From assembly GCA_006739055.1 (NCBI GenBank), contig AP019702.1:2877388-2941387 (forward strand): a DNA stretch of 64,000 nucleotides, written 5' to 3'. Below the pieces are notes generated by a model. That model searched no databases. It saw nothing but the letters and a program-made list of their open reading frames with translations, and was not told the origin of the DNA. Positions within the stretch are counted from its first letter, which is position 1. Each line of letters begins with the position of its first letter. This document shows positions 1-64,000 of the stretch, piece after piece. This DNA comes from Allostella vacuolata (GTDB lineage: Bacteria; Pseudomonadota; Alphaproteobacteria; ATCC43930; Allostellaceae). A program made the position numbers and the translations under genes.

Positions 1-176
1 CCATGCTGGCGGAGGGCGGCGCGGTCGGGCGCCGGCTCGACTTCCTGTGCCAGGAGTTCAATCGCGAGGCCAACACGCTGTGCTCCAAGTCGGGCGACAT
101 CGCCCTGACGCGGATCGGGCTCGACCTCAAGTCGGCCATCGAACAGCTGCGCGAGCAGATCCAGAACATCGAATAG
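1..176 (+). CDS. YicC/YloC-family protein, C-terminal end only
   Basis: The 5' part lies outside the window; about 57 residues remain, read from base 3 to the TAG at 174-176. The tail has the YicC-family pattern: GRRLDFLCQEFNREANT, then a short helix ending in REQIQNIE. YicC/YloC proteins act as endoribonucleases or RNA-decay adaptors in some bacteria. The next gene is gmk 44 bases downstream, and yicC-gmk is a common proteobacterial gene order, which supports the call. The domain is recognisable, but nothing about activity can be read from this fragment. Confidence 0.85.
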   Translation, partial: MLAEGGAVGRRLDFLCQEFNREANTLCSKSGDIALTRIGLDLKSAIEQLREQIQNIE

Positions 177-220
177 TCCGAACATCGAGGAGCCCCGGCG
201 CGTCCGGGGGAAGGAAGTCC

Positions 221-856
221 ATGGAGCCGAACATTTCGCGCCGCGGCATGATGCTGGTGCTGTCGTCGCCGTCCGGGGCCGGCAAGACGTCGATCTCGCG
301 CCGCGTCCTGGCCCAGGAACCGGGCCTGAAGATGTCGGTGTCGATGACGACCCGCACCCGCCGCCCGGGCGAGGCGGAAGGGGTCGACTACCAGTTCGTC
401 GACCTGACCACCTTCAACCTGATGGTCAACCGGCGCGAGTTCCTGGAATACGCCAAGGTCTTCGACAACTACTACGGCACCCCGCGCGCCAGCGTAGAGA
501 AGGAACTGGCCGAGGGCCGCGACGTGCTGTTCGACATCGACTGGCAGGGTACCCAGACGATGGCCCAGGCGGCACGCAATGACCTTGTCAGCATCTTCAT
601 CCTGCCGCCATCGACCGCCGAGCTGGAGCGCCGGCTGCGCAGCAGGGCTCGCGATTCGGCCGACGAGGTGGCCCGGCGGATGGCGCGCGCGGCCGACGAG
701 ATGAGCCACTGGCCGGAATACGACTACGTCCTGGTGAACCGCGACCTCGACGAGAGCGTCGCCCGGGTGCGGGCGATCCTGTGCGCGGAGCGGCTGCGGC
801 GGCAGCGCCAGCCGGGCCTGGCCGAGTTCGTGAAGGGGCTGCGCGAAGGGCAGTGA
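221..856 (+). CDS. gmk: Guanylate kinase
   Basis: A 211-residue protein that phosphorylates GMP to GDP with ATP in cytosolic purine nucleotide metabolism. The P-loop SSPSGAGKTS is at residues 15-24, followed by the GMP-binding stretch with TTRTRRPGE and GVDY, and the YYGTP motif. Length matches the family (about 205-215). The ATG at 221 is preceded by AGGAAG at a suitable distance; a longer open frame upstream overlaps the end of the yicC-like gene and has no family similarity. A GC-rich hairpin (861-867 with 881-887) follows the stop but has no T-tract. Confidence 0.97.
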   Translation: MEPNISRRGMMLVLSSPSGAGKTSISRRVLAQEPGLKMSVSMTTRTRRPGEAEGVDYQFVDLTTFNLMVNRREFLEYAKVFDNYYGTPRASVEKELAEGRDVLFDIDWQGTQTMAQAARNDLVSIFILPPSTAELERRLRSRARDSADEVARRMARAADEMSHWPEYDYVLVNRDLDESVARVRAILCAERLRRQRQPGLAEFVKGLREGQ

Positions 857-892
857 CGCCCGGCGCGCACCGTTGGGAGGCGCGCCGCAGAA

Positions 893-967
893 ATACAGTA
901 ACTTCGTAACTTGATGCTTGCGTTGCGCCGTTCGGCTGGCATATACAGTGACTTGTTGATGCCTTGC
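893..967. repeat. Two diverged direct repeats, period 50 bp
   Basis: ATACAGTAACTT at 893-904 recurs as ATACAGTGACTT at 943-954. Each is followed by a related tail containing TTGATG and CTTGC (911-921 and 956-967). CAGTAACT appears once more at 1189-1197 inside the inverted repeat upstream of the XRE gene. The spacing and the shared core suggest protein-binding sites or remnants of a small duplication; neither can be proved here. Confidence 0.5.
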
Positions 968-1182
968 AGGCGTCACCGCCGCCTGAAGAGACGCCTGGCA
1001 AGCGTCGAAACGGGAAACCGTAGCGGCAGCCCTGGCGATCACCGGTGTGGGTATCAAATTCGCCCCCCCGTATACCCTCGCCGGCTCCAGTCCGCCCGAC
1101 CGTCGGGGCTGCCGTGCCTTCCTCGCCGCCCCCTGCGCTCCTCCGCGCAGGGGGCACCCACTTTCCGATGGACCTTCCGGCA

Positions 1183-1212
1183 GTTATCCAGTAACTCAAT
1201 GATATGGATAAC
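1183..1212. promoter_or_regulatory. Candidate operator: 8-bp inverted repeat
   Basis: GTTATCCA (1183-1190) and TGGATAAC (1205-1212) are perfect inverted copies separated by 14 bases, giving half-site centres 22 bp apart, about two helical turns. It ends 31 bases before the ATG of the small XRE-type regulator. Position and symmetry fit an autoregulatory site for that regulator (inference). Confidence 0.5.
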
Positions 1213-1243
1213 CGATCAACCCGATGATGAGCGGAGGTTGGTA

Positions 1244-1555
1244 ATGTACGCGCAGTATGTGCGTTCGGCTGACCATGCGCGGCAGCTTCGCCAGGAAGCG
1301 GGCCGCTGGCTGCGCTCGTGTCGGGAGGCCCGCTCGATGACCCAGCGGGATCTGGCGGAGCGCGTGGGGCTGCGCTACTACACCTTCATATCGCAGATCG
1401 AGGGCGGGCACGGGCGTATTCCGCCCGATCAGTACGAGGCATGGGCGCGCGCGCTCGACATCGAGCCGCGGGAGTTTGCCAAGGCCATGCTTCGGCACTA
1501 TGACCCGTTCACATTCCGGCTGCTGTTTCCGGAAGAGGTGGCGGTTTCCGCCTAG
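1244..1555 (+). CDS. Small XRE-family HTH regulator
   Basis: A 103-residue DNA-binding protein. Residues about 18-75 form an XRE/Cro-type helix-turn-helix domain (LRSCREARSMTQRDLAERVG, then the recognition-helix stretch and SQIEGG). The C-terminal tail (HYDPFTFRLLFPEE) has no recognised domain. ATG 1244 is preceded by GGAGG at 1233-1237, an ideal distance; an in-frame ATG at 1199 would overlap the inverted repeat and has no clear ribosome site. The gene sits 45 bases before the RTX gene in the same direction, so it may regulate that gene as well as itself. Its target is unknown. Confidence 0.85.
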   Translation: MYAQYVRSADHARQLRQEAGRWLRSCREARSMTQRDLAERVGLRYYTFISQIEGGHGRIPPDQYEAWARALDIEPREFAKAMLRHYDPFTFRLLFPEEVAVSA

Positions 1556-1600
1556 GGCCGGGCAGCCCGTGCCCGTCGGCGTCAGGTACCGGAGGACCTA

Positions 1601-2980
1601 GTGGGGGACGTGATCGAGCTGTTCGGGTCGCAGGCGCGATCGGGCGGCTGGACCGAACAGGAAAAGGCGGAACTGTACCGTGCGGCCAGCCTGCTGGGCG
1701 CGCAGGGGCTGCCGTTCGACAGCGAGTTCGGCGCGACCGACGACGGCGACCCGTGGTTCCTGTTCATCAGCCGCGGCACGGGCGAGGTGCTGGCGCACTT
1801 CGCGCGCATCGACGGCACTTTCGTCGTCCACCATGCCGCGGCCGACGTGGTCTTCGAGGCCCGCGAGATCCGGGATCTCGTCGACCGGGTCCTGCTGTTC
1901 CCGGACCGGGCGATCGGACGGGCATCCGGCGATGCATTCCATTCGCACGTTGCCGTCACCTTTGCCGCGCTCGGCCTGGCGCTGGAAGGGCTGACGCAGT
2001 TCTTCCAGGATTCGGTACCGGACGGAATGGCGATCGACACGCTCGATACGGCCATCGACGAGGCACCCGACGCTTCCTGGTTCCTGGCCGACGACGGCGA
2101 GGCCTCCCCCCTGGAGAGCGAGACGCTGGCCGGCGGCGCGGACGAAGACGCCGAACTGCCCGATGTCGAGCCGAAGCCCCAGGTCGGCGCGGTCGAGGTG
2201 GATACCTCCGACCACGCCGACTCGCTGGCGGCCGAGGTGCCGCCGATCCCGGCGCCGGACGATTTCCGCGCCGATATCGACATCGACGCGATGCCCGACT
2301 GGACGGCGTTCGTGCCGGTGCAGAGCAGCTTCAACGGCGTCGTGGTGCAGGGTGGCGGCAGCGACGACACCCTGGTCGGCACCAACGGCGCGGACTACCT
2401 GCTGGGGGCTGCCGGCCATGACCTGATCCTGGCCGGCGCCGGTGACGACATCGTCCATGCCGGCAAGGGCAACGACACCGTGCTGGGTGGCGACGGCGAC
2501 GACATCCTGGCGGGCGACGAGGGCGACGACGTCCTGCATGGCGGGATGGGCGACGACCTGCTGCTGGGTGGTGCGGGCAACGACCTGCTCTATGGCGGCA
2601 AGGGCAACGATACCCTGCATGGCGGCGAGGGCCAGGACACGCTGTCCGGCGACAGCGGCGACGACCTGCTGCTGGCATCCGCTGGCGATGCCGTGCTGAT
2701 CGGCGGAGCGGGCACGAACATCTTCCACTTCGCCACCGGGGCGGCCGTCGCCTATGCCGGGGCCGATCGGGACGTCTTCGTCTATGAGGAGGGCGAGCGT
2801 TCCGACGTCACCATCCATGATTTCGACCTCGACCGGGACGAGCTCTACTACCTCGATACCAGCGGCAAGCGGGTCGAGATCGACCTGCATGTCGAGCCCG
2901 GCGAGATCGAGCTGGTGATCCATCCGATCCCGGGCGGCGCGCTGCGCATCCTCTTCGACGACATCGACCCGCCGCTCTAG
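1601..2980 (+). CDS. RTX-type calcium-binding repeat protein
   Basis: A 459-residue protein starting at GTG 1601 with GGAGG at 1591-1595. Residues about 1-250 form an acidic region without a domain I can name. Residues about 252-370 carry RTX nonapeptide repeats of the GGxGxDxLx type (for example GGKGNDTLH and GGAGNDLLY), which bind calcium in a parallel beta roll. A C-terminal beta domain of about 90 residues follows ([16 protein letters not shown]). RTX proteins are usually exported by type I secretion through an uncleaved C-terminal signal; no signal peptide is visible and no type I secretion genes are in this window. No toxin, protease or lipase motif is seen, so the role (adhesion, surface layer, other) is open. 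Confidence 0.85.
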
Positions 2981-3076
2981 GCACGGGCGCCGCCTGCGCC
3001 TCGCCCGGACGATATTCGGCCCGGGCAGGCGCCTGCGGTTGGATCGCGCGGACGGGCCGTGTTATGGACCCGCCGC

Positions 3077-4951
3077 ATGATCGAAATTCGCGCCATGACC
3101 TACCGAATCGCCGGTCGGGTCCTCTTCGACGGCGCCGACGCGACTATTCCGGACGGATCTCGGGTGGGCATCGTCGGGCCGAACGGCACCGGCAAGTCAA
3201 CGCTGTTCGACCTGTTGCTGAACCGCCTGCAACCGGACGGGGGATCCATCGCCATCCGCCCCGGCGCCCGGGTCGGCTTCGTCGCCCAGGAGGCGCCCGA
3301 GGGCGATACGACGCCGCTCGAGGCGGTGCTGGCGGCCGACACCGAGCGCGCCCGCCTGCTGGCCGCGCTGGATACCGCCCCGCCCGAGGAACTGGCCGAC
3401 ATCCATGCCCACCTGTCGGCGATCGGCGCGCAGTCGGCGCCGTCGCGCGCGGCGGCGATCCTGGCCGGCCTCGGCTTCGATGCCGAGTGGCAGGCCCGGC
3501 CGCTGGCCAGCTTCTCCGGCGGCTGGCGGATGCGCGTGGCGCTCGCCGCCGCGCTGTTCGCCGAGCCCGACCTGCTGCTGCTGGACGAGCCGACCAACCA
3601 TCTCGACCTCGAGGCCACGATGTGGCTCGAGGGGCACCTGGCGCGCTACCCGCACACGCTCCTGGTGATCAGCCACGACCGGGCCCTGCTCAATATCGCC
3701 GTCAACCAGGTGCTGCACCTGTCGCAGCGGCGGCTCACCCTCTATGGCGGCAACTACGATACGTTCGAGCGCCTGCGGGCCGAGCGCCGTGCCCACGAGG
3801 CGGCCTTCACCCGGACGATCGAGGCCCAGCGCAAGCACATGCAGGCCTTCGTCGACCGCTTCCGCTTCAAGGCCTCCAAGGCCCGCCAGGCGCAGAGCCG
3901 GCTGAAGGCGATCGCCAAGCTGCCGCCGCCGGCCTCGGTGGCGGAGGATCCGCACGTCATCTTCAACTTCCCGACGCCCCCGGAGCTGGCGCCGCCGATC
4001 ATCTCCTGCGACGAGGTGACGGTCGGCTACAACGGCCGGCCGGTGCTGCGCCGGCTCGACCTCCGGATCGACCCCGACGACCGGATCGGCCTGCTGGGCG
4101 CCAACGGCAACGGCAAGTCGACGCTGGCCAAGCTGTTCGCCGGCACCCTGGAGCCGATGGCGGGGCGCGTCACCCGGTCGAGCAAGCTGTCGGTCGGCTT
4201 CTTCGCGCAGCACCAGCTGGACGCGCTCGATGCCGAATCGACCGCCGCCGAGCAGATGGCGCGTGCCATGCCGCACCTGCGCGAGCCTGCCATCCGCGCC
4301 TATCTCGGCCGCTTCGGCCTCAGCCAGCAGAAGGCCGACGTGAAGGCCAAGGACCTGTCGGGCGGCGAGAAGGCGCGCCTGGCGCTCGCCCAGGTGTGCC
4401 GGGTGGCGCCGTCGCTGCTGATCCTCGACGAGCCGACCAACCATCTCGACATCGATGCGCGCGCCGCCCTGGTCGCGGCCCTCAACGACTATGGCGGCGC
4501 GGTCGTCATGGTCAGCCACGACTGGTCGCTGCTGGAATCGACCGTCGACCGCCTGCTGCTGGTCGCCGACGGCACGGTGAAGCCGTTCGACGGCGACCTC
4601 GACGATTATCGCCGGCTGCTGCTCAACCGCGACAAGCCGGCGGCCCAGGCGGGCGACGGCCCGTCGGAGAGCGAGCGCAAGGCGATCCGCCGCGAGGCGG
4701 CCGGCAAGCGGCAGGCGACCGCCCCCTTGCGCAAACGGGTGCAGGCCGCGGCCGCCCTGGTCGACCGGCTGGAGAAGGACCGCTCGGTCGTCGAGAAGCG
4801 GCTGGCCGACCCCGCCACCTACGCCAAGGATGGCAGCGGCGTGCCGGAGCTGCTGAAGTCCAAGGGCGACCTCGACCGCCGCATCGCCGCGGCCGAGGCC
4901 GACTGGGTGGAGGCGGAAGAGGCCCTGGCGGCGGCGATGGCGGACGCCTGA
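3077..4951 (+). CDS. ABC-F family ATPase (EttA/Uup/YheS type)
   Basis: A 624-residue soluble protein with two fused ABC ATPase domains and no membrane segments. Walker A motifs are GPNGTGKST (about residue 34) and GANGNGKST (about residue 343). Signature motifs are SFSGGWRMR and LSGGEKARL, each followed by a Walker B of the LLDEPTNHLD type. The linker between domains is charged and helical, and the C-terminal 90 residues form a coiled-coil-like tail as in Uup/YheS. ABC-F proteins act on ribosomes, in translation or antibiotic protection. I start at ATG 3077 because MIEIRAMTYRIAG matches typical ABC-F openings; a GTG at 3059 is possible. Confidence 0.93.
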   Translation: MIEIRAMTYRIAGRVLFDGADATIPDGSRVGIVGPNGTGKSTLFDLLLNRLQPDGGSIAIRPGARVGFVAQEAPEGDTTPLEAVLAADTERARLLAALDTAPPEELADIHAHLSAIGAQSAPSRAAAILAGLGFDAEWQARPLASFSGGWRMRVALAAALFAEPDLLLLDEPTNHLDLEATMWLEGHLARYPHTLLVISHDRALLNIAVNQVLHLSQRRLTLYGGNYDTFERLRAERRAHEAAFTRTIEAQRKHMQAFVDRFRFKASKARQAQSRLKAIAKLPPPASVAEDPHVIFNFPTPPELAPPIISCDEVTVGYNGRPVLRRLDLRIDPDDRIGLLGANGNGKSTLAKLFAGTLEPMAGRVTRSSKLSVGFFAQHQLDALDAESTAAEQMARAMPHLREPAIRAYLGRFGLSQQKADVKAKDLSGGEKARLALAQVCRVAPSLLILDEPTNHLDIDARAALVAALNDYGGAVVMVSHDWSLLESTVDRLLLVADGTVKPFDGDLDDYRRLLLNRDKPAAQAGDGPSESERKAIRREAAGKRQATAPLRKRVQAAAALVDRLEKDRSVVEKRLADPATYAKDGSGVPELLKSKGDLDRRIAAAEADWVEAEEALAAAMADA

Positions 4952-4986
4952 GCCCAATCGGACATGGCAGCGGAGGCGCGGCGGAC

Positions 4987-5376
4987 ATGATCGAGCATCA
5001 CTTCATTCCCGGCCTGGCACGGCCGATCTCGCCGTCGAGCCATGCGGTGGTCGTCGATGGCTGGGCCTTCCTGACCGGCCAGCTCGGCCGCGACCTGGAC
5101 GAGGCGGACGGGCCGCTGTTCGACGGCATCACGGCCCAGACCGAGCAGGCGCTGCGGAACATGGACCGGCTGCTGCAGAGCCTGGGCGGCTCGCTCGCCA
5201 GCCTGGTCTCGGTCCGGGTCTTCCTGACCGAATTCGACCGCGACTATGCGGCCATGAACGCGGCCTATGCCGGCTTCTTCCCCGAGGGTGCGCGGCCGGC
5301 GCGCACCTGCATCGGGGTGACCGGCCTCGTGAAGCGCGCCCTGGTGGAGATCGACGGCATCGCCCGGCTCGGCTGA
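4987..5376 (+). CDS. RidA/YjgF-family protein
   Basis: A 129-residue protein of the RidA (YjgF/YER057c/UK114) family, many of which hydrolyse reactive enamine/imine intermediates from amino acid metabolism. Seen: the N-terminal SSHAVVVDGWAFLTGQLG strand, SLVSVRVFLTEFDRDY, and the conserved end GARPARTCIGVTGL followed by ALVEIDGIA. The arginine in ARTC corresponds to the substrate-carboxylate arginine of RidA. It follows the ABC-F gene by 35 bases and precedes a copper amine oxidase, whose products also enter imine/aldehyde chemistry; a functional link is inference. Confidence 0.88.
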   Translation: MIEHHFIPGLARPISPSSHAVVVDGWAFLTGQLGRDLDEADGPLFDGITAQTEQALRNMDRLLQSLGGSLASLVSVRVFLTEFDRDYAAMNAAYAGFFPEGARPARTCIGVTGLVKRALVEIDGIARLG

Positions 5377-5438
5377 CGCCCGCGCCATCCTGGCACGGAG
5401 CCTGCTATTCTCCTGCGGACGAACCCGATGGAGGAAGC

Positions 5439-7424
5439 ATGGCGCCCGCACTCGATGGCTCGCTCGCGGCGAAGCCGGGCCCGTCGGTAACCCACCCGCT
5501 CGACCCACTGAGCGCCGACGAGATCGTCCGGGCGGCCGATATCCTGCGCCGCCATTTCGACCTGGGGGCGGCCCTGATGTTCGAGACGATCGACCTGGCG
5601 GAGCCGGACAAGGCGGTCGTGCGCGGCCATGCCCCGGGCCAACCCTTCCCGCGGGCGGCGCGCTTCACGGTCTACAAGCGCGGCGAGACCGGGGCCTGGG
5701 CCGGCCGCGTCGACCTCGACGACGGCGTGGTCGCCGCGGTCGACTTCCTGCCGGACGCGCGGCCGATGTTCTCGCCCGAGGAGTTCATGCAGATCGAGGC
5801 CGCGGCCAAGGCCGATCCGCGCTTCCAGGCGGCGATCGCCCGGCGCGGCATCGACCGCATGGACCTGGTCTGCGTCGACCCCTGGACCGCCGGCAACTTC
5901 GGCGCCGAGGGCGAGGACGGCCGCCGCGTCGCCTACACCTTCGTGTGGCGCCGGGCGTTCGAGTTCGACAACTACTATGCCCACCCGGTGGAGGGGCTGA
6001 ACGTCGCGGTCGACGTCGACACCTTCGAGGTGATTCGCGTCGACGATCATTCGGCCGCGTCAGGGACCTTCGTCCCGGTGCCGATGGAGCCGATCAACTA
6101 CGACGCCGACCTGCTGGGCAGCCTGCGCCAGCCCCTCAAGCCCCTCGACGTGGTCCAGCCGGAGGGGCCGAGCTTCACCGTCGAGGGCAACCGCATCGCC
6201 TGGGACAACTGGGACCTGCGGGTCGGCTTCAGCGGCCGCGAGGGGCTGATCCTGCACCAGATCGCCTACACCCAGGACGGCCGGCGGCGGCCCGTCGTCT
6301 ACCGCGCCTCGATCGCCGAGATGGTGGTGCCCTACGGCACGCCCGAGGGCGTCCACTACCGCAAGAACGTGTTCGACTCGGGCGAGTACGGGTTCGGCAA
6401 GCTGGCCCAGTCCCTGTCGCTCGGCTGCGACTGCCTGGGCCACATCCATTACCTGGACGTGGTGCTGCACGACCTGGCCGGGCAGCCGCGCATCATCCCG
6501 AGCGCCATCTGCATCCACGAGGAGGATGCGGGCCTGGCCTGGAAGCATTTCGACTTCCGCACCGAGCGGACCGAGACCCGGCGCCTGCGCCGGCTGGTGG
6601 TGTCGTCGATCACCACGGTCGGGAACTACGAGTATTGCTGCTATTGGTACCTCTACCAGGAGGGCACCATCGAGTTCGAGATGAAGGCGACCGGGATCAT
6701 CAACACCGCCGCCTGCATCCCCGGGACCGAGCAGGAATACGGCACCGAGGTGGCGCCCGGCGTGATCGGCCACATCCACCAGCACATCTTCTGCGCGCGC
6801 CTCGACATGGAGGTCGACGGCCCCGGCAACAGCGTCGTCGAGTGCGACACGGTGGCGCCGCCGATGGGCCCGGGCAACCCGATGGGCAACGCCTTCAAGG
6901 TGGTGGAGCGGGTGCTGCCGACCGAGCAGGCGGCCCGCCGCCGCGTCGACTTCGAGCGCATGCGCTACTGGAAGGTGGTCAACCCGGAGGCGCGCAACCG
7001 CATGGGCCGGCCGACCGGCTACAAGCTGGAGACGCCGTCGGCCGTCCAGCCCTATCTCGACCCGGCCGGGCCGTCCGGCAGCCGGGCCGGCTTCATCTAC
7101 AACCATCTCTGGGTGACGCCCTACCATCCCGACGAGCGCTATCCCGCGGGCGAGTTCATGAACCATTCGACCGGGACGGATGGCCTGCCCGCCTGGACGG
7201 CCCGGGACCGGCCGCTCGAGAATGTCGACATCGTCCTCTGGCACGCATTCGGCCTGCACCACCTGCCGCGGCCGGAGGACCATCCAGTGCAGCCGCGCGT
7301 CCTGTGCGGCTTCAAGCTGATGCCGGTCGGCTTCTTCGACCGCAACCCGGTCATCGACCTGCCGCGCGAGACCAACCGGGCGAGCCGCGGCAATGCCGGG
7401 CCGGCGGCCTCCTGCTGCGCGTAG
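5439..7424 (+). CDS. Copper-containing primary amine oxidase
   Basis: A 661-residue enzyme that oxidises primary amines to aldehydes, ammonia and hydrogen peroxide with copper and a topaquinone cofactor. Tyr397 in NYEY is the topaquinone precursor. Asp313 in VFDSGEYG is the catalytic base; the 84-residue Asp-Tyr spacing matches bacterial amine oxidases. Copper histidines are visible in HIHQHIF, with the third expected in the C-terminal HHLPRPEDHPVQP region. Length is typical (about 640-680). No signal peptide is apparent, so it is probably cytosolic. ATG 5439 has GGAGGA just upstream. Its stop abuts the stop of the convergent LysE gene. Confidence 0.95.
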   Translation: MAPALDGSLAAKPGPSVTHPLDPLSADEIVRAADILRRHFDLGAALMFETIDLAEPDKAVVRGHAPGQPFPRAARFTVYKRGETGAWAGRVDLDDGVVAAVDFLPDARPMFSPEEFMQIEAAAKADPRFQAAIARRGIDRMDLVCVDPWTAGNFGAEGEDGRRVAYTFVWRRAFEFDNYYAHPVEGLNVAVDVDTFEVIRVDDHSAASGTFVPVPMEPINYDADLLGSLRQPLKPLDVVQPEGPSFTVEGNRIAWDNWDLRVGFSGREGLILHQIAYTQDGRRRPVVYRASIAEMVVPYGTPEGVHYRKNVFDSGEYGFGKLAQSLSLGCDCLGHIHYLDVVLHDLAGQPRIIPSAICIHEEDAGLAWKHFDFRTERTETRRLRRLVVSSITTVGNYEYCCYWYLYQEGTIEFEMKATGIINTAACIPGTEQEYGTEVAPGVIGHIHQHIFCARLDMEVDGPGNSVVECDTVAPPMGPGNPMGNAFKVVERVLPTEQAARRRVDFERMRYWKVVNPEARNRMGRPTGYKLETPSAVQPYLDPAGPSGSRAGFIYNHLWVTPYHPDERYPAGEFMNHSTGTDGLPAWTARDRPLENVDIVLWHAFGLHHLPRPEDHPVQPRVLCGFKLMPVGFFDRNPVIDLPRETNRASRGNAGPAASCCA

Positions 7425-8036
7425 TCAGGGAAGCAGCGACCGCAGGGCCGGCACGGTCGAGACGACCAGGATCGCTGCGAAGGCGAGATTGACGACGCGG
7501 GAGGCCAGGGGGCGGCGCAGCAGGCGGGCAAACGCGGCGCCCGCTGCCAGCCAGGCACCGTGGATGAGGATGATCATGGCCGCCAGGACCGCAACGGTGG
7601 CAGGCGTCGCCGGCCCGGCACCGCCCAGAACGGCCGCGATCGCCGCATAGGCCTTGGGGTTGGCGACCGCGAGGAGGACGCCGCCCGCCAGCGACGGGCC
7701 GGCGCCCGGCTCGGCCGCCTGCGACAGGGGCGGGGCGCGCGCGATGCGGACCGCCAAGTACAGCATGTAGGCCGCGGACAGAACGGCGAAGCCGAGCGCG
7801 AGCCCCGGCCGCGCGGCCAGCAGCGACGCCAGCCCGGCCGCCACGGCCAGCAGCACGGCGGTCGTGCCCAGGACGACGCCGGCCGTGAAGGCGAGCGACC
7901 GGCGCAGGCCGAAGGCGCCGGCCGCCGCCGTCACGCCGATCGTCGCCGGTCCGGGGCTGCCCATGACGACCAGGGCCGTCATGACGAGGCCGAATAGCTG
8001 CCCTGCCGGATCGGACAGGGGAAGGAACTGTTCCAT
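7425..8036 (-). CDS. LysE-family amino acid exporter
   Basis: A 203-residue membrane protein with about six hydrophobic segments and the LysE/RhtB N-terminal signature (VMGSPGPATIGVTAAAGAFGLRRS). The family exports amino acids and related metabolites. The start at 8036 gives MEQFLPLSDPAG. It is divergent from the AraC-type regulator next to it, an arrangement typical of LysE exporters controlled by a neighbouring activator. Substrate cannot be read from the sequence. Confidence 0.9.
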   Translation of the reverse strand: MEQFLPLSDPAGQLFGLVMTALVVMGSPGPATIGVTAAAGAFGLRRSLAFTAGVVLGTTAVLLAVAAGLASLLAARPGLALGFAVLSAAYMLYLAVRIARAPPLSQAAEPGAGPSLAGGVLLAVANPKAYAAIAAVLGGAGPATPATVAVLAAMIILIHGAWLAAGAAFARLLRRPLASRVVNLAFAAILVVSTVPALRSLLP

Positions 8037-8097
8037 GGCCGGCAATCCGATAGCCTTGCGGGTATGGCAGAGACGGTAGCGACCGGCGCCGGGCGGC

Positions 8098-8113
8098 GTC
8101 TTGAAGGCTTGTG
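8098..8113. repeat. 16-bp sequence repeated at 10219-10234
   Basis: GTCTTGAAGGCTTGTG occurs here and again, identical and in the same orientation, about 2.1 kb downstream in the gap after the MFS gene. Here it lies just upstream of the preferred start of the AraC-type gene, which argues that this stretch is leader rather than coding sequence. Confidence 0.5.
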
Positions 8114-8138
8114 TGCCGCGGGACCGGGGGATGCCGGC

Positions 8139-8933
8139 ATGGGCGGGCACCGTCTGCGGATGGGCGGCGGGGCGGCCGGCATCGAGCGGCTGGAGGCATC
8201 GTTCCGGGGGCGCCCGTTCGCGCCGCATCGCCACGATACCTACGCGATCGGCATCACCGTGGCGGGCGTCCAGACCTTCGGCTATCGCGGTCGCCGCTGG
8301 CAATGCCTGCCGGGCGAATGCCATATCCTGCATCCGGACGAGCTCCATGACGGGGCGGCCGGCACCGAGGCGGGCTTCGGCTACCGGATCGCCTATGTCG
8401 ACCCGGCGCTCATCCAGGAGGCCTTGGACGGCCGGCCGCTGCCGTTCGTGGCCGATCCGGTCGTGCGCGGCCGGGACGTGCCGCCGGCGCTGGTCGAATG
8501 GCTCCACCGGATCGACGAGCCGATCGACGGGTTCGAGCGGCTGGAGCTGGCGTCGGCGCTGGCCGGGTTCCTGGCGCGGCATGCGGGTGCTCCGCCGCTC
8601 CGGCCGGTGCCGTTGCGGCTGGCGGCCCTGCGCCGGGTGCGCGACCTGATCGTGGGCGACCCGCGGATGCTGCACCCGCTGGAGGAGTTCGAGCGCCTCT
8701 CGGGCATCGACCGCTGGACGATCGCGCGGCAGTTCCGCGCCGCCTTCGGCACCAGCCCGAGCCGCTTCCGCACCATGCGCCAGCTCGATCTGGCGCGCCG
8801 GCTGATGGCCGGGGGAACGCCGCTGTCCGAGGCGGCGCTGGAGGCCGGGTTCGCCGACCAGAGCCACCTGTCGCGCCAGTTCAAGCGCGCCTACGGCCTT
8901 ACGCCGGCGCGCTGGATGCGCTGGCAGGCGTAG
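8139..8933 (+). CDS. AraC-family transcriptional regulator
   Basis: A 264-residue regulator. The N-terminal cupin-type sensor domain begins with GIERLEASFRGRPFAPHRHDTYAIG; two AraC helix-turn-helix motifs fill the last 100 residues, with HTH2 ending in QSHLSRQFKRAYGLTPARW. ATG 8139 with a G-rich ribosome site is preferred because the sensor domain follows at once and the divergent LysE start would then be 102 bases away. An in-frame ATG at 8064 would leave only 27 bases and code through a 16-bp repeated sequence. It probably controls the LysE exporter. Its 3' end overlaps the convergent MFS gene by 35 bases. Confidence 0.88.
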   Translation: MGGHRLRMGGGAAGIERLEASFRGRPFAPHRHDTYAIGITVAGVQTFGYRGRRWQCLPGECHILHPDELHDGAAGTEAGFGYRIAYVDPALIQEALDGRPLPFVADPVVRGRDVPPALVEWLHRIDEPIDGFERLELASALAGFLARHAGAPPLRPVPLRLAALRRVRDLIVGDPRMLHPLEEFERLSGIDRWTIARQFRAAFGTSPSRFRTMRQLDLARRLMAGGTPLSEAALEAGFADQSHLSRQFKRAYGLTPARWMRWQA

Positions 8934-10161
8934 GCCGGGCGTCGTTCACCGGCGCATCGTCGATCGGGAAGTGCAGCAGGGCTGCGACCAGGCCGGCGAT
9001 CGCGGTCGCGATCCACACCAGGGCATAGGACCCGGTCGCGTCGAAGGCCCAGCCGCCCAGCCACGAGCCGAGGAACGACCCGACCTGGTGGCTGAGGAAG
9101 GCGACCCCGAACAGCGTGCCGAGATGGCGCATGCCGAAGACCCTGGCCACCACGCCGCTGGTCAGCGGCACCGTGCCGAGCCACATCAGCCCCATGGCGG
9201 CCGCGAACAGGACGACCGACAGCTCGGTCTTCGGCGCCAGGAAGAAGAGCGCGATGGCCCCGCCGCGCAGCAGGTAGAGCCAGCCTAGGATCCGCTGCGG
9301 CGGGAAGCGGCCGCCCAGCCAGCCGCACCCCCAGCTGCCGATCATGTTGAAGAGGCCGATCAAGGCCAGCGCGGTGGCGCCCAGGGCGGCCGGCATCTGG
9401 CAGAGCGTGAGGTAGGCGGGCAGGTGGGTGGCGATGAAGGCGAGCTGGAAGCCGCAGGTGAAGAAGCCGAGCGTCAGCAGCACGAAGCCGCGATGGCGCA
9501 GCGCCTGGCCCAGCGCCGCCCGGAGCGGGAGCACGGTCGGCTCCGGCGGCGGCGGGCTCCGCCGTTGCGTCCGGTCCAGGACGAGGCCGAGGGGGGCGGC
9601 CGCCAGGATGCACCCGGCGAGCACGATCAGCGCGCTCGCCATGCCGGACTGGTCGGAAATCCACTGCGTCAGGGGGACGAGCACGACCTGCCCCAGGGAG
9701 CCGCCGGCGCTGGCCAGCCCCATCGCCATGCTGCGCCGGGCGGGGCTGGCGGCCCGGCCGACCGCCGACAGCACCACGCCGAAGCTGGTGCAGCTGACGC
9801 CGATCCCGACCAGCACGCCCAGCCCCAGCACCAGCATCGGGCCCGAGGTCGACAGGGCGGCGACGACCAGCCCCAGCGCGAACAGGACCGCGCCCGCGGC
9901 CACCACGGGTGCCGCCCCGAAGCGGTCGGTGGCGGCACCGGCAAAGGGCTGGGCCACGCCCCACACCAGGTTGTGGATGGCGATGGCAAAGGCGATGACC
10001 GTCACCGGCAGGCCATGGTCGAGGGAGAAGGGCCCGAGGAACAGCCCGAAGGTCTGCCGGATGCCCATCGCCGCGCTGACGATCAGCGAGCCGGCGAGGA
10101 TGGCGATCGTGGCGGGGGCGATTCCGGCGACCACCCGCCCGTCCTTCGCTGATGACGGCAT
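8899..10161 (-). CDS. MFS transporter
   Basis: A 420-residue protein with about 12 hydrophobic segments, typical of the major facilitator superfamily. The loop after TM2 has the A-motif-like GAATDRFGAAPVV, and the central loop carries basic and proline residues (DRTQRRSPPPPEP). It resembles the oxalate:formate antiporter/NarK-like group of single-polypeptide carriers; substrate unknown. Start at 10161 (MPSSAKDGR) has GGAGCAGG immediately upstream. A longer in-frame extension to 10278 would add a non-membrane arginine-rich leader and is less likely. The last 35 bases overlap the end of the AraC gene. Confidence 0.9.
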   Translation of the reverse strand: MPSSAKDGRVVAGIAPATIAILAGSLIVSAAMGIRQTFGLFLGPFSLDHGLPVTVIAFAIAIHNLVWGVAQPFAGAATDRFGAAPVVAAGAVLFALGLVVAALSTSGPMLVLGLGVLVGIGVSCTSFGVVLSAVGRAASPARRSMAMGLASAGGSLGQVVLVPLTQWISDQSGMASALIVLAGCILAAAPLGLVLDRTQRRSPPPPEPTVLPLRAALGQALRHRGFVLLTLGFFTCGFQLAFIATHLPAYLTLCQMPAALGATALALIGLFNMIGSWGCGWLGGRFPPQRILGWLYLLRGGAIALFFLAPKTELSVVLFAAAMGLMWLGTVPLTSGVVARVFGMRHLGTLFGVAFLSHQVGSFLGSWLGGWAFDATGSYALVWIATAIAGLVAALLHFPIDDAPVNDARPTPASASSAPA

Positions 10162-10218
10162 GCCTGCTCCTGTCCGCTGAACGCGTGGCCGGAAGCCTGC
10201 GTCGAGTGCAGCGGAGGT

Positions 10219-10234
10219 GTCTTGAAGGCTTGTG
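10219..10234. repeat. Second copy of the 16-bp repeat
   Basis: Identical to 8098-8113 (GTCTTGAAGGCTTGTG) and followed by related bases. Both copies lie at or near the 5' side of a transport or regulatory gene. It may be one unit of a dispersed chromosomal repeat. Confidence 0.5.
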
Positions 10235-10329
10235 CCAGGACCGCTGAGGGCGATCGCATTCCGGTCGGCCGAGAGCAAGCAGAGGGTTGCTTGAGAGGAT
10301 GCGGCGCATCGGGGCAGCCGTCGAAGCGC

Positions 10330-10416
10330 CCCTCGTCAAGCTCGGGGTGAGGGTCTTTCTTCTCCCACGACCTTTGTGCAAGGGAAGAGGCACCTCATCC
10401 CGAGCCCGGTCGAGGG
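10330..10416. repeat. Long imperfect palindrome, possible dispersed intergenic element
   Basis: The left arm at 10330-10352 (CCCTCG...GCTCGGG..TGAGG) is the imperfect inverse of the right arm at 10393-10416 (CCTCATCCCGAGC...CGAGGG). Inside, CTTCTCCC near 10359-10366 can pair with GGGAAGAG at 10382-10389, so the whole can fold into a two-level hairpin of nearly 90 bases. It lies upstream of a regulator gene and has no T-tract. Structure and location resemble the palindromic intergenic repeats known from other alphaproteobacteria. Confidence 0.55.
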
Positions 10417-10525
10417 ACGCTATGACCGGCGTGCCGGCTTCCTGCTCCCGCTCCCAAATGCCGTTCCCCTCCAGGAACGCTGCTGCTGCCTTGACTCCAG
10501 TATATTAGAGCGGCATTCTTGAATA

Positions 10526-11122
10526 ATGGATGAACAGCCATCGACGGTCGAAGAGCGGATCGCTGCGCGCCTGCGCAGCCTGCGTGCGGCGCGGGGCATG
10601 ACGCTCGATGCGCTGGCCGAGCGGGCCGGGGTCAGCCGTTCCATGATCTCGCTGGTGGAACGGGGGGAGAGCAGCCCGACCGCCTCGGTCCTCAACCGGC
10701 TCGCCACGGGGCTCGGCACCACGCTCGCCTCCCTCTTCGCGGACGACGCGCGCGTCGACGCCTCGCCGGTCGCCCGCCATGCCGCCCAGCTGGAATGGAG
10801 CGATCCGGACAGCGGCTACACGCGGCGCACTCTCTCGCCGGCCGGATATCCCTCGCCGATCGAACTGGTCGAGGTGCTCTTTCCAGCCGACGCGCGGGTC
10901 GCCTACGAGACCGCGCCGCGCTCGGTCGTGATCAGCCAGCAGGTCTGGGTGCTGGAGGGCTGCATCGAGATCACCGTCGGGCCCGACATCCACCGCCTGG
11001 AAGCGGGCGACTGCCTGGCCATGCGGGTCGACCAGCCGACCGCGTTCCGAAACCCGGCCGACCGGCCGGCCCGCTATCTGGTGGCGCTGACCACCGGCCC
11101 CGCCGCCGAACCTCGACGCTGA
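10526..11122 (+). CDS. XRE-family regulator with C-terminal cupin domain
   Basis: A 198-residue protein. Residues about 9-65 are an XRE helix-turn-helix (LRSLRAARGMTLDALAERAG, SRSMISLVERGESSPTASVL). Residues about 105-190 form a cupin (VLEGCIEITVGPDIHRLEAGDCLAMR). This HTH-cupin architecture is used by regulators of amine, amino acid and fatty-acid metabolism. The gene is followed after 24 bases by a GNAT acetyltransferase and then a DMT permease, probably co-transcribed. There is no obvious Shine-Dalgarno sequence before ATG 10526, so translation may be leaderless. Confidence 0.9.
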   Translation: MDEQPSTVEERIAARLRSLRAARGMTLDALAERAGVSRSMISLVERGESSPTASVLNRLATGLGTTLASLFADDARVDASPVARHAAQLEWSDPDSGYTRRTLSPAGYPSPIELVEVLFPADARVAYETAPRSVVISQQVWVLEGCIEITVGPDIHRLEAGDCLAMRVDQPTAFRNPADRPARYLVALTTGPAAEPRR

Positions 11123-11146
11123 GAACGACGATGCCAGAGAACGCCA

Positions 11147-11683
11147 ATGGCTGAGAGCGCCCGTGTCCGCCGCCTGTCCCCGCGGGAGGCGCAGGATGCC
11201 GTCCCCGCCTTGTCCGCCATCCTGATGGATTGCGTGGCGGGCGGCGCATCCGTCGGCTTCATGGCGCCCCTGGCCCCGGCGCGGGCCGAGGCGTTCTGGC
11301 GCCGGGTGGCCGACGGCGTGGCGTCCGCCGAGCGCATCCTGCTGGTGGCCGAGGAGCCGGCGACCGGCGTCCTGCTCGGCACGGTGCAGGTGATCCTGGC
11401 CCAGCCGGAGAACCAGCCCCACCGCGCGGACATCGCCAAGATGCTGGTCCATCGGCGCGGGCGCCGCCGGGGGCTGGGGGCGGCGCTGATGCGCGCGGCC
11501 GAAGGGGAGGCCCAGGCCGCCGGCAAGACCCTGCTGGTGCTCGACACCGCCAGCGACGACGCCGAGCGGGTCTATGCCCGCCTCGGCTGGGTCCGGGTCG
11601 GCGCCGTACCGGGCTTCGCGCTGCTGCCCGACGGGCGGCCCTGCGACACCGTCTTCTACTACAAGACCCTGGCCGCGGGCTGA
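11147..11683 (+). CDS. GNAT-family N-acetyltransferase
   Basis: A 178-residue acetyl-CoA-dependent acyltransferase. The GNAT core is seen at LLGTVQVIL, the acetyl-CoA loop KMLVHRRGRRRGLGAALM (a Q/RxxGxG/A-type motif, about residues 98-115) and the C-terminal ERVYARLGWVRVGAVPGF. The end FYYKTL is also family-typical. The substrate (amine, antibiotic or protein) cannot be inferred. It lies between the XRE-cupin regulator and a DMT permease in one orientation, so these three may form a small resistance or amine-handling unit. Confidence 0.87.
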   Translation: MAESARVRRLSPREAQDAVPALSAILMDCVAGGASVGFMAPLAPARAEAFWRRVADGVASAERILLVAEEPATGVLLGTVQVILAQPENQPHRADIAKMLVHRRGRRRGLGAALMRAAEGEAQAAGKTLLVLDTASDDAERVYARLGWVRVGAVPGFALLPDGRPCDTVFYYKTLAAG

Positions 11684-11700
11684 GCGGCGGGCAGCTGTCG

Positions 11701-12537
11701 ATGGAAGGGATCGTCGTCTGGGCGGCGCTGACGAGCGCGCTCCTCCATGCCGCCTGGAATGCGGGCGTCAAGGCGTCGCCCGACCCGCAGGGGGCGATGG
11801 CGGCCCAGGTGGTCGCATCGGGCGCCCTGTGCGCGCCCTTCCTGCTGCTCCTGCCGCTGCCGCCGGCAGAGGCGATCCCGTGGATCGCCGGCTCGACCCT
11901 GTTCAACCTGCTGGCCATGCTGGCGATGGTCCAGGGCTATGCGCTGGGCGGCGGGTTCGGCCTGGTCTACCCGCTCGCCCGGGCGACTTCGCCGCTGCTG
12001 GTGACGCTGCTGGGCACGGTCGTCGTCGGCGAGCATCTGGGGCCGGCCGGGCTGGCCGGGGTGGTGCTGGTGTCGGGCGGGGTGGCGCTGTTCGCGGCCG
12101 GCGACGGCCGCCGCCTGCCGGCGGCGCTGGCCTGTGCGCTGGCGGCCGGGACCTTCTCCGCCGCCTACGCGATCTGCGATGCCCAGGGCGCGCGCCTGTC
12201 GGCCTCGACCATGAGCTATGGGCTGGTCATGTCGGCCATCAACGCGGTCGTGTTCGGCACGGTGCACCGCCTGCGCACCGGCCTCCCGTTGTCGATCGCG
12301 CTGCGTCGCCACTGGCTGCGCGCCGGCCTGTGCGCGGCAGGCTCCATCACCTCCTACCTGCTCATCCTGTGGGTCTGGACCCGCGCCCCGGTCGCCGTCG
12401 GGGCGGCCCTGCGCGACACCAGCGTCGTCTTCGGCGCCCTGATCGCCGCGATCGTCCTGAAGGAGCGGATGACGCGCTGGCAGGTGGGCGCCGTCCTCCT
12501 GGTCGCGGCCGGCGCCGCCTTCCTGCGCTTCGCGTGA
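11701..12537 (+). CDS. EamA/DMT-superfamily permease
   Basis: A 278-residue inner-membrane protein with about ten hydrophobic segments arranged as two EamA repeats; the first starts at residue 1 (WAALTSALLHAAWNAGVKAS) and the second near LPAALACALAAGTFSAAYAI. DMT-family members export metabolites, amino acids or drugs. ATG 11701 lies 17 bases after the GNAT stop. The open frame continues upstream through the GNAT gene, but that part is only its shadow. Confidence 0.88.
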   Translation: MEGIVVWAALTSALLHAAWNAGVKASPDPQGAMAAQVVASGALCAPFLLLLPLPPAEAIPWIAGSTLFNLLAMLAMVQGYALGGGFGLVYPLARATSPLLVTLLGTVVVGEHLGPAGLAGVVLVSGGVALFAAGDGRRLPAALACALAAGTFSAAYAICDAQGARLSASTMSYGLVMSAINAVVFGTVHRLRTGLPLSIALRRHWLRAGLCAAGSITSYLLILWVWTRAPVAVGAALRDTSVVFGALIAAIVLKERMTRWQVGAVLLVAAGAAFLRFA

Positions 12538-12623
12538 CCGGATCGGCCGATCCGCTTGCGGTGGGGGCGGGCGGGCGTATCATGGCGCTGCCGGCGCGAT
12601 CGTCGGGGGAAGGGGGTGCCGCC

Positions 12624-13157
12624 ATGCCCGCTACCGGATCGAGGGCGGCCGCCATGGCCCTCATGCTCCTGCCGTTCCTGGCCCCGGGTGCCGCGGCCGA
12701 GGACTGCGACCTGCGCTGCCGCACGGGCTGCTACGGCACCAGCACCGCCGACATGTGGAAGTGCGAGGATGACCGGCGGTCCTGCGTCGCCTCCTGCCGC
12801 TCGAACGAGGGCAGCAGCGGTCCGGGCGGGCAGAGCGCGCCGGCCAGGCGGGCCTTCGGCGCCATCGCCTATTCGGCCGCGACCGGTGACCATGGATACT
12901 CCTTCGGCCACCCCAGCCGCGGGACGGCCGAACAGGTGGCGCTCGGCCATTGCCGCAACGGCCGGGAGCGGGCGCGGGATTGCGGCGTGCTGACCTGGTT
13001 CTGGAACCAGTGCGCGGCGCTGGCGATCGCCCCCGACGGCAGCCACGGCGCCGACCATGCGCCCGATGCCGGCACCGCGGATCGCGCGGCGCTGCGGGTC
13101 TGCGCCGGCTATGGCGGGGTCGGCTGCCGGGTGGTGCAGCGCTTCTGCAGCCGCTGA
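12624..13157 (+). CDS. Secreted DUF4189-type protein
   Basis: A 177-residue protein with a Sec-type signal peptide (hydrophobic stretch AAAMALMLLPFLAPGAAA, cleavage expected after AAA near residue 25). A cysteine-rich segment follows (CDLRCRTGCYGTSTADMWKC), then a domain starting FGAIAYSAATGDHGYSFG with paired cysteines that resembles DUF4189. Members are small periplasmic or secreted proteins of unknown function. ATG 12624 has a purine-rich GGGGGAAGGGGG stretch upstream. It ends 6 bases from the convergent tctA stop. Confidence 0.75.
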   Translation: MPATGSRAAAMALMLLPFLAPGAAAEDCDLRCRTGCYGTSTADMWKCEDDRRSCVASCRSNEGSSGPGGQSAPARRAFGAIAYSAATGDHGYSFGHPSRGTAEQVALGHCRNGRERARDCGVLTWFWNQCAALAIAPDGSHGADHAPDAGTADRAALRVCAGYGGVGCRVVQRFCSR

Positions 13158-13163
13158 ACCCCT

Positions 13164-14684
13164 CTACCCCGCGCCGGCCACGGGGCGGCCGCGCCGGAAC
13201 AGCCCGACGATCCGCCGCTGCATCCCCGGGATCGACCACAGGATCGCGGCCAGCGTCAGCAGGGCGAGGCCGGCGCTGATCGGCCGGGTGAAGAAGGGGG
13301 TGGGGTCGCCGCCGGTCAGCGACAGGCCGCGCAGCAGGTTCTTGTCCAGGAGGTCGCCCAGCACCAGCCCCAGGATCAGCGGCGCCATCGGGAAGTTCAG
13401 CAGCCGCATGCCGAAGCCGATCATCCCGAAGGCCAGCATGACGTAGATGTCGAAGACCCGCGAGGTGATGGCGAAGGCGCCGACGGTACAGAGCACGAAG
13501 ACGATCGGCATCAGCCGCTCGCGCGGCACCAGCAGGATCCACAGCAGGGGGCGGACCAGGGTCAGGCCGAAGAACAGCTTCATCATGTCGGCCAGCACCA
13601 GCATGGCGACGATCTGGTAGACGAACTCCGGCGTCGTCACCATCAGCATCGGGCCGGGGTTGACGTTGTGGATCAGCATCGCCGCCAGCAGGACGGCGGC
13701 TGGCGCCGAGCCCGGCACGGCCAGGGTCAGCACCGGGATGATGGCGCCCGGCACGCAGGCGCTCTCGCCGGTCTCGGCCGCCATCAGCCCCTCCACCGAG
13801 CCCTTGCCGTACTTCGCCTTCTCCTTGCTGGCGCGCCTGGCCGCGGCGTAGGAGGTCCAGGCGGCGGTATCCTCGCCCAGCCCCGGCAGCACGCCGATGA
13901 AGGTGCCGATGCCGCCCGAGCGCAGGATGGTGCGCCAGTACTTCAGCACGTCGCCGACGCGCGGGATCACCGAATCGATCTTGTTGGCGACCGCCTTGAA
14001 GGCGGGCCCGCTCATGACGTGCAGGACCTCGGCGACGCCGAAGGCGCCGACCAGGGCCGGCAGCAGGCCGATGCCGCCGGCCAGGTCGACGGTGCCGAAG
14101 GCGAAGCGCGGATAGGCGTGCACCGTCTCCTGGCCGATGGTCGCGACGAACAGGCCGAAGAAGCCGGCGATATAGCCCTTCAGCGCGTCGCCGCCCGACA
14201 GCGAGCCGGCGATGACGATGCCGAACACCGCCACCCAGAAGAACTCGTAGGAGCCGAAGGACAGCGACAGCTCGCCCAGCGTCGGGGTGAAGACGGCCAC
14301 GCACATCGTGCCGAACAGCGTGCCGAGCCACGACCCGGCGGTGGAGATGCCCATGGCGCGGCCGGCCTGGCCCTGGCGGGCGAGCGGGAAGCCGTCCAGC
14401 GTCGAGCAGGCGCTGGCCGGCGTGCCCGGGATGTTGAGCAGGATGGCGCTGCGGCTGCCGCCATAGATGGCGCCGACATAGACGCAGATCAGGATCAGGA
14501 TCGCCGAGCTGGGCGCCATGGTGTAGGTCAGCGTCGTCATCAGGGCGACGCCCATGGTCGCCGTCAGCCCCGGCAGGGCGCCGACGATGATGCCGAGCAA
14601 GGTCGCCCAGAAGACGTTGAAGAGCGTTGCACCGTTGGCGAAGCCGGCGAAGGCCTGGCCCAGCATGGCGAGGTTCTCGAGCAT
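13164..14684 (-). CDS. tctA: TctA-family large permease (tripartite tricarboxylate transporter)
   Basis: A 506-residue inner-membrane protein with about 12 hydrophobic segments, the large permease of a TTT importer that uses an ion gradient to take up carboxylates captured by TctC. Family signatures are visible: LLGIIVGALPGLTATMGVALMT near residue 30, GAIYGGSRSAILLNIPGTPAS, and the mirrored GVLPGLGEDTAAWTSYAAARR in the second half. tctB lies 12 bases upstream and tctC before that. The likely substrate is a sugar acid or dicarboxylate used by the divergent catabolic operon (inference). Confidence 0.95.
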   Translation of the reverse strand: MLENLAMLGQAFAGFANGATLFNVFWATLLGIIVGALPGLTATMGVALMTTLTYTMAPSSAILILICVYVGAIYGGSRSAILLNIPGTPASACSTLDGFPLARQGQAGRAMGISTAGSWLGTLFGTMCVAVFTPTLGELSLSFGSYEFFWVAVFGIVIAGSLSGGDALKGYIAGFFGLFVATIGQETVHAYPRFAFGTVDLAGGIGLLPALVGAFGVAEVLHVMSGPAFKAVANKIDSVIPRVGDVLKYWRTILRSGGIGTFIGVLPGLGEDTAAWTSYAAARRASKEKAKYGKGSVEGLMAAETGESACVPGAIIPVLTLAVPGSAPAAVLLAAMLIHNVNPGPMLMVTTPEFVYQIVAMLVLADMMKLFFGLTLVRPLLWILLVPRERLMPIVFVLCTVGAFAITSRVFDIYVMLAFGMIGFGMRLLNFPMAPLILGLVLGDLLDKNLLRGLSLTGGDPTPFFTRPISAGLALLTLAAILWSIPGMQRRIVGLFRRGRPVAGAG

Positions 14685-14696
14685 GGCGGCCGGGCC

Positions 14697-15254
14697 TCAG
14701 GGCAGGCGGACGAGGAAGAGCTTGGCGAAGACCAGGGTGACCGCGATGCCGGTCGCGACGCCGAGCGCCGTCGCCGTGGCGATGCGCCGGATCCGCCGCG
14801 GGGTCGGCTCGTCCTGCCACTCGAACAGCAGGACGAAGCTCGTGACGAAGACCGCCACCGCCAGCCAGAACGGCATCCGGCCGATCAGCCCGAGCGAGAA
14901 GACGAGGCAGATCGCGACCGCCGTCGCCAGGCGGCCGATGCTGGAATGGGTGAAGCCGCTGGTCGAGGCGACGTAGCCGCCGCCCGGCCGGAGCGCGCCG
15001 CGGGCGATCGAGCGGGCGGCCAGCGCGATGCCCAGGATCGCCAGCACGATGCCGTAGAAGCCGGGCACGATGCCGGGCGCGGTGAAGGGGTCGCCGCCGC
15101 GGTCGGTGAAGGTCGGCATGGCGATGGCCATGCGCAGCACCGTCAGGGCAAAGGCAAGGATGACCGCCGCCGTCGCCAGGTCGGTGCGGGGCGCCGGCTC
15201 CGGCCGGATATGGTCGGTCGGGGCCGGCGGGTCGGCGTCGGTGGCGTCGGTCAT
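14697..15254 (-). CDS. tctB: TctB-family small permease
   Basis: A 185-residue membrane protein with four hydrophobic segments and a proline-rich cytosolic N-terminus, matching the small subunit of TTT importers. The C-terminal segment FAKLFLVRLP is typical. It sits between tctC and tctA in the usual order; the 74-base gap to tctC contains a strong hairpin. Confidence 0.88.
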   Translation of the reverse strand: MTDATDADPPAPTDHIRPEPAPRTDLATAAVILAFALTVLRMAIAMPTFTDRGGDPFTAPGIVPGFYGIVLAILGIALAARSIARGALRPGGGYVASTSGFTHSSIGRLATAVAICLVFSLGLIGRMPFWLAVAVFVTSFVLLFEWQDEPTPRRIRRIATATALGVATGIAVTLVFAKLFLVRLP

Positions 15255-15285
15255 CGCGGTCGACTTCCGTGGCTCGAACGGAGTT

Positions 15286-15309
15286 GGGGCCGCCTGGATG
15301 GGCGGCCCC
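15286..15309 (-). promoter_or_regulatory. Intercistronic hairpin between tctC and tctB
   Basis: GGGGCCGCC (15286-15294) and GGCGGCCCC (15301-15309) form a perfect 9-bp stem with a 6-base loop and no T-tract. Hairpins after binding-protein genes often protect the upstream mRNA and reduce expression of the permease genes, which would give excess TctC over TctBA. Confidence 0.55.
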
Positions 15310-15328
15310 TGGGGTCGAAGGGCGGCGG

Positions 15329-16360
15329 CTACTTCAGCCGCTCGATGCCGAGCGTGTCGGGCGAGACCTTGGCCTTGCCGCCGTCGAAATAGAGCCAGGC
15401 GGTCTGGCGCACCATCTTGTAAGCCTCGTCATGCGCCTTCTGGCCGTAGATCGGCGTGAAGATGGCGCTGCGCTGGGCGGCGTAGCGCTTCATGACCTCG
15501 GAGTTGGCGATCTTCTTGTCCCAGGCCATCTGCATGGTCTTCACGACCGGCTCGGGCGTGCCCTTGGGCGACCAGATGCCGAAATAGTTCACCGGCGCGA
15601 CCAGGTTCGGGACCCACTTGGTGATCGGCGGAATCTCGCCATAGCCCTCCAGCGTGACCGGCTGCTCGCTGTAGACGACCAGCGGCCTGAGGCGCTTGCC
15701 GCGGATCATCTCGGTCATCTCCACCAGCAGCTGCGAGACCGCCGGCACCTCGCCCGAGACCGCGGCGATGACGGCCGGGTTGCCGCCGTCATAGGTGACG
15801 TGGCGGTAGTTGATGCCGGCTGCGGCCTTGATCGATTCCATCATGTTGTGGCCGGCCGAGGAGAGGCCCGCGGTGGAGATCGCGACCGGCGTGCCGCCCG
15901 ACTTCATCGCCGCGAGGAGATCGCCGAAATCCTTGTAGGGGGCGCCGGCATTGGCCGAGATGGCCGAGACGTTGGCCACCGCCAGGAACAGGTTCCAGTC
16001 GCCGAGCCCGGTGTCGAGCATCCCCAGCACCCGGTAGGTGCCGACATCGGCCGCCGCCCCGGCCGCCCAGGTGTAGCCGTCCTTGGCCGCTTCCATCGCG
16101 TTCTTGGTGCCGATCGAGCCCGACGCGCCCGGCTGGTTGACGACCACGAACTTCTGCTTCAGTTCGGCTTCCAGCTCCGAGGCGACGATGCGCGCCATCT
16201 GGTCGGTCGAGCCGCCCGCCGCCCACGGCACGATGATCGTCACCGGCCGGTCCGGCTTCCACGGATAGTCCTGGGCATGCGCGGCCGAGATCGACAGCGC
16301 CGCCGCGAGCGCCGCGCCGGCCCATTTCAGAAGGCCGGTCGCGGGAAAAATGCTGGACAT
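15329..16360 (-). CDS. tctC: TctC/Bug-family periplasmic solute-binding protein
   Basis: A 343-residue secreted receptor with a signal peptide ending in SISAAHAQD (cleavage after AHA, about residue 30). The mature part has the Bug-family opening YPWKPDRPVTIIVPWAAGGSTDQMAR and VVVNQPGASGSIGTKN. It captures a carboxylate and passes it to TctAB. The start at 16360 (MSSIFPATG) has GGGGAGG at an ideal distance on the minus strand. It is divergent from the Gfo/Idh gene with 81 bases between starts, a shared control region. Confidence 0.94.
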   Translation of the reverse strand: MSSIFPATGLLKWAGAALAAALSISAAHAQDYPWKPDRPVTIIVPWAAGGSTDQMARIVASELEAELKQKFVVVNQPGASGSIGTKNAMEAAKDGYTWAAGAAADVGTYRVLGMLDTGLGDWNLFLAVANVSAISANAGAPYKDFGDLLAAMKSGGTPVAISTAGLSSAGHNMMESIKAAAGINYRHVTYDGGNPAVIAAVSGEVPAVSQLLVEMTEMIRGKRLRPLVVYSEQPVTLEGYGEIPPITKWVPNLVAPVNYFGIWSPKGTPEPVVKTMQMAWDKKIANSEVMKRYAAQRSAIFTPIYGQKAHDEAYKMVRQTAWLYFDGGKAKVSPDTLGIERLK

Positions 16361-16441
16361 GGGTAGCCTCCCCGAAGGCATCGTTGACGGCGTGATCGTT
16401 CCGTTCCTTTGCCCCGCCCGTCAAGCCGGATCACCCGTCCG

Positions 16442-17473
16442 ATGAGATCGTCCCCCGCCATCCTCCAGGTCGGCTACGGCGCGTTCGGGGCGGTGCATCT
16501 CGACGCCTGGTCGAGCCTCGTCCCGGCGGCCGGGATCATCGTCGCCGATCCCGACCCGGCCGCCCGCGCCGCGGCGGAAGCCCGGCTGCCCGGCGTCGCC
16601 ACCGTGGCCGACTGGCGGGATGCCGTGGGGCGGGTGGGCGCGGTCGACATCCTGACCCCGACCGGGACCCACCACCCGATCGCGGCAGCCGCGATCGATG
16701 CCGGCCGGCACGTCTTCCTCGAGAAGCCGATGACGGTGGACGCGGCCGAGGCGCGCGACCTCCAGCGGCGGGCCGATGCCGCCCGCGTCGTGGTGCAGGG
16801 CGGCCTCTATTTCCGCTTCCATCCCAAGGCGCGCGCGGCCCGCGCCCTGGTCGGCGAGGGCGCGGTCGGGCGACTGCGCTTCCTCCAGGGCAGGTTCGCC
16901 GGCTTCAAGCGCGCCCGCGGCGATTCGGGCGCGCTGCTCAACGACGCGGTCCATTTCATCGACCTGTTCGGCTGGCTGACCGGCGAGCGGCCCGAGAGCG
17001 TCCATGCCGTCACCCGCGACCATTTCGGCCGCGGCTCGGAGGATCTGGCGCTGGTGACGCTGCTCTATCCGTCGGGCGTTGTCGGCCATGTGGAGACCGG
17101 CTATGTCCAGCCGGGCCGCTGGCCGGACAGCGTCGTGCCGGGGGCGATCACGTCGAAGGAGATCCAGGTGAGCGGGTCCGAGGGGGCGATCGAGATCGAC
17201 TTCGCGGCCGAGACCATGGCCCTGACCCGCGTCCGCCACGAACTGTCGGACGGCCTGTGGCGGCCGGTCTTCGCCGGCAGCGAGCCGGTTGCCGCCCCGG
17301 CGGCCGGCCCGGTCGCGGTGGTCCGGGCCGAGCTTGCCCACTTCCTCGACTGCATCGCCACCGGCCGGGCCCCCGACGCCGGGCTGGCCGAGTGCGGCAT
17401 CGACCTCGCCCTCGTGCTCGACGCCGCCCGCCGTTCGGCCGCCGACGGCGCCGTGATAAGGATTGCCTCATGA
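16442..17473 (+). CDS. Gfo/Idh/MocA-family NAD(P)-dependent oxidoreductase
   Basis: A 343-residue dehydrogenase. The N-terminal Rossmann fold has GYGAFG near residues 10-15, and the diagnostic VFLEKPMT motif (about residues 92-99) supplies the conserved Lys-Pro. GLYFRFHPKARAAR and the LLNDAVHFIDLFGWL segment belong to the substrate domain, with His in DAVHFID the likely catalytic position. The family oxidises sugars, inositols and sugar acids. Its stop overlaps the next start as ATGA, so the two are translationally coupled. Confidence 0.93.
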   Translation: MRSSPAILQVGYGAFGAVHLDAWSSLVPAAGIIVADPDPAARAAAEARLPGVATVADWRDAVGRVGAVDILTPTGTHHPIAAAAIDAGRHVFLEKPMTVDAAEARDLQRRADAARVVVQGGLYFRFHPKARAARALVGEGAVGRLRFLQGRFAGFKRARGDSGALLNDAVHFIDLFGWLTGERPESVHAVTRDHFGRGSEDLALVTLLYPSGVVGHVETGYVQPGRWPDSVVPGAITSKEIQVSGSEGAIEIDFAAETMALTRVRHELSDGLWRPVFAGSEPVAAPAAGPVAVVRAELAHFLDCIATGRAPDAGLAECGIDLALVLDAARRSAADGAVIRIAS

Positions 17474-18315
17474 ACCGGATGCGACTGTCGCTGTGCAACG
17501 AGGTGATCGGCGAGCTGCCGTTCGAGCGGCAATGCGCCATGGCGGCGGCACTCGGCTATGACGGGCTGGAGGTGGCGCCCTTCACCTTCGGCGACGAGCC
17601 CCATCTTCTGTCGGCCGAGGTCCGCGCCGGCATCCGCCGCGCCGCCGCGGCCGAGGGCATCCGCGTCTCCGGCCTGCACTGGCTGCTGGTCAAGCCGGCC
17701 GGCCTGTCGCTGACCAGCCCCGATGCGGCGCTGCGCGCCCGCACCGTCGACGTGCTGTGCCGCATGGTCGCTCTCTGCGCCGAGCTGGAAGGGGACGTGC
17801 TGGTGCACGGCTCGCCCGCCCAGCGCCGCCTGCCGGACGGGGCCGGTGCGGTCGAGGCCCGCGGCTGGGCGGTCGACGCCCTGACCCGGGTCGGCGAGGC
17901 GGCGGCGGCGGCGGGCGTCGTCCATTGCCTGGAGCCGCTGTCGCCGCGGGAGACGAACTTCGTCAACACGGTCGCCGAGGCGGCCCGGATCGTGGAAGAG
18001 ATCGGGAACCCGGCGCTGCGCACCATGATCGACTGCAGCGCCGCCGGCCTGGCGGAGGCCGAGCCGGTGCCGGCCCTGATCGACCGCTGGCTGCCGACCG
18101 GGCTCGTCGCCCACGTTCAGGTCAACGACCGCAACCGGCGCGGGCCGGGGCAGGGGGACGAGGCCTTCGCGCCGATCGTGGCCGCGCTCGCCCGCCAGGA
18201 CTATCGCGGCTGGGTCGCGGTCGAGCCGTTCGACTATGTCCCGGACGGCCCGGGCTCGGCGGCCCGGGCGGCCGGCTACCTGCGCGGAATCGAGGAGGCG
18301 CTGCAATGGCGATGA
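17470..18315 (+). CDS. Sugar phosphate isomerase/epimerase-like TIM-barrel protein
   Basis: A 281-residue xylose-isomerase-like TIM barrel. Metal-ligand candidates occur at strand ends: Glu in HCLEPLSPRE, Asp in MIDCSAAGL, His in VAHVQVNDRN and Glu in VAVEPFDY, the usual E-D-H-E set for this fold. Enzymes of this type isomerise, epimerise or dehydrate keto sugars made by Gfo/Idh dehydrogenases. It starts inside the stop of the dehydrogenase (ATGA) and overlaps the next gene by 10 bases. The exact reaction is unknown. Confidence 0.9.
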   Translation: MNRMRLSLCNEVIGELPFERQCAMAAALGYDGLEVAPFTFGDEPHLLSAEVRAGIRRAAAAEGIRVSGLHWLLVKPAGLSLTSPDAALRARTVDVLCRMVALCAELEGDVLVHGSPAQRRLPDGAGAVEARGWAVDALTRVGEAAAAAGVVHCLEPLSPRETNFVNTVAEAARIVEEIGNPALRTMIDCSAAGLAEAEPVPALIDRWLPTGLVAHVQVNDRNRRGPGQGDEAFAPIVAALARQDYRGWVAVEPFDYVPDGPGSAARAAGYLRGIEEALQWR

Positions 18316-19772
18316 ATGGCATGGCGAACGGGGCGGGGCTGAACGCCGAGGCGGTGTCGGTCGAGGCGGTCGACCTGTTCGAGTGGCCCTATCGCCTGCG
18401 CCTGCCGTTCCGCTTCGGGGTGATCACGGTGACCCACGGCCGCCAGGCGGTGGTCCGGGTGCGCATCCGCCTGGCCGACGGCCGCACGGCCGAGGGCATG
18501 GCGGCCGAGGCGCTGGCGGCCAAGTGGTTCGACAAGAGCCCGGGCCTGAGCGACGCCCAGAACCTGGAGCAGCTGCGCCGCTCGCTGGAGATCGCGACCG
18601 CGCTCTATCGCGACAGCCGGCCGCGCACGCCGTTCCGCCTGTTCGCGGACCATTACGCCGAGCAGCAGGCGGAGGGCGCGCGGCAGAACCTGCCGCCGCT
18701 GGTGGCGAGCTACGGCCCGGCCCTGCTCGACCGCGCGGTCGCCGACGCGCTGGCCAGGGCCCGCGGCGTCAATTTCTACCAGGCGGTGCGCGGCAACCTG
18801 TTCGGCATCGAGGCGCACGAGATCGCCCCCGACCTGGCCGGCTTCGCGCTGCCGTCCTTCCTGCGCGGGCTGGCGCCGTCCGACCGGATCCATGTCCGCC
18901 ACACGGTCGGCCTGGTGGACCCGATCACGGCGGCCGACCAGACCGCCGACACCCGGGTCGAGGACGGCCTGCCGGAGACGCTGGAGGAGGTGGTCGCGAC
19001 CTACGGCCACCGCTACTACAAGCTGAAGGTGGGCGGGAACGTCGCCGCCGACGTCGACCGGCTGGCGCGCATCGCGGGCGTGCTCGACTTCCAGCCGCAC
19101 GACTACGCGGTGTCGCTCGACGGCAACGAGCAGTATGCCGACGAGGGCGCGGTGCTGGAGCTGTGGCGGGCGATGGCGGCCGAGCCCCGGCTGCGGCGGC
19201 TGGTCGCCTCGATCCTCTACATCGAGCAGCCGATCAAGCGGCAGAACGCCCTGTCCGCGCCGGTCACCGCATTGGGTGCCGCCCGGCCGGTCATCCTCGA
19301 CGAGTCCGACGGGGAGCTCGAATCCTTCCCGACCGGGCGCAGCCTCGGCTATCGCGGCGTGTCGTCGAAGAACTGCAAGGGCTTCTACAAGTCGATCCTC
19401 AACCTCGCCCGCTGCCGCATGTGGAACGCGGCCGAGGGGGAGGGGACCTACTTCCTGTCGGCCGAGGACCTGACGACCCAGGCCGGCCTGTCGGTGCAGC
19501 AGGACCTGGCGCTGGTCAACCTGCTCGGCCTCGGCCATGTCGAGCGCAACGGCCACCACTTCATCGACGGCTTCGCCGGGCGCCCCGACGGCGAGGCCCA
19601 GACCTTCCTCGCCGCCCACCCGGACCTCTACCACGAGCAGTCGGGCCGGGTGCGCATGCGCATCGTCGAAGGCGAGGCGATGATCGGCTCGCTCGCCTGC
19701 GCGGGCTTCGCCTCGGCCGCCTTCCCGACCGTCGAGGCGATGGAGCCGATGAAGAAGGCGGAGTGGCCCTGA
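18306..19772 (+). CDS. Enolase-superfamily (MR/MLE-like) protein, unusually long
   Basis: A 488-residue protein, about 100 residues longer than usual mandelate racemase/muconate lactonising enzymes. The barrel has the KxK catalytic motif (YYKLKVGG, about residue 240), metal ligands in SLDGNEQY, YIEQPIKRQ and ILDESDGEL, and the opposite lysine in SSKNCKGFYK. This set fits the MLE-type subgroup, which abstracts the alpha proton of a carboxylate for dehydration or racemisation. The extra length lies between the capping domain and the barrel and at the C-terminus (AEDLTTQAGLSVQQDL onward). It is the last gene of a tightly coupled operon opposite tctCBA, so a sugar-acid dehydratase role is plausible. 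Confidence 0.82.
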   Translation: MAMNGMANGAGLNAEAVSVEAVDLFEWPYRLRLPFRFGVITVTHGRQAVVRVRIRLADGRTAEGMAAEALAAKWFDKSPGLSDAQNLEQLRRSLEIATALYRDSRPRTPFRLFADHYAEQQAEGARQNLPPLVASYGPALLDRAVADALARARGVNFYQAVRGNLFGIEAHEIAPDLAGFALPSFLRGLAPSDRIHVRHTVGLVDPITAADQTADTRVEDGLPETLEEVVATYGHRYYKLKVGGNVAADVDRLARIAGVLDFQPHDYAVSLDGNEQYADEGAVLELWRAMAAEPRLRRLVASILYIEQPIKRQNALSAPVTALGAARPVILDESDGELESFPTGRSLGYRGVSSKNCKGFYKSILNLARCRMWNAAEGEGTYFLSAEDLTTQAGLSVQQDLALVNLLGLGHVERNGHHFIDGFAGRPDGEAQTFLAAHPDLYHEQSGRVRMRIVEGEAMIGSLACAGFASAAFPTVEAMEPMKKAEWP

Positions 19773-19805
19773 CGGCGGGACCGAAATCACCCGACGGTGC
19801 TGCCA

Positions 19806-20057
19806 TCAATCCGGCAGTTCGTCACCCTCCATCGGCGGGTTGCCCTTGCCAGAGCGCGACAGGATATCGAGGGCCTGGGGCAGATCGGCGCGTGCGGCCC
19901 GCTCCTTGAAGTAGCTCTCGGTCCGCAATGCCGACAGTTTTTCGGCCACCGCCACGTTGATGAACTGGTTCAACGCCACCCCCTCGGTCTCGGCGACCTT
20001 GCGGGCCTCGTCGAGCAGCGAGGGTTGAAGCCTGAGCGCGAAATTGCTCTTCCTCAT
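19806..20057 (-). CDS. HicB/RHH-type antitoxin-like protein, orphan
   Basis: An 83-residue protein with a ribbon-helix-helix DNA-binding segment at residues 1-45 (NFALRLQPSLLDEARKVAE, then VALNQFINVAVAEKL), as in HicB-type antitoxins, and a short acidic tail (NPPMEGDELPD). The start at 20057 has GGAGG 7 bases upstream on the minus strand. It follows leuB by 55 bases in the same direction. No HicA-like or other toxin gene is next to it, so it may be an orphan antitoxin or a plain transcription factor. Confidence 0.78.
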   Translation of the reverse strand: MRKSNFALRLQPSLLDEARKVAETEGVALNQFINVAVAEKLSALRTESYFKERAARADLPQALDILSRSGKGNPPMEGDELPD

Positions 20058-20112
20058 GTCCCTGCCTCCAATTGTCTCCAAGCCTGGCTCGGCAAAAGAT
20101 TCTCGCTTGGGA

Positions 20113-21216
20113 TCAGCCTCCCAGCGCCTCCAGCTTGCCCAGGATCGCCTTGCCCATGCCGATCGTGGTGAGCGGCTGGACGCCGCCCTGGATGTAGAGG
20201 TCGGCGGTGCGGGCGCCTTCGCCGAGCGCGGCCGCGACCGCGTTCTCGACCAGGTCGGCGTCCGCCGTCAGGGCGAACGAGTGGCGCAGCATCATCGCCA
20301 CGCTGAGGATGGCGGCGACCGGGTTGGCGATGCCCTTGCCGGCGATGTCGGGGGCGGAGCCATGGACCGGCTCGTAGAGCGCCGGGCGGCGGCCGGAGGC
20401 GTCGGCGGTGCCGAGGCTGGCCGACGGCAGCATGCCGAGCGAGCCCGCGATCATGGCGGATGCATCCGACAGCAGGTCGCCGAACAGGTTGTCGGTCACC
20501 ACCACGTCGAACTGCCGCGGGTCGCGGATGATCTGCATGGCGAAGTTGTCGGACAGGACATGGCGCAGGGTCACGTCCGGGAACTCGGCCGCGTGCATGG
20601 CGGTGACGACGTCGCGCCACAGGCGGCCGGTCTCCATCACGTTGCTCTTCTCGACCGAGGCGACCTGGCCGCGCCGGGTGCGGGCGAGCAGGAAGGCGTC
20701 GCGGGCGACGCGCTCGATCTCCTCCTCGGTATACACCTGGGTGTCGACCGCGCGGCGCTTGCCGTTCGCCAGCGTCTCGGTGCCGCGCGGCTCGCCGAAA
20801 TAGACCCCGCTCGACAGCTCGCGCAGGACCACCAGGTCGACCCCGCGCGCCACCCGCTCCTTCAGGCTGGTGGCGTCGAGCAGCGCCTCGTAGGCCTTGA
20901 CCGGGCGCAGGTTGGCGTAGAGCCCCATCGCCCGGCGCAGCGCCAGCAGCCCGCGCTCGCGCCGGAGCTTGCGCGGGATCTCCTCGTCGCCGCCGACCGC
21001 GCCGAACAGCACCGCGTCCGCCGCCTTGGCCGCCGCGATGGTCTCGTCCGACATCGGCGAGCCGGTCTTCCGCCAGGTCGCCAGGCCCATCTCGGCGTCG
21101 GTCAGCTGGATGCCGGTGCCGCGGCGGGCGTTCAGCCAGTCGATGACCTTGCGGGCCTCGGCCATGACCTCGGGCCCGATGCCGTCGCCGGGAATGAAGA
21201 GAACGTTGCGCGCCAT
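20113..21216 (-). CDS. leuB: 3-isopropylmalate dehydrogenase
   Basis: A 367-residue NAD-dependent enzyme that oxidises and decarboxylates 3-isopropylmalate to 2-oxoisocaproate, the third leucine-specific step. Seen: LFIPGDGIGPEV at the N-terminus, the substrate-binding RRERGLLALRRAMGLYANLRP, the conserved RELSSGVYFG, and metal-binding aspartates in VVTDNLFGDLLSD, followed by GSLGMLPSAS and PVHGSAPDIAGK. The start at 21216 (MARNVLF) follows the leuD stop by 5 bases; leuC-leuD-leuB are read as one operon. Confidence 0.98.
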   Translation of the reverse strand: MARNVLFIPGDGIGPEVMAEARKVIDWLNARRGTGIQLTDAEMGLATWRKTGSPMSDETIAAAKAADAVLFGAVGGDEEIPRKLRRERGLLALRRAMGLYANLRPVKAYEALLDATSLKERVARGVDLVVLRELSSGVYFGEPRGTETLANGKRRAVDTQVYTEEEIERVARDAFLLARTRRGQVASVEKSNVMETGRLWRDVVTAMHAAEFPDVTLRHVLSDNFAMQIIRDPRQFDVVVTDNLFGDLLSDASAMIAGSLGMLPSASLGTADASGRRPALYEPVHGSAPDIAGKGIANPVAAILSVAMMLRHSFALTADADLVENAVAAALGEGARTADLYIQGGVQPLTTIGMGKAILGKLEALGG

Positions 21217-21221
21217 GCCGG

Positions 21222-21827
21222 TCACCCCATCCAGGGCCGTTCGGCCCGGTACTTGTCTTCGAAGCTGCTCATCTGGTCGCGGTGCTGCAGCGTCAGGTTG
21301 ATGTCGTCGAGCCCCTCGATGAGGCACTCCTTGCGCTGCGGGTCGACCGCGAAGCTCCAGACCTCGTTGCCGCGGGTCACGGTCTGGTTCTCCAGGTCGA
21401 CGGTCAGCGTGCTGCCCGGGTTGTCGGTCAGCGACTGGCGGATCGCCGCCACCTGGTCCGCCGGCAGGACGATCGGCAGGACCCCGTTCTTGAAGCAGTT
21501 GTTGAAGAAGATGTCGCCGTAGCTGGGGGCGATCACCGCGCGGAAGCCGGCATCGGCCAGCGCATAGACGGCCGCCTCGCGCGAGGAGCCACAGGCGAAG
21601 TTGATGTCGGCGACCAGGATCCGGGCGCCCTGGTAGGCCGGCTTGTTGAGCGGGAAGTCCGGATCGGGCTTGCCGTCGGAATCGTAGCGCACGTCGCGGA
21701 ACAGGTTCTGGCCGTAGCCGTCGCTGCGCCGGGTCTTGAGGAAGCGGGCCGGGATGATCCGGTCGGTGTCGCAGTTGGCGACCTCGAGCGGGACGGCGAC
21801 GGCGGTCAGCGTCTCGAACTTCTGCAT
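21222..21827 (-). CDS. leuD: 3-isopropylmalate dehydratase, small subunit
   Basis: A 201-residue swivel domain that pairs with LeuC to isomerise 2- to 3-isopropylmalate. Motifs include NCDTDRIIPARFLK near the N-terminus, FACGSSREAAVYAL, and SYGDIFFNNCFKNGVLPI. Full length for the bacterial type. It starts 14 bases after the leuC stop. Confidence 0.98.
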   Translation of the reverse strand: MQKFETLTAVAVPLEVANCDTDRIIPARFLKTRRSDGYGQNLFRDVRYDSDGKPDPDFPLNKPAYQGARILVADINFACGSSREAAVYALADAGFRAVIAPSYGDIFFNNCFKNGVLPIVLPADQVAAIRQSLTDNPGSTLTVDLENQTVTRGNEVWSFAVDPQRKECLIEGLDDINLTLQHRDQMSSFEDKYRAERPWMG

Positions 21828-21841
21828 GGCGGCACCCTCCC

Positions 21842-23248
21842 TCAGGCCTGGTCGAGGCGGCGGAAATCGGTGAAGCGGCCGGTGACCGCGGCGGCGGCGG
21901 CCATCGACGGGCTCATCAGGTGGGTGCGCGCGCCCTTGCCCTGGCGGCCCTCGAAGTTGCGGTTCGACGTGGAGGCCGAGCGCATCCCCTTGGCCATGGT
22001 GTCGCCGTTCATGCCGACGCACATCGAGCAGCCGGGCTCGCGCCACTCGAAGCCGGCCTCGATGAAGACGCGGTCCAGGCCCTCGGCCTCGGCCTGCTGC
22101 TTGATCAGGCCGGAGCCGGCGACGACCAGGGCCGGCACCTTGGCCTTGCGGCCGCGGGCGACGGCGGCGGCGGCCCGCAGGTCCTCGATGCGGCCGTTGG
22201 TGCAGGAGCCGATGAAGACCCGGTTGACCTCGATCTCGGCGAGCGGCGTGCCCGGCGTCAGGCCCATGTATTCCAGCGCCCGGGCCTTGCTCTCGCGCCG
22301 GACCGGGTCGTCGATCGCGGCCGGGTCGGGCACGCGGCCGTCGATCGGCAGGGCATCCTCCGGGCTGGTGCCCCAGGTGACCATCGGGTTGAGGCCCGAG
22401 ATGTCGACCGTGACGGTCCTGGCGTAGACGGCACCCTCGTCGGTCGGCAGCGTGCGCCAATGGGCGAGCGCCCGGTCCCAGGCCGCGCCGGTCGGGGCGT
22501 AGGGCCGGCCGGCCAGATACTCGAACGTGGTGTCGTCGGGGGCGATCAGCCCGGCCCGGGCGCCCGCCTCGATCGACATGTTGCAGACGGTGAGCCGGCC
22601 TTCCATGGAGAGCGCCCGGATGGCGCTGCCGGCGTATTCCACGGCATGGCCGGTGGCGCCGGCGGCACCGATCTGGCCGATGATGGCGAGGATGATGTCC
22701 TTGCCGCCCAGGCCCTCCGGCAGGGAGCCGGTCACCTCGATGCGCATCGTCTTGGGCCGGGTCTGCCAGATCGACTGGGTGGCCAGGACGTGCTTCACCT
22801 CCGACGCGCCGATGCCGAAGGCAAACGCCCCCATCGCCCCATGCGTCGAGGTGTGGCTGTCGCCGCACACCAGCACGATGCCGGGCTGGGTGAAGCCCTG
22901 CTCGGGGCCGACGATGTGGACGATGCCCTGGCGCGGGTCGTCCATGCCGAAATGGGTGATGCCGGCCTCGGCGGTGTTGGCGACCAGCCCTTCGACCAGG
23001 TCGCGGTAGTCGGCGACCGGCACGCCGAACCGGCGTCCCGTCGTGGGCACATAGTGGTCGGGCGTGGCGATCGCCTGGGCCGGTCGGTGGACCTTGCGTC
23101 CCTCGGCCTTCAAGGCGTCGAAGGCGTGGAACGAGCCGTCATGCAGCAGGTGGCGGTCGACATAGAGCAGGGTCTCGCCGTTCTGCTCGGTGATGACGTG
23201 GGAATCCCAGATCTTGTCGATGATGGTCCGGGGCAGGGACGTGGACAT
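21842..23248 (-). CDS. leuC: 3-isopropylmalate dehydratase, large subunit
   Basis: A 468-residue aconitase-family subunit carrying the 4Fe-4S cluster. Cluster cysteines are visible in IGSCTNGR and in [32 protein letters not shown]-like sequence is present with K in place of E. The start at 23248 has GGAGG upstream on the minus strand. It is the first leu gene here, 14 bases after the isocitrate lyase-family gene, so all four may share a transcript. leuA is not in the window. Confidence 0.98.
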
Positions 23249-23262
23249 GATCGGCCTCCTTC

Positions 23263-24153
23263 CTACTCGGCAGCACCGGTGCCGGTGTGCCAGCGCTTCT
23301 CGAACTCCCACACTTCGGGGAAGCCCATCAGCTCGTGCAGCTCCTTGCTGTCCATCAGGGCGACGTTGGTGCCGAGCGTGGTGCCCTGGCCGTGCAGGTA
23401 GGAATAGGCGGCGGTGACCGCCTGGGCGGCCGCCTTCAGCGCCATGCCGGGATAGATCGCGATGCGGAAGCCGAGCTCCTCCAGCTGCTTCGAGGGCAGC
23501 TCCGGCGTGCGGCCGGTGTTGACGACGTTGCACAGGACCGGCACGTCGAAGCTGCGGCCGATCAACGCCAGCTCGGCCTCGGTCTCGGGCGACTCGATGA
23601 ACAGCACGTCGGCGCCGGCCTTCGCATAGGCCTCGCCGCGGCGCAGCGCCTCGTCGATGCCGAGCGTGGTGCGGGCGTCGGTGCGGGCGACGATGACGGT
23701 GTCGTCGTGGCGGCGCGCGTCGGCCGCCACCTGGATCTTCTGCACCATCTCCTCGACCGGGACGACGCGGCGGCCGGGGGTATGGCCGCACTTCTTCGGC
23801 ATCTCCTGGTCCTCGATCTGGATGCCGGCGGCGCCCGCCGCCTCGTAGCCCTGGACCGTGCGGCGGACGTTGAGCAGCCCGCCATAGCCGGTGTCGGCGT
23901 CCGCGATCAGCGGCGTCGTGGTGTTCTCGACGATGACGGCGACGCGGGCCGCCATCTCGCTGTAGGTGGCGAGGCCGGCGTCGGGCAGCCCCAGGTGCGA
24001 GGCGACGGTGCCGTACCCGGTCATGTAGAGGGCCTCGAAGCCCATGCGGTCGGCGATGCGGGCGGTGACGGCGTCATAGACGCCGGGGGCGACGATGATC
24101 CGCTTCTCCTTCAGGCGCGCGGCGAGCGTGCGCCGGCTGTTCGGCCCAGCCAT
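23263..24153 (-). CDS. Isocitrate lyase/PEP mutase-family enzyme
   Basis: A 296-residue TIM-barrel enzyme of the ICL/PEPM superfamily. Metal and substrate sites are seen: [21 protein letters not shown] (Asp pair), [13 protein letters not shown] (the KKCGH loop with catalytic Cys) and VIVARTDA. Members include methylisocitrate lyase, oxaloacetate decarboxylase and dimethylmalate lyase. KKCGH is the lyase-type loop rather than that of the PEP mutases. Position upstream of leuCDB suggests handling of a branched C5-C6 acid, but the substrate is unproven. Confidence 0.92.
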
Positions 24154-24229
24154 TGGATCGTTCTCCCGTTTGCGTATATTTTACCTTGATGAGGCCGGCA
24201 TTCTAACGCCGGTCCGGGGAGGAGAGTCC

Positions 24230-25210
24230 ATGCGCAAGATCATCTCGATGGCCGTCGGGGCACTGGCGGTCGCGGCCATCTCGGGCGTCGGCCAGGCGCC
24301 GCAGGCCCATGCCCAGGCGGTGCAGATTTCCGTGACCCACTGGGGCTCGCAGCTCTACGGGCTGCCCTATGCGGTCGCCATGGAGAAGGGTTTCTTCAAG
24401 GATGCCGGCATCGAGATCAGCGGCGTGCTGACCTCCAAGGGCGGCGGCACGACGGTGCGCAACGTCTTCGCCAGCGACTTTCCCTATGGCGAGGTGGCGC
24501 TGCCCGCGGCCGTCGCGGCGGCGGCCGAGGGCTTCGACCTGCGCATCATCCATGCCGGCACGGTCGCCCATTCCAACGTCTGGATGGCCAAGCTCGACTC
24601 GCCGCTGAAGTCGATCAAGGACCTGGAGGGCAAGCGCATCGGCTTCACCAGCCCGCGCTCGGTCAGCCAGACCACCATGTTCATGATCCTCGACAAGCTG
24701 AACATCCCCCGGGACAAGGTCCAGCTCGTCTCGACCGGGGCGATCGGCGCCGGCTTCACCGCGCTGGAGAGCGGCGGCGTCGATGCGACGCTCGCCAGCG
24801 AGCCGCAGGTCTCGATCTATGCCGGCAAGTACCGCGTCGCCTTCGCGGCGGCCGACATCCTGCCGCCCGTCACCCAGACGGTGGGCGTCACCACGCCCGA
24901 GTTCCTGAAGAAGGAGCCGAAGAAGCTGGCCGCGCTCATCGCCGGCCGGGCCAAGGCGGTCGACTGGCTCTATGCCAACCAGGAGGAGGCCGGGAAGATC
25001 CTGTCCAAGGCCTATGGCCTCGACGAGAAGATCGCCATCAGCGCCGTCAAGAACATGGCCAAGACCAGGTTCTGGGGTGCCGGCGCCCTCAACCTCGACT
25101 CCATGAACGAGATGGTGAAGGGGCTGAAGCTGGTGAACGCCATCAAGGGCGACCCGGACTGGAACAAGCTGATCGACCGCTCGCTGCTGCCGGCCGACCT
25201 CAAGAGCTGA
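24230..25210 (+). CDS. ABC transporter substrate-binding protein (NMT1/SsuA-like)
   Basis: A 326-residue periplasmic receptor with a signal peptide ending HAQA (cleavage about residue 30). The mature protein opens ISVTHWGSQLYGLPYAVAMEKGFFKDAGIEI, typical of NMT1/SsuA/ThiY-type receptors for nitrate, sulfonates or pyrimidine precursors. ATG 24230 has GGGGAGGAG upstream. A hairpin follows the stop, then two permease genes. It diverges from the ICL-family gene 76 bases away. Confidence 0.93.
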   Translation: MRKIISMAVGALAVAAISGVGQAPQAHAQAVQISVTHWGSQLYGLPYAVAMEKGFFKDAGIEISGVLTSKGGGTTVRNVFASDFPYGEVALPAAVAAAAEGFDLRIIHAGTVAHSNVWMAKLDSPLKSIKDLEGKRIGFTSPRSVSQTTMFMILDKLNIPRDKVQLVSTGAIGAGFTALESGGVDATLASEPQVSIYAGKYRVAFAAADILPPVTQTVGVTTPEFLKKEPKKLAALIAGRAKAVDWLYANQEEAGKILSKAYGLDEKIAISAVKNMAKTRFWGAGALNLDSMNEMVKGLKLVNAIKGDPDWNKLIDRSLLPADLKS

Positions 25211-25223
25211 CGCGGGGAGGTCC

Positions 25224-25250
25224 GCCGTCGCCCCGGATGCGGGCGGCGGC
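25224..25250 (+). promoter_or_regulatory. Intercistronic hairpin after the binding-protein gene
   Basis: GCCGTCGCCC (25224-25233) pairs with GGGCGGCGGC (25241-25250) over 10 bp, including one U-G wobble, with a 7-base loop. There is no T-run directly after it. It probably stabilises the binding-protein mRNA relative to the permease genes, as at the tctC-tctB junction. Confidence 0.5.
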
Positions 25251-25280
25251 GGCGCTTCTTCATTCCCGGCACCCGGCAGG

Positions 25281-26042
25281 ATGGTGACGATGACCCGCTA
25301 TGGCTGGATTCGCCTCGGGATCGTGGTGGGCTTCTTCGGCTGGCTGGAGGCGATCGCGCGCCTCGGCTTCGTCAAGCGCACCACCCTGATCCCTCCTTCG
25401 GAAATGGCGACGTCGCTGGTCGACATCCTCGCCAGCGGCCGGATGAACCACGACATCGAGGCGACGCTGCTGACGGTGGCCGCCGCGCTGTCGTCGGCTG
25501 TGACCGTCGGCTTCGTGGCGGGGATCATCCTGCACCGGCTGCCGCCCCTCAGGCGCCTGATGGACCCGCTGTTCGCCGCCTACTATGCGGTGCCGCACTT
25601 CGTCTTCTATCCGATCTTCATCGTGCTGTTCGGCATGACCCGGGTGCCGCTGGTGATCCTGGGCTTCCTGTTCGCCGTGGTGGCGATGATCATCAACACC
25701 ATGAACGGCCTGGACCGCATCCCGCGGGTGCTGCTGAAGGTGGCGCGGACCAACCGCCTGGGACCGGTGCAGACGGCGTGGTACGTCGTGCTGCCGTCGA
25801 CCGCGCCCTATCTCTTCACCGGGGTCAAGCTGTCGGTCGCCTATTCCTTCATCGGCGTCATCGCCGGCGAGTTCATCCTGTCGGGCATCGGCATCGGCCA
25901 CCAGATCGCCTACGCCTACGACAATTTCGACAACCGCACGATGTACGGCCTGCTGCTGTTCATCCTGACCCTGGTCACGACCGTGAACATGGGCTTGTGG
26001 AGCTACGAGCAGCGCCTGCTGCGCCGCCGGTCGAGGGGGTAG
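25281..26042 (+). CDS. ABC transporter permease 1
   Basis: A 253-residue inner-membrane protein with about six hydrophobic segments and a BPD_transp_1/SsuC-type layout. The EAA loop region is VLLKVARTNRLGPVQTAWYVVLPSTAPYLFTGVKL (positions about 150-185). It forms half of the translocation channel with the next gene, which starts 6 bases after its stop. ATG 25281 and ATG 25290 are both possible; GGCAGG lies closest to 25281. Confidence 0.9.
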   Translation: MVTMTRYGWIRLGIVVGFFGWLEAIARLGFVKRTTLIPPSEMATSLVDILASGRMNHDIEATLLTVAAALSSAVTVGFVAGIILHRLPPLRRLMDPLFAAYYAVPHFVFYPIFIVLFGMTRVPLVILGFLFAVVAMIINTMNGLDRIPRVLLKVARTNRLGPVQTAWYVVLPSTAPYLFTGVKLSVAYSFIGVIAGEFILSGIGIGHQIAYAYDNFDNRTMYGLLLFILTLVTTVNMGLWSYEQRLLRRRSRG

Positions 26043-26048
26043 GGCGAT

Positions 26049-26786
26049 ATGCGCGACCGTATCGTCCATATCGGCAGCGTGCTGCTGTTCGTCTTCGTGG
26101 TGTGGCAGGTGCTGCACTGGATCACCGGCTCGATCGCCGTTACCTCCCCGGCGGAGACGGTGAGCCGCCTGGCGGAGATGATGCGCACGCCGGAATTCTG
26201 GGGCCATGCGCAGGAGACGCTGGCCGCCTTCTCCCAGGCGCTGGCGATCGCGCTGGGCGGCGGCCTGGTGATCGGCCTGCTGCTGGGCGGCTGGCGGCCG
26301 GCCGGCCTGGTGTTCGAGCCGATCCTGATCGCGATCTACTCCATCCCCAAGGTCACGCTCTACCCGGTCATCCTGCTGCTGTTCGGCCTCGGCCTCTCGG
26401 CCAAGGTCGCGTTCGGGGCGATCCACGGCATCATCCCGGTGGCGCTCTTCACCCTGAACGCGGTCCGCTCGCTCAACCCCGTCTACATGCGCGCCTCGCG
26501 CTCGATGCGCCTGACGAGCGGCCAGACGGCGCTGCGGATCCTGATCCCGGCGGCGCTGCCGGAGATCGTCACGGGATTCCGCGTCGGCTTCTCGCTGACG
26601 CTGCTCGGCTCGCTGATCGGCGAGCTGTTCGCCTCGCAGCGGGGGCTGGGCTTCCTCATCATGCGGGCGGTCAACGTCTACGACGTGAAGACCATCTTCG
26701 CCGTCACCCTGCTGATCGCCGCCATCGCGGTCGCCGTCAACTCGGCCATGCTGGCGCTGGACCAGCGGCTGCACCGGCGGATGTGA
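26049..26786 (+). CDS. ABC transporter permease 2
   Basis: A 245-residue inner-membrane protein, similar in design to the preceding permease, with an EAA loop at MRASRSMRLTSGQTALRILIPAALPEIVTGFRVG. The two permeases are distinct, so the channel is probably a heterodimer. No ATPase gene follows; the next genes are a toxin-antitoxin pair. The energising subunit must be encoded elsewhere or shared with another importer. Confidence 0.9.
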   Translation: MRDRIVHIGSVLLFVFVVWQVLHWITGSIAVTSPAETVSRLAEMMRTPEFWGHAQETLAAFSQALAIALGGGLVIGLLLGGWRPAGLVFEPILIAIYSIPKVTLYPVILLLFGLGLSAKVAFGAIHGIIPVALFTLNAVRSLNPVYMRASRSMRLTSGQTALRILIPAALPEIVTGFRVGFSLTLLGSLIGELFASQRGLGFLIMRAVNVYDVKTIFAVTLLIAAIAVAVNSAMLALDQRLHRRM

Positions 26787-26809
26787 GGAATGCGAAGGGA
26801 CCTTCCATC

Positions 26810-26830
26810 GGGTAGTAGTGTTGCCTACCC
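26810..26830. promoter_or_regulatory. Candidate ParD operator, 6-bp inverted repeat
   Basis: GGGTAG (26810-26815) and CTACCC (26825-26830) are perfect inverted copies with a 9-base spacer, ending 22 bases before the parD start. ParD-type RHH antitoxins bind such repeats to repress their own promoters, so this is the expected operator. Confidence 0.55.
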
Positions 26831-26852
26831 TCAGGGCGAGGAGGTCGATCCG

Positions 26853-27137
26853 ATGGCCAATGTCGAGAAGGTTAGTGTCGCCCTTACCCCGGAAATGGCG
26901 ACGATGGTGCGGGAAGTGGTGCAGACCGGCGAGTATGTATCGGCGAGCGAAGTCATGCGGGAGGCCCTTCGCGAATGGAAACTTCGAAGGGCACAGCGCG
27001 CCAAGGCCATCGAGGAACTGGGGCGGTTGTGGGATGCGGGCATCAATAGCGGGCCCACCATTGATGGCGAGGAAGCCTTCGCCCAAATCCGGGAAAGTCT
27101 TGAAGCCAAGATTGCCGAGCGCCGCGCACCGGAATGA
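26853..27137 (+). CDS. parD: ParD-family antitoxin
   Basis: A 94-residue antitoxin. The N-terminal ribbon-helix-helix is KVSVALTPEMATMVREVVQT with GEYVSASEVMREALREW, the classic ParD/CC2985 pattern, and the C-terminal half is an acidic, toxin-wrapping helix region. ATG 26853 has GAGGAGG upstream. It overlaps the parE start by 4 bases (ATGA), the usual coupling. It is intact although its toxin gene is interrupted. Confidence 0.93.
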   Translation: MANVEKVSVALTPEMATMVREVVQTGEYVSASEVMREALREWKLRRAQRAKAIEELGRLWDAGINSGPTIDGEEAFAQIRESLEAKIAERRAPE

Positions 27138-27418
27138 CGTATCGCCTGCGGCCGCAGGCCAAGTCGGACATCGAGGCTGTGGTTTTCTACATCGCCCAGG
27201 ACAATCCTTGGGCTGCCCGACGCTGGCACGAGCAGATCTTTCGCTGCTGTCAGAGAATTGGAGCGATGCCAGGAATGGGCGTCGCTCGATCGGAGGTCCG
27301 GCCTGGAATTCGAAGCTTTGCCCTGGGCAACTACCTGATTCTGTAGCGGATAATCGGCGATTGCGCGGAGATCGTTCGGGTCGTGCACGGCGCGCGGCAG
27401 TGGGAGGAACTGCTCTAG
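27134..27418 (+). pseudogene. parE: parE toxin gene interrupted by a nonsense codon
   Basis: The frame starts MTYRLRPQAKSDIEAVVFYI, the ParE/RelE opening, and runs to FALGNYLIL, then meets TAG at 27344-27346 after 70 codons. Without that stop the same frame continues with RIIGDCAEIVRVVHGARQWEELL to TAG at 27416-27418, giving 94 residues, the normal ParE length. The stop falls exactly where ParE proteins have a tyrosine (LILYRI), so a single change from TAC or TAT to TAG explains it. The lost C-terminal strand carries conserved HGARQW, so the truncated product is probably inactive. Confidence 0.85.
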
Positions 27419-27437
27419 GAGCGGCCTTCAGCGGCGG

Positions 27438-28439
27438 TCACACGACCCGTCCCCGCACCGGAAACGACGGGTCGGTATAGCCGGGCGTCGAGGCGTGGCC
27501 GGGCGGCACCAGCCGGTCGACCAGGGCCTCGTCGTCGGCATCGATGGCGACGGTCGTGGCGGCGAGGTAGCCCTGCCACTGCTCGGCCGTGCGCGGGCCC
27601 GCCAAGACCGCGGTCACCAGCCGGTTGGCCAGCACCCAGGCGGTGGCGAAGGCGACGGGGGTGGTTCCCTTCGCCGCGGCGCGCTCGGTGATCGCGGCCG
27701 CCAGATCGAAGGATTCCGGCCGGAACTCCGTCTCCAGCAGCCGCTTGTTGCCGCGAGCCGCCCGGCTGTCGGCCGGCGGGGCGGCATCGGCGCGGTACTT
27801 GCCGGTCAGCACGCCGCGGGCGAGCGGGCTGTAGGGGACGACGCCCAGGCCGAGCGCGCGGCACGCCGGCAGGTGCTCGGCCTCGTTGCCGCGGGTCGCG
27901 AGGTTGTAGAGCGGCTGGCTGACGACGGGGGCGGGCAGGCCCATGCGCCGGGACAGCCGCACGGCCTCCGCCAGGCGCCAGCCGTCGAAGTTGGACAGGC
28001 CGAGGTAGCGCACCTTGCCCGCCCGGATCGCGTCGCCGGCCGCGGCCAGCGTCTCCTCCAGCGGCGTCTCGCGGTCGTCCGCGTGCAGGTACCAGATGTC
28101 GACATGGTCGGTGCCGAGCCGGGCCAGGCTGTCCTCGATCGCCCGCAGCATCCATTTCCGGCCGAGGCCCGAGCGATGCGGGCCGGGGCCCATCGCCAGC
28201 CCGACCTTGGTCGCCAGGACCCAGTGGCGGCGGTCGCCGGCGATGGCTGCACCCAGCATCCGCTCCGACCCGCCCTGGCCGTAGAAATCGGCCGTGTCGA
28301 TGAAGTTGACCCCGGCGTCCCGCGCCATGCCGACGATGCGGGTCGCCTCGTCGGCGGCGGTCGGCTGCGAGAACATCATGGTGCCGAGGCAGATGCGGGA
28401 GACCTGGAGGCCGCTGTCGCCGAGCCGTCGAAATTGCAT
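27438..28439 (-). CDS. Aldo/keto reductase
   Basis: A 333-residue NADPH-dependent oxidoreductase with a TIM barrel. Seen: LGTMMFS, the catalytic Asp-Tyr in DTADFYGQGGSE, Lys in LATKVGL, and the catalytic His in WYLHADD; the C-terminal NADP site includes VLAGPRTAEQW. Resembles the YajO/Tas-like AKR subgroup, with broad carbonyl substrates. The start at 28439 (MQFRRLG) begins right at the domain; upstream codons to 28574 overlap the SDR gene on the other strand and look non-coding. It is divergent from the SDR gene. Confidence 0.92.
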   Translation of the reverse strand: MQFRRLGDSGLQVSRICLGTMMFSQPTAADEATRIVGMARDAGVNFIDTADFYGQGGSERMLGAAIAGDRRHWVLATKVGLAMGPGPHRSGLGRKWMLRAIEDSLARLGTDHVDIWYLHADDRETPLEETLAAAGDAIRAGKVRYLGLSNFDGWRLAEAVRLSRRMGLPAPVVSQPLYNLATRGNEAEHLPACRALGLGVVPYSPLARGVLTGKYRADAAPPADSRAARGNKRLLETEFRPESFDLAAAITERAAAKGTTPVAFATAWVLANRLVTAVLAGPRTAEQWQGYLAATTVAIDADDEALVDRLVPPGHASTPGYTDPSFPVRGRVV

Positions 28440-28506
28440 GGGGGCGCCCTCGCCTGAAACGATTCCGGCCCGCATACTCCGCCTCGCAAATCCCAAGGGG
28501 AAGCCG

Positions 28507-29250
28507 ATGCGGGTCAAGGACAAGGTCGTATTCATCACCGGCGGCAGCACGGGCCTCGGCCTGGCGACCGCCAAGCTGTATCATCGCGAAGGCGCCAAGG
28601 TGGCGATCCTCGGCCGGCGCGCCGACGTGCTGGCGGCGGCGGCCGAGGAGATCGGTCCCGGCACCCTCGACGTGCCGGGCGACGCCACCGACCCCGAGCA
28701 GGTCCGCGCCGCGGTCGGCAAGATCGTCGACAGGTTCGGCCGCATCGACATCGTCGTCCACTCGGCCGGCGGCAACCCCGAGCGCAAGAACATCGAGGGC
28801 GTGACGCTGGAAGGGTTTCGGACCACCTTCGAACTCAACACCACCAGCGCCTTCGTCGTCGTCCAGGAAGCGCTGAAGGCAATGGGCCACGGCGGCTCGA
28901 TCGTGCTGATCGGCTCGGTCGCCGGCATGAAGGGATCGGCCAACCGCCTGGCCTATGCCACGGCCAAGGCCGGCATGATCGGCATGACCCGCCAGCTCGC
29001 CCTGACGCTGGGGCCCAAGGGCATCCGCGTCAACCTGGTGGCGCCCGGCCTGATCCGCACCCCGCTCACCGCCAACCTCATCGACAGCATGTCGAACGAG
29101 GAGATGGACCGGATGCTGTCCGACCATCCGCTGGGTCGCCTCGGCGATCCCGACGACGTCGCCTATGCCTGCCTCTATCTGGGCAGCGACGAGTCGAAAT
29201 GGGTGAGCGGCATCTCCCTGCCGGTCGCCGGCGGCCGGGTCACGCACTAG
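28507..29250 (+). CDS. Short-chain dehydrogenase/reductase
   Basis: A 247-residue classical SDR. The cofactor motif is TGGSTGLG (residues about 11-18), NAG is replaced by SAGG, the catalytic Ser-Tyr-Lys are in LIGSVAGMKG and YATAKAG, and the C-terminus VSGISLPVAGG is typical. The alternatives FabG-like or sugar dehydrogenase cannot be separated. It ends near a 13-bp hairpin shared with the convergent acetyltransferase gene. Confidence 0.92.
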   Translation: MRVKDKVVFITGGSTGLGLATAKLYHREGAKVAILGRRADVLAAAAEEIGPGTLDVPGDATDPEQVRAAVGKIVDRFGRIDIVVHSAGGNPERKNIEGVTLEGFRTTFELNTTSAFVVVQEALKAMGHGGSIVLIGSVAGMKGSANRLAYATAKAGMIGMTRQLALTLGPKGIRVNLVAPGLIRTPLTANLIDSMSNEEMDRMLSDHPLGRLGDPDDVAYACLYLGSDESKWVSGISLPVAGGRVTH

Positions 29251-29264
29251 CGCCACGACCGGAT

Positions 29265-29294
29265 CCCTGGCGGCGCCGGGCGGCGCCGCCAGGG
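29265..29294. terminator. 13-bp hairpin between convergent genes, no T-tract
   Basis: CCCTGGCGGCGCC (29265-29277) and GGCGCCGCCAGGG (29282-29294) are perfect inverted copies with a 4-base loop, placed between the SDR stop and the acetyltransferase stop. A bidirectional transcript end is likely, although no run of T follows on either strand. Confidence 0.55.
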
Positions 29295-29301
29295 GATGCC
29301 G

Positions 29302-29799
29302 CTACATCCGGCGCTGGAACCAGGTCGAGCTGATCCAGGTGCCGTTCTTGCGGGCATATTCGCGGAAGGTGCCCACCTCCTCGAAGCCGAACTTGCGATG
29401 CAGCGCGATCGAGGCATCGTTCGGGAGGGCGATGCCGGCGACCACGAGATGGACCGGCTGGTGCGCCAGCTGCGCGAAGAGGGCGGCATAGAGGGCCGAG
29501 CCCGTGCCGCGGGCGCGGTGGCGCGGATCGAGGTAGATGCTCGCCTCGACCGTCGCGTCGAAGGCGGGGCCGGGGCGATAGGGGCTGCTCGAGGCATAGC
29601 CGACCAGCCTGCCGTCCCCGCAGGCGACCAGCAGCCGATGCCGCCCCGCGCCATAGGTCTCGAACCAGGGCCGGCGCGACTCCGGGGTCTGGACGGCGGT
29701 CTCGAAGTGGGCGTGGCCGTCGGCGACGTAGTGGTTGAAGATGTCGACCAGGGCGGGAAGGTCGCCCGGCTCGGCGGGCCGTATCACGATGTCGGACAT
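29302..29799 (-). CDS. GNAT acetyltransferase, phosphinothricin acetyltransferase-like
   Basis: A 165-residue GNAT enzyme with the PAT/YncA pattern: DLPALVDIFNHYVADGHAHFET at the N-terminus, VEASIYLDPRHRARGTGSALY for the acetyl-CoA loop, and the end HRKFGFEEVGTFREYARKNGTWISSTWFQRRM. Such enzymes acetylate phosphinothricin, methionine sulfoximine or other amino acid analogues. The start at 29799 (MSDIVIRP) begins directly at the domain. It is divergent from a LysR gene 98 bases away. Confidence 0.88.
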   Translation of the reverse strand: MSDIVIRPAEPGDLPALVDIFNHYVADGHAHFETAVQTPESRRPWFETYGAGRHRLLVACGDGRLVGYASSSPYRPGPAFDATVEASIYLDPRHRARGTGSALYAALFAQLAHQPVHLVVAGIALPNDASIALHRKFGFEEVGTFREYARKNGTWISSTWFQRRM

Positions 29800-29896
29800 G
29801 GTGGCTTTCGTCGGTGGTGGCGGCGCCATCCATAGCGATACGATCCGGCTCCGGCAGCGCCACGATTTCGCCTCGGGCTATTCAGGAATCTATCGG

Positions 29897-30775
29897 GTGA
29901 CGCTCGACTGGGACGATGTCCGGCTGTTCCTGGCTGTCGCGCGGGCGGGCTCGCTCCGCGCGGCGGCGCGCCTCCTCGGCCTGAGCCAGCCGACCGTCGG
30001 CCGCCGGCTGGCCCGGTTCGAGGCCGCGGCCGGCAGCGCGCCCCTGTTCGACCGCCTGCCGGAGGGCATGCGGCTGACGGCCGCCGGGAAGGGGCTCGTC
30101 CCCGTCGCCGAGCAGCTGGAGGCCGCCGCCCGGGCGCTCCAGGGCCGCCGGGCGTCCGCTGCGGACCGGCCCGCCAGCGTGCGCATCTCGGTCGGCGAAT
30201 GGGCGGGCGGGTTCCTTGCCCGATGCCTCGCCGGCCCGGATCGGCATCCGCTGCCGGACGGGCTCGCCATCGAGCTGATGGTGTCCGACCAGACCGCCAA
30301 TCTCGGGCGGCGGGAGGCGGACCTCGCCGTCCGCCACGGCCGCCCCGAAACGGGGGATCTCTACGTCGTGCGGGTCGGCACCATGGCCTGCGCCGCCTAC
30401 CGCGGGGCCCACCTTCCCGAGGGCGCCGCGACGGGCTGGATCGCCTATACCGAGGAGCAGGCGCACTACGCGCAGTCGCGATGGGTCGCGGCGACGCTCC
30501 GGCAGACCGGCGAGGCGGTCGTGGCCCGGGCATCCACCGTCGCCCTCCAGGCGACCGCCGCCCGGTCCGGGGCGGGGGTGGCGATCCTGCCCTGCCATCT
30601 CGGCGACGGCGATCCGGGGCTGGTCCGGGCGTCGGCGCCGATCCCCGCACTGGAGGCCCCCCACTGGCTGATCGTGCACCGGGATCTCCGGCGCCTGCCG
30701 CATGTCCGGGCGGTCATGGACTGGGTGACGCAGCGCTTCGCGGCGAACCGGTCGGTGCTGGCGGGCCTGCCATAG
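29897..30775 (+). CDS. LysR-family transcriptional regulator
   Basis: A 292-residue regulator. The N-terminal winged HTH is LDWDDVRLFLAVARAGSLRAAARLLGLSQPTVGRRLARFE, followed by an effector domain (SVRISVGEWAG; ADLAVRHGRPETGDL; GAGVAILPCHLGD). I place the start at GTG 29897, with AGGAA 8 bases upstream, because the HTH begins there; ATG-initiated extensions would overlap the divergent acetyltransferase. It may regulate that neighbour. The subgroup contains many regulators acting on adjacent genes. Confidence 0.88.
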   Translation: MTLDWDDVRLFLAVARAGSLRAAARLLGLSQPTVGRRLARFEAAAGSAPLFDRLPEGMRLTAAGKGLVPVAEQLEAAARALQGRRASAADRPASVRISVGEWAGGFLARCLAGPDRHPLPDGLAIELMVSDQTANLGRREADLAVRHGRPETGDLYVVRVGTMACAAYRGAHLPEGAATGWIAYTEEQAHYAQSRWVAATLRQTGEAVVARASTVALQATAARSGAGVAILPCHLGDGDPGLVRASAPIPALEAPHWLIVHRDLRRLPHVRAVMDWVTQRFAANRSVLAGLP

Positions 30776-30935
30776 GTCGAGGGGCCGACGCATCTCCACG
30801 CCGGTCCGATTTCGTGGTATTTTCCGGGCCGGACGCCTCCGATCTGGCCGGATCACGCCGATCTGGTCTGCATATTGCGACAGACGTGAACGCCGACCGG
30901 CAGCGACCCCCGCCCTGACCCATGGGGATGCCCCA

Positions 30936-32099
30936 GTGAAACGCCTCTTTCTGTTGGCTTGCCTGGTGGCCGTGGCGGCCGCCGGATACCATTGGCGCGC
31001 AGACCTCTCCCGCATGGCGGGGCTCCAGCCGCCGGCGAGGACCGCGGCGCCGCAGCCGGCGGCCCGGGTCGAGCCGGTGGCCATGGCGCCGGTCGAAGCG
31101 CGCGACATGCCGGTGCAGGTATCGACCATCGGCCGCGTCCAGGCGATCGCCACGGTCGGGGTCAAGCCGCGCGTCGATGGCGAGATCGCCGAGGTGATGT
31201 TCCGCGAGGGACAGGACGTCAAGGCGGGCGAGGTGCTGTTCGTGCTCGACCGGCGCAGCGCCGAGGCGACGCTGCGCGCGGTCGAGGCCAACCTGGCCCG
31301 CGACCGCGCCCAGGCCCTCCAGGCCCGGGCCGAGGTGCGCCGGGCCTCGGAACTGACCCAGCGGGACTTCGTGTCGCGCCAGCGCTACGACCAGCTGGAG
31401 ACGACGGCCGCGGTCCAGGAAGCCACCGTGCGGGCGACCGAGGCCGCCGTCGAGAATGCCCGGCTGACGCTGAGCTACATGACCATCCGGGCGCCGATCG
31501 ACGGGCGGACGGGCGCGGTCGCGCTCAAGAAGGGCAACGTGGTCCGCGCGGCCGATACCGGCACGCTGGTGACGATCACCCAGATCCGGCCGATCTACGT
31601 GTCCTTCACCGCGACCCAGAAGGACCTGGCCGAGATCCGGCGCGCCGAGGACCAGGCGCAGATCCGGGTCGAGGCGACCATCCCGGAGGATCCGGGGCCG
31701 CCCATTTCCGGCGTCGTCACCTTCATCGACAACAGCATCGACGCCGCGACCGGGACGATCAACCTCAAGGCGACCATGCCGAACGCCGACAGCCGCCTGT
31801 GGCCGGGCCAGTTCGTCAACGCCGTGGCCACCCTGCGGGTCGAGAAGGGCGCGCTGACGGTGCCGGCCGCCGCGCTCCAGGTCGGCCAGGCGGGCGACTA
31901 CCTGTTCGTGATCAAGCCCGACATGACGGCGTCGGTCCGCCCCGTGAAGGTGGCCCGCCTGGTCGGCGACCGGGCGGTCATCCGCGAGGGGCTGCAATTG
32001 GGCGAGCGGGTGGCCGTGGAGGGCCAGCTGCGCCTGACCGAGGGCACCCGGGTGCGCGACCAGCGGGCCACGCCCGCGGCGCGCACGCCGACCTCCTGA
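30936..32099 (+). CDS. RND efflux periplasmic adaptor subunit
   Basis: A 387-residue membrane-fusion protein of the MdtA/AcrA type. It has a hydrophobic N-terminal signal or anchor (FLLACLVAVAAAGY), the lipoyl half-motifs IGRVQAIATVGVKPRVDGEI and ENARLTLSYMTIRAPIDGRTG, a helical hairpin at about residues 105-150 and a beta-barrel domain. No lipobox cysteine is in the usual position. GTG 30936 is the start. The pump gene follows after 10 bases; together they need an outer-membrane channel, which is not in the window. Confidence 0.94.
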   Translation: MKRLFLLACLVAVAAAGYHWRADLSRMAGLQPPARTAAPQPAARVEPVAMAPVEARDMPVQVSTIGRVQAIATVGVKPRVDGEIAEVMFREGQDVKAGEVLFVLDRRSAEATLRAVEANLARDRAQALQARAEVRRASELTQRDFVSRQRYDQLETTAAVQEATVRATEAAVENARLTLSYMTIRAPIDGRTGAVALKKGNVVRAADTGTLVTITQIRPIYVSFTATQKDLAEIRRAEDQAQIRVEATIPEDPGPPISGVVTFIDNSIDAATGTINLKATMPNADSRLWPGQFVNAVATLRVEKGALTVPAAALQVGQAGDYLFVIKPDMTASVRPVKVARLVGDRAVIREGLQLGERVAVEGQLRLTEGTRVRDQRATPAARTPTS

Positions 32100-32109
32100 G
32101 GATCCGGCC

Positions 32110-35100
32110 ATGAACATCTCGGCGATCTGCATCCGCCGCCCGGTGATGACCACGATCATCACCTTTGCCCTCGTCCTCGGCGGCCTGTTCGGCTATCGCA
32201 CCCTGCCGATCTCGGCCCTGCCGCAGGTCGACTTCCCGACCATCAGCGTCACCGCGCAGCTGCCGGGCGCCAACCCGGACACCATGGCCGCGGTGGTCGC
32301 GACCCAGCTCGAGCGCGAATTCTCGACCATCGCCGGCATCAGCTCGATCACCTCCTCGAGCGGCCTCGGCCAGACCCAGATCACCATCCAGTTCGACCTC
32401 GACCGCAACATCGATTCGGCCGCCCTCGACATCCAGTCGGCGATCTCGCGCGCCCAGCGCCGGCTGCCGCCCGAGATGACGACGCCGCCATCCTTCCGCA
32501 AGGTCAACCCGGCCGACCAGCCGGTGCTGCTGCTGACCCTGAGTTCGCCGATCATGCCGCTGTCGGCCGTGACCGACTATGTCGACACGATCATCTCGCC
32601 GCGGGTCTCGACCCTGACCGGCGTCGCCCAGGTGCAGATCTATGGCCCGCAGCGCTTCGCGGTCCGGGTCCAGGTCGACCCCGACGAGCTGGCGGCCCGC
32701 GGCATCGGCATCGACGAGGTGCAGCGCGCGCTCGCCAGCGCCAACGCCAACACCCCGATCGGCAGCCTGAGCGGGCCGTCCCAGGCCGTGACCCTGCAGG
32801 CGACCGGGCAGATGGCGCGCGCGGCCGAGTTCCGCCCGCTGATCGTCGCCTACAAGGACGGCGCGCCCGTCCGGCTCGGCGACATCGCCAACCCGGTCGA
32901 CAGCGTCGAGAACGACCGCACCGCCAGCTGGATCAACGGCACCCGCTCGATCGTGCTGGCGATCCAGAAGCAGCCGGGGGCCAACACCATCGACGTCGTC
33001 GACGGGGTGAAGGCGCTGCTGCCGCAGTTCCGCGCCATCCTGCCGCCGGCGGTCAACCTGGAAGTGTTCATCGACCGCTCGCAGCCGATCCGCGAGGCGA
33101 TCCACGACGTCGAATTCACGCTGGGGCTGACGATCGCGCTCGTCATCCTCGTCATCTTCCTCTTCCTGCGCCGGGCGGCGGCGACCTTCATCCCGTCCGT
33201 GACGGTGCCGATCTCGCTCATTGCCACCTTCGGCGGCATGTGTTTCTTCGGCTTCAGCATCGACAACATCTCGCTGCTCGCCCTGACGCTGGCGACCGGC
33301 CTCGTCGTCGACGACGCCATCGTCGTGCTGGAGAACATCGTCCGCCACATCGAGGAGGGGATGAGCCCCTGGGCGGCCGCCTTCAAGGGCAGCCGCGAGG
33401 TCGGCTTCACCATCATCTCCATCACCCTGTCGCTGGTGGCGGTGTTCATCCCGATCTTCTTCATGGGCGGGGTGGTCGGCCGGGTGTTCTTCGAGTTCGC
33501 GGTGGTGGTCAGCCTCGCCATCCTGATCTCGGCCTTCGTCTCGCTGACGCTGACGCCGATGCTGTGCAGCCGGCTGCTGAAGCCGGAGCCGCCGAAGGAG
33601 CAGCAGGGCGCCTTCCACCGCATCGCCGAGGGCGCGTTCGAGGGGCTGCTGCGCATCTATGGCCGCATGCTCCAGGCGGTGCTGCGCTACCGCCCGCTGA
33701 CCCTGGCGGTGACGATCGGCACGGTCGCCTTCACCATCCATCTCTTCATGACCTCGCCCATGGGCTTCTTCCCGCTGGAGGACACGGGCCAGCTCGCGGT
33801 CACGACGGAAGCGGGGCAGGAGACCTCGTTCGCGGCGATGGCGCAGATCCAGCAGCGGGTTTCGCGGATCTTCCAGGCCGATCCGGGCGTGGCGCAGGTC
33901 AACGCCTCGGCCGGCGCCACCGTGTGGAACCCGGCCGTCAACCAGGGCCGGCTCTTCATCGGCCTGAAGCCGCGGGCGGAGCGGGACGGCGCCGACGCGA
34001 TCATCCGCCGGGTGCGCCCCAAGCTGGCCGAGATCGCCGGGGTCAACGTCTACATCCAGAAGACGCAGAACCTGAACATCGGCGGGCGCTCGGCCAAGAG
34101 CCTCTACCAGTACACGGTGCAGAGCCCTTCCACCGAGGAGCTGTATCGCTGGGCCGCCATCCTGGAGACGCGGATGCGCGGGCTGCCCGGCCTGCGCGAC
34201 GTCACCACCGACCTGCAGATCCGCGGGCCGGAGGCGCTGATCACCATCAACCGCGACCGCGCCGCCAGCCTGGGCGTCTCGTCCGAGCAGATCCGCAACA
34301 CCCTCTACAGCGCCTTCGGCACCCGCCAGGTCTCGACCATCTTCACCTCCTCCAACTCCTACCAGGTGATCCTGGAGGTGGAGCCGCGCTTCCAGCAGAG
34401 CGTCGAGGCCCTGTCCAAGCTGCGCGTGCGCAGCGCGTCGGGCCAGCTGGTCGCCCTCGACGCGTTTGCCGAGATCACCCGCCAGGCCGGCCCGGTCACC
34501 GTCAACCACCAGGCGCAGCTGCCGTCGGTGACCATCTCGTTCAACACCGCCGCCGGCACCTCGCTGGGCGACGCGGTGAAGAGCGTGCTGGCGCTGGAGC
34601 GCGAGCTGGCGCTGCCGGCCAGCGTGACGACCGGCTTCTCGGGCGCGGCCCAGGTCTTCCAGGCGGCGCTGGCCGGGCAGGGGCTGCTGCTGGGCGCGGC
34701 CGTCCTCGTCATCTACATGATCCTGGCGATCCTCTACGAGAGCTTCATCCACCCCATCACCATCCTGTCGGGCCTGCCGGCGGCGGCGATCGGCGCCCTG
34801 CTGGGGCTGCGCTTCATGGGGCTGGAAGTCAGCGTGATCGCCATCATCGGCATCGTGCTGCTGATCGGCATCGTCAAGAAGAACGCCATCATGATGATCG
34901 ACTTCGCCCTCCAGGCGCAGCGCGAGCAGGGGATGGACGCGCGCACCGCCATCGAGGAAGCCTGCATGAAGCGCTTCCGGCCGATCATGATGACGACGAT
35001 GGCGGCGATCGCCGGCGCCCTGCCGATCGCGGTCGCGCACGGCGCCAGCGCCGAGCTGCGCCAGCCGCTCGGCGTGGCGGTGGTGGGCGGCCTGCTGTTC

Positions 35101-35238
35101 TCGCAGGCGCTCACCCTGTTCATCACCCCGGTGATCTTCCTCTACCTGGAGGACCTGCGGCGCCTCGGCGCGCGCTGGTTCAACGCCAATGCCGAGGCGG
35201 TGGCGGCCGAGCGGGCGGCGGCCATGGGCGACGACTAG
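32110..35238 (+). CDS. RND efflux pump inner-membrane permease (AcrB/MdtB type)
   Basis: A 1042-residue HAE1-type RND transporter. It starts ISAICIRRPVMTTIITFALVL (TM1), has the two large periplasmic loops and about 12 TM helices. TM4 carries LATGLVVDDAIVVLENI with the proton-relay Asp pair, and the conserved IGIVLLIGIVKKNAIMMIDFA is in the second half. MdtB/MdtC-type similarity is strongest by eye. It exports drugs, bile-salt-like compounds or metals through an adaptor and an outer-membrane channel. No regulator other than the upstream LysR gene is near. Confidence 0.95.
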   Translation: MNISAICIRRPVMTTIITFALVLGGLFGYRTLPISALPQVDFPTISVTAQLPGANPDTMAAVVATQLEREFSTIAGISSITSSSGLGQTQITIQFDLDRNIDSAALDIQSAISRAQRRLPPEMTTPPSFRKVNPADQPVLLLTLSSPIMPLSAVTDYVDTIISPRVSTLTGVAQVQIYGPQRFAVRVQVDPDELAARGIGIDEVQRALASANANTPIGSLSGPSQAVTLQATGQMARAAEFRPLIVAYKDGAPVRLGDIANPVDSVENDRTASWINGTRSIVLAIQKQPGANTIDVVDGVKALLPQFRAILPPAVNLEVFIDRSQPIREAIHDVEFTLGLTIALVILVIFLFLRRAAATFIPSVTVPISLIATFGGMCFFGFSIDNISLLALTLATGLVVDDAIVVLENIVRHIEEGMSPWAAAFKGSREVGFTIISITLSLVAVFIPIFFMGGVVGRVFFEFAVVVSLAILISAFVSLTLTPMLCSRLLKPEPPKEQQGAFHRIAEGAFEGLLRIYGRMLQAVLRYRPLTLAVTIGTVAFTIHLFMTSPMGFFPLEDTGQLAVTTEAGQETSFAAMAQIQQRVSRIFQADPGVAQVNASAGATVWNPAVNQGRLFIGLKPRAERDGADAIIRRVRPKLAEIAGVNVYIQKTQNLNIGGRSAKSLYQYTVQSPSTEELYRWAAILETRMRGLPGLRDVTTDLQIRGPEALITINRDRAASLGVSSEQIRNTLYSAFGTRQVSTIFTSSNSYQVILEVEPRFQQSVEALSKLRVRSASGQLVALDAFAEITRQAGPVTVNHQAQLPSVTISFNTAAGTSLGDAVKSVLALERELALPASVTTGFSGAAQVFQAALAGQGLLLGAAVLVIYMILAILYESFIHPITILSGLPAAAIGALLGLRFMGLEVSVIAIIGIVLLIGIVKKNAIMMIDFALQAQREQGMDARTAIEEACMKRFRPIMMTTMAAIAGALPIAVAHGASAELRQPLGVAVVGGLLFSQALTLFITPVIFLYLEDLRRLGARWFNANAEAVAAERAAAMGDD

Positions 35239-35262
35239 AACTGCCGGGGAGAAGCCGCGCCG

Positions 35263-35874
35263 ATGGACATCGCCGACCTGCTCGTCTTCGCGGCGGCCTA
35301 CTTGGCCGTAGTGGTCCTTCCGGGGCCTGGCGTCGCAGCCCTTGTCGCCCGCGTCCTTGCGCGGGGAACGCGAGGTGCGCCCGCGTTCATCGCGGGGTTC
35401 GTCGGCGGCTCGCTCGTCTGGTTCACGGTGGCGGCGACCGGCCTGGCGGCGCTCGCTGCCACCTTCGCCGGGCTGTTCGTTGCGATCCGCTACCTCGGCG
35501 CGGCCTATCTGCTCTACCTCGCCTGGAAGCTGTGGACGGCACCGGGGCGGCCGACCGCCACGGCGAACGCCTCGCCGGAGGGGCGGGGGCGCCTCTTTCT
35601 CGCCGGTCTGGCGATTAACCTGGGCAACCCGAAGGCGATCATGTTCTTCCTCGCCCTGCTGCCCAACGTCCTGGACCTGGGCGGATTGACGCCGGCCGGC
35701 TTCGCCGGGCTGGCTGGAATCATCGCGGTCGTCGCGTCGGCGGTGCTCGCCGCATATGCCGTCGCGGCGGAGCGGGCGCGCCGGATGTTCACCACGCCCG
35801 GCGCCGTTCGCCTGCTCAATCGTGGCAGTGGCGTTGCCATGGCGGGAGCGGCCGTGGTGATCGCCACGCGCTGA
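35263..35874 (+). CDS. LysE-family exporter, second copy
   Basis: A 203-residue protein with about six hydrophobic segments and the LysE/RhtB opening VVLPGPGVAALVARVLARGTRGAPAFIAGFVGG. AINLGNPKAIMFFLALLP is the family's central motif. It differs clearly from the LysE gene at 7425-8036, so this is a second, unrelated-substrate exporter. It follows the RND pump by 24 bases and may be co-transcribed. Confidence 0.9.
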   Translation: MDIADLLVFAAAYLAVVVLPGPGVAALVARVLARGTRGAPAFIAGFVGGSLVWFTVAATGLAALAATFAGLFVAIRYLGAAYLLYLAWKLWTAPGRPTATANASPEGRGRLFLAGLAINLGNPKAIMFFLALLPNVLDLGGLTPAGFAGLAGIIAVVASAVLAAYAVAAERARRMFTTPGAVRLLNRGSGVAMAGAAVVIATR

Positions 35875-35888
35875 CGGCCCTGTGCGGA

Positions 35889-35915
35889 CCGCCGCCCGCT
35901 GATGGCGGACGGCGG
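35889..35915. terminator. 11-bp hairpin between convergent genes, no T-tract
   Basis: CCGCCGCCCGC (35889-35899) pairs with GCGGACGGCGG (35905-35915), with one C-A mismatch and a 5-base loop, between the LysE stop and the redoxin stop. Likely a shared transcript end. Confidence 0.45.
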
Positions 35916-35930
35916 CCTTGCCGGAATCGG

Positions 35931-36575
35931 TCAGGTGGTCTGCGGTGCCAGCTTGATCGAGCAGCCGTAGGCGCGGGTGACCGGGGTTTCCACCGCCTTG
36001 CCGGCGACCACCGCGGCCACCGCCGGGCGGACATAGTTGGCGGCCGTCTTCAGCGTCTCGGGGTTGGCGCTCGGCTTGTCGTCGATGGCGCCCATGTAGC
36101 GCAGCGCGCCCGCGCCATCGATGACGTACATGTGCGGGGTCACCTGGGCGGCGTAGGCACGGCCGGCCGTGCCCTTCGGATCGAGCAGGACATGCGCCGG
36201 CACGGCCTTGCGCTTTTCCGACAGCTCCTGGGCCTGGGCCGGGGTGACGTGGCCCTGCTCGCCGGGCGGCGAGGAGACGATGGTCAGCCACACCACCCCC
36301 TGGTCCCTGGCCTCGCGCTGCAAGGCCTGCATGTTGTCGCCGTTGTAGTGCTTGCGGACGAACGGGCAGTCATGGTTGGTCCATTCGAGGACCACGACCT
36401 TGCCCTTGAACTGCGACAGGCTGACTGTCTCGCCGGTGGCGCTGACGGCCTGGAAGTCGGGGGCGGGGCTGCCGATCGCCGGAGCCGCCTGGGCCGGGCG
36501 GACGGTGAGCAAGCCCGGCACGGCGCCCGCGGCGGTGGCAACGGCGGCGCCGGTGAGAAACGTCCTGCGATCCAT
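35931..36575 (-). CDS. Exported redoxin/thioredoxin-fold protein
   Basis: A 214-residue protein with a twin-arginine-type leader (MDRRTFLTGAAVATAAGAVPG) and cleavage near AQA. The mature domain is an AhpC/TSA-like redoxin (APDFQAVSATGETVSLSQFKGKVVVLEWTNHDCPFVRKHY). The single cysteine of DCPF lies where thioredoxins have CxxC, so it may be a peroxidase or one-Cys reductase rather than a disulfide exchanger. A further Cys occurs near the C-terminus (YGCSIK). Confidence 0.85.
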   Translation of the reverse strand: MDRRTFLTGAAVATAAGAVPGLLTVRPAQAAPAIGSPAPDFQAVSATGETVSLSQFKGKVVVLEWTNHDCPFVRKHYNGDNMQALQREARDQGVVWLTIVSSPPGEQGHVTPAQAQELSEKRKAVPAHVLLDPKGTAGRAYAAQVTPHMYVIDGAGALRYMGAIDDKPSANPETLKTAANYVRPAVAAVVAGKAVETPVTRAYGCSIKLAPQTT

Positions 36576-36722
36576 GTCTCGTCGGTCCTTTCCGGACGGT
36601 GAAGCTCCTGCTGCCGATATAGCGGCCGGCCCGCCGCGATCAACCGTCCGGTCGAAGCGAAACTGGCGCCGGCCGGGGCCGGCCGATATCCTTCCGCGCG
36701 ATCGCAGAACAGGGAGGATTCG

Positions 36723-37316
36723 ATGCCGGCATATCCCGGAACGGTGGACTGGTCGGGCGAGAACCCGGGCATGTACCTGAAGGACGACCCGGACGGGCCG
36801 TTCGTCACGCTGCTGAGCTTCTTCCGCGTGGTGCTGTCGCCGCACGGCCGCGGCCATGCCCTCTTGATGCTGCGCCGCCCGCAGGATGCGGGCCACGCCG
36901 AGAACGTCTGCCTGACCGACAACGAGCCGCTGGCGCGCTGGCTGGTTGCCGACTACGCGTCCAACTTCGGCGCCTTCAAGGGCACGCCCGGAATGCAGGG
37001 GCTGCGCTACGCCAGCCTCGATTCGGTCGCAACCTCGGGCGATGCCGCCTCGACCTACACCGAGACCGTGACGGGCGACGGGCTCGAGGTCGCCATGTCC
37101 TGGTCGGAGATCGGCCAGCCCTTCGCGCTGGAACTGCCGCTTTCGCACTCGGCCACCGGCAAGCACATCATGCTGAGCCTGTTCGCCGGGGCCGGGAAGG
37201 CGCTCGCCACGGTCAACGGCGCGGCGCTGCCGGGCAAGCCGATCCCGCGCGACATGGTGGGCAAGCCGATCACCAGCGCCTTCCTCGCCTTCTCGGAGAC
37301 CTGGATCCGTCCCTGA
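36723..37316 (+). CDS. Unrecognised cytosolic protein
   Basis: A 197-residue protein I cannot place. No signal peptide or membrane segment is seen; it is rich in short beta-prone segments (VTLLSFFRVVLSPHGRGHALLMLRR; TYTETVTGDGLEVAMSW; HIMLSLFAGAGKALATVNG). GGAGGATTC precedes ATG 36723, codon use matches its neighbours, and it has clear 5' and 3' limits, so it is a real gene. It is divergent from the redoxin gene and convergent with azlD. Confidence 0.7.
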   Translation: MPAYPGTVDWSGENPGMYLKDDPDGPFVTLLSFFRVVLSPHGRGHALLMLRRPQDAGHAENVCLTDNEPLARWLVADYASNFGAFKGTPGMQGLRYASLDSVATSGDAASTYTETVTGDGLEVAMSWSEIGQPFALELPLSHSATGKHIMLSLFAGAGKALATVNGAALPGKPIPRDMVGKPITSAFLAFSETWIRP

Positions 37317-37346
37317 TTCGGGGGGCCGGGCCGGCGGGTGGCGGCG

Positions 37347-37664
37347 CTACATCACCGCCCGCAGCGCGGCCACACCGGCGATGCCGGCCACGATCGCCGC
37401 CAGATCGTGGCCGGTGACCTTCATCGCCACCGCGGCGATGGCGGTGCCGATCAGTTCCGGCAGGCCGCCGCGGGCGACCATCGGGGCGAGCAGCGAGATG
37501 ATGACCGCGCCCGGAATGTGGCGCAGCCACGCCTCCACCCGGCGCGACATCGGCATCCAGCGCATCATCCAGAAGCCGCCCGCGCGCATGGCGTAGCTCG
37601 CGACCGCCATGCCGATGATGGCCACGGCGGCCAGCGGGTCGATCGACCACGGGTCAGCGCCCAT
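37347..37664 (-). CDS. azlD: AzlD-family branched-chain amino acid export subunit
   Basis: A 105-residue membrane protein with three or four hydrophobic segments (IIGMAVASYAMRAGGFWMM; IPGAVIISLLAPMVA; GTAIAAVAMKVTGHDLAAIVAGIAGVAAL). Small partner of AzlC in exporting branched-chain or related amino acids. It overlaps azlC by 11 bases. Confidence 0.92.
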   Translation of the reverse strand: MGADPWSIDPLAAVAIIGMAVASYAMRAGGFWMMRWMPMSRRVEAWLRHIPGAVIISLLAPMVARGGLPELIGTAIAAVAMKVTGHDLAAIVAGIAGVAALRAVM

Positions 37665-38355
37665 CGCGGATCGCGCCTGCAATGGAGCCGGCGAGCGCCC
37701 CGGCGATGACGTGCCAGAAGCCCGGCACCAGCGCATGCACCAGGATCGCGGTTGCCGCCGCCACCGTCCACGGCATCGCGTCGCCGCGCCCGTGCCACAG
37801 CTTGACGAGGACGGCGGCGAAGAAGGCGACGATCGTGAAGTCGAGGCCCCAGGTCCTGGGGTCGCCGATCGCGGCCCCCGCGGCATGACCGATCGCGGTC
37901 GAGGCGACCCAGGTGGACAGCATGAAGATGCCGCTGCCCATCAGCACCGCCCCCTCGCGCTCGCCGCGCTGGAACGCCTGGAGCTGCAGCGGCCAGTTGG
38001 TATCGGTCAGGAAGAAGAGCGAGCCATAGGCCTGCCGGCGGCGCATCCGGCTGTACCAGGGCCGCAGGGACGCCCCCATCAGCAGGTAGCGGGCATTGAC
38101 GATGAGCGTCGCCACGATCACGGCGAAGATCGGCACCGGGCTGCCCCAGATGCCGACGGCGACGAACTGGGCGGACCCGCCGAAGACCAGCGTGCTCATG
38201 ACCGTCGCCTCGGCCAGGGTCAGCCCCGCCTGGCGGGCGGCGACGCCGAAGACCAGGCCGAAGGCGACGCTGCTGAGCGCCATCGGCATCGCGTCCCACG
38301 CGCCGGCAAGGGCGCCCGACCGGGTGAAGGTGACCGGCCGCAGATGATCGCTCAT
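37654..38355 (-). CDS. azlC: AzlC-family amino acid exporter large subunit
   Basis: A 233-residue membrane protein with the AzlC signature: MALSSVAFGLVFGVAARQAGLTLAEATVMSTLVFGGSAQF, then NARYLLMGASLRP and LTDTNW. It pairs with AzlD. Its start overlaps the upstream stop by 4 bases (ATGA), so it is coupled to the unknown gene at 38352-38906 and to the dehalogenase-like hydrolase before that. Confidence 0.94.
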   Translation of the reverse strand: MSDHLRPVTFTRSGALAGAWDAMPMALSSVAFGLVFGVAARQAGLTLAEATVMSTLVFGGSAQFVAVGIWGSPVPIFAVIVATLIVNARYLLMGASLRPWYSRMRRRQAYGSLFFLTDTNWPLQLQAFQRGEREGAVLMGSGIFMLSTWVASTAIGHAAGAAIGDPRTWGLDFTIVAFFAAVLVKLWHGRGDAMPWTVAAATAILVHALVPGFWHVIAGALAGSIAGAIRDGR

Positions 38356-38906
38356 GCCGGCAGCGGTCCCTCGACGTGGAAGGACTCCTCGACCGGCCGC
38401 TCCAGGATCCGGTCGGCGATGTCGCGCTTGCCCGCACTCCAGACCCGCATCTCGTCGGCATCGAGCAGGCGGGCGAAGCCGCGCCGCGCCATCTGCGAGT
38501 ATCCCTCGGGCACGATGCCGTCGCGCAGGACCAGGACCAGCCGCCGGCCCTCGTACTCGACCGCGAAATAATAGTGGCCGTCGAAGGACTCCGGGCCGAT
38601 GCCGATGCGGCGGTCGACGATCACCCGCCGGTCGGAGAAGGCGCGGGTCAGGTACTCGAACCCGTCGACGACGCCGGGCGGGTCGAGCCCGAGCACCAGG
38701 CGGATCTTCCGCCGGTCGAGCGGCCCTCCGCCGCCCAGCCGTTCCGTCGCGGTGCGGATGACGACGAAGGCTTGGGCCAGCCCGTTGAAGAAGTCGCGCC
38801 CGTGATAGCGGGCGAGGTCGTCCATGGTGACGTCGTGGACGAACGGCCCATCGGCGATGCGAAGGGCGGCGATGCGAAGGGCGGCGATGCGCAGGACCCC
38901 GGTCAT
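38352..38906 (-). CDS. Unrecognised protein with N-terminal LRIAA repeats
   Basis: A 184-residue protein of unknown function, coupled by 4-base overlaps to both the hydrolase upstream and azlC downstream. Near the N-terminus a 5-residue unit LRIAA is repeated three times through a 15-bp DNA repeat. The rest is mixed alpha/beta with charged segments (GHYYFAVEYEGRRLVLVLRDGIVPEGYSQMARRGFARLLDADE). No signal peptide or membrane segment is visible. The tight coupling suggests it works with the hydrolase or the exporter. Confidence 0.75.
   Translation of the reverse strand: MTGVLRIAALRIAALRIADGPFVHDVTMDDLARYHGRDFFNGLAQAFVVIRTATERLGGGGPLDRRKIRLVLGLDPPGVVDGFEYLTRAFSDRRVIVDRRIGIGPESFDGHYYFAVEYEGRRLVLVLRDGIVPEGYSQMARRGFARLLDADEMRVWSAGKRDIADRILERPVEESFHVEGPLPA
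38851..38895. repeat. Three 15-bp tandem repeats inside a gene
   Basis: Units at 38851-38865, 38866-38880 and 38881-38895 follow the pattern GCGGCGATGCGAAGG with one or two changes each. The 15-bp length keeps the reading frame and yields the LRIAA repeats in the minus-strand gene. Such tandem units can vary in number by slippage. Confidence 0.8.
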
Positions 38907-39793
38907 GCGGCGGCCGGGTGCTGGAGGAAGGCGCGGAGCGCCTCCCAGGTCTCCTCCGGCGCCTCCTCGGCCAGGTAGTGGCCGCTGACGATGGCCCGGC
39001 CGGAGACGTCGCGGGCGCGCTCGCGCCACTCGGCGATCGGGTCGAAATGGGCGCCGACGATGCCGGCCGCCCCCCACAGGGCCAGCATCGGGCACTCGAT
39101 GCGCCGGTCGAGGTCGGCCTCGTCATGCTCCAGGTCGATGGTGGCCGCCGCCCGGTAGTCCTCGCAGATGGCGTGGATGGTGCCGGGCAGGTGGTAGCAG
39201 CGGCGATACTCCTCCATCGCCTCGGGGTCGAAGATGCCGGCCGTGGTCGGCTGGCGCTTCTGCATGTGCCAGGCGAGGTAGAAGTCCGGGTCGGCCTGGA
39301 TCATCCGTTCCGGCAGGTCGAAGGGCTGGGTCAGGAAGAACCAGTGATAGTAGGGCTGGGCCCAGGCATGGGTGATCTGCCGGTACATCGACCGGGTCGG
39401 GATGATGTCGAGGGCGGCGAACGCCCGCACCCGCGCCGGATGGTCCAGGCACAGGCGATGGCCGACGCGCGCGCCGCGGTCGTGCCCGACCAGGGCGAAG
39501 CGGTCGAAGCCGAGGGCGGCCATCAGCTCGACCTGGTCGGCGGCCATGGCGCGCTTGGAGTAGGGGGCGTGGCTGGGGTCGCTCTCAGGCTTGGCGCTGT
39601 CGCCGTAGCCGCGCAGGTCGCTGGCGACGACGGTGAAGTCGCGGGCGAGGAGCGTCGCCACCCGGTGCCACATGGCATGGGTCTGCGGGTGGCCGTGCAG
39701 CAGGAGCACGGGCGGCCCGCTGCCGCCCACGACATAGCGGATCGGGCCGGCGCCCGTGGCGGCGTCGCCCGTGCGGAATCCTTCGAACAGCAT
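38903..39793 (-). CDS. Alpha/beta hydrolase, fluoroacetate dehalogenase-like
   Basis: A 296-residue alpha/beta hydrolase with the haloacetate dehalogenase pattern. The nucleophile Asp105 is in VGHDRGAR, Arg106 and Arg109 match the carboxylate-binding arginines (Arg111 and Arg114 of the Rhodopseudomonas enzyme), and the fluoride-pocket residues His150-Trp151 (YYHWFF) and Tyr213 (CEDYRA) are conserved. The general-base His is His272 in SGHYLAEE. These together match the known fluoroacetate dehalogenase set better than ordinary epoxide hydrolases, although haloacid or epoxide substrates remain possible. It heads a coupled unit with an unknown gene and azlCD. Confidence 0.85.
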   Translation of the reverse strand: MLFEGFRTGDAATGAGPIRYVVGGSGPPVLLLHGHPQTHAMWHRVATLLARDFTVVASDLRGYGDSAKPESDPSHAPYSKRAMAADQVELMAALGFDRFALVGHDRGARVGHRLCLDHPARVRAFAALDIIPTRSMYRQITHAWAQPYYHWFFLTQPFDLPERMIQADPDFYLAWHMQKRQPTTAGIFDPEAMEEYRRCYHLPGTIHAICEDYRAAATIDLEHDEADLDRRIECPMLALWGAAGIVGAHFDPIAEWRERARDVSGRAIVSGHYLAEEAPEETWEALRAFLQHPAAA

Positions 39794-39992
39794 GGGGGCT
39801 CCTCCGGGGATCGGGCGCGCATCCTGCCCGAGCCTCGCCTTCGCTGCCACTGCCGCCGTCGATGCCGAGAAAAACTTGAACCGGATTCCCCGGAGGCGGG
39901 GCCGCGGAGGGGTCCTGGGCGGCCCCGCCCGAGGCCGCCATCGAGCGTCGCGCCGCCGCGGCGCGCTGAGCTGCGCGCCGCGGCGACTCCGT
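39794..39992. other. 199-base gap between the hydrolase unit and the phn operon
   Basis: No gene is seen. It contains two strong hairpins read at the end of the phn operon (39918-39939 and 39954-39985) and an AT-richer stretch around 39860-39885 that could hold the promoter of the hydrolase unit; no clear -35/-10 pair is recognised. Confidence 0.5.
39954..39985 (-). terminator. Perfect 13-bp hairpin at the end of the phn operon
   Basis: CGCCGCGGCGCGC (39954-39966) and GCGCGCCGCGGCG (39973-39985) are exact inverted copies with a 6-base loop, starting 8 bases after the last phn-operon stop on the minus strand. A second hairpin (GGCGGCC at 39918-39924, GGCCGCC at 39933-39939) follows. No T-tract is present; it probably marks the 3' end of the transcript. 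Confidence 0.55.
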
Positions 39993-40538
39993 TCAGGCGC
40001 GGCGCACCTGCTCCGCCAGTTCGCGATAGTGCGACAGCGGCGGCGTCGCCAGGCCCTCGACCTTGCCGATATCGTCCCAGCGGCGGACGGCGACCGCCGC
40101 CCGCGCATAGGGCTGGGCGATGAAGCGGTCCGCGTCTTCCTTGTCGAACACGCCGCCCTGCAGCTCCAGGCTGCGGACCGAGGCCGGCGACAGGGTGGAG
40201 AAGTAGCTGCCCTCCGCGTGGCAGAGCCAGCGCTTGGCGTCGACATGCAGGCGCACCGGCTCGGTGACGTCCGGGCCGAACCAGCGGTCGAGGATCGCCG
40301 CGCCGGAGAATTCATGGCGGTCGTCGATGCCGCGCAAGGCCGCGTCGTCGCCCAGGTCGTGGATCAGGTGCCCGACATCGTGCAGCAGGGCGGCCACCAC
40401 GGAGGCGGGCGCGGCACCTTCCTGCTCGGCCAGCTGGGCGCATTGCAGGGCGTGCTCGAGCTGGCTCACCGCCTCCTGCCCGTACTGCTCGGCCCCGGCC
40501 TTCTCCAGCACGGCGAACAGGTCGTCGAACGTCTCCAT
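39993..40538 (-). CDS. PhnZ-like HD-domain oxygenase of the phosphonate operon
   Basis: A 181-residue HD-domain protein of the phosphonate-operon HDIG group. Tyr19 and Glu22 (YGQEAVSQ), His29 (LEHALQ), His53-Asp54 (LLHDVGH) and His75 match residues Tyr24, Glu27, His34, His58-Asp59 and His80 of the diiron oxygenase PhnZ with a constant offset of 5; a later His98 and an Asp in RRWDDIGK complete the set. PhnZ-type enzymes cleave the C-P bond of alpha-hydroxylated phosphonates using a mixed-valent diiron centre. No PhnY hydroxylase is nearby, so its substrate may come directly from the medium. It begins 11 bases after the PPOX gene. Confidence 0.88.
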   Translation of the reverse strand: METFDDLFAVLEKAGAEQYGQEAVSQLEHALQCAQLAEQEGAAPASVVAALLHDVGHLIHDLGDDAALRGIDDRHEFSGAAILDRWFGPDVTEPVRLHVDAKRWLCHAEGSYFSTLSPASVRSLELQGGVFDKEDADRFIAQPYARAAVAVRRWDDIGKVEGLATPPLSHYRELAEQVRRA

Positions 40539-40549
40539 ATTCCGATTCC

Positions 40550-41188
40550 TCAGTAGAGGGTTGCCCGGACGCGCGCCGGCAGGGCCGCGTCGTACTCGTC
40601 GCCGCCGAGCCGGTCGGCGCTCAGTGCCGCCAGGATCCGGCCGCCGCTCGGCAGGGCGGAGCGGGGGACATGGCGCTCCGGGTCCCACAGGGCGGAGCGC
40701 ACGATGGCGCGGGAGCACTGGAAGAAGACCAGTTCCACCTTGACCACCATGACCGACCGCGGCGCCTTGCCGTCGACGGCGAAGCGCGCCATCAGGGCCG
40801 GATCGACCGACAGCTGGGCCCGGCCGTTGACCCGCAGGGTCTCGCCGACGCCGGGGACGAGGAACAGGAGCGCCACGCGCGGGTCGCGGAGGATGTTGCG
40901 CAGGCTGTCGATGCGGTTGTTGCCGCGCCGGTCGGGGATCAGCAGGGTGTGCTGGTCCTCGACCACCACGAACCCCGCGGCATCGCCGCGCGGCGAGGTG
41001 TCGAGCCGGCTGTCGCCGTTGGTCGCCAGCACGAAGAACGGCGCGGCCTCGATGAACGGGCGATAGACCGGGTGGATGTGGTCCGCCTCCTTGACGATGG
41101 AGGTCTCGGTCGGGGTGCCGTAGAGGCGCTCCAGCACCGCCACGTCCCGGATCACATGGGGGTCCGGGATGATGCCGCCGTCGTTCAT
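40550..41188 (-). CDS. PPOX-type flavin/F420-fold protein in the phn operon
   Basis: A 212-residue pyridoxamine 5'-phosphate oxidase-like split-barrel protein (FVLATNGDSRLDTSPRGDAAGFVVVEDQHTLLIPDRRGNNRIDSLRNIL). It resembles the MSMEG_1061-type family. The IDSLRNIL and GNNRIDS elements belong to the cofactor-binding barrel. Its start overlaps the phnM stop by 4 bases (ATGA), so it is coupled to phosphonate breakdown, but no role in the C-P lyase pathway is established. It could reduce or oxidise an intermediate, or protect the oxygen-sensitive PhnJ system. Confidence 0.85.
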   Translation of the reverse strand: MNDGGIIPDPHVIRDVAVLERLYGTPTETSIVKEADHIHPVYRPFIEAAPFFVLATNGDSRLDTSPRGDAAGFVVVEDQHTLLIPDRRGNNRIDSLRNILRDPRVALLFLVPGVGETLRVNGRAQLSVDPALMARFAVDGKAPRSVMVVKVELVFFQCSRAIVRSALWDPERHVPRSALPSGGRILAALSADRLGGDEYDAALPARVRATLY

Positions 41189-42327
41189 GCCACTCTCCGT
41201 CCTTCGCGCCAGACCGCGCGCGCGATCGGCAGCCCGTCGCATTCCTGCACCCGCACCATGTCGGCCAGCCTCCCCGCCGCCAGCCGGCCGCGGTCATCGA
41301 GCCCGACCGCGGCGGCCGGGATGTCGGAGACCGTGGCGACCGCATCGGGCAGGGCCATGCCGGTCGGCGCGCGGGCCAGCAGGAACGCCCCGTGCAGCAG
41401 GCTCTGGGGATAGTAGTCCGACGACAGGATGTCGACGAGGCCGAGCCCGGCCAGCTCGGCCGCGGCGACATTGCCGGAGTGGGATCCGCCGCGCACCAGG
41501 TTGGGGGCGCCCATCATCACCTTCATGCCGGCGCCATGGGCGGCCGACGCGGCCTCGACCGTGGTCGGGAACTCGGCGATGACCATGCCGGCCGCGACCG
41601 ATTCCGCGACATGGGCCAGCGTCGCGTCGTCGTGGCTGGCGAGCGGCCAGCCGCGCTCGCGGCACAGCGCGGTCATCCAGGCGCGGTGCGGCCCGCTGAA
41701 CTCCGCCGCCAGCGCTTTGCGGTGGGTGGCGAAGCGCTCGTACTCGGCGTCGTCGACGGCGTGGCGCTTCTGGTAGTTGCGGCGATAGGCGGCCTCGTCG
41801 GCGTACTGCCGCTGGCCCGGCGTGTGGTCCATCAGCGAGACCAGCCGGACCAGCGGGTTGTCCTTGTAGCCGTCGAACAGCTCGCGCACGTCGGGCTCGC
41901 TCACCTCGATGCGCATGTGCAGGAAATGGTCGGCCCTCAGCATCCGGTGCCGGATGGCGCTTTCCAGGCCGGTCAGAGTGACCTCCAGGCTGCGGCGGCG
42001 CTGCGTCCCGGCGATCACGTCGCCGACCGCCACCGAATCGAACACCGTGGTGATGCCGCAGCCGGCGACCAGCGTGTCGTGGGCGACGATCGCGGCTTCC
42101 GGCGGCCACTGCACCCGCGGCCGCGGGGTCAGGTGCTTCTCCAGGTTGTCGGTGTGCAGCTCGACCAGCCCCGGCAGCAGGTAGTCGCCGTCCAGGCGCA
42201 GGGCGCCCGGCACCGCGGTCGATCCCCGCTGGATCTCGGCGATGCGGCCGTCGCGGACGACCAGGGTGCCGTCGAAGACGTCGTCGCGGGTGACGATGCG
42301 GGCGTCGGTCAGGATCGTTTCGGTCAT
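41185..42327 (-). CDS. phnM: Alpha-D-ribose 1-methylphosphonate 5-triphosphate diphosphatase, operon copy
   Basis: A 380-residue amidohydrolase that removes pyrophosphate from ribose 1-phosphonate 5-triphosphate before C-P cleavage. Metal-site sequence LLPGLVELHTDNLEKHLTPRP is typical of C-P lyase-operon PhnM, followed by ASHDDATLAH and GAPNLVRGGSHSGNVAAAEL. The start at 42327 (MTETILTDA) begins the domain. It lies 16 bases after phnL and is coupled to the PPOX gene. A second PhnM lies at 47852. Confidence 0.95.
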   Translation of the reverse strand: MTETILTDARIVTRDDVFDGTLVVRDGRIAEIQRGSTAVPGALRLDGDYLLPGLVELHTDNLEKHLTPRPRVQWPPEAAIVAHDTLVAGCGITTVFDSVAVGDVIAGTQRRRSLEVTLTGLESAIRHRMLRADHFLHMRIEVSEPDVRELFDGYKDNPLVRLVSLMDHTPGQRQYADEAAYRRNYQKRHAVDDAEYERFATHRKALAAEFSGPHRAWMTALCRERGWPLASHDDATLAHVAESVAAGMVIAEFPTTVEAASAAHGAGMKVMMGAPNLVRGGSHSGNVAAAELAGLGLVDILSSDYYPQSLLHGAFLLARAPTGMALPDAVATVSDIPAAAVGLDDRGRLAAGRLADMVRVQECDGLPIARAVWREGRRVA

Positions 42328-42343
42328 GCGGGGGTAAGGCAGT

Positions 42344-43069
42344 CTAGGCCGCCATGGCGGGCGGCCGCATGGCGATGACGCGGTCGGCCACAGCCTCGCG
42401 CACCTCGGCGTCGTGGAAGATGCCGAGCAGGGCGGCACCCCGTCCCTTCGCCTCGGCGATCAGGGCCATCACGGTGCGGCGGTTGTCGGCGTCCAGCGCC
42501 GCCGTCGGCTCGTCCAGCAGCAGCACCGGGAAGTCAACGACGAAGCCGCGGGCGAGGTTGATGCGCTGCTGCTCGCCGCCCGAGAAGGTGGCGGGCGGCA
42601 GCGACCAGAGCCGTTCCGGGATGCGCAGGCGCGACAGCAGCCGCTCGGCGCGGTGCTCGGCCTCGGCCAGGCTCATGCCGACCGCGCGGGCGGGCTCCGC
42701 CACGACGTCGATCGCCGGCACCCGCGGGATGACGCGCAGGAACTGGCTGACATAGCCCAGCGTGTGCCGGCGCAGCTCCAGGATCTTTTGCGGCGTGGCC
42801 GTGGCCACGTCGACGACCTGGCCGCGATGGCGCACGCGGATGCTGCCCTTCTGGGCCCGATAGTTGCCGTAGACGAGGCGCAGCAGCGAGCTCTTGCCGG
42901 CGCCGGACGGACCGTTCAGGGCGACGCACTCGCCCGGAGCCACTTCCAGGTTCATGCCCGACAGCACCGGCAGCACCACGCCGCCCTGGACATGGAGGGT
43001 GAACTGCTTGCCGAGGCCGGTGACGGCCAGCGCGAATTCAGGGGCGGGGGGCACGGCGTTCGGGCTCAT
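42344..43069 (-). CDS. phnL: Phosphonate C-P lyase system protein PhnL
   Basis: A 241-residue ABC-type ATPase. Walker A is GPSGAGKSSLLR, signature FSGGEQQRINLARG and Walker B VLLLDEPTAALD. PhnL-specific sequence includes the ILELRRHTLGYVSQFLRVIPRVPAIDVVAEP segment. PhnL is not a transporter; it works with PhnGHI in coupling phosphonate to the ribose of ATP. Its start overlaps the phnK stop by 4 bases. Confidence 0.96.
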   Translation of the reverse strand: MSPNAVPPAPEFALAVTGLGKQFTLHVQGGVVLPVLSGMNLEVAPGECVALNGPSGAGKSSLLRLVYGNYRAQKGSIRVRHRGQVVDVATATPQKILELRRHTLGYVSQFLRVIPRVPAIDVVAEPARAVGMSLAEAEHRAERLLSRLRIPERLWSLPPATFSGGEQQRINLARGFVVDFPVLLLDEPTAALDADNRRTVMALIAEAKGRGAALLGIFHDAEVREAVADRVIAMRPPAMAA

Positions 43070-43845
43070 GGATGCAGGATCGAGGCGACGAGAAGCTGGG
43101 TGTAGGCGTGCTGCGGGTCGTCCAGCACCTGGTCGGTCAGCCCTTCCTCTACCACGCTGCCGGCGCGCATCACCATCAGGCGATGGGCCAGCAGGCGGGC
43201 GACGGCCAGGTCGTGGGTGACGACCACCACCGACAGGCCGAGATCGGCGACCAGCCCGTGCAGCAGGTCGAGCAGGCGCGCCTGGACCGAGACGTCGAGG
43301 CTGCCGGTCGGCTCGTCCATGAAGACCAGGCGCGGCGACGAGACCAGGTTGCGGGCGATCTGCAGGCGCTGCAGCATCCCGCCCGAGAAGGTGCGCGGCA
43401 TGTCGTCGATGCGGTCGCGGGCGATCTCCACCCGGCCCAGCCAGTCGAGCGCGGAGGCCCGGATGCGGCCGTAGTTGCGCGCACCCACCGCCATCAGCCG
43501 TTCGCCGACATTGGCCCCGGCGCTGACCCCCATGCGCAGGCCTTCGACCGGATGCTGGTGGACGATGCCCCAGTCGGTGCGCATCAGCAGGCGGCGGCGC
43601 GGCTCGGACAGGGCGAAGATGTCGCGCGGGCCCTCGTCGCGCGTCGCATAGACGACCTGGCCGGCGTCGGGCTCCAGCTGGGCCGACAGGCACTTCAGCA
43701 GCGTCGTCTTGCCCGACCCGGATTCGCCGACGATGCCGAGCACCTCGCCGGGCCAGAGGTCGAACGAGACGTCGCGGCAGCCGATGCGGGCGCCGTAGCG
43801 CCGGGTCAGGCCGCGAACCTGGAGCAACGGGGTGGCCGCCATCAT
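43066..43845 (-). CDS. phnK: Phosphonate C-P lyase system protein PhnK
   Basis: A 259-residue ABC-type ATPase with Walker A GESGSGKTTLLK, Q-loop WGIVHQHPVEGLRMGVSAGANVGERL (typical of PhnK), signature FSGGMLQRLQIARN and Walker B LVFMDEPTGSLD. It binds the PhnGHIJ core complex. Two adjacent methionine codons are possible starts; 43845 keeps the ATGA overlap with phnJ. Confidence 0.96.
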   Translation of the reverse strand: MMAATPLLQVRGLTRRYGARIGCRDVSFDLWPGEVLGIVGESGSGKTTLLKCLSAQLEPDAGQVVYATRDEGPRDIFALSEPRRRLLMRTDWGIVHQHPVEGLRMGVSAGANVGERLMAVGARNYGRIRASALDWLGRVEIARDRIDDMPRTFSGGMLQRLQIARNLVSSPRLVFMDEPTGSLDVSVQARLLDLLHGLVADLGLSVVVVTHDLAVARLLAHRLMVMRAGSVVEEGLTDQVLDDPQHAYTQLLVASILHP

Positions 43846-44732
43846 GGCGCGACCTTGTCGGCCGGCTGGCCCAGCGCATCCGGCTGCGCGCCGACATGGC
43901 CTGCCGCCCGGCGCTCGCCGCAATGGTCGCTGTCCGAGCAGACGAAGATCCGCCCGCCGCGATCGTCGACGATGACCTCGTCCAGGAAACTGTCCCCGGC
44001 GCCGCACAGCGCGCAGGCCTGCTCCCACTTCTGGACTTCGAACGGATGGTCCTCGAAGTCCAGGCTGTAGACCTCCGTATGGGGCGGCACCGCATAGATG
44101 CGCTTCTCGCGCCCGGCGCCGAACAGCTGCAGGGCGGGCGAGCGGTCGAGCTTGGGGTTGTCGAACTTCGGGATCGGCGACGGGCGCATCAGGTAGCGGC
44201 CGCCGACCATCACCGGATAGTCGTAGGCGGTCGCGATCCGCCCGTGCCGGGCGACATCCTCGTAGAGCTTGACGTGCATGGCGCCGTATTCGGACAGCGC
44301 ATGCATCTTGCGCGTCTCGGTCTCGCGCGGCTCCAGCCAGCGCAGCGGCTCGGGGATCGGCACCTGGAAGACGATGATCTGGTCGGCGCGCAGGGAACGC
44401 TCCGGGATCCGGTGCCGGGTCTGGATGATGGTCGCGTCCGCCGTCCGCTCGGTGGTGGCGACGCCGGTGGTGCGGGCGAAGAAGCGGCGGATGCTGACGG
44501 CGTTGGTGGTGTCGTCCGCCCCCTGGTCGATCACCTTCAGCGTGTCGGCCAGGCCGATGATGGCCGCCGTCACCTGGATACCGCCGGTGCCCCAGCCATA
44601 AGGCAGCGGCATCTCGCGGCTGGCGAAGGGGACCTGGTAGCCGGGGATGGCGACGGCCTTGAGGATGGCGCGGCGGATCATCCGCTTGGTCTGCTCGTCC
44701 AGGTAGGCGAAGTTGTAGCCGTCCATGGTCAT
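43842..44732 (-). CDS. phnJ: C-P lyase PhnJ (radical SAM)
   Basis: A 296-residue radical SAM enzyme that cleaves the C-P bond of ribose 1-phosphonate 5-phosphate, releasing an alkane and the cyclic phosphate. Cluster cysteines are Cys240 and Cys243 (CALC), Cys265 and Cys271 (CSDSDHC), each one residue before the E. coli positions 241, 244, 266 and 272. Gly31 (IPGYQVPF) corresponds to the proposed glycyl radical Gly32. Coupled to phnI and phnK by short overlaps. Start 44732 or 44726. Confidence 0.97.
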   Translation of the reverse strand: MTMDGYNFAYLDEQTKRMIRRAILKAVAIPGYQVPFASREMPLPYGWGTGGIQVTAAIIGLADTLKVIDQGADDTTNAVSIRRFFARTTGVATTERTADATIIQTRHRIPERSLRADQIIVFQVPIPEPLRWLEPRETETRKMHALSEYGAMHVKLYEDVARHGRIATAYDYPVMVGGRYLMRPSPIPKFDNPKLDRSPALQLFGAGREKRIYAVPPHTEVYSLDFEDHPFEVQKWEQACALCGAGDSFLDEVIVDDRGGRIFVCSDSDHCGERRAAGHVGAQPDALGQPADKVAP

Positions 44733-45847
44733 TCTTCCCCGGCGGCCACGGCCAGCGGCCGGGCGCGTTGGGCGGCGGCCTCTGCCGCCCGGCGCATGCC
44801 GCGGACCAGCACCAGCTCGGCCTGGAAATCGACGTAGTGGGGCAGCTTCAGGTGCTGGACGAAGCCCGACGCCTCGACATTGTCGGCGTGGTAGAGCACG
44901 AACTCCTCGTCCTGGGCCGGGGAGTCGATCTCCTCGCCCAGCTCGCGGGCGCGCAGCGCGCGGTCGACCAGGGCCATCGCCATGGTCTTGCGCTCGCAAT
45001 GGCCGAAGGCCAGGCCGTAGCCGCGGGTGAACTGCGGCGGCTCGGTGGCGCTGCCCTTGAACTGGTTGATCATCTCGCACTCGGTCACGGCGACATCGCC
45101 GAGCGAGACCGCGAAGCCCAGCTCCTCCGGCACGAACTCCACCTCGACCGCGCCGAAGCGGATCTCGCCGGCGAACGGGTGGTTGCGGCCATAGCCGCGC
45201 TGCACCGAGTAGCCGAGCGCCAGCAGGAAGCCCTCGTCGCCCCGGGCCAGCCCCTGGAGGCGCGCCGCACGGTCCGCCGGAAAGGTCATCGGGTCGCGGG
45301 TGATGTCGGGGACGGGCGCGTCCGGCCGGCGGTCGATTTCGGATTCGATCAGCCCCTCGCGGTCGAGCATGGCCAGGACGTGCGGCATGGATTCCGGCTC
45401 GGCCTCGCCCAGGGGGGCCGGCGGCGGCGGCTCCCCGCCGGTCGCCAGCAGCGAGAAGTCGAGCAGGCGGTGGGTGTAGTCGAAGCTCGGGCCCAGCACC
45501 TGGCCGCCCGGCAGGTCCTTGAAGGTGGCGGAGATCCGCCGCTCCACCTGCATGCGGGCGGTATCGATCGGCTCGGACGCGCCAAAGCGGGGCAGGGTGG
45601 TGCGGAAGGCGCGGAGCAGGAAGACCGCTTCCAGCTGGTCGCCGCAGGCCTGCTTCAGGGCGAGTGCCGCCAGCTCGCGGTCGTAGAGCGAGCCCTCGGT
45701 CATCACCCGGTCGACAGCCAGGCCCAGCTGCTGCTCGATCTGCGCGGTCGAGAGCTCGGGCACGGCCGGGTCGCCGCGGCGCTTCTCGGCCAGCAGGCGC
45801 TCGGCATTGGCGATGGCGGCCTCGCCGCCCTTGACCGCGACATACAT
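44729..45847 (-). CDS. phnI: C-P lyase core complex protein PhnI
   Basis: A 372-residue PhnI, the catalytic nucleosidase-like subunit that displaces adenine from ATP with phosphonate, with help from PhnG, PhnH and PhnL. Family stretches include MYVAVKGGEAAIANAERLL at the start, QLGLAVDRVMTEGSLYDRELAALALKQA, GDEGFLLALGYSVQRGYGRNHPFAGEIR and CERKTMAMALVDRALRARE. Full length; 3 bases separate it from phnH, and it overlaps phnJ by 4. Confidence 0.97.
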   Translation of the reverse strand: MYVAVKGGEAAIANAERLLAEKRRGDPAVPELSTAQIEQQLGLAVDRVMTEGSLYDRELAALALKQACGDQLEAVFLLRAFRTTLPRFGASEPIDTARMQVERRISATFKDLPGGQVLGPSFDYTHRLLDFSLLATGGEPPPPAPLGEAEPESMPHVLAMLDREGLIESEIDRRPDAPVPDITRDPMTFPADRAARLQGLARGDEGFLLALGYSVQRGYGRNHPFAGEIRFGAVEVEFVPEELGFAVSLGDVAVTECEMINQFKGSATEPPQFTRGYGLAFGHCERKTMAMALVDRALRARELGEEIDSPAQDEEFVLYHADNVEASGFVQHLKLPHYVDFQAELVLVRGMRRAAEAAAQRARPLAVAAGEE

Positions 45848-45850
45848 CGA

Positions 45851-46453
45851 TCAGACCTCCAGCCGGGTGCTGCGCGGCAGGGCGGCCACCCGGTCGCCGC
45901 AGGTCAGGAACAGGTCGACCCCGCAGGGGAAACCGGCCCGGTTGCGGCCCCAGGCCGCGATGAAGCCGGGCGGCAACCCTTCGACCGCGAGCCGCGCCTC
46001 GTCCTCGATGCCGGGGCCGGTGAGGCGGAAGCCGTTGCGTGCCTCCAGGCCTTCGACCGCGACCAGCAGGGTGGCCGACCGGTCGGGGTAGGAATCGTCA
46101 CCCTGGCAGAAGGCGTCGAGCGGCGGCATGGCGACCGTGTCGGTCACCAGCGCGAAGCGCGCCGCGGCCGGCTCGGTCGTGATCGGCGCGCCGCAATGGA
46201 ACCGGATCCAGGCGAGGACCTCCGGGGTCGCGGCGGCGCCGTCGATCCACAGCGGCGTCTCGAAATCGACCAGGGTCAGCAGGGCGGCCGCAGCCGCAGC
46301 CGACAGCGGCGCCGGGGCGGACACCGCGGCGTCGAGCCGGACGATGGTCCCCGGCCGGGCGATGGCGTCCAGCAGCCCGCGGAAGGCGCGCTGGGAATCC
46401 TGCACCGGATCGGCGAAGCCGGGGCTGGGGGCGGCCGTCTGGGTGTGGTTCAT
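45851..46453 (-). CDS. phnH: C-P lyase core complex protein PhnH
   Basis: A 200-residue subunit of the PhnGHIJ core. The N-terminal GFADPVQDSQRAFRGLLDAIARPGTI is the hallmark PhnH opening, and YPDRSATLLVAVEGLEARNGFRLTGPGIEDEARL is the central motif. It has a PLP-transferase-like fold without PLP. Its start overlaps the phnG stop by 4 bases. Confidence 0.96.
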   Translation of the reverse strand: MNHTQTAAPSPGFADPVQDSQRAFRGLLDAIARPGTIVRLDAAVSAPAPLSAAAAAALLTLVDFETPLWIDGAAATPEVLAWIRFHCGAPITTEPAAARFALVTDTVAMPPLDAFCQGDDSYPDRSATLLVAVEGLEARNGFRLTGPGIEDEARLAVEGLPPGFIAAWGRNRAGFPCGVDLFLTCGDRVAALPRSTRLEV

Positions 46454-46926
46454 TCGCCGCGCACCATGGTGAAGAAGCGGACCTTGGTCGCCGCCGCCTT
46501 TTCGCGGCCGAGCTGCGCCGCGGCGGCCAGTTCGGCCTCCAGCGGCTCGACCAGGTGGCGCATCGCCGGCCCGTGGGTGGCCGGTTCCTGCAGCAGGGCG
46601 TCGAACACGGCCGCCAGCTCCGCCCGGCGTCGGTCGCGGCCGGCGACATAGCCATAGCCGAGCGTGCCGGATTCGAGCCGCACGACGCAGCGGGTCACGG
46701 TCATTTCCCCCAGGTTGAACTTCGGCCCGGTGCCGCCGGAGCGGCCGCGCACCATGACCATGCCGATCTCCGGCCGCCGCAGCAGGTCGTAGGCCGCCGG
46801 CTGGCCCAGTGCCTGCCAGCCCGATTCGAGCCGCTCGGTCGAGGCGCGGGCCAGGGCGGCCATCCAGCGCTGGCGGTCCGTTCGGTCGGCAGGAAGGCCA
46901 TGATCGCGGGGAGGGGTACTCGACAT
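46450..46926 (-). CDS. phnG: C-P lyase core complex protein PhnG
   Basis: A 158-residue PhnG, first gene of the operon. Typical sequence: RQRWMAALARASTERLESGW, RRPEIGMVMVRGRSGGTGPKFNLGEMTVTRCVVRL and GYGYVAGRDRRRAELAAVFDALLQ. It forms the core complex with PhnH, PhnI and PhnJ. The start at 46926 lies just left of the phn operator palindrome. Confidence 0.95.
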   Translation of the reverse strand: MSSTPPRDHGLPADRTDRQRWMAALARASTERLESGWQALGQPAAYDLLRRPEIGMVMVRGRSGGTGPKFNLGEMTVTRCVVRLESGTLGYGYVAGRDRRRAELAAVFDALLQEPATHGPAMRHLVEPLEAELAAAAQLGREKAAATKVRFFTMVRGE

Positions 46927-46938
46927 GTCGCTATATTT

Positions 46939-46946
46939 GTCTAGAC
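46939..46946. promoter_or_regulatory. Candidate PhnF operator GTCTAGAC
   Basis: GTCTAGAC is a perfect palindrome matching GT-N-TA-N-AC, the recognition pattern of HutC-subfamily GntR regulators, to which PhnF belongs. It lies 12 bases before the phnG start and 114 bases before the preferred phnF start, flanked by AT-rich DNA that probably contains both promoters. Binding by PhnF here would repress the operon until phosphate is scarce or a ligand binds. Confidence 0.6.
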
Positions 46947-47060
46947 GTCCATATGTTTCATGGCGATACTGCCCCAGCCTCGATGGTCAGTAAAGCGACA
47001 AGCTCTGAAAGTTTGATGACGGTGCAACCGGCGAATGGCCAACCGACGAATGACCAGCCC

Positions 47061-47801
47061 ATGAATGCGACGGAACAGACGACCCTGTCGCGGCGCGGCG
47101 GCGTCGCCCTGTGGCGCCAGATCGAGCAGACCATCGAGGAAGAGATCGCCGGCGACCGCCTGGCCCCGGGCGACCGGCTGCCGACCGAGCACGCGCTGGC
47201 GGAGCGCTTCGGGGTCAATCGCCACACGGTGCGCCAGGCCCTGGCCGCGCTGGAGGAGCGGGGCGTGGTCCGGGTCGAGCAGGGGCGGGGGACCTTCGTC
47301 CATGACGACCCGGTCGCCTATGCCGTGCGCAAGCGCACCCGCTTCAGCGAGACCATCCGCCTGCAGAACCGGGAGCCGAACTCGCGCCTGGTGCGCTCGG
47401 CCACCCTGGCGGCGGAACCGGCGGTGGCGGGGCCGCTGGGGTTGAAGCGGGGCGAGTCGGTGATCCTGCTGGAGACGCTGGGAGAGGCGGACGGGCGCCC
47501 GATCAGCATCGCCTCCCACTATTTCCCCGCCTGTCGCGTGCCTGACTTGATTGCCGCCTATCGTGCGGAGGAATCGATCACCAGGGCCCTCATGCGGTGC
47601 GGCATCGCCGACTACACGCGGAAATCGACCCGGGTCACGGCACGCCTGCCGTCGGCGGAGGATGCGCGCGCCTTGCACATGCCCCGCAGCCGGCCGGTGC
47701 TGGTCGCCGAGAACCTCAACCTCGACCCCGAGGGCCGGCCGATCGAGATCAGTATCTCCCGCATGGCGGCCGAGCGGGTGCAACTGGTGTTCGAGCCCTG
47801 A
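47061..47801 (+). CDS. phnF: PhnF-type GntR/HutC transcriptional regulator
   Basis: A 246-residue regulator, close to the usual PhnF length (about 241). Winged HTH at ALWRQIEQTIEEEIAGDRLAPGD with LAERFGVNRHTVRQALAALEERGVVRVEQGRG, then a UTRA effector domain (RTRFSETIRLQNREP; HYFPACRVPDL; RVTARLPSAEDARALHMPRSRPVL). It is divergent from phnG and likely represses the operon. In-frame ATGs at 46983 and 47016 would add a low-complexity N-terminus; none of the three has a clear ribosome site, so the start is uncertain. Confidence 0.93.
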   Translation: MNATEQTTLSRRGGVALWRQIEQTIEEEIAGDRLAPGDRLPTEHALAERFGVNRHTVRQALAALEERGVVRVEQGRGTFVHDDPVAYAVRKRTRFSETIRLQNREPNSRLVRSATLAAEPAVAGPLGLKRGESVILLETLGEADGRPISIASHYFPACRVPDLIAAYRAEESITRALMRCGIADYTRKSTRVTARLPSAEDARALHMPRSRPVLVAENLNLDPEGRPIEISISRMAAERVQLVFEP

Positions 47802-47816
47802 CGCTCGCCGCGCTTT

Positions 47817-47850
47817 CCAGTCGAGTATCCAGCCCAGTCGAGTATCCAGC
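47817..47850. repeat. Two perfect 17-bp tandem repeats before the second phnM
   Basis: CCAGTCGAGTATCCAGC occurs at 47817-47833 and again, without a base between, at 47834-47850, immediately before the ATG at 47852. The repeat fills most of the 50-base gap after phnF and occupies the place where a Shine-Dalgarno sequence would be; none is recognisable. Confidence 0.85.
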
Positions 47851-47851
47851 A

Positions 47852-49033
47852 ATGTCCGCTAACAACACCTGGCAGATCGTCAACGGCCGCGTCCTGACCG
47901 CGGCGGGCGAAATCCTCGAAACGAGCCTGACGATTTCCGGCAGCCGGATCGCGGGCATCGGCGTGCCCGGCGAGGGGCCGGCCATCGACGCGCGCGGCGC
48001 GCTGGTCCTGCCGGGTATCGTTGACCTGCATGGCGACGCCTTCGAGCGGCAGATGATGCCGCGCCCCGGCGTCGCCTTCTCGACCGAGCTGGCGCTGCTC
48101 GACAGCGACCGCCAGCTGGTCGCCAACGGCATCACCACCGCCTACCATGCGGTTACCTGCTCGTGGGAGCCGGGCCTGCGCTCGCGCGCCAATGCCGCCC
48201 AGGTGATCGCCGCGGTGGCGGCATTGCGGCCGCGCCTGGCCTGCGACACCCGCATCCATCTGCGCCACGAGGCCTACAACCTGGACGGGGTGGACGAACT
48301 GCTGGCCTGGATCGAGGCCCGGTCGGTCGACCTCGTGGCCTTCAACGACCACACCCCGGCGATGCTGAAGTCTCTTGCGGACCCGGCGCGCCTGGCCCGG
48401 ATGGCGGAGCGGACGGGGCTGGGGGCGGAGGTGTTCGCCGCGCTCCTCGCCGCGGTCGGTGCGCGTGGCGAGGCGGTCGCGCCCTCGCTCGTCCGGATCG
48501 CCGAGGCGGCCGGTCGGGCCGCGGTGCCGCTCGCCTCCCACGACGACCGCACCCCGGCCGTGCGCGACGGCTTCCATGGCCTGGGCGCCCGGCTCTGCGA
48601 GTTTCCCCTGACCCGGGAGACGGCGGCGCGCGCCGTGGCGCAGGGCGACGTGGTGGCGATGGGCGCCCCCAACGTCGTGCGCGGCGGCAGCCACCTCAAC
48701 CTCGTCGGTGCGGCCGACATGGTCGCGGCCGGGCTCTGCAGCGTGCTGATGTCCGACTACTACTATCCGGCGCTGGCCCAGGCGCCGTTCCGCCTCGTCG
48801 CCGACGGCGTCGTCCCGTTCGCGGATGCCTGGGCACTGGTTTCGTCCGGGCCGGCCCGTGCGGCCGGGCTCGACGACCGGGGGCAGATCGGCCCCGGCCT
48901 GCGGGCCGATCTGGTCCTGGTTGATGATCGTGCGGCCGGCCTGCCGCGCGCGGTCGCCACCATCGTCGCCGGCCGGGTGGTCCATGCGGAGGGCCGCCTC
49001 GCGGCCACCGGGGGCTTCGCCGCCGCGGCGTGA
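47852..49033 (+). CDS. phnM: Second PhnM-type diphosphatase, divergent form
   Basis: A 393-residue amidohydrolase of the PhnM family, distinct from the operon copy. The metal-site sequence is LPGIVDLHGDAFERQMMPRPGVAF instead of the ELHTDNLEKH form; later motifs are FNDHTPAM, PLASHDDRTP and GAPNVVRGGSHLNLVGAADMVAAG. It follows phnF by 50 bases on the same strand, so it is probably controlled with the phn genes. It may act on a related nucleotide intermediate or substitute for the operon copy. The start at 47852 is the only plausible one in frame. Confidence 0.9.
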   Translation: MSANNTWQIVNGRVLTAAGEILETSLTISGSRIAGIGVPGEGPAIDARGALVLPGIVDLHGDAFERQMMPRPGVAFSTELALLDSDRQLVANGITTAYHAVTCSWEPGLRSRANAAQVIAAVAALRPRLACDTRIHLRHEAYNLDGVDELLAWIEARSVDLVAFNDHTPAMLKSLADPARLARMAERTGLGAEVFAALLAAVGARGEAVAPSLVRIAEAAGRAAVPLASHDDRTPAVRDGFHGLGARLCEFPLTRETAARAVAQGDVVAMGAPNVVRGGSHLNLVGAADMVAAGLCSVLMSDYYYPALAQAPFRLVADGVVPFADAWALVSSGPARAAGLDDRGQIGPGLRADLVLVDDRAAGLPRAVATIVAGRVVHAEGRLAATGGFAAAA

Positions 49034-49125
49034 CCGGCGCCGCGGGCCGGTTGTCGATCCTGCCTGCCGGCGCACACGGATTGCGGCTATACCGTCGCCT
49101 CGCCGTCCTTCCAGGGAGAGCCGGA

Positions 49126-49920
49126 ATGGCCCCGTCCTTCGACCCGAACCCCGCCGCCGCCGCCATCGCCGCCGACCGCCTCGGCCGCCGGCCGATCGCC
49201 CCCCTGCCGCCGGCGGTGCGGCCGGGCGATGTCGGCCAGGGCTACCAGGTCCAGTTCGCCCTGCACCGGGTCCTGGCGCCGAAGCTCGGCCCGCGCCGAG
49301 GCTGGAAGATCGGCGCCACCACCAAGGTGATGCAGCAATGGCTGGCGATCGACCACCCCTGCGGCGGCGGCGTCCTGGAAGGCGGCTTGCGGCCGGACGG
49401 CGGCAGCTTCGCGGCCGCGGACTACATCAAGCCGATGGTCGAGACCGAGATCGTCGCCCGCCTGTGGGCGGACCTGCCGCCGCGCGCGGGCGGCCATGAC
49501 GCGGGGTCGGTGGCGGACGCGGTCGGCAGCATCCATCCGGGCATCGAGCTGGTCGACGACCGCTATGGGGACTTCGCGCAGCTGGGCGTGCCGACGCTGA
49601 TCGCCGACGACTTCTTCCAGACCGGGGCGGTGATTGGCGCGCCCGCGGCCGACTGGCGGGCGCTCGACCTGCCGGCGCTGCGGGGCCGGGTCACCATCGG
49701 CGGCATCGAGCGCGGCGAGGGCGTCGGCGCGGCGATGATGGGGCACCCGTTGACGGCGCTCGCCTGGCTGGCCGATACCCTGGCCGCGCAGGGCACCATG
49801 CTGCGCGCGGGCGAGTTCGTCTTCCTGGGCAGCGTCGTGGCCCCGCAACCGGTGGTCGCCGGCGATCGGGTCGAAGTCGCGTTCGACGGGCTGGGCCGGG
49901 TCGGCGTATCCTTCACCTGA
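49126..49920 (+). CDS. 2-keto-4-pentenoate hydratase-like protein
   Basis: A 264-residue protein of the MhpD/fumarylacetoacetate hydrolase-like fold, hydratases of 2-hydroxypentadienoates in aromatic degradation. Seen: VGQGYQVQFALHRVL, RGWKIGATTKVMQQWLAID, a metal-site region YIKPMVETEIVARL with the two glutamates, HPGIELVDDRYGDF, and GHPLTALAWLADTLA. ATG 49126 has AGGGAGAG upstream. It is followed by an MFS transporter, suggesting uptake and use of an organic acid; no other meta-cleavage genes are present. Confidence 0.86.
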   Translation: MAPSFDPNPAAAAIAADRLGRRPIAPLPPAVRPGDVGQGYQVQFALHRVLAPKLGPRRGWKIGATTKVMQQWLAIDHPCGGGVLEGGLRPDGGSFAAADYIKPMVETEIVARLWADLPPRAGGHDAGSVADAVGSIHPGIELVDDRYGDFAQLGVPTLIADDFFQTGAVIGAPAADWRALDLPALRGRVTIGGIERGEGVGAAMMGHPLTALAWLADTLAAQGTMLRAGEFVFLGSVVAPQPVVAGDRVEVAFDGLGRVGVSFT

Positions 49921-49953
49921 ACGGCGGCGTCCCGAGCCGGACGGAGAGCAAGC

Positions 49954-51165
49954 ATGAGCAACGGCCGCCTGGTCGTCGGGTTTTCCTGCATCGGCCATGG
50001 CATCTCCCACCTGGTGATGCTGCTCTACCCGACCGTCGTCCTGGCGCTGGAGCGGGAGTGGGGCCTGTCCTACGGCGAGCTGCTGTCGCTGTCGCTGTCC
50101 GGCTTCATCCTGTTCGGGGTCGGTGCGCTGCCGGCCGGCTGGCTCGGCGACCGCTGGAGCGCCGAGCGGATGATGGTCATCTACTTCGTCGGCACCGGGG
50201 CAGCCTGCGTCCTCACCGGCCTGGTCGACGGGCCGCTCGGCATGGCGGCCGGCCTGGGGCTGATCGGGCTGTTCGGATCGATCTACCACCCGGTCGGCAT
50301 CGCCTGGCTGGTGCGGGCCAGCGTCAACCGCGGCAAGGTGCTGGGCCTGAACGGGCTGTTCGGCTCGGCCGGGCTGGCGGCCGCGCCCTTCGTCGCCGGC
50401 GCGCTCACCGACTTCATCTCCTGGCGCGCCGCCTTCATCGTCCCGGGCCTGGCCACCATGGCCTGCGGCGCGGTCCTGGCGATCTGCATGAAGCAGGGCA
50501 CGGTCGCCGCCATGAAGGAGGATCGCCTGCCCGAAGCCGCGCCCGCGCGCGCCGACATCATCCGGGTCTTCTTCGTCCTGTCGGTCACCATGGCCGCGGC
50601 CGGGATCATCTTCCAGGGCATGACCCTGGCGCTGCCCAAGGTCTTCGCCGACAGCACGCCCGCCATCACCGGCGGCACGGCGGCCGGCGCCGGCATGCTG
50701 GTGACGATCGTCTACCTGGTGTCGGCCGCCGGCCACATCGTCGGCGGCTGGCTCGCCGACCGCTACCCGGCCAAGCCGATCTATCTCTATGGCTGGCTGG
50801 CCCAGGTGCCGCTGCTGGCGCTGGCCGCCACCGCCGACAACTGGATGCTGTTCGGCGTGGTGACCGGGGCGGCCCTCCTGCATATCGGCGTCACCCCGGC
50901 CGAGAACCTGCTGCTGGTCAAGTACACGCCCGGCAAGTGGCGGGCGACCGCCTTCGGCGCCAAGTTCGTCCTGGCGCTGGGCGTCAGCGCTGCGGCGGTG
51001 CCGCTGGTCGCGGTGGTCTATGACCGGACCGGCAGCTTCTACTGGTTCTTCGTGGTGCTGGCCGTGCTGGCCGCGGTCATCGTCGCGGCGGCGGCCCTGC
51101 TTCCCGGCCGCCGTCCGGCACCGGCGGCCGCGCCGGCATCGGTGCTGGCCGGCCCGGCGGAGTAG
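49954..51165 (+). CDS. MFS transporter
   Basis: A 403-residue protein with about 12 hydrophobic segments of the major facilitator type. After TM2 it has WLGDRWSAERMMVIYF, an A-motif variant, and a matching WLADRYPAKPIYLYGW in the second half. The substrate is unknown; the neighbouring hydratase gene 33 bases upstream suggests an organic acid. GGAGAGC precedes ATG 49954. Confidence 0.9.
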   Translation: MSNGRLVVGFSCIGHGISHLVMLLYPTVVLALEREWGLSYGELLSLSLSGFILFGVGALPAGWLGDRWSAERMMVIYFVGTGAACVLTGLVDGPLGMAAGLGLIGLFGSIYHPVGIAWLVRASVNRGKVLGLNGLFGSAGLAAAPFVAGALTDFISWRAAFIVPGLATMACGAVLAICMKQGTVAAMKEDRLPEAAPARADIIRVFFVLSVTMAAAGIIFQGMTLALPKVFADSTPAITGGTAAGAGMLVTIVYLVSAAGHIVGGWLADRYPAKPIYLYGWLAQVPLLALAATADNWMLFGVVTGAALLHIGVTPAENLLLVKYTPGKWRATAFGAKFVLALGVSAAAVPLVAVVYDRTGSFYWFFVVLAVLAAVIVAAAALLPGRRPAPAAAPASVLAGPAE

Positions 51166-51226
51166 GGACGGCGGCGGCCAGATTTCTGAAGCCGGCCCGG
51201 TAACCTGACCGCACCCGATGCCGACT

Positions 51227-51254
51227 TGGCCGAGGTGACGGGCTTCCTCGGCCA
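51227..51254. terminator. 9-bp hairpin between convergent genes, no T-tract
   Basis: TGGCCGAGG (51227-51235) and CCTCGGCCA (51246-51254) are perfect inverted copies with a 10-base loop, between the MFS stop and the metY stop. Placement suggests a shared transcript end. Confidence 0.45.
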
Positions 51255-51276
51255 GCCGTGACGGCGCGGGTCCCGC

Positions 51277-52566
51277 CTACGCGCCCTTCTGCAGCGCCTG
51301 GTCGAGGTCGGCGATGATGTCGTCGACGCTCTCGATGCCGATCGACAGGCGCACCACGTCGGGCCCGGCGCCGGCGGCCGCCCGCTGCTCGTCGCTCAGC
51401 TGGCGATGGGTGGTCGAGGCCGGATGGATGATCAGGCTGCGGGTGTCGCCGATGTTGGCGAGGTGGGAGAAGAGCTCGCAGCCCTCCACCAGCTTCACGC
51501 CGGCCTCGTAGCCGCCCTTGACGCCGAAGGTGAAGACCGAGCCCGCGCCGCGCGGCAGGTACTTGGCCGCCAGCGCCCGGTAGGGGCTGCTCTTCAGCCC
51601 GGCATAGGAGACCCAGGCGACGGCCGGGTGCCCCTCCAGGAACTCCGCCACCTTCTGCGCATTGGCGCAGTGCCGCTCCATGCGGAGCGCCAGGGTCTCG
51701 GTTCCGGTCAGGGTCAGGAAGGCGTTGAGCGGCGCCATCGCGGCCCCCAGGTCGCGCAGGCCGAGCGCATGGCCGTGCACGGTCAGCGCCAGGTCGCCGA
51801 AGGTCTCGTGGAAGCGCAGGCCGTGATAGGCCGGCTCCGGCTCGCTCAAGGACGGGTAGCGACCGCTCCTGGTCCAGTCGAAGCGGCCGCTGTCGACCAT
51901 CATCCCGCCCATGGAATTGCCATGGCCGGACAGGAACTTGGTGGTGGAGTGGATGACGATGTCGGCACCCCACTCGATCGGCCGGCAGAGATAGGGCGAG
52001 GCCATCGTGTTGTCGACGATGAACGGGATGCCGGCCTCGCGCGCGATCGCCGACACCGCCTCCAGGTCGGTGACGACCCCGCCCGGGTTGGCCAGGCTCT
52101 CGACGAAGATCGCCTTGCACTTGGGCGTGAGCGCGCGGCGGAAGTTCTCCGGGTCGTCGGAATCGATGAAGCGCACGTTCCAGCCGAATTTCTGGAAGCT
52201 GCGCCCGAACTGGGTGATCGAGCCGCCATAGAGGCGCTTGGCCGCCAGGAACTCGTCGCCCGGCTCCATCAGCGCGAAGAAGGCGAGCATCTGCGCGGCA
52301 TGGCCCGAGGCGCAGCCGGTCGCCCCGCGCCCGCCCTCCAGGCTGGCGACCCGCTCCTCGAGCGCGGCCACCGTCGGGTTGGTCAGGCGCGAATAGATGT
52401 AGCCGTAGGTCTGCAGGTTGAAGAGCGAGGCCGCATGGTCGACATCGTCGAAGACATAGGCGGTGGTCTGGTAGATCGGCACGGCGCGCGCGCCGGTGGT
52501 CGGGTCGGGGGCCGCACCGGCGTGGACGGAGCGGGTCTCGAAGCCGAACTTGGACTTGTCGGTCAT
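51277..52566 (-). CDS. O-acetylhomoserine sulfhydrylase-type PLP enzyme
   Basis: A 429-residue Cys/Met-metabolism PLP enzyme, most like O-acetylhomoserine (O-acetylserine) sulfhydrylase MetY, which makes homocysteine from sulfide. The PLP lysine is in HSTTKFLSGHGNS; YSRLTNPTVAALEERVASLEGG, VDNTMASPYLCRPIEWGADIVIHS and the C-terminal LSIGIESVDDIIADLDQAL are typical. Other family members such as cystathionine gamma-synthase are possible but shorter. Its start overlaps the CoA-binding protein gene by 4 bases. Confidence 0.92.
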   Translation of the reverse strand: MTDKSKFGFETRSVHAGAAPDPTTGARAVPIYQTTAYVFDDVDHAASLFNLQTYGYIYSRLTNPTVAALEERVASLEGGRGATGCASGHAAQMLAFFALMEPGDEFLAAKRLYGGSITQFGRSFQKFGWNVRFIDSDDPENFRRALTPKCKAIFVESLANPGGVVTDLEAVSAIAREAGIPFIVDNTMASPYLCRPIEWGADIVIHSTTKFLSGHGNSMGGMMVDSGRFDWTRSGRYPSLSEPEPAYHGLRFHETFGDLALTVHGHALGLRDLGAAMAPLNAFLTLTGTETLALRMERHCANAQKVAEFLEGHPAVAWVSYAGLKSSPYRALAAKYLPRGAGSVFTFGVKGGYEAGVKLVEGCELFSHLANIGDTRSLIIHPASTTHRQLSDEQRAAAGAGPDVVRLSIGIESVDDIIADLDQALQKGA

Positions 52567-53051
52567 GATTGCACCTTGCGCGTTCGCCGTGAGGTGATGA
52601 TTCCGGAATCGAAGCCGCCCCAGGACAGCTCGCCTGAATGGCGGCCGAACTCGATCTTCGGGCAGCGGTTCATGACGACCTGGATGCCGGCGGCCTCGGC
52701 CTTCGCCGCCGCCGCGTCGTGGCGGACGCCGAGCTGCATCCAGACCACCTTGGCGCCGATGGCGATCGCCTCGTCGACGATGCCGGGCACGGCGTCGGAG
52801 GCGCGGAAGACGTCGACCATGTCGACCGGCACCGGCACCTCGGCCAGGGAGGCATGGACGGTCTCGCCCAGGATCTGCTCGCCGGCCGCCCGCGGGTTGA
52901 CCGGGATCACCCGGAATCCCTTGCCCTGGAGGTACTTCATGACGAAGTAGCTGGGCCGGTTCCAGTTCGGGCTGGCGCCGACCATGGCGATGGTCTTCGT
53001 CTGCCGCAGGATGCCGGCGATATATTCGTCGGTGTAGTGCTCGTGGTCCAT
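52563..53051 (-). CDS. CoA-binding (YccU-like) protein
   Basis: A 162-residue single-domain protein with the CoA_binding Rossmann fold: IAMVGASPNWNRPSYFVMKYLQGKGFRVIPVNPRAAGEQILG, and VDMVDVFRASDAVPGIVDEAI. YccU-like proteins are widespread and of unknown role. It lies between enoyl-CoA hydratase and metY with 1-base and 4-base overlaps, so the three are translationally coupled. Confidence 0.92.
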   Translation of the reverse strand: MDHEHYTDEYIAGILRQTKTIAMVGASPNWNRPSYFVMKYLQGKGFRVIPVNPRAAGEQILGETVHASLAEVPVPVDMVDVFRASDAVPGIVDEAIAIGAKVVWMQLGVRHDAAAAKAEAAGIQVVMNRCPKIEFGRHSGELSWGGFDSGIITSRRTRKVQS

Positions 53052-53848
53052 CAGCAGCCCTTCCAGGCCGGCTTGCGCTTGGTGACGAAGGCGTCGATGC
53101 CCTCGGCCGCGTCGGCCGCCATCATGTTCTGCGTCATCACCTCGGAGGCATAGGCGTAGGCGTCGGCCAGCGGCAGGTCGCGCTGGCGGTAGAAGGCCTC
53201 TTTGCCGATCGCCAGCACATGCGGCGACTTGGCGGCGATGGCGCCGGCCAGCCCGTCGACCGCCGCGCGCAGGCCGTCCGCCGGCACCACCCGGTTGACC
53301 AGCCCCAGCGCGCGGGCGGTATCGGCGTCGACCGGCTCGCCGGTCAGCAGCATCTCCATCGACGCCTTGGCGCCTACCGCGCGGGTCAGCGCCACCATCG
53401 GGGTCGAGCAGAAGAGGCCGATGTTGACCCCGGGCGTGGCGAAGCGCGCGCCCTCGGCGGCGATGGCCAGGTCGCAGGTGGCGACCAGCTGGCAGCCGGC
53501 GGCGGTTGCCATCGCGTGGACCTCGGCGATGACCGGCTTGGGCAGGCGGGTGATCTGCAGCATCAGGTCGCTGCACTGCCGGAACAGGGCCGCCATCGTC
53601 TCGCGGCGGGTATCGCCGCGGACCTCCTTCAGGTCGTGGCCGGCGCAGAAGGCGGGGCCGTTGGCGGCCAGCACCACGACCTTGATCGCGGCGTCGCCGG
53701 CGATGGCGGCGAGTGCCGCCGACAGCTGGTCCATCAGGGCGACCGACAGGGCGTTGCGCGCCTCCGGCCGGTTCAAGGTCAGGCGGGCGATGCCGTCACG
53801 GTCCTCGCGCAGGAGGAGGGGGCGGTCCTGGGGCGCCGGTGCCAGCAT
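53051..53848 (-). CDS. Enoyl-CoA hydratase/isomerase-family protein
   Basis: A 265-residue crotonase-fold enzyme. The oxyanion-hole stretch PAFCAGHDLKEVRGD and the second active-site region TCDLAIAAEGARFATPGVNIGLFCSTPM are visible; the usual glutamates are replaced by other residues in part, so hydration of a simple enoyl-CoA is not certain. The start at 53848 precedes the domain. Its stop and the next start share one base. Confidence 0.9.
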   Translation of the reverse strand: MLAPAPQDRPLLLREDRDGIARLTLNRPEARNALSVALMDQLSAALAAIAGDAAIKVVVLAANGPAFCAGHDLKEVRGDTRRETMAALFRQCSDLMLQITRLPKPVIAEVHAMATAAGCQLVATCDLAIAAEGARFATPGVNIGLFCSTPMVALTRAVGAKASMEMLLTGEPVDADTARALGLVNRVVPADGLRAAVDGLAGAIAAKSPHVLAIGKEAFYRQRDLPLADAYAYASEVMTQNMMAADAAEGIDAFVTKRKPAWKGC

Positions 53849-53946
53849 GGGGGTGGGGATCCTCGCCGGGACGGGTTGCGGATGGCCGGCATCAATGCCG
53901 GCCGCGGTCGGCCGGCGCAAGCCGAAACGGGTCCGTCCGCCGCCGC

Positions 53947-55329
53947 TCAGAGCCCGATCGCCACCGACCGCGCCCGGGCACCGGCCGCGGCGATCGGCGC
54001 GCCGGTGGCGGACAGGGTGTCGGCCAGGTTGCCCCAGCTCCAGCCGCACCAGGGCTTGCGGCGCACCCGCTCCGACCAGAGCGCACGGGCGAGCGGCCGG
54101 CGATCGGCCTTGAGCGCGGCCACGGCCAGGATCTGCTCGAACACGTCGCGCTGCGCCCGGCTGCCGCCGATGCGGTGCAGCGACGGGCGGGCGGCGGCGA
54201 GGTGGTCGACCGCCCGGCCGAAATCGCCGCGGCGATAGGCGAGGATGCCGTCGACCAGGTCCGCCCCGCATTCCGCCATGACCCCGGACTGGGACTCGCC
54301 GGCGGCCGCGTAGGCGCGGGCGCCCTCGGCGAACCGGCCGGGCTGGTCGCCGTCGCCCGCGGCGGCGAGCGCCATGGCGAAATGCAGGTCGGCGAAGACC
54401 AGCATATGGTCGTCGATCCGCTCGGCGGCGCGCGCCGCCAGCTCCTGCCAGCGCTGCCCGACATCGACGCCGACATGCTCCAGCCGCCACAGGAGCGAGG
54501 TGGCGTTGGCGATGTCGAGCGAATCGTCGGTCGATTCCGCCCGCACCTCGCGGTCGTAGAGGGCGAGTGCCGCGTCGTAGCGGCCGCGGTCCCAGTGGAA
54601 CAGGGCGCGGTGCCACCACAGGTGGAAGGCGAAGTTGTGGCAGTCGCCGAAATTGCCCTCGAGCCCGGTGATCCAGGCGATGCCCTCGTCGGCCCGGCCC
54701 TGCATCTCCATCACGTGGGCGACGGCATGGGTCGCCCAGATGTCGTGCGGGTGAATCTCGACCGCCCGCCGCCCGTCGCGTTCGGCGGCCGCGTAGTCGC
54801 CGGCTTCCTCCTGGGCGAAGGCATAGGCGCCCAGCATGTAGCCGTAGCCCGGCACCGCCTCGTCCCAGGCATGGAAGCAGCGGGCGAAGGAATCGCGCAT
54901 GGCGGCGGCGTCGCCGGCATAGAAATGGCCGAAGTTCGCCAGTCGCAGCGCCATCACGTCGCGCGGATGCTCCGGCAGCAGCGCCTCCCAGCGGCGCACG
55001 GCGCCGGCGAAGTCGCCCGCCACCCACAGGCGCAGCGCCTCGACATGGGCGCGTTCCCGCGCGGTCGCGCCGGCCGCCGCCTTCTCGGCCGCCGCCAGCG
55101 ACTTGGCCGCCCGCGGCACCAGGGTGCGGTTGCCCATCAGCATCATGTAGTAGCCGCGCAGCACGTTGGCGAAGACGCATTCGGGGTCGAGCGCCAGCGC
55201 CGGCTTCAGGCGGTCGCCGGTGTCCTTGCGGAAGGCGAGGAACCCCGCCAGCGAGGCGTCGATATGGGCCACGACCGCCGGGTCGGCGGCGGTCACGGCA
55301 AGGCCGCGGGCATCGGCGTGGAGAGGCAT
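53947..55329 (-). CDS. TTC38-like tetratricopeptide protein
   Basis: A 460-residue all-helical protein of the TTC38 family. It holds several TPR-like helix pairs, including the conserved WATHAVAHVMEMQGRADEGIAWI and CHNFAFHLWWHRALFHWDRGRYDAALALYD. No signal peptide or catalytic motif is seen. Function in bacteria is unknown. It lies 98 bases upstream of the enoyl-CoA hydratase gene in the same direction and may start that operon. The start at 55329 (MPLHADARG) leaves out a low-quality extension. Confidence 0.87.
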   Translation of the reverse strand: MPLHADARGLAVTAADPAVVAHIDASLAGFLAFRKDTGDRLKPALALDPECVFANVLRGYYMMLMGNRTLVPRAAKSLAAAEKAAAGATARERAHVEALRLWVAGDFAGAVRRWEALLPEHPRDVMALRLANFGHFYAGDAAAMRDSFARCFHAWDEAVPGYGYMLGAYAFAQEEAGDYAAAERDGRRAVEIHPHDIWATHAVAHVMEMQGRADEGIAWITGLEGNFGDCHNFAFHLWWHRALFHWDRGRYDAALALYDREVRAESTDDSLDIANATSLLWRLEHVGVDVGQRWQELAARAAERIDDHMLVFADLHFAMALAAAGDGDQPGRFAEGARAYAAAGESQSGVMAECGADLVDGILAYRRGDFGRAVDHLAAARPSLHRIGGSRAQRDVFEQILAVAALKADRRPLARALWSERVRRKPWCGWSWGNLADTLSATGAPIAAAGARARSVAIGL

Positions 55330-55459
55330 CGGGCGGCTCCGGGCGGCAGGGGACGGTTGCGCCAACCCTGCGCCGGTCGGGCGGCGCGATGCAACCGGGT
55401 GGTCCCTTCCGCCGCAGGCGGCCGCCGACCATACTGGCGCCTGGCGGAAGGAGCGGAGC

Positions 55460-55891
55460 ATGGGCCAGGCGCGCATCACCCGGGAGGAGTTCGACCAGTT
55501 GTGCGCGGCCGAGCTGCCGTTCACGACCTCGTTCGGCTTCCGGCTCGACCGCATCGGCTGGGGCGAGGCGGTCTGCCGGGCGCCCTTCCGCAGCGATTCG
55601 ATCCGCCCGGGCGGGACCATCGCCGGCCCGATTCTGATGGGGCTGGCGGATTTCGCGCTCTATGCGGCGGTGCTGAGCCGGATCGGCGCGGTGCCGCTGG
55701 CCGTCACCACCAGCCTGACCACCAATTTCCTGCGCCGGCCGCGCCCGGCCGACGTGATCGCCGAGGCGCGCCTGCTCAAGCTCGGCCGGCGGCTGGCCTA
55801 TGGCGAGGTCCTGCTGCGCTCCGAGGGCGAGGACGACCCGGTCGCCCACGTCACCGGGACCTACTCGATTCCGCCCGGCGCGGTCGCCTGA
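55460..55891 (+). CDS. PaaI-type hotdog thioesterase
   Basis: A 143-residue hotdog-fold acyl-CoA thioesterase. Core sequence: AELPFTTSFGFRLDRIGWGEAVCRAPF, RPGGTIAGPILMGLADFALYAAV with the likely catalytic Asp in GLADFAL, and SLTTNFLRRPRPADVIAEARLLKLGRRLAYGEV. ATG 55460 has GGAGCGGAGC upstream. It is divergent from the TTC38-like gene and ends before an intrinsic terminator. Confidence 0.88.
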   Translation: MGQARITREEFDQLCAAELPFTTSFGFRLDRIGWGEAVCRAPFRSDSIRPGGTIAGPILMGLADFALYAAVLSRIGAVPLAVTTSLTTNFLRRPRPADVIAEARLLKLGRRLAYGEVLLRSEGEDDPVAHVTGTYSIPPGAVA

Positions 55892-55899
55892 GATTATGC

Positions 55900-55913
55900 G
55901 GTATCATGATACC
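55900..55913. repeat. 14-bp perfect palindrome
   Basis: GGTATCATGATACC is an exact palindrome beginning 9 bases after the thioesterase stop and 9 bases before the intrinsic terminator stem. Perfect 14-bp symmetry with a TGA-TCA centre suggests a protein-binding site or a short stem; no regulator is known for it here. Confidence 0.7.
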
Positions 55914-55921
55914 AGTATGCT

Positions 55922-55946
55922 AAAAGCCCCGTGCCATCGGGGTTTT
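55922..55946 (+). terminator. Intrinsic terminator after the thioesterase gene
   Basis: CCCCG (55927-55931) pairs with CGGGG (55938-55942) around a 6-base loop; the flanking AAAAG and TTTT extend the stem and provide the U-tract. It separates the thioesterase from the rplM promoter. Confidence 0.75.
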
Positions 55947-55951
55947 CTGCG

Positions 55952-55980
55952 TTGACAGCGCGACGATGCGGCGGTAACTA
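55952..55980 (+). promoter_or_regulatory. Candidate promoter of rplM-rpsI
   Basis: A perfect TTGACA (55952-55957) is followed after 17 bases by TAACTA (55975-55980), a weak -10. It lies 59 bases before the rplM start and just after the upstream terminator, the right place for the ribosomal operon promoter. Confidence 0.5.
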
Positions 55981-56038
55981 GCCGGCCCGAAGCGGCGTCC
56001 AGGGGCGCCGCGCCCGCATTTTGATCGAGCGTGTCCGA

Positions 56039-56506
56039 ATGAAGACCTTTTCCGCGAAGCCCGCGGACATCAGCAAGAAGTGGGTGCTGATCGATGCTGA
56101 CGGGCTGGTGCTGGGGCGCCTGGCGAGCGTGATCGCGCTCCGCCTCAAGGGCAAGCACAAGACGACCTTCACCCCGCACATGGACTGCGGCGACAACATC
56201 ATCGTCGTCAATGCGGACAAGGTCCAGGTGACCGGCCGCAAGCTCGAGCAGGATGTGTTCTACTGGCACACCGGCTATCCGGGCGGCATCAAGGGCCGGA
56301 CCAAGGGCGAGATCCTGCGTGGCCGCTTCCCCGAGCGCGTGCTCGAGAAGGCCGTCGAGCGCATGATGAAGAAGGACAGCCCGCTCGCCCGCCAGCAGAT
56401 GAAGAACCTGCGCATCTACAAGGGCGCCGAGCACCCGCACGAGGCCCAGCAGCCGGAAACGCTGGACGTTGCGGCGATGAACCCGAAGAACAAGCGCAAG
56501 GGCTGA
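56039..56506 (+). CDS. rplM: 50S ribosomal protein L13
   Basis: A 155-residue L13. It starts [22 protein letters not shown] and contains [27 protein letters not shown], the family signature, and [42 protein letters not shown] 56039 is the canonical start; the frame continues 6 codons upstream to 56021. It is 4 bases from rpsI. Confidence 0.98.
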
Positions 56507-56510
56507 TCCG

Positions 56511-57032
56511 ATGGCCGAGACTCTCGAATCCCTGGGCCAGCTCAAGGACGCGCTGGCCGCTGCCCAGAACCCGCCTGCCGCTGCTCCGATGGCCGGTGAA
56601 GATGCCGTCGAGCCGGTCGAGCTGCGCGAGCGCCAGGTCGACCAGTTCGGCCGTGCCTACGCCACCGGCAAGCGCAAGAACGCCATCGCGCGCGTCTGGC
56701 TGAAGCCCGGCACCGGCGCGATCAGCGTCAACGGCAAGGACCTGGAGACCTATTTCGCCCGGCCCGTGCTGCGCATGATCATCAACCAGCCGTTCCAGGT
56801 CGTCGCGCGCGAAGACCAGTACGACATCTTCTGCACCGTCGTCGGCGGCGGCCTGTCGGGCCAGGCGGGCGCGGTGCGGCACGGCATCTCCAAGGCGCTT
56901 ACCAACTACGAGCCGGAGCTGCGCGGCGCCCTCAAGAAGGTCGGCTTCCTGACCCGCGACAGCCGCGTCGTCGAGCGCAAGAAGTACGGCAAGGCGAAGG
57001 CCCGCCGCAGCTTCCAGTTCTCGAAGCGCTGA
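56511..57032 (+). CDS. rpsI: 30S ribosomal protein S9 with N-terminal extension
   Basis: A 173-residue S9. Residues about 45-173 are the ribosomal domain ([61 protein letters not shown]; ending RRSFQFSKR). The first 44 residues form an acidic, alanine/proline-rich extension ([21 protein letters not shown]) that many alphaproteobacterial S9 proteins carry. A strong intrinsic terminator follows 28 bases after the stop. Confidence 0.98.
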
Positions 57033-57060
57033 TCCCTCCGGCATCGTCCCGGATGGAAGG

Positions 57061-57087
57061 GGCCGCGCCGCGAGGCGCGGCCTTTTT
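57061..57087 (+). terminator. Intrinsic terminator of rplM-rpsI
   Basis: GGCCGCGCC (57061-57069) pairs with GGCGCGGCC (57074-57082) over 9 bp with a 4-base loop, followed by TTTTT (57083-57087). Confidence 0.9.
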
Positions 57088-57104
57088 CGCTGCCGGCCCG
57101 GTGC

Positions 57105-57275
57105 AGTTTCCGGTACCGCGGCGGCCCGGCCCGGTGTATGGAAGGACCATGGTTGCCATCGGAAATCCCGCATCGTTCGAGCAGGCGTCGCGACGCCGCA
57201 GCATCGGGATTCCCCGCTGAGCGCCGGGCCGATGGCCCATGACCCCGAAAAGGCCGCGCTCTGCGCGGCCTTTTT
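57105..57275 (+). ncRNA. Possible structured small RNA between rpsI and argC
   Basis: The DNA between the two terminators can form at least two further stem-loops, one with a 14-bp perfect palindrome (57184-57197), and ends at its own intrinsic terminator. A second terminator just after the first would not be needed unless transcription starts between them. The 5' end is a guess; no -35/-10 pair is convincing. Confidence 0.25.
57252..57275 (+). terminator. Second intrinsic terminator upstream of argC
   Basis: GGCCGCGC (57252-57259) pairs with GCGCGGCC (57263-57270) with a 3-base loop, followed by TTTTT (57271-57275). The stem and tail are nearly the same as in the rpsI terminator. Confidence 0.85.
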
Positions 57276-57342
57276 CGTTTGGCGGCCTTGCGCCCGGGCA
57301 GGTGGGCGAAGCAGATAGGGAAAGTCGGAGGAGGGCGGTTCG

Positions 57343-58314
57343 ATGGTCGACAAGAGTGGCAAGCCCCGGGTCTTCATTGACGGCGAAGCCGGTACGACCG
57401 GCCTTGGCATCCGCGAGCGCCTGCTGGCGACCCCGTGGGTCGAGCTGAAGAGCCTGCCGGCCGAGCGCCGCAAGGACCCCGCGGCGCGCCAGGCCCTGAT
57501 GGCCGAGGTCGACCTGGTGGTGCTGTGCCTGCCCGACGACGCCGCGCGCGAATCGGCGGCGCTGGCCGACGCGCTTGGCCCCGACAGCCCGCGGGTGCTG
57601 GATGCCAGCACCGCCTATCGCACCGCCGAGGGTTGGACCTACGGCTTCGCCGAGATGACCCCGGACCAGGCGGCGCGGATCGCGGCGGCGCGGCGGGTGA
57701 CCAACCCCGGCTGCTACCCGACCGGCGCCATCGCGCTGCTGCGGCCGCTGGTCGATGCCGGGCTGCTGCCGGCCGACTATCCCGTCACGATCAACGCCGT
57801 CAGCGGCTACAGCGGCGGCGGCAAGGGCATGATCGAGGCCCATGACCGCGAGGGCGGCCCGGCCTTCGAACTGTACGGGCTGAAGCTCGAGCACAAGCAC
57901 CTGCCGGAGACGCAGCTCTATTCCGGCCTGACTCGGCGGCCGATCTTCGTGCCGTCGGTCGGCCATTTCCGGCAGGGCATGCTGGTGTCGGTGCCGCTGC
58001 ATCTCGACACGCTGCCCGGCCGGCCCTCGGGCCGCGACCTGGAGGCGGTGCTGGCCGACCGCTATCGCGGCGCCGAGCTCGTCTCGGTCGTCCCGGTCGG
58101 CGAGGGCAAGGAGATGGTCGACCGGATCGTCCCGGACACCTTGAACGACACCGACCGGCTGGAACTGCGGGTCTTCGCCAGCGAGAAGCACCGCCAGGCG
58201 GTGCTGGTGGCCCGCCTCGACAATCTCGGCAAGGGCGCCTCGGGTGCGGCGGTGCAGAACATCGGCCTGATGCTCGGCCGCGGGGCCGCGGTCCAGGCCC
58301 AGGCAGCGGAGTGA
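57343..58314 (+). CDS. argC: N-acetyl-gamma-glutamyl-phosphate reductase
   Basis: A 323-residue NADPH-dependent enzyme of arginine biosynthesis that reduces N-acetylglutamyl phosphate to the semialdehyde. Seen: [18 protein letters not shown] at the N-terminus, DASTAYRT, catalytic Cys in [34 protein letters not shown], and the C-terminal [15 protein letters not shown]. The shorter length and the GEAGTTGL opening mark the type-2 ArgC group. GGAGGAGGGCGG precedes ATG 57343. argC in this position after rplM-rpsI is common in alphaproteobacteria. Confidence 0.97.
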
Positions 58315-58319
58315 CCGGC

Positions 58320-58883
58320 ATGAACAGCTTCAGCCCGACCCCGGGCGGCATCCTGATCCCCTTCCGCGGCAAGAGCCCGCGGGTGGCGCCCGACGCCTTC
58401 ATCGCGCCGACCGCGGTGCTGATCGGCGACGTCGAGGTCGGCCCGCAGTCGGGCATCTGGTTCGGCTGCGTGCTGCGCGCCGACACCAACGCCATCCGCA
58501 TCGGCGCCCGCTCCAACATCCAGGACGGCACCATCATCCACGTCAACCCGCCCGAGGAGCACGCGACCATCATCGGCGACGACGTGACCGTGGGGCACCT
58601 GTGCCTGATCCATGCCGCGCGCCTGGAGAGCGGCGCCTTCGTCGGCATGAAGGCGGCGGTGATCGACGGCGCGGTCGTCGAGGGCGGGGCGATGGTCGCG
58701 GCGGGCGCGCTGGTCACCCCCAACAAGCGGGTGCCGTCCGGCGAGATGTGGGCCGGCAGCCCGGCCGCCTTCAAGCGCAAGATCTCGCCCGAGGACTGGG
58801 CGGTGTTCGCCCGCACGGCCGAGCGCTACGTCGATTTCGGCCAGGAGTACCGGGCCGAGGGCATCGGCGTCGGCGCGGGCTGA
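58320..58883 (+). CDS. Gamma carbonic anhydrase-family protein
   Basis: A 187-residue left-handed beta-helix hexapeptide-repeat protein (ADTNAIRIGARSNIQDGTIIHVN; GDDVTVGHLCLIHAARLESGAFVGMKAAVIDGAVVEGGAMVAAGALV). The three zinc-site histidines are in IIHVN, VGHLC and LIHAA. Family members hydrate CO2 or, like PaaY/YrdA, have unclear activity. ATG 58320 with GCGGAG upstream is preferred over the GTG at 58311 that overlaps the argC stop. Confidence 0.93.
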   Translation: MNSFSPTPGGILIPFRGKSPRVAPDAFIAPTAVLIGDVEVGPQSGIWFGCVLRADTNAIRIGARSNIQDGTIIHVNPPEEHATIIGDDVTVGHLCLIHAARLESGAFVGMKAAVIDGAVVEGGAMVAAGALVTPNKRVPSGEMWAGSPAAFKRKISPEDWAVFARTAERYVDFGQEYRAEGIGVGAG

Positions 58884-58965
58884 GCGAAGGGGCCGCTTGG
58901 CCGTATCCGACCGCCCCCGGATGCCGCTAAGCTTCGTCCCTCAATCCAGTCTGGGGGGCGGGGCC

Positions 58966-60018
58966 ATGGCGATATCGGGTGGGTGGACGCGGCGCGGCGT
59001 GCTGGCCGGAGCGGCGGCGGCGACAGGTCTGGCGGCGATCGGCCGGCCGGCCGCGGCGGCGGCCTGCAGCCAGGTGGTGATCGGCACCTGGGGCGGCGAC
59101 TACCAGAGGCTGATCGCCGCCCATATCGAGAAGCCGCTGATGGACCCGCAGCGGATCGAGGCGATCCACGATGTCGGCACCTCGTCCGCGCGCAAGACCA
59201 AGCTCCTGGCCGGCCGCGGCGCGCGCCGCGCGGCGATGGACATCGCCTGCCTCAGCGATCTCGACACCTTCGAGCTGAACCAGGCCGGCGTCCTGGCGCC
59301 GATCGACACCGGCCGGGTGCCGAGCCACGCGAATCTGCTGAAGCCGCTGGTGCGGCCGTTCGCAATCGCCCACATCTATTCGGCCAAGGTGATCGTCTAC
59401 AACCCGGCGAAGATCAAGGCGGCACCCCAGTCCTTCAACGACCTGTGGGACCCGAAATACAAGGGCCGGGTCGGGCTGGTCGACGGCCACTACGCGCAGA
59501 ACATCGAATCGGCGGCACTCATCAGTGGCGGCTCGATGTCCGACTACGAGCCCGGCAAGGCCAAGCTGCTGGAGCTGAAGAAGCTGTCCGAGCCCAAGGT
59601 CTATCCCTCCAACGAGGCGCTGGCGGCCGCGCTGAAGAGCGAGGAGATCTGGATCACCCTGATGTTCAAGGCACGCGGCTTCATGTGGAAGAAGTCGGGC
59701 ATCCCGGTCGAGAGCGCGACGCCGAAGGAGGGCGCCACCCCCTACATCTCCGACATGGCCGTGGCCCGGAATGCGGAGAACGCCGACTGCGCGTGGAAGT
59801 ACATGGAGGCGATGCTGAAGCCGGAGGCCCAGGTCGGCTTCGCCGACCAGATGGGCTACCTGCCGACCGTGACCAACGCCAAGCTGCCGGCCGACCTGCA
59901 GAAGGAGATCGGCTTCTCCGAGGCCGAGATCGCCGCCTTCAACCTGCCGGATTACGGCTATGTCGCGAAGAACGCCGCGCCGCTGCTGGAGTGGTGGAAC
60001 AAGTCGTTCAAGGGTTGA
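58966..60018 (+). CDS. Extracellular solute-binding protein (PotD/iron-type)
   Basis: A 350-residue periplasmic receptor with a twin-arginine-like leader (TRRGVLAGAAAATGLAAIGRPAAAAA, cleavage about residue 32). The mature part begins CSQVVIGTWGGDYQRLIAAHIEKPL and contains NPAKIKAAPQSFNDLWDPKYKGRVGLVDG, typical of polyamine/thiamine/iron ABC receptors. No permease or ATPase genes are adjacent; it is convergent with phaC. GGGGGGCGGGG precedes ATG 58966. Confidence 0.9.
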   Translation: MAISGGWTRRGVLAGAAAATGLAAIGRPAAAAACSQVVIGTWGGDYQRLIAAHIEKPLMDPQRIEAIHDVGTSSARKTKLLAGRGARRAAMDIACLSDLDTFELNQAGVLAPIDTGRVPSHANLLKPLVRPFAIAHIYSAKVIVYNPAKIKAAPQSFNDLWDPKYKGRVGLVDGHYAQNIESAALISGGSMSDYEPGKAKLLELKKLSEPKVYPSNEALAAALKSEEIWITLMFKARGFMWKKSGIPVESATPKEGATPYISDMAVARNAENADCAWKYMEAMLKPEAQVGFADQMGYLPTVTNAKLPADLQKEIGFSEAEIAAFNLPDYGYVAKNAAPLLEWWNKSFKG

Positions 60019-60054
60019 GTTCCGACCCGGACCGAAGGAGCGCCGGCCCGGCCC

Positions 60055-61860
60055 TCAGTCGCGGGTCGACACCTTGACGTAGCGGCCCGGCGCGTCCTCG
60101 ATCACCGGCAGCTTGCCGGCGCCGGGCTTGCGCGCCTTGACCTGGCCGCCGGCATGGGGCCGCAGCCATTCGCGCCAGTGCGGCCACCAGGAGCCCGGCA
60201 CCTCCTTGGCGCCGGCCAGCCATTCGTCGGCGGTGGGCGCGATGCGGTCGCTTTCCCAGTGGCTGTACTTGTTGCCGGCGGGCGGGTTGACCACGCCCGC
60301 GATGTGGCCGGATGCGGCGAGGCAGAAGGTGACCGGGCCGCGATAGAGCTGGGTCGCCGCATAGGTCGACTTCCAGGGCGCGATATGGTCCTCGCGCGTC
60401 GACAGGATGAAGACCGGCAGCTCGATCCGGCCGAGGTCGATCGGCACCCCCTTCAGGGTGATGCCGCCCGGCTGTACCAGCCGGTTCTCCTGGTACATGC
60501 GGCGCAGGTAGAAGCTGTGCATGGCAGCCGGCATGCGCGTCGAATCGCCGTTCCAGAACAGCAGGTCGAAGGGGAACGGCTCCTTGCCGAGCAGGTAGTT
60601 GTTGACCACGAACGACCAGATCAGGTCGTTGGCCCGCAGCATGTTGAACGTCGTCGACATCGCCGACCCGTCGAGATAGCCGCGCTCGTTCATGCGCGCT
60701 TCCAGCGCCTGCAGCTGCTCCTCGTCGATGAAGACGCCGAGCTCGCCCGCCTCGGTGAAGTCGACCATGGTGGTGAAGAAGGTGGCGGTGGCGAAGCGCT
60801 TGTCCTTCCTGGCCGCCATCCAGGACAGGGTGGCCGCCAGGAGCGTGCCGCCCAGGCAGTAGCCGATGACGTTGACCGACTTCTCGCCGGTCGCGTCCCG
60901 GATCGCGTCCAGCGCCGCCAGCGGCCCCTCGGCCATGTAGTCCTCGAAGCTCTTGGCGGCGAGCTTCTCGTCGGGATTGACCCAGGAGATGACGAAGACG
61001 GTCAGCCCCTGGTCGGTCGCCCACTTCAGGAACGAGTTCTTCTCGCGCAGGTCGAGGATGTAATACTTGTTGATCCAGGGCGGGATCACCAGCAGCGGCC
61101 GCTTGTCGACCTTCTCGGTGGTCGGCTCGTACTGGATCAGCTGCATCAGGTCGTTTTCGTAGACGACCTTGCCGGGGGTGACGGCGACGTTGCGCCCGAC
61201 CTCGAACGCCTCCTCGTCGGTCATCCGGATGTCGAGCCGGCCGTCGCCGCGCTCCAGGTCCTGCAGCAGGTGCTCCAGCCCCTTGACCAGGTTCTCCCCG
61301 CGCGACTCGAAGGTGACGCGCAGCACCTCCGGGTTGGTCAGGACGAAGTTCGACGGGGCCATCGCGTCGACGAACTGCCGCGTGTAGAAGTCGACCTTCT
61401 TGGCGGTCTTGGCGTCGAGCCCGTCGACATCCTTGACCACGGCCTGCATCCAGCGCGCGGTCAGGAGGTAGGACTGCTTGATGTAGTCGAAGACCGCATT
61501 GTCCTGCCAGGCGGCGTCCTTGAAGCGCCGGTCGCCCTCGGCCGGCTGGACCAGCGGCGGGGCCTCTTCCGCCCCCAGCCACTTCTGCGTCGCGCGCTGC
61601 CAGAGCTGCAGATAGTCGGTCCAGAGCTGCATCTGTGCCTGCACCAGCCGGCCCGGGTCGGCCATCAGGCGGGCCGTCATCTCCATGAAGGCGTGGCCGA
61701 CGTTGAGCGGGTCGGCCATGCCGACGCCATCGCGGGTCGTGGTCTGGCGCGCCAGGAACTCCGCCACCAGCTTCTGGCTGCGCTCGGCGATGCTCGCCAG
61801 CGCCCGGGACATTTCCGCCGGATCGTGGGCCTTGTTGTCGCCATGCTCAGCGTCGGCCAT
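60055..61860 (-). CDS. phaC: Class I poly(3-hydroxyalkanoate) synthase
   Basis: A 601-residue PHA synthase, polymerising 3-hydroxyacyl-CoA into storage polyester. The nucleophile Cys335 is in the lipase-like box GYCLGGT; the catalytic Asp is in LSTREDHIAPW and the His in AASGHIAGVVNPP. The N-terminal 100 residues and the PWINKYYILDL segment are class I features, and length (about 590-600) agrees with this class. phaA, phaB and phasin genes are not in the window. Confidence 0.97.
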   Translation of the reverse strand: MADAEHGDNKAHDPAEMSRALASIAERSQKLVAEFLARQTTTRDGVGMADPLNVGHAFMEMTARLMADPGRLVQAQMQLWTDYLQLWQRATQKWLGAEEAPPLVQPAEGDRRFKDAAWQDNAVFDYIKQSYLLTARWMQAVVKDVDGLDAKTAKKVDFYTRQFVDAMAPSNFVLTNPEVLRVTFESRGENLVKGLEHLLQDLERGDGRLDIRMTDEEAFEVGRNVAVTPGKVVYENDLMQLIQYEPTTEKVDKRPLLVIPPWINKYYILDLREKNSFLKWATDQGLTVFVISWVNPDEKLAAKSFEDYMAEGPLAALDAIRDATGEKSVNVIGYCLGGTLLAATLSWMAARKDKRFATATFFTTMVDFTEAGELGVFIDEEQLQALEARMNERGYLDGSAMSTTFNMLRANDLIWSFVVNNYLLGKEPFPFDLLFWNGDSTRMPAAMHSFYLRRMYQENRLVQPGGITLKGVPIDLGRIELPVFILSTREDHIAPWKSTYAATQLYRGPVTFCLAASGHIAGVVNPPAGNKYSHWESDRIAPTADEWLAGAKEVPGSWWPHWREWLRPHAGGQVKARKPGAGKLPVIEDAPGRYVKVSTRD

Positions 61861-61927
61861 CGGTCTCTCCAGTTGCGCGCCGCCGTTCCCGCGCGGGCGC
61901 CGTGCGTGCTAGGGTCGTCACGATACC

Positions 61928-61939
61928 CATTATATAATG
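61928..61939. promoter_or_regulatory. 12-bp AT palindrome with TATAAT, divergent promoter region
   Basis: CATTATATAATG is a perfect palindrome between the divergent phaC and lipoprotein genes, in otherwise GC-rich DNA. It contains TATAAT on the plus strand (61933-61938) and the same hexamer on the minus strand, so it could serve as -10 for both genes; the -35 elements are weak. Confidence 0.45.
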
Positions 61940-62029
61940 ACGGTGTCTTGCCAAGTCGCCCGGGTCACTGCCACCGGGACGGACAAGGACAGGGCCACGG
62001 CACGGGATGCAAACGGATCGTCGAGGATC

Positions 62030-63292
62030 ATGGGCAAAAGCAGCAACAATGCGAAGCCGCTCGTCGCGGCCGGTCTGGCACTGGCAGTCGGCGCCTGCTC
62101 CTGGTTCGGGGGCGAGGCACCGCCGCGCCGCGCCGGGGCGGAGACGAAGGAACCCAACCTGGCCAGCGTTCCGGCCAAGCCGCAACCGGTGCTGACGGCA
62201 GACCAGCGCAAGGCCCTGACGCAGGACCTGGTGCGCGACCGCGAGAACGCCCGCTACACCAGCCAGGAATTCCGCATCGGCAGCGCGCCGGAGGCCGCCC
62301 CCCCGCGCCCGGCACCGCCGCGGCCCGCCGCACCCCGCCCGTCGACGGCGCCCGTCCAACCGGCTCCGGCGGCGCCCGCCCCGGCGGCGGTCGCCAACGT
62401 CACCCAGACGCCGGCCGACCCCATCCCGCCCGCCGGAGAAGCCGCCACGCGCGAGGCCGAAGCCGAGGAGTCGCCCTGGTGGTGGCCGTTCGGCGGCCGC
62501 TCGAGCACCCCGGCCCGTCCCCCGGCAGCGCCGCCGCCCGCCGCGAGCGCCGGCCCGACGGTCACCGCCACGCCCGAGAACATGCAGGCTGCCCCGGGCG
62601 TCATGCCGGTGACCGGCAAGGCCCTTCCGCAGCCCGAGCAGGGGACGGACCTGCCGGCGCCGATCGCCATGGCGCCGGTCCCGCCGACTCCGCCGCCCGG
62701 TTCCGGCGTGGCCCTGCCGCTCGGCTCCGCCGCCAGCCCGCCGCCGCCGCGCGGTGCGCTGCCGCCCGCCCTGCCGGCGCCCAGCGTCGCGGCGCCGCCG
62801 ACCTCGGCACCCCTGGCGTCGACCATTCCGGTGCCGCCGCCCGTCGATGCGGGCGACCCGGCCCGCATGCAGCCCGACGCGATCGGGGCGGCACCGCCGC
62901 CGCCGCCCGCCCTGGCGGCCGTGCCCTCGGCGCCGCCGCCCCGGGTCGCATCCGCGTCCGCGCCCGGCGTCAGCCGCCTGGTCGCCCAGGTGGAGTTCGC
63001 CGAGACCGGCGCCACCCTGCCGGACAGCGGCAAGGCGGCGCTGGAAGAGGTGGAGCGGCTCCATCGCGAGCGGGCCGGCCGGGTCCGCGTCGTCGCCCTG
63101 ACGCCGCGCGGCGGGGCCTCGGTCGCGGGCGATGCCATGCTCGCCGCCGCGGCGGCCGCGACCGAGCGGGGCAACGCGGTGAAGCGCGAACTCGTCCGCC
63201 TCGGCGTGCCGGAGGGCGACATCGTCGTCTCGACGGCGCCGGCCGGGACCGGGCGCGATCTGCGCCGGGTCGACACCTACCTCGACAACTGA
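62030..63292 (+). CDS. Proline-rich OmpA-like lipoprotein
   Basis: A 420-residue exported lipoprotein: signal peptide AKPLVAAGLALAVGAC with lipobox VGAC (Cys about residue 24). A long Pro/Ala-rich region with several PPPP-like runs fills residues about 85-315. The last 105 residues form an OmpA-like peptidoglycan-binding domain (VEFAETGATLPDSGKAALEEVERLHRERAGRVRVVALTPRGG). Such proteins tether the outer membrane to the cell wall. The start at 62030 is placed just before the signal peptide; the open frame extends to 61937 without a good start. Confidence 0.85.
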   Translation: MGKSSNNAKPLVAAGLALAVGACSWFGGEAPPRRAGAETKEPNLASVPAKPQPVLTADQRKALTQDLVRDRENARYTSQEFRIGSAPEAAPPRPAPPRPAAPRPSTAPVQPAPAAPAPAAVANVTQTPADPIPPAGEAATREAEAEESPWWWPFGGRSSTPARPPAAPPPAASAGPTVTATPENMQAAPGVMPVTGKALPQPEQGTDLPAPIAMAPVPPTPPPGSGVALPLGSAASPPPPRGALPPALPAPSVAAPPTSAPLASTIPVPPPVDAGDPARMQPDAIGAAPPPPPALAAVPSAPPPRVASASAPGVSRLVAQVEFAETGATLPDSGKAALEEVERLHRERAGRVRVVALTPRGGASVAGDAMLAAAAAATERGNAVKRELVRLGVPEGDIVVSTAPAGTGRDLRRVDTYLDN

Positions 63293-63486
63293 GCCGGGCC
63301 CGGTCGATGCGTGCGGGGCGCCGGTCGGGCCGCCTCGCCGGCTGCCGCGTCCATGGGGCGCGGCCGCGACGCCCCGTCCGCTCCACGGACTGACCCCTTC
63401 CACCGAGAGTCGTTCCAGGCGATGCAACGCAACCTTTCCCTCCGCCCGCCGTTGCCCGGCCGGCCAATGATCGACGGATCCCGTCC

Positions 63487-64000
63487 ATGAGCGAAACCCT
63501 GCGCGTCGGCGTGGCCGGCATCGGAACCGTCGGCGCCGGCACCCTGCGGCTGCTGGAGACCCACGCCGACCGCATCGCCGAGCGGGCCGGCCGGCGCATC
63601 GTCGTCACCGCCGTATCGGCGCGCGACCGCCGCCGCGACCGCGGCATCGACCTGACCGGGGTGCGCTGGTACCAGGACGCAGCCGCGCTGGCCGCCGACC
63701 CCGAGGTCGACGTGGTGGTGGAACTGATCGGCGGCTCCGAAGGGGTGGCCCGGGCCCTGGTCGAGGCGGCGATCGCCGCCGGCAAGCCGGTGGTCACCGC
63801 CAACAAGGCGCTGTTGGCGATCCATGGCACCCAGCTCGCGCGGGCGGCCGAGGCGGCCGGCGTGCCGATCGCCTTCGAGGCGGCGGTCGCGGGCGGCATC
63901 CCGGTCATCAAGGGCCTGCGCGAGAGCCTGGCCGGGAACGCGCTCAGCCGCGTCTACGGCATCCTCAACGGCACCTGCAACTACATCCTGACGACCATGC
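63487..64000 (+). CDS. hom: Homoserine dehydrogenase, N-terminal part
   Basis: The window ends inside this gene; 171 codons are present. The Rossmann motif VGVAGIGTVGAGTLRLL is at residues 7-23, followed by VVTANKALLAIHG and the conserved substrate-domain start AFEAAVAGGIPVIKGLRESLAGN and GILNGTCNYILTTM. The enzyme reduces aspartate semialdehyde to homoserine, the branch point to methionine and threonine. ATG 63487 begins the domain. Confidence 0.97.
   Translation, partial: MSETLRVGVAGIGTVGAGTLRLLETHADRIAERAGRRIVVTAVSARDRRRDRGIDLTGVRWYQDAAALAADPEVDVVVELIGGSEGVARALVEAAIAAGKPVVTANKALLAIHGTQLARAAEAAGVPIAFEAAVAGGIPVIKGLRESLAGNALSRVYGILNGTCNYILTTM

Follow-up and report, generated by a model that had tools for sequence, protein, structure and literature searches.

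Analysing a 64,000-nucleotide stretch of the Allostella vacuolata genome (contig AP019702.1; hereafter the window), we found a parDE locus that is probably a decaying type II toxin-antitoxin module with a dead toxin. The forward-strand frame at 27134-27418 would encode a 94-residue ParE were it not for a TAG at 27344-27346 (MTYRL...ALGNYLIL-stop-RIIGDCAEIVRVVHGARQWEELL-stop), in agreement with an earlier note on this DNA, which had described a toxin cut by one nonsense codon. A complete ParE of a type II ParDE module has about 90-100 residues, and here the TAG follows residue 70. The note had also held that the codons past the TAG retain ParE sequence, and this was borne out. Translated with an X at the stop, the frame scored 65.7 bits against Pfam ParE_toxin over profile positions 1-89 of 89, compared with 48.7 bits over positions 1-68 for the 70-residue part alone, indicating that the post-stop part adds real ParE signal and not chance similarity. 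None of 15 conserved columns behind the stop is changed, and 2 of 23 invariant columns are departed from in the part before it. Reassignment of the stop codon or its routine read-through was rejected, as TAG also closes a neighbouring ABC permease gene (26040-26042), shortly ahead of the next gene's start at 26049.

The antitoxin gene, which the note had called intact, is indeed so: its frame of 94 amino acids carries no stop, and its product matches ParD_antitoxin (PF03693; 23.4 bits) and RHH_1 (PF01402; 21.7 bits), both above the cut-off, can be aligned to chain A of 5CEG and departs from 1 of 42 invariant columns. Window ParD is 64-81% identical to the ParD proteins of close relatives, its DNA-binding strand is nearly unchanged, and W60 and D61 are present as in Mesorhizobium opportunistum ParD3. 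The antitoxin gene stands first and overlaps the toxin gene, the parD stop and parE start sharing ATGA at 27134-27137. Judged from its residues, this ParD may have kept the capacity to bind uninterrupted ParE proteins of the subfamily.

Table 1. Features of the parDE locus (window positions)
Feature	Position	Strand	Basis
Acquired parDE cassette, 0.65 kb, between two convergent host genes	26785..27441		Similarity break to closest congener; low GC3
parDE operator site GGTAGTAGTGTTGCCTACC, changed core between retained outer arms	26811..26829	+	Comparison with 12 relatives
Intact parD antitoxin gene (94 aa; ribbon-helix-helix product)	26853..27137	+	Pfam ParD_antitoxin and RHH_1
parE, translated part, 70 residues, including TAG	27134..27346	+	Start overlaps parD stop codon (ATGA)
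In-frame TAG	27344..27346	+	Column is Tyr in 12/12 close relatives
parE, untranslated remainder, 23 codons and original stop, still ParE-like	27347..27418	+	15 invariant or near-invariant columns, 0 departures

Scanning 84,980 species genomes for ParE homologues yielded 11 proteins with full-length identities of 54-71% to window ParE. They come from Xanthobacter, Aquabacter, Mesorhizobium, Phyllobacterium, Prosthecomicrobium and Hoeflea; a twelfth, intact and 69% identical, is encoded on a Pelagibacterium plasmid. All 12 are uninterrupted (about 94-96 residues), all carry tyrosine at the column of the stop, as had been expected beforehand, and all 12 loci have parD in the same position, indicating that the 70-residue form reflects a lesion rather than a stable variant. 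A conserved short ParE, the outcome for which the earlier note had proposed a comparison of relatives, was thus excluded, since none of the 12 nearest homologues is short. The locus therefore carries what marks a pseudogene or decaying module, namely a disabling lesion absent from homologues. The subfamily is patchy, since no homologue turned up at E <= 1e-18 among 384 further genomes drawn from across the class. Viral contigs, when scanned, yielded no relative, and a phage-borne origin was rejected.

To relate the stop to the fold, we used the intact Xanthobacter homologue, which is predicted as b-a-a-b-b-b-a (pLDDT 90) and matches the solved ParE structures 6x0a, 5ceg and 3kxe, the M. opportunistum ParE toxins being closest. 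The stop column lies inside its third strand (residues 67-74), which belongs to the core sheet. Window ParE in its truncated form of 70 residues is predicted with a helix hairpin (two helices) only, the pLDDT being below 50 from residue 56 on and 39-48 over the last 20 residues. In M. opportunistum ParE3/ParE2 the pocket round ParD Trp60 is formed by R59, A62, L73, E75, E89 and V91, of which R59, E75 and E89 are described for ParE3 (PMC7669267). These residues align to window positions 56, 59, 70, 72, 79 and 81, and the stop removes three of the six (72, 79 and 81); a single numbering offset accommodates the letters of all six, with K12, also given in PMC7669267, off by one. Removal of 10 C-terminal residues renders M. 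tuberculosis ParE2 non-toxic (PMC4906023), and Caulobacter ParE truncations lose toxicity too, possibly via stability (PMC11925232). Because of the predicted loss of fold and pocket and of these truncation precedents, we infer strongly that window ParE has lost its toxicity, presumably along with its ability to fold. The helix hairpin of the short form might still touch ParD.

The earlier note had further described the operator as intact, which holds for its outer arms only. All 12 relatives carry a 19-base site, GGTRGTAANCTTGCCTACC, at a distance of 41-75 bases upstream of parD, and its counterpart in the window lies at -42. The outer arms GGTAG...CTACC are retained there, whereas positions 8 and 10 of the core depart from bases shared by 12/12 relatives, and TTGC, found just before the operator in 9 of the 12, is changed; self-complementarity is 10/19 in the window versus 14/19 in the consensus. 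Since the operator core has changed and the DNA-binding strand of ParD has hardly done so, repression and expression of the window parDE are probably altered. The relatives' TTGC is placed like a -35 element and may belong to a promoter; a mechanical scan for a sigma-70 consensus promoter found none. The operator changes point to a locus that is decaying as a whole, beyond the loss of its toxin. Across the relatives, the 19-base operator is conserved in 12 loci from several alphaproteobacterial families, mostly with TTGC directly before it.

Similarity to the closest congener, G001, ends at 26784 and restarts at 27442. The segment in between is flanked by an ABC permease gene, the last of an ABC-transporter operon, and by a convergent aldo/keto reductase gene, and its GC3 (parD 0.68, parE 0.73) is below that of the neighbours (0.93-0.97). 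The module is missing at the corresponding site in three congeners: G001 has a different insert of 2.4 kb there, and no match was found in G003 or G002. A TAG seen within the ParD match of G002 proved to be the ordinary stop of that gene. Composition and distribution thus mark the parDE cassette as a horizontal acquisition. No direct repeat of 8-14 bases shared by the two cassette ends, as a target-site duplication would leave, was detected. By eye, the 2.4 kb insert in the G001 slot (G001:C1:2952900-2957000) includes two genes, one for a membrane protein resembling YihY and one that is aminotransferase-like, which suggests that the gap between operon and reductase gene is a landing site that the host tolerates.

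The stop had been called recent, and a bound can be put on its age. The 15 invariant or nearly invariant columns behind it hold 32 nonsynonymous sites, and with none of the columns changed, neutral divergence since the stop is below about 0.09 substitutions per site (95% bound). The mutation is recent only in the sense of this bound, which does not establish extreme recency, because the nearest congener itself differs by ~10% over the flanking transporter genes. Tree branch lengths are similar for ParE (0.28) and ParD (0.24); together with the undecayed ParD, this would be expected if the stop is recent and equally if ParD has stayed under selection.

We propose that a small parDE cassette arrived by horizontal transfer between the end of the ABC-transporter operon and the convergent aldo/keto reductase gene, and that one nonsense mutation then struck parE in the part coding for the third core beta strand. 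Its product of 70 residues would be missing half the sheet, half the ParD Trp60 pocket and the C-terminal segment required for gyrase poisoning and, because of these losses, would most likely be unfolded, degraded and non-toxic. ParD, encoded whole, would be left as an orphan antitoxin and DNA-binding protein, probably free of selection. Released from addiction, the locus would be drifting, and the changes in its operator core and promoter region suggest as much.

The earlier note had proposed both anti-addiction and decay and left the choice open. Were ParD selected to neutralise plasmid-borne ParE toxins of its subfamily, the host's own toxin being dispensed with, one would expect what is seen here, a whole antitoxin with W60 and D61 in place, which ParE3-type binding requires (PMC7669267), and the intact Pelagibacterium ParE shows that such a plasmid toxin exists; a chromosomal ccd of Erwinia chrysanthemi offers a demonstrated precedent, as reviewed in PMC2654758. 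However, a single plasmid record among 72,556 carries a ParE of >60% identity, the changed operator and promoter region run contrary to the maintained expression that this explanation predicts, and a recent stop accounts for the conservation of ParD equally well. The host's three other ParE proteins are remote from window ParE (best 33%, with no closely related copy found in the genome) and, where examined, sit beside their own RHH antitoxin genes. The altered operator and the rarity of a plasmid target make us lean towards decay as the better reading, and we regard anti-addiction as unlikely. A variant of this explanation, in which ParE has been broken repeatedly in the genus with ParD kept (the window locus and the two G003 loci described below) and the orphan ParD is selected for an anti-addiction or regulatory role, is improbable.

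If the TAG were a sequencing or assembly error, the module would be an ordinary intact parDE, and the rest of the gene, with no conserved column altered after the stop, looks just as such an error would leave it. The change is a substitution where there is no homopolymer, though, in a single-contig 5.83 Mb assembly of 99.65% completeness, making it an uncommon type of error, and we consider this quite unlikely. Highly implausible is a functional 70-residue protein, a non-toxic ParE fragment that would bind ParD and tune repression as a co-repressor or sponge: the helix hairpin falls within these residues and few of their invariant columns are altered, yet in the prediction the whole beta sheet is gone, three of the six pocket residues are missing, and the short form occurs in none of the 12 relatives. 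Decay of the module with loss of the toxin is thus the reading that we retain.

Among known systems, M. opportunistum ParDE2 and ParDE3 (PDB 6X0A, 5CEG) share with the window the two-gene order, a gap-free ParD alignment over residues 1-70 and the fold of the intact ParE homologues; unlike window ParE, which stops after residue 70, both their toxins are intact. The situation of the window, with ParD whole and the adjoining parE disrupted on the chromosome of an alphaproteobacterium, is cited in PMC7354431 for a parE pseudogene locus of Caulobacter crescentus, which is a different locus from that of the window. Decay of type II modules is likewise cited (PMC2654758, PMC7354431) for ccdO157, decaying in E. 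coli, and for the frameshifted yacB of Shigella, the latter also with an inactivated toxin and a retained antitoxin; as cited there, these differ in toxin and antitoxin families and in type of lesion. The Erwinia chrysanthemi chromosomal ccdAB, in the review of PMC2654758, resembles the window locus in having a chromosomal antitoxin that could neutralise a plasmid toxin, but activity is shown there, whereas the plasmid target of window ParD is uncommon and its role putative. Orphan antitoxins have been proposed to act in anti-addiction, and a high share of them resemble remnants of degraded modules (PMC7354431). Toxin loss with a kept antitoxin is thus already described in the accounts of PMC7354431 and PMC2654758, and the window adds one more case: a clean, single-lesion example of chromosomal toxin-antitoxin decay that changes little alone. 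Selection on the lone antitoxin is the prediction that separates anti-addiction from drift, and strain sampling could test it with this locus.

Among 78 ParE-domain matches listed from 43 genomes of the order, three have an internal stop, indicating that broken ParE is uncommon but not rare there. Two loci of the congener G003 also have an intact ParD followed by an incomplete ParE. At G003:C558 (L037:1501-1996) the ParE frame has an internal TGA, which could be an assembly fault, since about nine residues separate it from the end of the contig. At G003:C64 (L035:1501-1905) ParD is 53% identical to that of the window, and the ParE-like frame, which scores 17 bits with Pfam, below the cut-off, is cut after about 39 residues and adjoins an unrelated gene on the opposite strand.
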